Source of the DNA: a virus | Reading direction: 5' to 3' (one strand) | IMG/VR virus record: IMGVR_UViG_3300037010_004509 | Location: 1-22,357 of that record | Length of the DNA stretch: 22,357 bases | Shown: one piece after another, positions 1 through 22,357 of the stretch | Layout of the letters: every line of letters starts with the position of its first letter | Numbering within the stretch: the stretch's first letter is position 1 | The notes under the pieces: generated by a model | Seen by the model: the letters and a program-made list of their open reading frames with translations, nothing else | Database searches by the model: none | What the model was told of the DNA's origin: nothing | Translations under genes and position numbers: made by a program

Positions 1-1788
1 ATGCGGGGGTACGGGGTGAGTCCATCGGTCTATAGCTACTTGAGGTTTTCGGACCCCCGCCAGAGTGCTGGGCACAGCGCGGAACGGCAGTTGCAGTACG
101 CCGCGCGCTGGGCGGCTGAACGCGGCATGCAGCTCGACGCGGCGCTATCGATGCGGGACGAGGGATTGTCGGCCTACCACCAGCAGCACATCAAGTCTGG
201 GGCGTTGGGGCTGTTCCTGGCAGCGGTCGGCGAGGGCCGCATTGTGCCCGGCTCGGTGCTGATCGTCGAAGGACTGGACCGCTTGAGCCGCGCCGAGCCC
301 ATCCAGGCGCAGGCGCAGCTGGCACAGATCATCAACGCCGGCATCACCGTGGTGACGGCGAGCGACGGCAAGGAGTACACCCGCGAGGGGCTCAAGGCGA
401 CGCCGATGGACCTGGTCTACAGCCTGCTCGTGATGATCCGCGCACACGAAGAATCGGACACCAAGAGCAAGCGCGTCACGGCGGCGATCATCCGGCAGTG
501 CGAACAGTGGATTGCTGGTGCCTGGCGCGGGGTGATTCGCAACGGCAAAGACCCCGCGTGGCTGCGCTGGGACGGTACCGCCTGGATCGTGGACGAGGCG
601 CGTGCCGAGGCCGTTCGGGCCGCGCTCGACCTGTTCCGGGCCGGCCACGGCGCCGGGCGGATCGTGCAGCGGCTGGCCGCCGCAGGCTTGTCCACCACTG
701 GCCGCACGATGACGGCCAGCCACATCTACAAGCTGGTCCGCGCGCGCTGGCTGCGCGGCGAGAAAGAGATCGAGGTCGGCGGCGAGACCTACCGGCTGCC
801 AGGGTATTACCCGGCACTGCTCACGCCGGCCGAGTGGGATGAGCTGCAGCTGCTCGCCGACGATCGCGGCCGTCGGCGCGTGAAGGGCACGCTGCCGCAC
901 ATCATCACCGGCATCGGCATTGCACGCTGCGGCTACTGCGGACAGGCCATGGTCGGGCAGAACCTCGAAACCAAGCCGCGCCTGCCAGACGGCCGCATCC
1001 GCGACAGCTACCGGCGCCTGCTGTGCTGTGGCAAGGCGATCGGACAGCCGTGCACGGTGTCGGGCTCATGCTCGGTCGCGCCCATTGAGCATGCGTTGCT
1101 GACCTACTGCTCAGATCAGATGCGGCTCGACGCGCTGCGCGGCGACGCTGACCGCAGCGCCGCACCACGCGCACAGATCGCGCAGACGCGCCAACGCATT
1201 GCCGACCTGCAACGTCAGCTTGAGCGCATCACCACTGCGCTGGCCAGCGACGACGATGCGCCGCCGCTGGCGTTCCTGCGCCGAGCCCGCGACCTGGAAC
1301 GGGAGATCGCGGCCGAGCAGGTCCAACTGGAGACAGCCGAGCGCGAACTCGCTGGCGCGACCGGCCAGGCCCTGACGCACGACCAGGCGCAGCGCTGGGC
1401 GGCCCTGCGCGAGGCCGTCGCCGCCCAGGACTACGATGCCCGAGTGCAAGTGCGGCAGATGATCGCCCAGACGTTCGCAGCGATCATCGTCTATCACGCC
1501 GGGCGCGATGCCCAGCACCGGGGGCCAATCGACCTGGTGCTGCAAGCCAAGGGCGGCGCGCCGCGCTGGCTGCGCATCGACCGCATCACTGGCGAGATGC
1601 TCACGGGGATCGATCTGCACCGGCAAGCTGATGTGCAACCATCAGCTGCGGGCGCGGGATCCGCACCGGTAGGCGCCACGGGTCTGACGGCCGCCGATCT
1701 GGCGGATGCACCCGGCGCGGCGAGCGCACGGGCTGCTGAGTCGAGCAGCTCACCAACCACTGCGCGGCCACCTGTGACACCAGCGTGA
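1..1788 (+). CDS. Large serine recombinase (phage integrase)
   Basis: Site-specific DNA recombinase of the serine integrase/resolvase family, expected to integrate and excise the prophage through a covalent phosphoserine-DNA link. The N-terminal catalytic domain (about residues 8-160) has YLRFS with nucleophile Ser17 and Arg15, followed by the EGLDRLSR motif with Arg94 and Arg97. A recombinase DNA-binding domain follows (about 170-290). A zinc ribbon has Cys310, Cys313, Cys342/343 and Cys351. A coiled coil lies at about 390-455, and the tail is low-complexity and Ala/Ser rich. At 595 aa it falls within the range for large serine integrases. The window opens exactly on this ATG, so the start is not secure: GTG at 16 lies nearer the YSYLRFS motif, and upstream starts cannot be seen. 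It runs convergently towards the late operon, with only 33 bases between the stop codons. The family call is firm; the integrase role is inferred from context. Confidence 0.93.
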   Translation: MRGYGVSPSVYSYLRFSDPRQSAGHSAERQLQYAARWAAERGMQLDAALSMRDEGLSAYHQQHIKSGALGLFLAAVGEGRIVPGSVLIVEGLDRLSRAEPIQAQAQLAQIINAGITVVTASDGKEYTREGLKATPMDLVYSLLVMIRAHEESDTKSKRVTAAIIRQCEQWIAGAWRGVIRNGKDPAWLRWDGTAWIVDEARAEAVRAALDLFRAGHGAGRIVQRLAAAGLSTTGRTMTASHIYKLVRARWLRGEKEIEVGGETYRLPGYYPALLTPAEWDELQLLADDRGRRRVKGTLPHIITGIGIARCGYCGQAMVGQNLETKPRLPDGRIRDSYRRLLCCGKAIGQPCTVSGSCSVAPIEHALLTYCSDQMRLDALRGDADRSAAPRAQIAQTRQRIADLQRQLERITTALASDDDAPPLAFLRRARDLEREIAAEQVQLETAERELAGATGQALTHDQAQRWAALREAVAAQDYDARVQVRQMIAQTFAAIIVYHAGRDAQHRGPIDLVLQAKGGAPRWLRIDRITGEMLTGIDLHRQADVQPSAAGAGSAPVGATGLTAADLADAPGAASARAAESSSSPTTARPPVTPA

Positions 1789-1821
1789 CCAGCACCGCCA
1801 GCGCGATTTCGCGGCGCCGCA
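1789..1821. other. Convergent junction between recombinase and late operon
   Basis: A 33-base gap separates the two convergent stop codons. It contains a small GC-rich palindrome (CGCG ATTT CGCG, about 1803-1814) but no T-run on either strand, so a classical intrinsic terminator is not supported. No attachment-site repeat can be recognised here. Confidence 0.4.
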
Positions 1822-2109
1822 TCACGGATCGGCGCGTTCGGTCAGGGTCGGCACGTCGCTGATCACGGTGTCGGCCCACGGCAGTTCGGCCGGCTTCTTT
1901 GGCCGGCGCGCCGCCCGGCCGCGCTTCGCGGCGCGCTGGTCATCGATGGCCATGCCCATGACGTTGACGGCCTCGGCCGGCAGTGTCATCACGACCTGGC
2001 CGCCGCGCAGGATGGCTGCGTCCCCAGTGCGCACGCCGATGGCAACGTCTACCGGATCCGGTTCGCGCCGCTTCGCCGGGCCGAACCATGACTTGAGCAT
2101 CTCGATCAT
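1822..2109 (-). CDS. Hypothetical 95-aa basic phage protein
   Basis: Last gene of the minus-strand late operon. I do not recognise the family. The protein has an N-terminal amphipathic stretch (MIEMLKSWFG), a central segment around residues 22-55 that could form small beta strands (RTGDAAILRG and following), a very basic Arg/Lys patch at about 58-72, and an acidic C-terminus. No signal peptide or convincing membrane helix is visible. Its ATG overlaps the stop of the preceding gene as ATGA, which supports both the start and coupled translation. Upstream there is only a weak GGAAA. Its position after holin-like genes might suggest a lysis or accessory role, but nothing in the protein itself supports that. 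Confidence 0.7.
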   Translation of the reverse strand: MIEMLKSWFGPAKRREPDPVDVAIGVRTGDAAILRGGQVVMTLPAEAVNVMGMAIDDQRAAKRGRAARRPKKPAELPWADTVISDVPTLTERADP

Positions 2110-2297
2110 CTTGTTTCCAGGCTGTCTTCAGCGCGATCTTCGCCATCCAGGCCGTCAAAGTAGCCGCGCATGTAGGCAGCGGTGATGTCGTCGGGCTTGC
2201 GCAAGGCGGCATTCCGGCGCACGTAGGCCCAGAGCGCCCAGGCGGCCGCGCCAACAGCGGCCGACAGCAAGTTCGTGAGGACATCTGCAGCAGTCAC
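2106..2297 (-). CDS. Small single-pass membrane protein, GTG start
   Basis: A 63-aa protein starting at GTG 2297. The start is supported by a strong Shine-Dalgarno (GGAGG, 7 bases upstream) and by a GTGA overlap with the stop of the preceding membrane protein. Residues 5-27 form one hydrophobic helix (ending AAAWALWAYV) followed by a positively charged RRNAALRK, as expected for an N-out/C-in or tail-anchored topology. The C-terminus is acidic (DGLDGEDRAEDSLE). It belongs to a run of small membrane proteins next to the holin-like gene, so a lysis-accessory role (antiholin or lysis regulator) is possible but unproven. A longer reading of this frame, upstream to 2606, overlaps the better-supported membrane gene and is not used. 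Confidence 0.7.
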   Translation of the reverse strand: MTAADVLTNLLSAAVGAAAWALWAYVRRNAALRKPDDITAAYMRGYFDGLDGEDRAEDSLETR

Positions 2298-2635
2298 GTC
2301 TTGCCCTCCGCAGCACCATCCAGCGGCGTCCACCCCGACATGACGCGGGCGGCATCGCGTGCCTGCGGCTGGCGGTAGATCCGCCAGGCCAGGCCGATCA
2401 CGGTCGCGAGCAAGCCAGCGCAGCAGATCGCCATGGCGCGCAGCAGCGCATCGACACCAGGTAAGGGCTCCAGCAGCGGGATCTGCACGGCCAGGCTGAA
2501 CAGCCCCAGCGCAAGCATGATCAGGCCGCACTTGATGATGAGCCCCTCGTGGATGTGCGGCGTCACCACGATCCAGGCCACTGCGCACATCAGCACGACC
2601 ACGCACAGCGTGACGAAGGCGACAACGTAATCCAT
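2294..2635 (-). CDS. Three-helix membrane protein, holin-like or lysis accessory
   Basis: A 113-aa integral membrane protein with three hydrophobic segments at about residues 4-26, 32-53 and 65-88, and a polar C-terminal tail. ATG 2635 is chosen because AAGGGGAG sits 6 bases upstream and the ATG follows the previous stop by two bases (TGACCATG). A TTG two codons earlier (2641) would lack a spaced Shine-Dalgarno. It lies directly after the holin-like gene. Two adjacent membrane proteins of this size at the end of a tail operon often form a holin/antiholin pair, but no family-specific motif is recognised here. The identity remains open. Confidence 0.7.
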   Translation of the reverse strand: MDYVVAFVTLCVVVLMCAVAWIVVTPHIHEGLIIKCGLIMLALGLFSLAVQIPLLEPLPGVDALLRAMAICCAGLLATVIGLAWRIYRQPQARDAARVMSGWTPLDGAAEGKT

Positions 2636-2637
2636 GG

Positions 2638-2952
2638 TCAACTCCCCTTGCGCAGCCAGCCGCCGAGGATCTCGGCCAGCTTGATTTCCCGCACGACCTG
2701 CACCACCGAGCCGGCCAGCGAGATACCCAGGAACCCCAGCATGAATGCCAGGCCCATCTTGGCGTTGTCGCCGTGCAGATTCAGCGCATCGGCCGCGCTC
2801 GGGCCGACGTAGCTGGCAATGGCCGTGCCCGAGGCCACATTGACCGCACGCTCTGCCCAGGTGAGCCCGGGTGCGAATCGCAGGCTGATCAGCGCACCCA
2901 CCAGGCCTGCACCGGGGGCACTGCGGGCCAGCGTCTGTAGATCGATGTCCAT
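2638..2952 (-). CDS. Putative phage holin (3-TM type)
   Basis: A 104-aa protein. The opening MDIDLQTLARSAPGAG, followed by SLRFAPGLTWAERAVN, resembles a group of roughly 100-aa proteobacterial phage proteins annotated as putative three-helix holins. Hydrophobic stretches lie at about residues 13-25, 36-52 and 66-88, with a charged C-terminus (REIKLAEILGGWLRKGS). Holins open the inner membrane at the end of the lytic cycle so that the endolysin or spanins can act. The ATG at 2952 is one base past the previous stop (TGAGATG). The reading frame is open further upstream to 3150, but that extension overlaps the preceding gene and looks non-coding. The holin call is inferred from size, topology and position, since no endolysin is seen nearby. 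Confidence 0.68.
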   Translation of the reverse strand: MDIDLQTLARSAPGAGLVGALISLRFAPGLTWAERAVNVASGTAIASYVGPSAADALNLHGDNAKMGLAFMLGFLGISLAGSVVQVVREIKLAEILGGWLRKGS

Positions 2953-2953
2953 C

Positions 2954-3289
2954 TCACACCGCCACAGCACCAGCCCAGCGCGAGGCTTGTGCCGTGCTAC
3001 CAGAGACAACGATTTCAGGGCCAGCCTGGTCGGATGGCCCGGCAGGCACAGCACTGAGCTGCATGTAGGCCCATGCGAGCGCGTTCGCGCTGTCGGGCGG
3101 GGCGCCGTTGACCTGCACCTGATCGATGGACAGGTGCGTGCGCCCGGCACGCCGTGTGGCCTCGCTCACATAACCCCGCACGATGACGACGCAGATCTGT
3201 GAAATCAAATCAATCGTCAGCGCGGTGATGCGGTGGTAATTGATGGCGGCACCAGTTGCCGGGTCTTCGATTGCGATTTTCAGGGCCAT
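2954..3289 (-). CDS. Small conserved-type phage protein downstream of the tail tip genes
   Basis: A 111-aa soluble protein beginning MALKIAIEDPATGAAINYH, a pattern I associate with small uncharacterised phage proteins encoded just after tail tip or fibre genes. The predicted content is mostly beta: alternating hydrophobic strands at about residues 21-42 and 50-60. The Shine-Dalgarno AAGGAA lies 6 bases before the ATG. The C-terminus is Ala/Ser/Gly rich. It sits between the lipoprotein gene (19-base gap) and the holin-like gene. It may be a minor tail or tail-assembly component; the sequence does not show a specific function. Confidence 0.7.
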   Translation of the reverse strand: MALKIAIEDPATGAAINYHRITALTIDLISQICVVIVRGYVSEATRRAGRTHLSIDQVQVNGAPPDSANALAWAYMQLSAVPAGPSDQAGPEIVVSGSTAQASRWAGAVAV

Positions 3290-3308
3290 AATTTTTCCTT
3301 CGGTGGCT

Positions 3309-4076
3309 TCAGAGATTGGTCACATCGACCAGAAACAGTTTTCCGCCCATGGGCTGTAAATAACCATCTGGAATTGCAGACGGCGGTATTTGCTTGAACA
3401 CGATCGACTGCGTGACCGCGCCGACATTACTTGTCTTGACGCCATCTCCAAGCATCCAATCCGGCTGTCCGCCATAGGTCGCGTACACCCGTGCAAATGA
3501 CAAGCACGCCGCATAGTCACCGGCCGGGGCGGTGATCGACCCAGGCGGCGGCGGGTAAACGCCTTGTTGTGCGTTCGGGAGGTCGGTGATGCCGACGATG
3601 CGCATGGGCGGGTTCGTCGAGTCGAACGTCAGCACGCCCGCGCTGGTGTAGACCTGCAGCCCTGCGCCAGACGACCCGGCCGGCGGTGCGCGCATCTTGT
3701 CGAACACGTACCAGTCGATGGTCCCCGCCGCGCTGGCGAGCCGGTACGTGACCGTGCTGCCAGATCGCGTGGCGCCGACCAGCATCACGGCCATGTTCGG
3801 CGACTTGATGCACAGCAGCGGCGTGTCCACGTCGGTCACGACCAGGTCGGACAGACCGGTCAATGCCGCCTGCCCTCGATGTCGCAAACCCATGTTCGTA
3901 TAGTTTTCGTCGATCTGGATTACTCCGTGATCTCCAATGACCTGGAAGCCAGCCGGCATATTCACGTACTCGTTTGATTTTTCCAATTGCGGATTATCCA
4001 CATATTCAGAACCGCCGCCACCACACCCGCTAATAAATACCAAACAGAATAAAGCCAGGAACATTGCCAGACGCAT
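3309..4076 (-). CDS. Phage-encoded lipoprotein with tail-tip-accessory-like body
   Basis: A 255-aa protein with a type II signal peptide: basic start MRLAM, a hydrophobic core through residue 15, and lipobox ISGC with lipidated Cys18. It is followed by a GGGGS linker, and the +2 residue is Gly, which by the Lol rule favours the outer membrane. From Met40 (MPAGFQVIGDHGVIQID) the body resembles small proteins encoded just after J-like genes, where translation would normally begin. A second AGLQVY motif at residue 138 suggests an internal duplication. The start is supported by GGAG, 8 bases upstream of ATG 4076. The gene overlaps the preceding one by 47 bases in another frame. GC over 3901-4080 is about 46%, against about 68% at 3661-3720 in the same gene. 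Possible roles include lysogenic conversion or superinfection exclusion, or a virion-associated lipoprotein. The signal peptide is clear; the function is inferred. Confidence 0.85.
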   Translation of the reverse strand: MRLAMFLALFCLVFISGCGGGGSEYVDNPQLEKSNEYVNMPAGFQVIGDHGVIQIDENYTNMGLRHRGQAALTGLSDLVVTDVDTPLLCIKSPNMAVMLVGATRSGSTVTYRLASAAGTIDWYVFDKMRAPPAGSSGAGLQVYTSAGVLTFDSTNPPMRIVGITDLPNAQQGVYPPPPGSITAPAGDYAACLSFARVYATYGGQPDWMLGDGVKTSNVGAVTQSIVFKQIPPSAIPDGYLQPMGGKLFLVDVTNL

Positions 4077-4311
4077 TTGAGTAACTCCAAGAGAGGGTGT
4101 TGCCAGAGATTGAGATTGCAGGCCACCGGTTACCGGATGACGAGTAATCGGGGAAGAAAGCGAAATACGGCTGATTGCCGGGAAGGCCGTCGTGCGTTGT
4201 GGACCCGGACTGCGCACCCGTGTCCACAACGCCGAGCACGCGGGCGAGCCGATCGGTTGCGGCGAACGTCAGGCGCCCCTGCGCGTCGAAGCACTGCAGC
4301 CCGGCAGCCAT
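4030..4311 (-). CDS. Small tail tip accessory protein
   Basis: A 93-aa protein beginning MAAGLQCFDAQGRLTF and ending in a beta-rich segment (SISGNTLSWSYS ... ILFGIY). Small proteins with this kind of opening and close are common directly after J-like tip genes in siphoviruses, but their role is unknown. ATG 4311 overlaps the tip protein stop (TGATG), with GGGGA 7 bases upstream; the in-frame GTG at 4314 is an alternative. Its first 29 residues match residues 138-166 of the following lipoprotein at 12 positions by my hand alignment, so the two genes appear paralogous. It may fold as a small beta-sandwich on the tail tip. Confidence 0.78.
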   Translation of the reverse strand: MAAGLQCFDAQGRLTFAATDRLARVLGVVDTGAQSGSTTHDGLPGNQPYFAFFPDYSSSGNRWPAISISGNTLSWSYSNASGNVPGFILFGIY

Positions 4312-7300
4312 CACCAGATCCCCAGGCGGACACGCATCACACCGTTGCTGTCGTAGACCCGCATCTGCTGGTTGTCCAGCTCGGTGCGCTGGCCAGACGC
4401 CGCGCTGCGGATCGTGGTCGTGCCATCAGCGGCCACGATGAAGCGGTTGTTGATGTTGAGCGAGCCGGCCGTGATGGCGCCGAGGTTGGCCGAGATGGCC
4501 GAGAGCTGCGTCACACTGATCTTGTCCGCAGTGAGCGTGCCGGTCTTGATGACCCCGCCACTGATCTGCGTGCCAAGGCCGGTCGGTACCCAGGGTGACG
4601 GCGCGGACTGCGCTGCCGACAGTGCAGGCGCGCCCATCGGGCACACCACAAACATCCAGGAATCAGCCTGCCCCGCCAGCGTCGCAAGCTTGCGGTATGT
4701 GAGCTGTGCCGTGACCGCACCAGCCGGCGCCGCAGCGACAGCGAACAGCCGCTTGTACCCGCTGAGCGCCTGACCACCGCCGGCCTCAGCGGCATTGGTG
4801 GGCAGCGCTGTAAAGGTGATTACGGCCCCAGCCACATCGCGCCAAGTCACGTAGCCGGTGACGCTGCAGCGCAGCGCGCCCGAGTAAAAGCTGAACTCGT
4901 ACGGCTGGCCGCCCACCACCGGCCATGTCGGCCCGGCCATGTCGGCATATGCGGTGCCATTGCCCGCCCCATCAACACCGGTTTGCCGCAGCGACAGCGT
5001 GTTGACGCCGGTCAGCTGCCAGGCGGTGCCTGCCAAATTCAGGCCGGATGTCAACACTCCGACCGGAATGACGGCGGCCGTTGAGAATGTGTGCCCGTCG
5101 GCTTGCAGCACCCCGCCGGCATCCAGGTAAGTCGCAGCGAAAGCACTGTTCGGGATCAAATTGCCGCCCGGCAGGCCCGAGCTGATATGTGCTGCCGTCA
5201 CGGCGCCAGCGGCGATCTTGTCGGTCGTGATGGCCCCAGCGCTGATCTTGTCAGCTGTGACGGCATTGGCGGTGATCTTGTCGGCTGTGACAGCACCCGC
5301 CAAAATCTTGCTGGAGATGATCGAGCCATCGACGATCAGATCAGACCCATATTTATCACGCGCACGCAAGCGGGTGAACCATATTTTGCCTGCTGTCATC
5401 GCCGGGACATAAATGTAGAGCCAGCACCGAATAGCTCCAGCAGGCGCTACGAATGACCCTGACAACTCACTCCATGACGTCCCAACCAATGCCGACAAGT
5501 TAATAACCATGATTTGGTTATTAACTGTGCCATCCGATTTCAGGTAAAAGGCAATCAGTTGTGATGTCGTTGTATTTGCAAAATCAGACGATTTAACGGC
5601 CCAAATCTTGACATCGTATTCCGTCCCTGCGCGAAGCTCAAACCCGTCGGCATTGGCTCCTACATCACTGTAGGCTTTTGCTGCCGCAAATACAGCCACG
5701 CTGCTACTACCACCACCCCAAGCAATTTGACATACATTTGTAGATGGCGCACCAGCCGGCACGCCGGCTGTTGATGCTGCAACGACGGACATCCACGTTG
5801 CGCCGGCAAATGGCCGCCAGTTCTTCAGGTCACCGCTCGCAAAATCCCCATTCGCAACAAGGTTTGTGCCGGTCACGAGCATCTTGTCGGTCGTGATAGC
5901 CCCGGCCGCAACTTCGGTTGCACTGATGGCTCCAGCAGCAATCTTGCCTGCGACGATCGAATTTGCCGCTAATTCCGAAGCCGTGATCGAACCAGCAGCA
6001 ATCTTGCCGGCTGTGATCGCACCAGCAGAAATTTCAGTAGCAGTAACAGCACCTGCCGCGATCTTGCCTGCTGTAACCGCCCCAGCCGACAACTCGTTTG
6101 CCGTCACTGCCCCGGCGGATAGTTTGGAAGTGGTAATGGATCCTGCAGCAATTTCGTTTGCACTGACAGCATTGGCGGCAATCTTTCCAGCAACCACCGC
6201 ACCTGCCGACAGTTTCGGGGTTGTGATGGCGTTATCGGATATCTCGGTCCCAGTGATGGTCCCAGGTAAGATTTCGTCAGGCTTCGGCGCATAAGCGGTA
6301 ATCATGTCGCCCTGTTCGACCTGGACGGCATCGACACGCAGCTGGGTGCCTGCGGCCGGCGTACCGGCCAGACCGATGGTCGGGCTGATGAAGCTGTTTG
6401 CGCTGGGTGTCACGGTGATCGACAGGCGCTGCCAGCTGTCCGAGGCGGCCACTACGATCGACTGGGCAAACGTGCCCATCTCGGCGCCACCGGTCGCTAC
6501 AGCGAACGTCTTGCAGCCAAGCAGCAGCGTCTGGCCCACATCAGCCTTAGCCCAGGCGCTGATGACGTATGTCGAGCCAGCGGTGATCGGTGGCCGGTTG
6601 CCCTGCAGGCTGATGCATGGGTTAGCAATGCTGCCGATAGCCAGTACGCGCTGCGATCTGGCGCCGTGCTTTGAGTCAGTGTCGATCGTCGGCGTACCGA
6701 ACCCGAGATAGTTGCCCCAGTTGTCCGCCCAGCCGTCGGTGTTTGAATCGACCTCAAACGAGCTGTTGGGGATCAGGTTGCCCCCCCCGATACTCACCGC
6801 CAGCTGAGAGGCCGTCAGCGTGCCCGTAACCTTTGCGGCGGCCACAGCAGCAATCTGCACATCGGTGAGCTGCCCGGTCAAATCTCCTGCTGGCACGCTG
6901 GATACATAGGCAGTGCCGCTCCAGCGATACAGCTTGCCATGCCAGACCAGCGCTTCAGTGGTCTTGGTGGTCGGCAGGCTTGGCGCCGTGCTGATGCTGA
7001 CTGGCTCAAGACCAGCGGCAAACTTGGCTGTGGTCACCGCACCGTCGGCCAGCATCGTTGCGATCACCGACCCGACGTCCGGCACCATGCCGGCCACCGT
7101 GAACGTCAGCTCGCTGCTGTAGGCCAGGGCGTCCTTGCCGAAGGCGTCATAGCCGGCCGCCTTGAGGTAGTACGTCGTGCCAGCAGCCAGCGCGGTACCG
7201 TTGGCGAGCTTGTTGATGGTGGTGAAGACGTCAGGCCCGTCATAGACCAGGTTGGCCGCCGTGGTGGCTACCGGCAAGGTCGTGGACACCCAGACCTGGA

Positions 7301-9599
7301 TACCTGCAAAGTCCAGATCGGCAGGCTGGGTGCACTGGAACGCGGCCTGCTTTGCCATCGGCGTGATGCTGAGCCCGGCAAGCGCACTGATCTGCGGATT
7401 GCTGGCGGTGATCTGGCTCCACGGCCCTTTGCGGCCAGTCACGGCCACTGGGCGCACGCGCAGGGCGATCGAGCGCCAGGGGCCGCCGTCGGCACGTGCG
7501 TCGTCGGCCGAGTAGGTCCACTGGCCCGAGGTCACGTTGCTGACGCTGCGCACTGTGGCCAGCGGCGCGCCGGCCAGCGCCTCGACGTCGTAGCTGGTGG
7601 CGCCATCGACCAGATCCCACTTGATCTGCGCTTCACCGCCGACCCAGGGCTTGAGCAGTGCGAGGTTCTGCACGCCGGCCAGCGGCGCGCCGGTGATCAG
7701 GTAGGTGTAGGCCGGCACGTCGGCCAGCGACTGCTGCCCGGCCCCGAAGATGTTGCGCGCGGTGAACTTGACGTAGATGGTGCGCCCGACCCACTGCTTG
7801 TCGTACGGGTAGCGCAGCACCGCGTCGTCAAGCCGGGTGAACAGCGAGCCGGCAGCATGCGCCGTGATGTCGGTGCCGTGCGCACCGCGCACCAGGTACT
7901 GGAGGTTGTAGGTGTTCACGCCGGTCAGCGTGGCGTCACGGTAGGCCAGCAGCTCGCCGCCTGCGTAGCACAGGGTGCTGAGGTCAGTGGCGTCTTGCAT
8001 GGTGCCGGCCAGCAGCACGCCCCCGGACACGCCCAGCGACACGGCCAGGGTGCTGACGGTGTCAATGACACCGCCCACGGGCAGCGTGGCCGTCAGCGCC
8101 CCGTGGCGAGCCTTGGCGGTGACCTCGGCCACGCGCTGGTAGGTGCTGCCATCAGTGCTGACGTGCATCTCGGCACCACCCCACAGCGGGCCGCCCGAGG
8201 TGGCAATCCACACCTCGGGCGTGCCACCCGTCAGGCTCAGCGGCGGCTCGAACATGACGGGCGCGGCGACGTTGCCGGGCGACTGGTTGTAGTCCACCCC
8301 GCCGCCGGCAGGCGACTGCGGCGTGATCTGCACCACCTGCTGCGAGCCGAGCGGACAGTCTTCAGCCTCGACGCGCAGATCGCCTTCATCACCCTCCTCG
8401 ATCGAGGTGATGCGCACGGTGTACTGGGCCATGCCGTCCGGGGCATAGGTCAGCGCAACGATGTCCATCGGCTCCAGGCGGTCCCAGCGCAGCGAGAGCC
8501 GGAATTCGTAGGTAGTACGCACGGCGCCCGCGCGGTCGCGCCGGAAGTCGGCCAGCTTCTGCGCGACATGGCCGACGCAGATCTCGGCAAACTCGTCTGG
8601 CTCGGCCGACAGCACCCCAAAGCGTTCGATGCTGCCCAGATCCTTGCTTTCGACCGTGGCGGCGTTGTATTCGTTGCTCCGGTCGCTGTACTTGATCTGG
8701 AAGTGGTTCTTGGCGTCGGCGGCGCCCTTGCGCTTGATCTTGATGGGCGGGCCGTCGCCGTCGGGCAGCAGGTCGTCCGCAGTCAGCTCCGGGATCGAGG
8801 CGACGGCAGGCGTGTAGGTCGCGCCGTTGCCGGTGGCGGCCGTGTCGGAATACGGCACGAACTTCAGCGCGCCGTCGCTCCAGAACATGCCGCACTGCGC
8901 GATCTCGGCCAGGCGTACCAGCGCGTCCTTGGCAGCCTTCTGGTCATCGTAGGCCGGGCTGGCGAAGATGCTGTTCGCGGCGCAGAAGTTGGCCAGCTGG
9001 GCTAGGTCGCCGAGCTTGGAGGCAAGCAGGCCGACGCCGTCGAGCTTGTCGGTCAGCAGCGCCGTGATGACGTTCTCGATCCGCGCGTCGGGAATGGTGT
9101 CGCTGACGCGGGTGGCCGACTTGATCTCGAAGGTGTGGCGATCGACGCTGCCGCCCGAGCCGAGATCCATCGACGCCTTGGCGGCATACGCCAGCCCCCG
9201 GTACGGCAGCGCGGTGGCAGCGTGGTTGGTGGCCCAATGCGGATGGGCGGTCTGGACGTCGGTGCCGGTGTAGAGGTCGAGTCCGAGCGAGGTGGTGGTG
9301 TGCTTTTTCTTGTCGGCCCAGATGGTGCCGACGCCGCTGATCGGGCCACGGCAGATCGCCAGGATCACGGCGGCCTTGTATTCGTAGCTGGTCGATTCGC
9401 CACCGCCGCCCTTGCCGCCCTGCTTCTGCTTTTTCTCGATCGCCTGGAAGTCGTCCCACTGGATGACGTTGGGCGCCACCCGGTTGGTGCCAAACACCCA
9501 GGGAATGCAGCGGCCGAGCACGGTCGTCTGCACTTTCATGCCGCTGAGCTTGGTCTGCCCGGTGTCGGCTTGGCTGTTGCGTCCTGCGAATCCGCTCAT
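4311..9599 (-). CDS. Tail tip / host specificity protein (gpJ-like), with modular receptor-binding region
   Basis: A 1762-aa central tip protein, which would sit at the distal tail end, bind the host surface and trigger DNA ejection. The N-terminal half has the tip-J pattern (early CIPWVFGTNRVAPN, the later QYTVRITSIEEGDEGD region up to about residue 420). About 640-840 contains two fibronectin-III-like repeats. The C-terminal third has three modules that open NLIPNSSFE (941), NLVANGDFA (1246) and NLIPNSAFA (1480), like jelly-roll carbohydrate-binding folds. They are separated by 10-residue repeats at 1120-1239 and 1432-1471. The C-terminal about 60 residues (from SLNINNRFIVAADG) resemble a conserved tip end. 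The start ATG overlaps the NlpC/P60 stop (ATGA). A G8 tract precedes module 1. Module 2 has about 49% GC, unlike the roughly 70% of the N-terminal part. The family call is strong; the carbohydrate-binding role is inferred from the look of the modules. Confidence 0.92.
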   Translation of the reverse strand: MSGFAGRNSQADTGQTKLSGMKVQTTVLGRCIPWVFGTNRVAPNVIQWDDFQAIEKKQKQGGKGGGGESTSYEYKAAVILAICRGPISGVGTIWADKKKHTTTSLGLDLYTGTDVQTAHPHWATNHAATALPYRGLAYAAKASMDLGSGGSVDRHTFEIKSATRVSDTIPDARIENVITALLTDKLDGVGLLASKLGDLAQLANFCAANSIFASPAYDDQKAAKDALVRLAEIAQCGMFWSDGALKFVPYSDTAATGNGATYTPAVASIPELTADDLLPDGDGPPIKIKRKGAADAKNHFQIKYSDRSNEYNAATVESKDLGSIERFGVLSAEPDEFAEICVGHVAQKLADFRRDRAGAVRTTYEFRLSLRWDRLEPMDIVALTYAPDGMAQYTVRITSIEEGDEGDLRVEAEDCPLGSQQVVQITPQSPAGGGVDYNQSPGNVAAPVMFEPPLSLTGGTPEVWIATSGGPLWGGAEMHVSTDGSTYQRVAEVTAKARHGALTATLPVGGVIDTVSTLAVSLGVSGGVLLAGTMQDATDLSTLCYAGGELLAYRDATLTGVNTYNLQYLVRGAHGTDITAHAAGSLFTRLDDAVLRYPYDKQWVGRTIYVKFTARNIFGAGQQSLADVPAYTYLITGAPLAGVQNLALLKPWVGGEAQIKWDLVDGATSYDVEALAGAPLATVRSVSNVTSGQWTYSADDARADGGPWRSIALRVRPVAVTGRKGPWSQITASNPQISALAGLSITPMAKQAAFQCTQPADLDFAGIQVWVSTTLPVATTAANLVYDGPDVFTTINKLANGTALAAGTTYYLKAAGYDAFGKDALAYSSELTFTVAGMVPDVGSVIATMLADGAVTTAKFAAGLEPVSISTAPSLPTTKTTEALVWHGKLYRWSGTAYVSSVPAGDLTGQLTDVQIAAVAAAKVTGTLTASQLAVSIGGGNLIPNSSFEVDSNTDGWADNWGNYLGFGTPTIDTDSKHGARSQRVLAIGSIANPCISLQGNRPPITAGSTYVISAWAKADVGQTLLLGCKTFAVATGGAEMGTFAQSIVVAASDSWQRLSITVTPSANSFISPTIGLAGTPAAGTQLRVDAVQVEQGDMITAYAPKPDEILPGTITGTEISDNAITTPKLSAGAVVAGKIAANAVSANEIAAGSITTSKLSAGAVTANELSAGAVTAGKIAAGAVTATEISAGAITAGKIAAGSITASELAANSIVAGKIAAGAISATEVAAGAITTDKMLVTGTNLVANGDFASGDLKNWRPFAGATWMSVVAASTAGVPAGAPSTNVCQIAWGGGSSSVAVFAAAKAYSDVGANADGFELRAGTEYDVKIWAVKSSDFANTTTSQLIAFYLKSDGTVNNQIMVINLSALVGTSWSELSGSFVAPAGAIRCWLYIYVPAMTAGKIWFTRLRARDKYGSDLIVDGSIISSKILAGAVTADKITANAVTADKISAGAITTDKIAAGAVTAAHISSGLPGGNLIPNSAFAATYLDAGGVLQADGHTFSTAAVIPVGVLTSGLNLAGTAWQLTGVNTLSLRQTGVDGAGNGTAYADMAGPTWPVVGGQPYEFSFYSGALRCSVTGYVTWRDVAGAVITFTALPTNAAEAGGGQALSGYKRLFAVAAAPAGAVTAQLTYRKLATLAGQADSWMFVVCPMGAPALSAAQSAPSPWVPTGLGTQISGGVIKTGTLTADKISVTQLSAISANLGAITAGSLNINNRFIVAADGTTTIRSAASGQRTELDNQQMRVYDSNGVMRVRLGIW
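5187..5306 (-). repeat. Four further 10-residue repeats inside the tip protein
   Basis: Residues 1432-1471 are four units of the same decapeptide family (ILAGAVTADK, ITANAVTADK, ISAGAITTDK, IAAGAVTAAH). Here the last residue is Lys three times and then His, without the Lys/Glu alternation of the longer array. They join module 2 to module 3. Confidence 0.88.
5883..6242 (-). repeat. Twelve tandem 10-residue (30-bp) repeats inside the tip protein
   Basis: Residues 1120-1239 of the tip protein divide into twelve exact 10-residue units with consensus [IL]-[SA]-A-[GN]-[AS]-[VI]-x-[AT]-x-[KE], for example LSAGAVVAGK and IAAGAVTATE. From the second unit to the last, the final residue alternates strictly Lys, Glu, Lys, Glu. 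There is no indel between units. Such decapeptide arrays in phage fibres probably form an extended beta-helical or trimeric stalk. They join module 1 to module 2. Confidence 0.9.
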
Positions 9600-10036
9600 G
9601 GGGTGATCAGTGAGTAGTAGCCGACCAGGCGCTCGGCCAGGTAGGCCGAGGTGCGCAGGTCAGAAATGACAACGGCCCCGTCAGGGGCGTAGGCGTGCAG
9701 GACCACACCGAGCTCCAGCACGATGGCCGCGTGCGAGGCCACGCGGCCGAACTTGAACAGCGCGGCATCACCCGGCGCTGGCGCGGCCACTGGCCGGCCA
9801 GCGCTCAGCACGCCGTGCAGGAAGCGCTCATCGTCGCGGTGCAGGTGCCAGTCCATCGGGTAATCGCCCGGATCGACCTGCCCCGGCTGGAGCAGCCCGA
9901 CCGCCTCATAGACCGCCAGCAGCAGCTGGGCGCAGTCCACGCCGGCACCGAGCACCCTGGCCCGGTGGTGCCAGGGCGTACCGAGCCAGCGCCGGGCCTC
10001 TGTGCAGACGTCGGCACGGATATCGAGGGCACCCAT
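9596..10036 (-). CDS. NlpC/P60-family tail peptidase
   Basis: A 146-aa cysteine peptidase of the phage NlpC/P60 type, expected to cut peptidoglycan stem peptides at the tail tip during infection. The catalytic elements are visible: Cys35 in GAGVDCAQLL, His102 in ASHAAIVLE, and a third polar residue, His114, in VLHAYA. Length and position (between DUF2163 and the J-like gene) match the phage/GTA NlpC/P60 group rather than lysis endopeptidases. It has no signal peptide. The ATG follows the DUF2163 stop by two bases (TGACCATG), and its own stop overlaps the next ATG. It acts in the virion and should not be counted as the lysis endolysin. Confidence 0.92.
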   Translation of the reverse strand: MGALDIRADVCTEARRWLGTPWHHRARVLGAGVDCAQLLLAVYEAVGLLQPGQVDPGDYPMDWHLHRDDERFLHGVLSAGRPVAAPAPGDAALFKFGRVASHAAIVLELGVVLHAYAPDGAVVISDLRTSAYLAERLVGYYSLITP

Positions 10037-10038
10037 GG

Positions 10039-10896
10039 TCAGAGCGTCGTCTCGGGCGACGGCGTGTAGGGCTCGCCGCGGAACTGGGCAGCGTTGTTGA
10101 ACTTGGCGGCGCAGGTGGCGCGCGTGTGGTCACAGCCGGCAGCGACCAGGAAGCTATCGCCGCTGGCGGGCGCCGCCGGCCAGGGCTCGGCGACAATCAC
10201 GGCACCACCGACCTGGATGTACTCCTTGACGCCCCGAATGACGCCGGCATTGGCGCCAGTGACGCCGCGGATGATGCCGCCCGTGAACCAGCCCGTCGCC
10301 TGCGTCAGCGTGGTGCCAATGCGTACGCGGGTGGCGCCGGCCGCAGCGTTGCAGCTGATCTCGGTCTTGAGCGCCTTGCAGGTCAAGGGGTCGTACAGCG
10401 TGTTGCGGCAGCCGGCCTGGTAGAGGCTGCGCGGCACCTTGGTGTCGAACAGCTCGGTGGCGCTGCGCAGGGTGATCTTCAGCTCTGGCGCGCCGCCCTC
10501 GATGTCGCTCACGCGGCCGTCGAAGACATGCAGCGTGCCGACGGCCGGCTGCGTCCAGTCGTTCCAGTAGCCGCGCCTGATCGACACCTCGGCACCATCG
10601 AGCAGACCGGTGCGCATGACGCTTGCCCACGGCACGGTGCCGAGCAGATCGCCGAGGCGGTAGGTGACGGTCAGCGTCATCGTGCCGACTTCGATACCGA
10701 GCGTGCGCCGCGTGCCGGTGCGCTGGAACAGCGGTGTGCCGCCGACCCAGGTCTGCGCGTCAGCGGCAAGCACCAGGTCGCGGTTGCAGAAGCGGTAGGT
10801 GCTGCCGCCAGACAGGGTGATCGCGATCAGGTCGGCCGTGAGGAGCAGGCGAGCCGAGGCAAGGTGATCGATTAGGGGCGTGGAAGCGGTTTTCAT
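10039..10896 (-). CDS. DUF2163 / phage_BR0599-type tail tip protein, possible Fe-S hub (gpL-like)
   Basis: A 285-aa protein of the DUF2163 type found in tail tips of siphoviruses and gene transfer agents, with the typical C-terminal signature GCDHTRATCAAKFNNAAQFRG. Residues 1-150 are beta rich. Four cysteines at 163, 173, 255 and 262 are spaced as pairs (CX9C and CX6C), similar to the cysteine arrangement in lambda gpL, which binds a 4Fe-4S cluster. Cys182 is an extra. The protein probably bridges the distal tail (DUF2460) and the J-like tip. Start ATG 10896 follows the DUF2460 stop by three bases. The family call is firm; the metal cluster is an inference from family knowledge and cysteine spacing. 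Confidence 0.9.
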   Translation of the reverse strand: MKTASTPLIDHLASARLLLTADLIAITLSGGSTYRFCNRDLVLAADAQTWVGGTPLFQRTGTRRTLGIEVGTMTLTVTYRLGDLLGTVPWASVMRTGLLDGAEVSIRRGYWNDWTQPAVGTLHVFDGRVSDIEGGAPELKITLRSATELFDTKVPRSLYQAGCRNTLYDPLTCKALKTEISCNAAAGATRVRIGTTLTQATGWFTGGIIRGVTGANAGVIRGVKEYIQVGGAVIVAEPWPAAPASGDSFLVAAGCDHTRATCAAKFNNAAQFRGEPYTPSPETTL

Positions 10897-10899
10897 GGG

Positions 10900-11502
10900 T
10901 CACCCAATTTGGTTGCCGAGCGCGCCGACCAGGTCGCACTTGTTCAGCTCCCAGATGTCTTGCATGAGTTGGCGCGGCGAGAGCGTGTCGTCGGCGAAGC
11001 GGCAGCGGTGGTAGTACTCGCCCGTCCATCTCAGCACGGCGCCGAGCGCTGGCGCAGTCGTGAACGTGATCAGCCCGGTGCTGCCAAGCGTGTAGGCGCT
11101 GGTGGCCGTGCCGTTGACGGTGATGCTGCCGATGGTCTTGATGTTGCTCACCGGCTGGACGAAGCCGCCCCAGGTGCTCACCAGGCTGAAGATCTTGTTC
11201 ACCCCGTCGCCGGTGCCGAAGCTCTGGTCGGTGGCCTGGTAGTCGCTGGCGTCGAGCAACAGGAAGCTGTTGCTCTGGCCCTGGTGCCGCAGGAACAGCC
11301 CCACGACGGCCTGAAGCTCCAGATAGGCCGCAGCGCTGCGCAGGAACTCGAACGACATCTTGATCTGGTAGGTCGGGTAAGCGCGCTCAGCAAGGCGCAC
11401 CTCATAGCCGCTGACGGCGCGCACGACGCGGGTGCTAAACTCGGGCTCCTTCTCGGTGCCCCACTTGATGCCCGGCAGCGTGGGGAATACTTCGTTGCTC
11501 AT
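10900..11502 (-). CDS. DUF2460-type distal tail protein
   Basis: A 200-aa protein of the DUF2460 family, recognised by its N-terminus (FPTLPGIKWGTEKEPEFST ... VSGYEVRLAERAYP) and a C-terminus with YHRCRFADDTL. In gene transfer agents and related siphoviruses it is the distal tail protein, forming a ring between the tube and the tip. It lies between the tape measure (ATGA overlap at its start) and DUF2163, the standard order. No signal peptide or membrane segment is seen. The length is usual for the family. Confidence 0.9.
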   Translation of the reverse strand: MSNEVFPTLPGIKWGTEKEPEFSTRVVRAVSGYEVRLAERAYPTYQIKMSFEFLRSAAAYLELQAVVGLFLRHQGQSNSFLLLDASDYQATDQSFGTGDGVNKIFSLVSTWGGFVQPVSNIKTIGSITVNGTATSAYTLGSTGLITFTTAPALGAVLRWTGEYYHRCRFADDTLSPRQLMQDIWELNKCDLVGALGNQIG

Positions 11503-14500
11503 GACCGGATCCGGTTGTTCTTGACCTGTTGCAGCCAGATGTCGCCGAGCACGTTGGCGTTGCGGCGCAGGTCATCAGCCGTCAGTCGGCCGGAGTGGTC
11601 GTTGTAGGTCACGGGAGCGCTCACGCGCTCGCCACCCATGCCGGCTGCCGACATGGCCGCCACTGCGCCGCGTGCAAACCCTCCCGGCTGCGCTGCCGAG
11701 GCAGTGGCCGGCGCATGCATCGCGGCCATCGGGTCGATGGCGGGCAGCGGCAGGCGCCCAGACGGCTCTGGCTGCAATGTGTTCATGGCCTGCGCCCCGA
11801 GGGTGCCGAGCGCGCGAATGGTGTTGGCATGCTGCCGGGGCAGCACCATTTCTTCCTCGTGCAGCTGGGTCATCGGGTCGGTGCCGGCCGGGATGTCGTA
11901 GCCACCCCGGGCGGACTTGACCTTGCCAGCCAGTGCCGACACCCCGGCGAACGCCGCCGCTGCCGCGCCGACTGCCAACACAGGGCCGACGTACGGAATA
12001 CCGACCATAGCCTTCCAGGCACCGGCCATGGCCTCCCAGGCGCTGCTCATGATGTTCTTGGTCGCCGTCATGGCCCACAGCGCCACCGACTGCACGGACC
12101 CTGCCGTCTCGGCCGCGCCGCGCGCACCGACTCCGGCCACAGTGGCGCTGGTCTTGGTGGTCTCGCCCAGCAGCCAGGCGCCGACGCGCGGCTTGATGAC
12201 ATCGATCATGAAGAACCTGACAGCCTCCGTACCGATGGCTTTCTGGGCGTTCTTCCAGGTCAAAGTGCCGTTGATCATCGCGTTGATGCCCTGGTCGTAG
12301 AGACCCGACATGTGCTGCTGCAGCGAGTCCCAAACACGGGCCTGTTCGCGGGCCGACGCGGCCGACGCCTGGCCCCGGATCTGCGCCAGGCGCTGCTGGT
12401 GCTGTGCCTCCAGGGTCTCGATCTGGGCCTTGAGCTGGGCGTACTTGACCGGGTCGTTGGCGGGGTCGATTGCATCGATCTGGCTGGAGAGCGCCTGCAT
12501 GCGAATGGCTTGCTTGCGCTGCTCGAATGTCTCTTCCTGCTGCAGCAATGCGGCTTTGGTGATCTGGCCAAGCGACTGGCTGCGGCGCGCTTCTTCTTCG
12601 GCGATGCCGACCTTGGACAGCTCGCGCTCTTCCCACGAGCGCAGCTGCGTCATCTGAATGTCTTCGCTCTGGCGGTACTGCTCGCGCGTGATCGAGCCCC
12701 GGATCTGGCCGACGCGGGTGTTGTGCTGCACCTCCAGGGCCTGGATCTGCGCGTTGGTCTGCGCCACCTTCACGGCGTCGCGGGTCGGGTCGAGCCCGCC
12801 GAGCTGCTGCTGCAGCGCATCGCGCCGGATGGCGGTGCGGCGTGTCTCGAACTGGATTTCCTGTTCGAGCAGCTCTACGGCCGACATTTGCCCGGTCTGC
12901 TGGCGGCGCCGGGCTGCTTCCTGTTCCTGATCGATCTGCGCGAGCGCTTCACGCTCGCTGGCCTGCAGCGTGATCTGGCCGATCTGCTGGGCCTGCTGCG
13001 CCTCGTCTTTCAGGACGGCGGTCTTGAGGTCGCTGATCTTGCGCTGCACCGAAATGCGGTCGCTGGCGGTCATCTTCTCGGAGCGGGCGATGTTCTCCCA
13101 GAACGCCAGCTCGTCCTTCTGCGACATGCTGTGCAGCGCGTCCCGTTCGGCAGCAACATGACGCTCGTTGGCAAGCGACTCCTCAAACTTGCCCATGTGC
13201 GACTTCTCGGCGCCGCCGGCCGGCTTCTGGTCTTTGTGCTTGGCAGCGATTGCCGCTTCATCATGCTTTTGCTGTTCGGCGCTGATCTCCTGGCCGACGG
13301 CCTTCAGCGCCGCAGCGTGGCGGCGGTATTCCTTGAGTTCCTTGTCCCGCTTCTCGGCCGGCGATGCGGTCGAGTCGCGCATCTGCTCAATCTTCTTGGT
13401 GGCCTCAATGGCCTGCTGGGTCTTTTCGGCCTGCTCGGCCTTCAGGGCTGCGGCTTTCTGTTCGATACGGGCCTGCTCCTGCAGCATGGCCTGTCGCTCG
13501 GTCAGCGCAGCACGCTCACGCTCCCAGCTCGATTGAGCTGCCCAACCGCCAATGGCTGCAGCGTTGGGCTTGCTGGCCTCCAGCTTCTTGAGCCGCTCTG
13601 CGACCTGATCGATCTGCTCGCCAACCGTCTCGGCCTTGCCAATGCCTTTGGCCGCATCCCAAAAACTGCTCATGGCATTGCCAGCAGCATGCGCAGCGCG
13701 CTCGATCCAGCCCAGGTGCTGAGGCTGCTCGGACAGCTGGCGCGTCATGGCCTCCATCGCCACGGCCGCAGCCTCTTGCGCACGGCCCTGCTCTTGCAGC
13801 GAGCGGATGTGCGTGTAGGTCTCGATGTTGAGGAAGTGCAGCGAGCGGTTCTGCTCCTCGGCCCACTTCGCCGCGTCATTGCCAATGCCCTTGAAGTTCT
13901 GGGCGGCCTCCTGGGCCGTCACCCCGGTGGCCCGGGCATAAGCGGTGATGGCCTGGATAGCCGGGCCGATGGCCGCCGCGCCAAACTCGCCGCTGGCCAC
14001 TGCGGCCGCAGCCGCCTCGCGCGCCGAGCCGATTGACGCGCCCGTGGCCTGCGCAGCCGAGCGGGCCAGCTCGTCGTACTTGGTCGCAGTCAGGCCTGAG
14101 GCGTTGCCGGTGTTGCGCAACGCCAGGGCGAAGGCATCGCTTTCTTTCTGGCCCGACATGAACGCGTACCCGACCAAACTGACCACAGCGACAACACCCG
14201 CCACAGCCACGGCCATCGGGGTGATGAAGCTGGCCAGCCCAAGGAACATGTTGCCAAACCCGCCGAAGCTGTCGCGCAGCTGGCCGCCCTGTTGCAGCAG
14301 GATCGTGAAGGGGTTCTGGCCACCTTGGAGCTGCGTGATGATGTCGGTGAACTGCGCAGGCACGGTGCGCATTGCCGCGTTCATCTGGCCGGCCGAGATC
14401 TGGCCGGCCTTGCCTTGCTCGTGCAGCTTCTGGATCAGGTGGTCAGCCTGCTCGCTCACGCCCAGCTGCGCGGCGCGGTAGCGCAGCAGCTCTTCAGGTT

Positions 14501-14987
14501 TCAGGCCGGCGGTTTCAACATGTTCCCGCATGGACTGCAGGAACTGCTGCTGCGCCGCCGTCTGCGCCCGGACCGCGAGCTCGGCTTTGCGGGCGTCGTC
14601 GACTGCCTTGGCATCGGCAGCGGCCTTGGCCTCCGACGCTGCGCGCACCTCCTGCAGGCGCTGCACCAGCACCTCGGCCTGGGTGGACACGCCAAGCTGC
14701 GCCGCGCGGTAGCGGACCAGCTGCTCGGAATCCAGGCCGCTGGTCTCGACCCGCTGTTGCAGCGACTGCAGGAACTGCTGCTGCGCGGTGGTCTGCGCGT
14801 GCACCGCCTGCTCGTACTCGCGTGCCCGCTGGACCAGCCCGGCGGTCGAGCCGGCATTGCCCTCGGCACCGCGCTCGACGTCGCCGAACATCTTCTGCAC
14901 GGTCTGCATGGCCGTGGCCATCTGCTGCCAGCCAGCCACGAAGCCACTGGCGTCGGCGCTGATGACGTACTGAAGGTTCTTGTCCAT
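11499..14987 (-). CDS. Tail length tape measure protein
   Basis: A 1162-aa tape measure protein that sets tail length and is ejected during infection. The conserved VPAQFTDIITQLQGGQ motif (about residues 209-224) and the following LLQQGGQLRDSFGG are typical of TMP_2-type tape measures. A hydrophobic segment follows at about 248-276. A long alpha-helical, Gln/Glu/Arg-rich coiled-coil region spans about 450-880. A second hydrophobic stretch lies at about 995-1020, followed by the conserved C-terminal GGYDIPAGTDPMTQLHEEEMVLP. Two internal duplications are visible (see the repeat entries). ATG 14987 lies three bases after the stop of the frameshifted chaperone. Roughly 1.5 angstrom per residue would predict a tail of about 170 nm, a rule of thumb only. 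Confidence 0.94.
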   Translation of the reverse strand: MDKNLQYVISADASGFVAGWQQMATAMQTVQKMFGDVERGAEGNAGSTAGLVQRAREYEQAVHAQTTAQQQFLQSLQQRVETSGLDSEQLVRYRAAQLGVSTQAEVLVQRLQEVRAASEAKAAADAKAVDDARKAELAVRAQTAAQQQFLQSMREHVETAGLKPEELLRYRAAQLGVSEQADHLIQKLHEQGKAGQISAGQMNAAMRTVPAQFTDIITQLQGGQNPFTILLQQGGQLRDSFGGFGNMFLGLASFITPMAVAVAGVVAVVSLVGYAFMSGQKESDAFALALRNTGNASGLTATKYDELARSAAQATGASIGSAREAAAAAVASGEFGAAAIGPAIQAITAYARATGVTAQEAAQNFKGIGNDAAKWAEEQNRSLHFLNIETYTHIRSLQEQGRAQEAAAVAMEAMTRQLSEQPQHLGWIERAAHAAGNAMSSFWDAAKGIGKAETVGEQIDQVAERLKKLEASKPNAAAIGGWAAQSSWERERAALTERQAMLQEQARIEQKAAALKAEQAEKTQQAIEATKKIEQMRDSTASPAEKRDKELKEYRRHAAALKAVGQEISAEQQKHDEAAIAAKHKDQKPAGGAEKSHMGKFEESLANERHVAAERDALHSMSQKDELAFWENIARSEKMTASDRISVQRKISDLKTAVLKDEAQQAQQIGQITLQASEREALAQIDQEQEAARRRQQTGQMSAVELLEQEIQFETRRTAIRRDALQQQLGGLDPTRDAVKVAQTNAQIQALEVQHNTRVGQIRGSITREQYRQSEDIQMTQLRSWEERELSKVGIAEEEARRSQSLGQITKAALLQQEETFEQRKQAIRMQALSSQIDAIDPANDPVKYAQLKAQIETLEAQHQQRLAQIRGQASAASAREQARVWDSLQQHMSGLYDQGINAMINGTLTWKNAQKAIGTEAVRFFMIDVIKPRVGAWLLGETTKTSATVAGVGARGAAETAGSVQSVALWAMTATKNIMSSAWEAMAGAWKAMVGIPYVGPVLAVGAAAAAFAGVSALAGKVKSARGGYDIPAGTDPMTQLHEEEMVLPRQHANTIRALGTLGAQAMNTLQPEPSGRLPLPAIDPMAAMHAPATASAAQPGGFARGAVAAMSAAGMGGERVSAPVTYNDHSGRLTADDLRRNANVLGDIWLQQVKNNRIRS
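12375..12960 (-). repeat. Central coiled-coil duplication in the tape measure
   Basis: Two copies of about 87 residues occur in the helical region, approximately residues 677-763 and 786-871. Both contain an E-E/Q-ARR-Q-x2-GQ segment, an F-E-x-R-x2-AIR segment, a DP-x2-D-x-VK-x-AQ segment and an ending QIRG. The period is about 108 residues. Coordinates are hand-counted and may be off by a few bases. Confidence 0.8.
14424..14807 (-). repeat. N-terminal tandem duplication in the tape measure
   Basis: Residues 61-111 (AVHAQTTAQQQFLQSL ... LVQRL; 14655-14807) recur at residues 138-188 (AVRAQTAAQQQFLQSM ... LIQKL; 14424-14576), a period of 77 residues or 231 bp. The DNA copies also remain clearly alike, so the duplication is fairly young or under conserved constraint. 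Confidence 0.9.
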
Positions 14988-14990
14988 CGG

Positions 14991-15688
14991 TCAGTTTTCG
15001 GGGGTGAGCATGCGCACGGGCATCACGAAGGATCTGGGCTGGCCGCCCATCATCTGAACCAGGCTGCCCAGTTCGGCGTCGCGCTCGGCGGCGTCGCCAG
15101 GGTCTGGCGCAGTGGATGCACGGCGCGCTTTTGGCGCCGGCTTGGGCGGTTCGCCGCCGAGCAGGAAGTAGATCGACTGGGCGCTGATGTGGACGGGCGG
15201 ATGCCGCGCCCAGTACGTCAGCAGCTCGGCGATCTCGTCGAGGCTCAGCTCATCGATGTCGCGGTATCGCCAGCCAGTGGCGGTGGCGATGCCGGCGTAG
15301 ACAGCACCCCAGTCCCATCCGTCGGACCGGCCTGAGGTGCGAGCCAGTTTCCCCGGAGCAGCTCCTGGGCTTCCACCCAGCGCAACCAGGCACCCCGGCC
15401 GAACACCATGGCGCTCAGCTCGGCGTAGTTGCTCACGTCGATGTGGTCATCGACCACGTTGCGCGCCAGCTCAGGGTAGTTGCGCAGCAGGCACTCGTGC
15501 ACCAGGTCGGCAGTCAGGTCCAACTGATCGACCAGTGGCAGGCCGGCGGGTTGCTGCATCTTCTCGATGCGCTCCCAATGGCGCCGGGCGGTCTTGGCGC
15601 TCATCGCCGGCAGGATGTAGGTCTTGCCGGCAATGACGACTGGCATGCCGTCATAGTCCACGGCGGCAGCTTGATCGGGGCTATTCAT
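14991..15688 (-). CDS. Frameshifted tail assembly chaperone (gpGT-like), -1 ribosomal frameshift
   Basis: Predicted 232-aa fusion product. The first 114 codons are those of the short chaperone. At the heptamer GGGAAAC the ribosome would slip back one base and continue for 118 codons, starting LARTSGRSDG and ending TPEN at the TGA 14993-14991. The -1 frame has no usable start codon before its stop and encodes plausible protein (WDWGAVYAGIATATGWRYRD and an EIAELLTYWARHPPVHI helix), so it must be reached by frameshifting. In lambda, gpG and gpGT are made this way from GGGAAAG and coat the tape measure while the tube polymerises. The position, between tail tube and tape measure, is exactly as expected. 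Automated gene calling would miss this second frame. Confidence 0.87.
15245..15688 (-). CDS. Tail assembly chaperone, unshifted form (gpG-like)
   Basis: A 147-aa protein in the G position between tail tube and tape measure. ATG 15688 is preferred because GGAGG lies 7 bases upstream and the previous stop ends two bases before; the TTG at 15694 is an alternative but poorly spaced. The protein is mostly helical (AKTARRHWERIEKM; LDLTADLVHECLLRNYPEL), contains an AMVFGRGAWLRWVEAQE helix, and ends in a Pro/Ala-rich tail read only when no frameshift occurs. It would bind the tape measure and keep it soluble. It shares its first 114 residues with the frameshifted form. Confidence 0.85.
   Translation of the reverse strand: MNSPDQAAAVDYDGMPVVIAGKTYILPAMSAKTARRHWERIEKMQQPAGLPLVDQLDLTADLVHECLLRNYPELARNVVDDHIDVSNYAELSAMVFGRGAWLRWVEAQELLRGNWLAPQAGPTDGTGVLSTPASPPPLAGDTATSMS
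15347..15353 (-). promoter_or_regulatory. Programmed -1 frameshift slippery heptamer GGGAAAC
   Basis: In the chaperone reading frame the codons are GGA AAC preceded by G, so the site reads G GGA AAC and fits the X XXY YYZ rule with the correct phase. Lambda uses G GGA AAG at the same place. Shifting by -1 gives GGG AAA pairing and opens the 118-codon second frame. I did not identify a convincing downstream stem-loop by eye. Confidence 0.85.
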
Positions 15689-15690
15689 GA

Positions 15691-16434
15691 TCAAGCCTCC
15701 AGGATCGAGATGGTGCCGATGTTGCCGCCTGCGTCGGCGCAGATCTTGAAGCCCATGTCCGGGATGGTGAAGTCGTCGTTCTTGAAGCCGAACTTGATGC
15801 CATCGGCAACGCAGTTGTTGAACGAGAACAGCAGCGACTCGCCCTGGTAGGCAGCGTACTGGTCGAGTCGGAACGTCGGCGCGTAGCCCATCGGCAGCGA
15901 TTTGAGCGCGATCTGGCGCGCCCCCGCAAGCGCTGCAGTCGTATACCGGAAGTTGATGTAGGCTACCTTGCCGACATCCGCTGCAGCGAACGTGTAGACG
16001 CCGGCCGCAACGCTGTATTGGCCCGTGGCTGGAGCCGATGGCACCCGGGTGTACGGCTGGCCGGTGGTGGCCGAGATCACCCCCAGGTCAGCGATGAATG
16101 AGCTGCTGGGCGTCACGGTGGCGGCGATGGTGGTGCCCACCGTGTCCTGGCGCACCGACATCAGGCCGGCGGTGCCGGCTTGGCCGAACACGACCGTTTC
16201 AAGCATGCCCGAGATGATGTTGGCCGACTTGATCTTGCCGGAGATGGTCCCCTTGCCGCGCCCGATCGCGACAGAAAACTGGTTCTGCCCGAACAGTTCC
16301 TTGGTATCGAACTTGAAGTCAATTTCCACGTCTTGCGTGGTCATGAACATCAGCGGTGTCGGGTGGGCGATGACGGCGCCGTAGGCGTCAGTAGTGGGGG
16401 TCGCAAATGCGACGCCTGCACCAAACGAGTACAT
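15691..16434 (-). CDS. Major tail tube protein
   Basis: A 247-aa tail tube subunit placed immediately upstream of the tail chaperones. The N-terminus (SFGAGVAFATP) and TPLMFMTTQDVEIDFKFDTKELFGQNQFSVAIGRGKGTISGKIKSA-like pattern, with KELFGQNQFSVAIGRGKGT at about residues 45-63, are usual for long-tailed phage tube proteins, as is the all-beta composition. A more variable central part (about 95-165, rich in Thr, Ser and Ala) may be a surface domain. A strong AAAGGAG precedes the ATG by 6 bases in a 33-base gap, the largest spacing in this part of the operon, consistent with high expression. Confidence 0.87.
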   Translation of the reverse strand: MYSFGAGVAFATPTTDAYGAVIAHPTPLMFMTTQDVEIDFKFDTKELFGQNQFSVAIGRGKGTISGKIKSANIISGMLETVVFGQAGTAGLMSVRQDTVGTTIAATVTPSSSFIADLGVISATTGQPYTRVPSAPATGQYSVAAGVYTFAAADVGKVAYINFRYTTAALAGARQIALKSLPMGYAPTFRLDQYAAYQGESLLFSFNNCVADGIKFGFKNDDFTIPDMGFKICADAGGNIGTISILEA

Positions 16435-16467
16435 GGAAACTCCTTTGCGGTTGGAATGAAAGTACGG

Positions 16468-16902
16468 TCAGGCCAGATCGTTGGCCTTGGACAGGTAGCT
16501 GAAGCCGTATTGCTGGCTGGCGTAGCCGAACGGCACGTCGGCTGAGGCAGAACGCCACTCGCAGCGCTGGCGCGCGATCTCGAAGCCGACAAGCACCGGG
16601 TCGGCCGACAGCAGCCGGTGCACCTCGACGCGCACCTGGTCGGTCACGGCCTGCCATGCAGTGCTGCGCACGCAGATGGTCACCAGCACCACCAGGGCGG
16701 CCTGCTCGACGCGCAGGCCAGGCAGGCGGCTGCCGATGTTGGAGCGTGACATGGACTCTTCGAGTGCCTCGATCAGGATCGCGGGGCTTTCTTCGCGCGT
16801 CAGCGCATCGTTGCGGTCGCGCCAGACGTGCAGGCCTGCTGAGGTGGCGCCCATCAGCACGGTCTCGACGCGCTGGCAGATCTGCTCTGCAATGCTGGGC
16901 AT
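16468..16902 (-). CDS. Probable tail terminator / minor tail protein
   Basis: A 144-aa protein located between the head-tail joining protein and the tail tube, where siphoviruses encode the tail terminator (lambda gpU role), which caps the tube and docks it to the head. It begins with a helix (SIAEQICQRVETVLMGA), then shows alternating strands (SPAILIEALEESMSR, EQAALVVLVTICVR) and a helix with RVEVHRLLSADP, a layout seen in terminator-type folds. The start follows the previous stop by two bases (TGACCATG). The assignment rests on position and secondary-structure pattern more than on a signature motif. Confidence 0.72.
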   Translation of the reverse strand: MPSIAEQICQRVETVLMGATSAGLHVWRDRNDALTREESPAILIEALEESMSRSNIGSRLPGLRVEQAALVVLVTICVRSTAWQAVTDQVRVEVHRLLSADPVLVGFEIARQRCEWRSASADVPFGYASQQYGFSYLSKANDLA

Positions 16903-16904
16903 GG

Positions 16905-17201
16905 TCAGGTACGGCTCAGGGTGACCACCGAAAACACGCCGTCATCAATCTGGCGCGGTGCCTCACGCACGCTGTAGGCGATACCGGCCACCGTGACCGG
17001 CAGGCCACGAGTCAGCGTGACGTGTGCGGTGGCATACGTCAGCTCGTACTCGCTGCTGTGGGCCGATGCGCGCAGCGTGGTGCCGCGCTGCATCTGCATC
17101 AGCTCATCGGGCTGGTCGAGCAGCCCCATGAACTGCACAGCTCCAGCGCTGCACGACTGGCTGAAATCAGCTAGAAACGGCACCAGGTCTTCGGTGAACA
17201 T
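16905..17201 (-). CDS. Head-tail joining protein (gpFII-like)
   Basis: A 98-aa protein resembling small head-closure/joining proteins: MFTEDLVPFLADF, a central RGTTLRASAHSSEYELTY region, then RGLPVTVAGIAYSVREAP and a DDGVFSVVTLSR ending, a beta-barrel-like pattern with the G-x-x-Y-x-V-x2-x-P ... DDG arrangement of lambda FII-type proteins. It would connect the portal-filled head to the tail. ATG 17201 has AGGAG 5 bases upstream and follows the prior stop as TGACCATG; GTG 17207 is a less likely start. The order, after the small head proteins and before the terminator, agrees. Confidence 0.72.
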   Translation of the reverse strand: MFTEDLVPFLADFSQSCSAGAVQFMGLLDQPDELMQMQRGTTLRASAHSSEYELTYATAHVTLTRGLPVTVAGIAYSVREAPRQIDDGVFSVVTLSRT

Positions 17202-17203
17202 GG

Positions 17204-17386
17204 TCACTCCTGGGCTGGGTGGTCTGGCTGGTCAGCCGGCGGGGTGGCATTGGCCGGCTCGACCGGCTGGAGCAGGTGTGTCCAGCGGTTGGCGATGTCG
17301 TCTTCCAGGTCGATGGTGTCGCCAGCGACCAGCGCGGGGCCGGGCCCGACATTGAAGCTGCCGGCAAGGATAAGGTAGGTCCTCAT
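17204..17386 (-). CDS. Small head-region protein, unknown
   Basis: A 60-aa protein (starts MRTYLILAGSFNVGPG; contains VAGDTIDLEDDIANRW; Pro/Ala/Asp-rich tail). A short beta-type protein with GDTIDLEDD is common among small proteins encoded just downstream of phage capsid genes, but no function is established to my knowledge. ATG 17386 lies two bases after the stop of the 120-aa gene (TGATCATG), and its own stop is two bases before the joining-protein ATG, so the three genes are probably coupled. A head-completion or adaptor accessory role is a guess. Confidence 0.7.
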   Translation of the reverse strand: MRTYLILAGSFNVGPGPALVAGDTIDLEDDIANRWTHLLQPVEPANATPPADQPDHPAQE

Positions 17387-17388
17387 GA

Positions 17389-17751
17389 TCAGAGGGTTCC
17401 TTGAGGCTTGGCTTGGGTGCTCAGCGCCTGCGCCACGGCAGCGGCCACCGAAGCGGCAATCAGGGCGGACAGACCGTCAGGGCTTTGCGCCTGGGCAACT
17501 TGCTCACGCGCCTTGCGCTCAGCGGTGATGGCGGCCAGAGAGCGTTTGGTGCGGGACTTGTCGTCCGCCGTGGCGGTGAACTGGCCTTTGGTCGGATCGT
17601 CGTCGCGGCTCAGGTAGAGCGCGCGGCCCATGCGGGTGAGTGCGGCGGCGTCGTCCTTGCTGACGTCCACCTCTTCCGACACCTCGGCATGCCGAGCGAT
17701 TTCTTCGCCTGCGACCAGGCAGGCGTCGATGATGAGGAGCTTGATGCCCAT
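17389..17751 (-). CDS. Hypothetical head-region protein
   Basis: A 120-aa protein directly after the capsid gene. The N-terminal half has short strands (MGIKLLIIDACLVAGEEI) and a VDVSKDDAAALTRMGRALYL motif, like small phage proteins with a single beta domain ending in a helix-turn near a DEDAxxLxxxGRA sequence. The C-terminal half is charged and Ala/Gln rich, probably helical (about 68-115). AAGGA sits 6 bases before the ATG, after a 13-base gap from the capsid stop. It could be a decoration or head-completion protein; nothing in the sequence decides this. Confidence 0.7.
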   Translation of the reverse strand: MGIKLLIIDACLVAGEEIARHAEVSEEVDVSKDDAAALTRMGRALYLSRDDDPTKGQFTATADDKSRTKRSLAAITAERKAREQVAQAQSPDGLSALIAASVAAAVAQALSTQAKPQGTL

Positions 17752-17764
17752 GGTGAGTCCTTGA

Positions 17765-19204
17765 TCAGGTGGTCAGTGCGTCCAGCATCGCGGCGAAGCT
17801 GATGGCGTAGCGGACGTTGCAGTCCACGTCTTGCAGGGCAACGACGCGCCGAGTGCCGGCGGTGGAGCCAGCGTAGGGATCCAGCATGATGTCCAGGCCA
17901 CCCCACATCGCGATGATCAAATCGCTCCAGTTGCCGTACGTGATGGCCGAGCACACACCTGCGCTGGTCCCCTTGGTCAGGTTGCTGGGAATCTGGTTGC
18001 TGACGCGCGCCGGCGCACCGTTCAGCTCGGCTCCGGTCCAGATTGCCTGGCCGTTGGTGCCGCTGAACTGCTGAGTCTTCTTGAGCTTGCCGCGTACCTT
18101 GGTGTTGGTCAGGTAGCCCAATGCACCGGTGGGTGCATTGGCGTTGGCGACTGCGCTTTCCAGATCGACGATGTTGTCCCAGGTCGGTGCAGCGCCGTTG
18201 GTACCCCCCACCACCGAGCCAATGCCGGCGGTGTTGAGCAAGCCGCGCGGCTGGTTGCTGGCACCAGTGCCGGTGAGCGCACCCAGGTCGATCATCAGCG
18301 CGATGGTGCGGGCGATGTCCATGCGCACAAACGCTTCCACGGCGATCGACGACTGCAGCAGCAGGCGGCGGCTGTAGTCCACGAAAGCGCCGACGGTCTT
18401 GGGCGTGAGCGCAACCTGGTCGAATGCCGGGGCGCTTTCGGTCGGTGCACCGTTTTCCGCGACCCAGTAGCCGGTCGAGCCACCCGTGGCGCGGGGGATG
18501 GCGACGTTGCCGCTCAGCCCGGTCAGCATCGTGGCGCCCATCTGCATCACCGACAGCTGGTTCACCAGGATGTCGATGAAGCTGCTGGCCAGCAGGTCGG
18601 TGGAAACCAGGTTGCCGCCGGCCGACGGCGTGCCGACCACCAGGTCACGCTGCTGGCCCAGGCGACCGCCGGCCATGGCGCGCTGCAGCAACAGCTTGGT
18701 GGCCTGTTCGGCATCGGTGCTGCGCATGTCGAGCGCACCGGCCAGGACATCGACCGGAATCGTGAAGGCGCCGTCGCGGTCCTTGCGCACGTCGTCGCGC
18801 TTGTCGGCGGCAGCGCGCGCGGCATCCATCTCGAAGGCCGCCATCTTGCGCACGGTCGGATCGTCCGGCCACATCGAGGCGGCGATCAGGTTGGTGAAGC
18901 GAAACTGCTGCACCTCCCTCTTGCTCAGGCCGATCTCGCCCGGCTCGGCCAGCTTCAGCGCGCCGGACTTCTCCAGGCCACCGAACACAGCCTCGCGGAA
19001 GGTGTCGTAGGGCGTGCCGTCTTCGACAGCCTTTTCGGCTTCAGCGCGCTTGCCGAACTTGCTGCCCAGGGCGGTGATATCGCGGATGCGCTGGCGTTCG
19101 TGCGCCATGCCGTCCTCGCGGGCGCGCTTGGCTTCTGCGGGCAGCGCAGGCGTCTTCGGCGCCGGCTTCTTGTCGTTCTCGGTCAGGACTTCGTCTTCAT
19201 CCAT
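17765..19204 (-). CDS. Major capsid protein from an internal start (nested)
   Basis: Predicted 479-aa capsid protein initiated at the internal in-frame ATG 19204 (Met212 of the fusion). AAGGAG lies 6 bases upstream, the best-spaced Shine-Dalgarno in this part of the operon. The fusion residues K-E-R-S before Met212 are simply this ribosome binding site read through in frame, which suggests that two formerly separate genes lost the stop between them. The N-terminal segment would act as a delta/scaffold domain removed by the protease; the C-terminal HK97 domain forms the shell. Most capsid subunits probably come from this start, with the fusion as a minor product. The nesting resembles lambda C/Nu3 in logic only. 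Confidence 0.75.
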   Translation of the reverse strand: MDEDEVLTENDKKPAPKTPALPAEAKRAREDGMAHERQRIRDITALGSKFGKRAEAEKAVEDGTPYDTFREAVFGGLEKSGALKLAEPGEIGLSKREVQQFRFTNLIAASMWPDDPTVRKMAAFEMDAARAAADKRDDVRKDRDGAFTIPVDVLAGALDMRSTDAEQATKLLLQRAMAGGRLGQQRDLVVGTPSAGGNLVSTDLLASSFIDILVNQLSVMQMGATMLTGLSGNVAIPRATGGSTGYWVAENGAPTESAPAFDQVALTPKTVGAFVDYSRRLLLQSSIAVEAFVRMDIARTIALMIDLGALTGTGASNQPRGLLNTAGIGSVVGGTNGAAPTWDNIVDLESAVANANAPTGALGYLTNTKVRGKLKKTQQFSGTNGQAIWTGAELNGAPARVSNQIPSNLTKGTSAGVCSAITYGNWSDLIIAMWGGLDIMLDPYAGSTAGTRRVVALQDVDCNVRYAISFAAMLDALTT

Positions 19205-19837
19205 GGATCGCTCCTTGCGACGGGGTTGGGATTGGGGGGTGGTCTGGGTGATGAGGCCGCGCACGGCGTGGCGGTCGAGGCTGCGGCCGACGCCGACAGT
19301 CGGGTCTGCAGGAATGGCGACGATCGAGACCTCGTATGGCTCCCAGTCGGTCACCAGGTATTCGTCGTCGCCGGCATCGTTGGTGCGCACCAGCTTGGCG
19401 TCGTGGATGCGGTAGCCGACCGAGACGAGCGAGCGGATGCCGTCTTGCACGTCCTGGAAGATCTCCTGCGCCTGTGCGCTGCGACCGAAGCGCACGATGG
19501 CGCGCGCCTTACGGTCGGCATCGACCCAGGCGCGCTCGACGACGCCAACCTGGTCATCGGGGCAGTGATTGACCAGCAGCGGGTGCTGGCCGCTGCTCAG
19601 GCGGCCCAGGCGCACGGCGGTGCGCTCCATCGACAGGGTCTCGATGCCCCACCAGCGCATGTACGGCGCTTCGCTGGCAAAAGCCAGCTCGACGGTGCGG
19701 GCTTCGACGTTGACGGCCTCGCGGGTCAGCGTCGCGGTGCGGTCGCACGGCAACTGGTCGAGCCGCGCCACCAGCGGCTGATCAGTGGCAGCAGGGCGAT
19801 CGAGGGTCGCGGCGTCACTGCGGGTCAGCATGGTCAT
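17765..19837 (-). CDS. Prohead protease / major capsid protein fusion
   Basis: A 690-aa in-frame fusion. Residues about 30-190 are an HK97-type prohead protease: His91 in LLVNHCPDDQVGVV, Ser139 in GIRSLVSVGYRI, and the closing SIVAIPADPTVGVGRS are the expected catalytic and core motifs. From residue 212 (MDEDEVLTE) comes a charged, helical scaffold-like segment (to about 330-400), then an HK97-fold capsid domain (for example VAIPRATGGSTGYW, GAFVDYSRRLLLQSS, NQPRGLLNTAGIG). Start ATG 19837 has GGAGG 9 bases upstream and overlaps the portal stop (ATGA); further in-frame upstream extension to 20176 lies within the portal gene and is rejected. Protease-capsid fusions are known in phages. Here the capsid also keeps its own start (next entry). 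Confidence 0.9.
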   Translation of the reverse strand: MTMLTRSDAATLDRPAATDQPLVARLDQLPCDRTATLTREAVNVEARTVELAFASEAPYMRWWGIETLSMERTAVRLGRLSSGQHPLLVNHCPDDQVGVVERAWVDADRKARAIVRFGRSAQAQEIFQDVQDGIRSLVSVGYRIHDAKLVRTNDAGDDEYLVTDWEPYEVSIVAIPADPTVGVGRSLDRHAVRGLITQTTPQSQPRRKERSMDEDEVLTENDKKPAPKTPALPAEAKRAREDGMAHERQRIRDITALGSKFGKRAEAEKAVEDGTPYDTFREAVFGGLEKSGALKLAEPGEIGLSKREVQQFRFTNLIAASMWPDDPTVRKMAAFEMDAARAAADKRDDVRKDRDGAFTIPVDVLAGALDMRSTDAEQATKLLLQRAMAGGRLGQQRDLVVGTPSAGGNLVSTDLLASSFIDILVNQLSVMQMGATMLTGLSGNVAIPRATGGSTGYWVAENGAPTESAPAFDQVALTPKTVGAFVDYSRRLLLQSSIAVEAFVRMDIARTIALMIDLGALTGTGASNQPRGLLNTAGIGSVVGGTNGAAPTWDNIVDLESAVANANAPTGALGYLTNTKVRGKLKKTQQFSGTNGQAIWTGAELNGAPARVSNQIPSNLTKGTSAGVCSAITYGNWSDLIIAMWGGLDIMLDPYAGSTAGTRRVVALQDVDCNVRYAISFAAMLDALTT
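19211..19216 (-). promoter_or_regulatory. Internal ribosome binding site AAGGAG for the capsid
   Basis: The minus strand reads AAGGAG, then 6 bases, then ATG at 19204, inside the open frame of the protease-capsid fusion. It lies in a low-complexity linker (GQPRRK-like residues) between the two domains, where a translation start would do no structural harm. Confidence 0.75.
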
Positions 19838-21435
19838 GCTTTCTGTCCTCCAGAAACAGCAGCGCCCGCTGGGTGGGCGGGCGCTGCGGGGGGTTGCACG
19901 GGGTTGAGGGCTCGCCGTTTCTCGGCGAGCACCGCCATTCGGTCGAGGTCGTGCTCCAGCTCGGTCCAGATCACTTCCGGGTCGCCGCCCTGCTCGCGAA
20001 TCGTGCTGCTGTAGCTGTTCAGGCCTTTGTCGATTTCGAGGATGCGGGTCTCGACGTCGTTTTTCGGATCGACCCAGGTCCAGCGCCGGCCCTGCCAGGC
20101 GAAGCAGTCGTACTTGCTGAACTTGCTGACGGGCAGCGGGTCGAGCTGGCCCGACACGAAGCCCATCGACAGCCACTCGGGGCTGAGCGGCTCCAGGAAC
20201 ATGTCCACGAACTCGCCCTGCAGGCCCTTCCAGTCGTCGCGGCTTTCCAGGCTGCCGCTCCGCATGGAGCTGTAGTTGACGCCTTCCAGGTCGTTGGCCA
20301 GCGTGTTGTAGTCGCTGCCCGGCAGACCCGCCGACACGCCGCGCAGCGCTGCCTTGAGGAATGCGTCGAAGTTCTGGTGCGGGTAGTCGGGATCGAAGGT
20401 CTTGAAGTCGTAGCCGGCCGGGAGCTTTTCGTAGGTGCCCGGGGTCGATTCAGCGACCAGGTCATCGCTGTCGTCATCTTCGACCAGGCCTTCTTCCAGC
20501 GCGCTCTGGCCCTTCACTTCGGCAGCGGGCGGGATGTAGAAGCCCATCTTCGACGCGCCGACGCGCGCCGCGATCACAGCCGCCTCGACGTAGCCGCCCA
20601 GGTCGTTGAGCCGGCGCATGGAGGCATGCACCCAGGGCACGCCGCGCACCTGGTCGGGCTCGTCTTGCAGAAAGCCGTGCCAGATCTCTTCGGCTGGCAC
20701 GCGCACACGCCGGCCGCCGCTGTAAGGCGCCATCTCGACGTCGGTCACGAAGTGGTAGGCGATCGGCCGGCCCCACACGTTCAGCTCGACGCCCAGTCGG
20801 ATCTTGCGGCCGTCGGGGAAGTCAGCGCGGTAGGTGTAGTCCAGCAGGATGGGGTCGATGACCTGCAGCGCGTAGCCGAAGGCGTTGAGGCTCTTGTCGC
20901 GCACGCGGCGCACGATGAACTCGCCGTCACGCGCCCAGCACAGCACCAGCAGGCGGCACAGGCGCCGGAACGACATGCGCCCGGTGACATCGCAGACGCC
21001 GCGCTTGGACCAGCGCGTGAACCCGGTCTCGACCACCCACTTGTCGAAGGTGTCGATCTTGCCGTCGGGCTGCTTGCACGGCACCGACAGCCCGAACCCC
21101 GCCGGGCCGACGATGTGGTTCTGTGCCATGCGCAAGAACTTGCGCACGTAGGGGTCGTTCTTGGCGAGCTGGCGGGACCGGCCGACCAGGAGCGACAGCT
21201 GCACCGCCAGGTCGCGATTGATGCTGCCCAGGTCGCCGGAGAAGCTCGCGGTCAGGTTATCGACGGCCGCGCCGCTGTAGCTGCGGCGCATCCTTGCCGA
21301 GCCGCGCACAGGCGTCCGTGCAGACGTCTGCACGACCGACCGCGCAGCCTCGCGCTGGGCCATCCAGTTGCGCAGGATCACCGAGCCGGGCTGCGCGACG
21401 CGCTCGGCGTTGTACCAAGGGGTGGGCATCGCCAT
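19834..21435 (-). CDS. Portal protein, lambda family
   Basis: A 533-aa portal protein that forms the dodecameric DNA entry ring at the capsid vertex. Lambda-family features are visible: a basic N-terminus with RMRRSYSGAA, the NDPYVRKFLRMAQNHIVGPAG region (about residues 93-113), ARDGEFIVRRV, the DPILLDYTY segment, a GVPWVHASMRRL helix, and the GLPGSDYN-NDLEGVNYSSMRSG stretch (about 370-395). The length matches the family. The ATG is two bases after the stop of the gpW-like gene (TGAACATG), and its stop overlaps the protease ATG. The Pro/Ala-rich C-terminus is ordinary. Confidence 0.95.
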   Translation of the reverse strand: MAMPTPWYNAERVAQPGSVILRNWMAQREAARSVVQTSARTPVRGSARMRRSYSGAAVDNLTASFSGDLGSINRDLAVQLSLLVGRSRQLAKNDPYVRKFLRMAQNHIVGPAGFGLSVPCKQPDGKIDTFDKWVVETGFTRWSKRGVCDVTGRMSFRRLCRLLVLCWARDGEFIVRRVRDKSLNAFGYALQVIDPILLDYTYRADFPDGRKIRLGVELNVWGRPIAYHFVTDVEMAPYSGGRRVRVPAEEIWHGFLQDEPDQVRGVPWVHASMRRLNDLGGYVEAAVIAARVGASKMGFYIPPAAEVKGQSALEEGLVEDDDSDDLVAESTPGTYEKLPAGYDFKTFDPDYPHQNFDAFLKAALRGVSAGLPGSDYNTLANDLEGVNYSSMRSGSLESRDDWKGLQGEFVDMFLEPLSPEWLSMGFVSGQLDPLPVSKFSKYDCFAWQGRRWTWVDPKNDVETRILEIDKGLNSYSSTIREQGGDPEVIWTELEHDLDRMAVLAEKRRALNPVQPPAAPAHPAGAAVSGGQKA

Positions 21436-21437
21436 GT

Positions 21438-21971
21438 TCAGAGCCTTGTGTGAATGATTCGGCGCACCTTCAGCGCGCCGGCAGCAATCTGTTCGCGCGC
21501 CACCTCGCCCTGCCAGAACTTCACGCAGGCAGATGCGTCAGCCCATTCGCGGAATTCCATCTCGCGCCCGCCGATGCGGTAGCGCCGCCGTGTCGGCGAC
21601 CAGGTCGCCAACGCGGCGCGTGCCTCGTCGAGGGCCTTCTGTGCCAGGCTGCGGCCGTCGTGACCGGGCGCCACTTGGCGCGGGTCCGGCAGGATGGTGA
21701 TCTGGCCGGTCTCGACGGTGTACGACTCCAAGCCCTTCTCGACCCACGACGCCCAGGCATAGGTGTCAGCGGCCCAGGTGGCTGTTGTGCTGGCGGCCAC
21801 CTGCGTGCGGTGGTAGGCCCCATCGGCGCCAGCCTCCAGGGCGATCACCACGCCGCCCGAGGTGCGCGGCACCAGCCGGTACTTGAGCACCCAGCCATCG
21901 GCAGCCGAGTACTGCGGCAGCGAGGTCGAGAAGTTGAGCGAGTCGCCCGCGATGAGTTGCGTCAGGATCAT
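21438..21971 (-). CDS. Head-region protein with beta domain and gpW-like C-terminus
   Basis: A 177-aa protein in the gpW position just before the portal. Residues 1-95 look like an all-beta domain (LIAGDSLNFSTSLPQY ... WVLKYRLVPRT ... VAASTTATWAADTYAWASWV), followed by a hinge (ITILPDPRQVAPG). Residues about 113-170 (QKALDEARAALATW ... YRIGGREMEF ... FWQGEVAREQ) match the helix-hairpin-helix layout of lambda gpW (AALHDL ... DGRRVEF ... IAELE). gpW-type proteins are required for head completion. The beta domain is an addition relative to the 68-aa lambda protein. GGAGG lies 5 bases before the ATG, which overlaps the previous stop (ATGA). The gpW link is inferred by eye. Confidence 0.72.
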   Translation of the reverse strand: MILTQLIAGDSLNFSTSLPQYSAADGWVLKYRLVPRTSGGVVIALEAGADGAYHRTQVAASTTATWAADTYAWASWVEKGLESYTVETGQITILPDPRQVAPGHDGRSLAQKALDEARAALATWSPTRRRYRIGGREMEFREWADASACVKFWQGEVAREQIAAGALKVRRIIHTRL

Positions 21972-22153
21972 CCGATCCTCCGTGTGATGGCTGCTGGCTG
22001 TGCCGACCCGAGCCGGCCTGCTGCATGTGCGACTGGCACCGAAACGCCGAGGCGAGACACCTGGTCAACCAGGGCCGACGAGCCGATCCGGGTGGTGCCC
22101 GATGCCGCGACAAACGCGACCTTCGAGACGAGCGATCTGAGGGCGAGCAGCAT
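21968..22153 (-). CDS. Hypothetical 61-aa protein
   Basis: A small ORF (MLLALRSLVSKVAFVAASG ... AAITRRIG), 6 bases after the stop of the partial gene and overlapping the next ATG as ATGA. Codons are GC-rich in the third position like its neighbours, and the gene would otherwise leave a 188-base gap in a packed operon. There is no good Shine-Dalgarno, no recognised family and only moderate hydrophobicity at residues 1-18. The protein is plausible, but it could also be non-coding. Confidence 0.5.
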   Translation of the reverse strand: MLLALRSLVSKVAFVAASGTTRIGSSALVDQVSRLGVSVPVAHAAGRLGSAQPAAITRRIG

Positions 22154-22159
22154 GGCGGA

Positions 22160-22357
22160 TCACACCAGCAGCATGCGCAGAAGCTCGGTGCGACTGTGCT
22201 GGAACTGGTACAGGAAATCCAGACTGCCGCCACCTGGATCGGTGTAGGTGTCAATCCAGAACATGGCAGCTGCCAGCGTCGTCGATTGCGGGTAGGGGTT
22301 GACGGCCAGTCCGTACAACGTGTTCCGATCGATGTCGAACTTGAAAAACCGCCCGGT
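22160..22357 (-). CDS. Partial gene, C-terminal 65 residues, unidentified
   Basis: An open frame enters from the window edge and stops at TGA 22162-22160. It encodes TGRFFKFDIDRNTLYGLAV ... FWIDTYTDPGGGSLDF ... RTELLRMLLV. By position (upstream of gpW-like and portal) it could belong to a terminase or to a gene between terminase and portal, but I do not recognise terminase features in this tail. The residues are well-behaved protein (aromatic and charged mix, no low complexity), and the end is followed closely by the next ATG, so it is probably real. Confidence 0.6.
   Translation of the reverse strand, partial: TGRFFKFDIDRNTLYGLAVNPYPQSTTLAAAMFWIDTYTDPGGGSLDFLYQFQHSRTELLRMLLV

What the first reader, a model, noticed from the sequence alone, without database searches (positions are those of the whole stretch)
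3309..4076. Tail-tip-accessory protein turned into a lipoprotein
The protein body from Met40 reads like a normal start of the small proteins encoded after J-like genes, yet here 39 residues with a lipobox (ISGC18), GGGGS linker and their own Shine-Dalgarno precede it. The leader DNA (3901-4080) has about 46% GC against about 68% a few hundred bases later. This looks like a grafted lipoprotein leader that would place a tip-like domain on the host outer membrane. Such a protein could block superinfection by masking or mimicking the receptor partner of the phage's own tip. Alternatively it is a virion lipoprotein.
Basis: partly seen in the sequence, partly recalled or inferred. Interest (0 to 1): 0.72.

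Follow-up and report, generated by a model that had tools for sequence, protein, structure and literature searches.

The report
Phage tip-gene neighbour made lipoprotein by overprinting
In a small group of temperate phages, a protein normally encoded right behind the tail-tip gene carries an added membrane-anchor leader, half of which is written in a second reading frame over the end of the preceding gene, so the protein is probably exported to the host's outer membrane, perhaps to block re-infection.

Summary
The ORF at 4076-3309 (-) encodes a 255-aa protein with a type-II signal (MRLAMFLALFCLVFISGC18) and a good ribosome site. Homology to phage proteins (phrog_4062, unknown function) starts exactly at Met40. 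Sixteen relatives (13 named phages, 3 bacterial contigs) lack the leader; in nearly all the body starts at the stop of the preceding small gene. Leader-bearing relatives exist (91%, 91%, 58%, 30% identity), all with ISGCGGG. The leader is not simply an imported cassette. Its first 16 codons overprint the 3' end of the upstream 93-aa gene in the +1 frame, and that gene's Tyr-TAG end encodes the lipobox Ile-Ser. Codon choice there is T-ended (77% vs 19%); recoding tests are significant for three of four sequences (weaker for the fourth). The non-overlapping leader is under purifying selection (pN/pS 0.12). All leader forms share two extra cysteines (C89, C191) absent as a pair from 16 leaderless relatives, fitting an oxidising compartment. 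It is a real exported lipoprotein (about 0.85), most likely outer-membrane, and perhaps a superinfection-exclusion factor like T5 Llp (about 0.4; inferred). An internal start may also make a leaderless form. Virion location was not shown.

The parts
3309..4076 (-). lipoprotein gene, 255 aa (P0001)
   Evidence: homologues with the leader
4026..4076 (-). signal peptide, residues 1-17 (MRLAMFLALFCLVFISG), Cys18 codon at 4023-4025
   Evidence: consensus lipobox; ISGCGGG invariant in five sequences
4030..4076 (-). overprinted stretch: 3' end and TAG stop of the 93-aa gene, read in +1 frame as residues 1-16 (incl. lipobox Ile-Ser) of the lipoprotein
4085..4088 (-). Shine-Dalgarno GGAG of the lipoprotein start
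   Evidence: -5.9 kcal/mol
3960..4022 (-). linker, residues 19-39, extra DNA relative to leaderless phages
   Evidence: pN/pS 0.12 over residues 17-39
3957..3959 (-). Met40, ancestral start of the body; possible weak internal start
   Evidence: SD only -2.5 kcal/mol
3672..3959 (-). body module 1 (residues 40-135); Cys89 codon 3810-3812
   Evidence: profile match to the 93-aa family (91%, first 31 residues only); Cys
3312..3671 (-). body module 2 (residues 136-255), related to the 93-aa protein; Cys191 codon 3504-3506
   Evidence: profile match 97%
4030..4311 (-). 93-aa gene (phrog_2427) whose end hosts the signal peptide
4311..9599 (-). J-like tail tip protein, 1762 aa
   Evidence: Phage-tail_3, phrog_1101 tail protein
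2954..3289 (-). next gene, 111 aa (phrog_5084), conserved beside it

Best explanation
A two-module protein family encoded directly behind J (phrog_4062) has, in one group of temperate phages of Gram-negative hosts (one relative lies in a Sphaerotilus MAG), been turned into an exported lipoprotein. Shown by sequence: the N-terminal 39 codons were gained; the signal peptide is overprinted on the end of the preceding gene; the frame is under selection; a cysteine pair came with it. Inferred: Sec export, cleavage and lipidation at Cys18; Gly at +2 and +3 (no Asp at +2) sends it to the outer membrane; C89 and C191 form a disulphide. Further inferred: made late from the tail operon, it sits on the periplasmic face of the outer membrane and inactivates the phage's own receptor, excluding superinfection and protecting progeny from adsorbing to debris, as T5 Llp does. 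Some members may also make the leaderless form from an internal start.
For: Leaderless relatives start at Met40. Leader forms at 91/91/58/30% identity share ISGCGGG while the linker diverges. Same overlap and TAG stop in all intact leader forms, TGA/TAA in the leaderless ones checked. T-ended codons 0.77 vs 0.19. Recoding test P<5e-5 with window codon usage, <=0.0012 with AT-rich usage, for window, L001, L019. pN/pS 0.12 in the non-overlapping leader. C89/C191 in 5/5 leader forms, as a pair in 0/16 leaderless. Single origin not rejected. Position beside J and lipid anchor resemble T5 Llp, adjacent and downstream of pb5 (PMC9586334), and Rtp45 (PMC12685063).
Against: No functional data. Known exclusion lipoproteins are small (Rtp45 about 6 kDa), this one is about 25 kDa and has no detected similarity to them. 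Leader forms are rare. L023 gives weaker recoding statistics (0.0015 to 0.27 depending on the null). One leaderless phage (L016) has a cysteine at the second site and another close to the first. No promoter-like site was found nearby, so expression in the lysogen is doubtful. L003 has lost the lipoprotein start codon.
Confidence: 0.5

Rival explanations
1. Dual-start gene: the same ORF gives a cytoplasmic leaderless body, used as in other phages (probably in or on the virion), and an exported lipoprotein form with a separate role.
For: A start codon persists at the body start in all leader forms (ATG, or GTG in L023); L023 has a very strong ribosome site there (-11.6 kcal/mol) and L019 a good one (-6.3). 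No second, leaderless copy was found in the window, L001, L019 or L023 records.
Against: In the window and its 91% relatives the internal site is weak (-2.5 to -4.2) and translational coupling to the upstream stop is lost. Records are fragments, so a second copy elsewhere is not excluded.
Confidence: 0.3
2. The leader is not translated; only the Met40 protein is made and the leader frame is a by-product of AT-rich intergenic DNA.
For: Low GC around the junction; relatives use Met40.
Against: pN/pS 0.12 in the leader frame, invariant ISGCGGG across 30% identity, T-ended codon choice significant even under AT-rich nulls for three sequences, weak ribosome site at Met40, linked cysteine pair.
Confidence: 0.08
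3. Surface or periplasmic lysogenic-conversion protein (adhesin, transporter modulator) unrelated to exclusion of its own phage.
For: Exported lipoprotein of a temperate phage (serine integrase at 1-1788); weak matches of relatives to PHROG families named membrane proteins of the moron class.
Against: Lies inside the late tail operon with no promoter or terminator signature of a moron.
Confidence: 0.15
4. Lysis protein (o-spanin-like).
For: Outer-membrane lipoprotein shortly before a holin-like gene (phrog_2359).
Against: Far too large, body belongs to phrog_4062, not nested with an i-spanin; another small Pro-rich lipoprotein-like ORF at 1601-1825 is a better candidate.
Confidence: 0.03

Closest known systems
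phrog_4062 proteins (e.g. BcepGomr gp24, Bcep176 gp60, KS9 gp21, phiL7 P23)
   Same: Body 40-255 is a member; same place behind J and the phrog_2427 gene
   Different: They start at the equivalent of Met40, have no signal peptide and lack the C89/C191 pair
T5 Llp and Cor superinfection-exclusion lipoproteins
   Same: Phage-encoded lipoprotein beside the receptor-binding gene; likely an intramolecular disulphide
   Different: Much larger, no sequence similarity detected in family searches, body is related to a J-adjacent family
Rtp45 of phage Rtp
   Same: Exclusion lipoprotein with a disulphide at the outer membrane
   Different: About 6 kDa against about 25 kDa; receptor here unknown
Rz1 genes embedded in Rz (overlapping lipoprotein genes)
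   Same: A lipoprotein signal encoded in an alternative frame of another gene
   Different: Only the signal peptide overlaps here; the rest is a separate conserved protein, not a spanin

Membership tests
phrog_4062 | Full-length profile match | tested here: met
   E 1.8e-28, residues 40-255 on 1-230/230
DUF6453 (PF20051) | Score above curated cut-off (25 bits) | tested here: not met
   16.1 bits, residues 93-171
Bacterial lipoprotein (type II signal) | n-region charge, hydrophobic core, lipobox, Cys at 15-35 | tested here: met
   Cys18 in window, L001, L019, L023; SignalP/LipoP not available
Bacterial lipoprotein (type II signal) | Lipidation and membrane location | not testable with these tools
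   needs labelling and fractionation
Llp/Cor superinfection-exclusion lipoproteins | Small lipoprotein related to Llp/Cor | tested here: not met
   255 aa; no such family among Pfam or PHROG hits
Llp/Cor superinfection-exclusion lipoproteins | Gene adjacent to the receptor-binding gene | tested here: inconclusive
   second gene after J; which protein binds the receptor is not known
Llp/Cor superinfection-exclusion lipoproteins | Blocks phage receptor | not testable with these tools
   needs adsorption assays
o-spanin (Rz1) | Small Pro-rich lipoprotein nested in or after an i-spanin gene | tested here: not met
   size, family and context

The most novel reading that the evidence does not exclude
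A J-adjacent protein has been re-addressed to the host outer membrane by overprinting a signal peptide on its neighbour's stop codon, with an internal start retained so that one gene supplies both a virion-side form and a membrane-anchored form that blocks the phage's own receptor.
Probability: 0.15. Interest if true: 0.82.

Novelty: new variant of a known kind. Interest (0 to 1): 0.56.

Why it matters
It is a clear, traceable case of a protein changing compartment by de novo overprinting of a signal peptide, with the ancestral leaderless state still visible in many phages. If the exclusion role holds, it shows how exclusion lipoproteins can be recruited from the phage's own tail module, and it supplies a receptor-blocking protein whose leaderless relatives could be compared directly.

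Tried and rejected
Solved-structure search by sequence: nothing significant. AlphaFold on five leader forms: mean pLDDT 54.8, usable only for about residues 61-130 and parts of 140-170; PDB fold search nothing; the viral library returned uncharacterised relatives such as phiL7 p23. No coordinates were available to measure the C89-C191 distance. Promoter and terminator scans empty. Profile scan of viral contigs with the broad alignment A2 failed for lack of conserved stretches. Genome searches in the host genus, family, order and class found the leader form only in the Sphaerotilus MAG. Plasmids: no match. Literature on virion content of phrog_4062 members: none found in the held library (hits not read). 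'Imported leader cassette' rejected because half of it overlaps the conserved end of the 93-aa gene.

Full report
What is there. The - strand ORF 4076-3309 encodes 255 aa. It lies second after the J-like gene (4311-9599): J, a 93-aa gene (4030-4311, phrog_2427), this gene, a 111-aa gene (phrog_5084), a holin-like gene (phrog_2359). The window is a 22.4-kb virus record with a lambda-type portal, capsid, tape measure, J and a serine integrase, so a temperate siphophage-like element is likely.

The body. Residues 40-255 match phrog_4062 over its full length, starting at profile position 1. tblastn hits in named phages of Xanthomonas, Burkholderia, Acinetobacter, Stenotrophomonas, Agrobacterium, Klebsiella and Pseudomonas nearly all begin at residues 37-42, with one at 31. 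In the records inspected the body homologue starts at or a few bases from the stop of the preceding small gene, most often a phrog_2427-type gene; in phage SYP it follows the tail gene directly. The body consists of two modules; profile comparison relates the 93-aa protein to module 2 (97%) and, over its first 31 residues, to module 1 (91%). So three related modules follow J. No virion evidence was found, so 'tip accessory' stays a positional guess.

The leader. It passes the lipoprotein consensus and has a GGAG ribosome site. Four relatives carry it: L001 (91%), L003 (Sphaerotilus MAG contig, 91%), L019 (58%), L023 (30%). ISGCGGG is invariant although the following linker is not alignable between distant members.

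Overprinting. Bases 4030-4076 are both the end of the 93-aa gene and codons 1-16 of the leader in the +1 frame. The Tyr codon and TAG stop of the 93-aa gene supply the lipobox Ile-Ser. The same arrangement is present in L001, L019 and L023; leaderless relatives end this gene with TGA or TAA and have no signal-like +1 frame. The 93-aa family is conserved to its C-terminus in leaderless phages, so its frame is the older one. Third-position T is 0.77 in its last 13 codons in the window against 0.19 before (L001 0.69/0.11, L019 0.77/0.32, L023 0.46/0.23). Random synonymous recoding with window codon usage never reached the observed hydropathy in 20,000 trials for window, L001 and L019; for L023 P = 0.0015. 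With codons drawn AT-rich, P = 0.0005-0.0012 for the first three and 0.07 for L023; with a T bias 0.006-0.02 and 0.27.

Selection. Residues 17-39, not overlapped, show pN/pS 0.12 between window and L001 (7 synonymous, 3 nonsynonymous changes) and 0.08 between L001 and L003; the overlapped codons show no synonymous changes in the lipoprotein frame. The counts are small but agree.

Export. All five leader forms have cysteines at 89 and 191, and apart from Cys18 (and Cys11 in the signal of three) no others. None of 16 leaderless relatives has the pair; L016 has Cys at 191 and one three residues after 89. This fits a disulphide formed outside the cytoplasm. It is a correlation over few lineages: four of the five leader forms are a supported clade, L023 is uncertain, and one clade of all five is not rejected (AU p 0.58).

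Internal start. Start codons persist at the body start; L023 has GTG with AAGGAGG (-11.6 kcal/mol), L019 -6.3, window -2.5. A second, leaderless product is likely in L023, possible in L019, doubtful in the window.

Function. T5 Llp lies adjacent and downstream of the receptor-binding pb5 gene and jams FhuA from the periplasm (PMC9586334); Rtp45 does the like for LptDE (PMC12685063). A lipoprotein gained within the J module of a temperate phage works most simply in that way, but size and sequence differ and nothing here tests receptor blocking. I give about 0.85 to 'exported lipoprotein', 0.4 to exclusion and 0.5 to the combined best account.

Noticed in passing
L003:1500-2700: A 16-nt deletion removes the lipoprotein start and fuses the 93-aa frame in frame to the leader and body; the upstream J frame also breaks near 1430-1474. 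Decay or assembly error.
   Followed up: partly
window 1601-1825 (-): Small lipoprotein-like ORF (MRRREIALAVLVTLVSQVAAQWLVSC...), Pro/Arg-rich, antisense to the 3' end of the integrase; possible o-spanin.
   Followed up: no
L003 about 5011-5304 (-), also in L001: Small lipoprotein (MNLFRHIASAAAALTLSAC...) that resembles BamE/SmpA from memory, in the relatives but not seen in the window.
   Followed up: no
window 1822-2952 (-): Holin-like gene and small ORFs but no recognisable endolysin in the record.
   Followed up: partly
window 5381-5690: Second low-GC dip (down to 43% in 180 bases), inside the J gene between repeated GAITADKI-type stretches.
   Followed up: no
L017 (OR464703.1): Record labelled Mycobacterium phage carries members of both J-adjacent families otherwise seen here in phages of Gram-negative hosts; label may be doubtful.
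   Followed up: no
L004:361-1113: Homing endonuclease annotated just behind J in Xanthomonas phage MK21, with a 'CRISPR' repeat annotated inside it.
   Followed up: no
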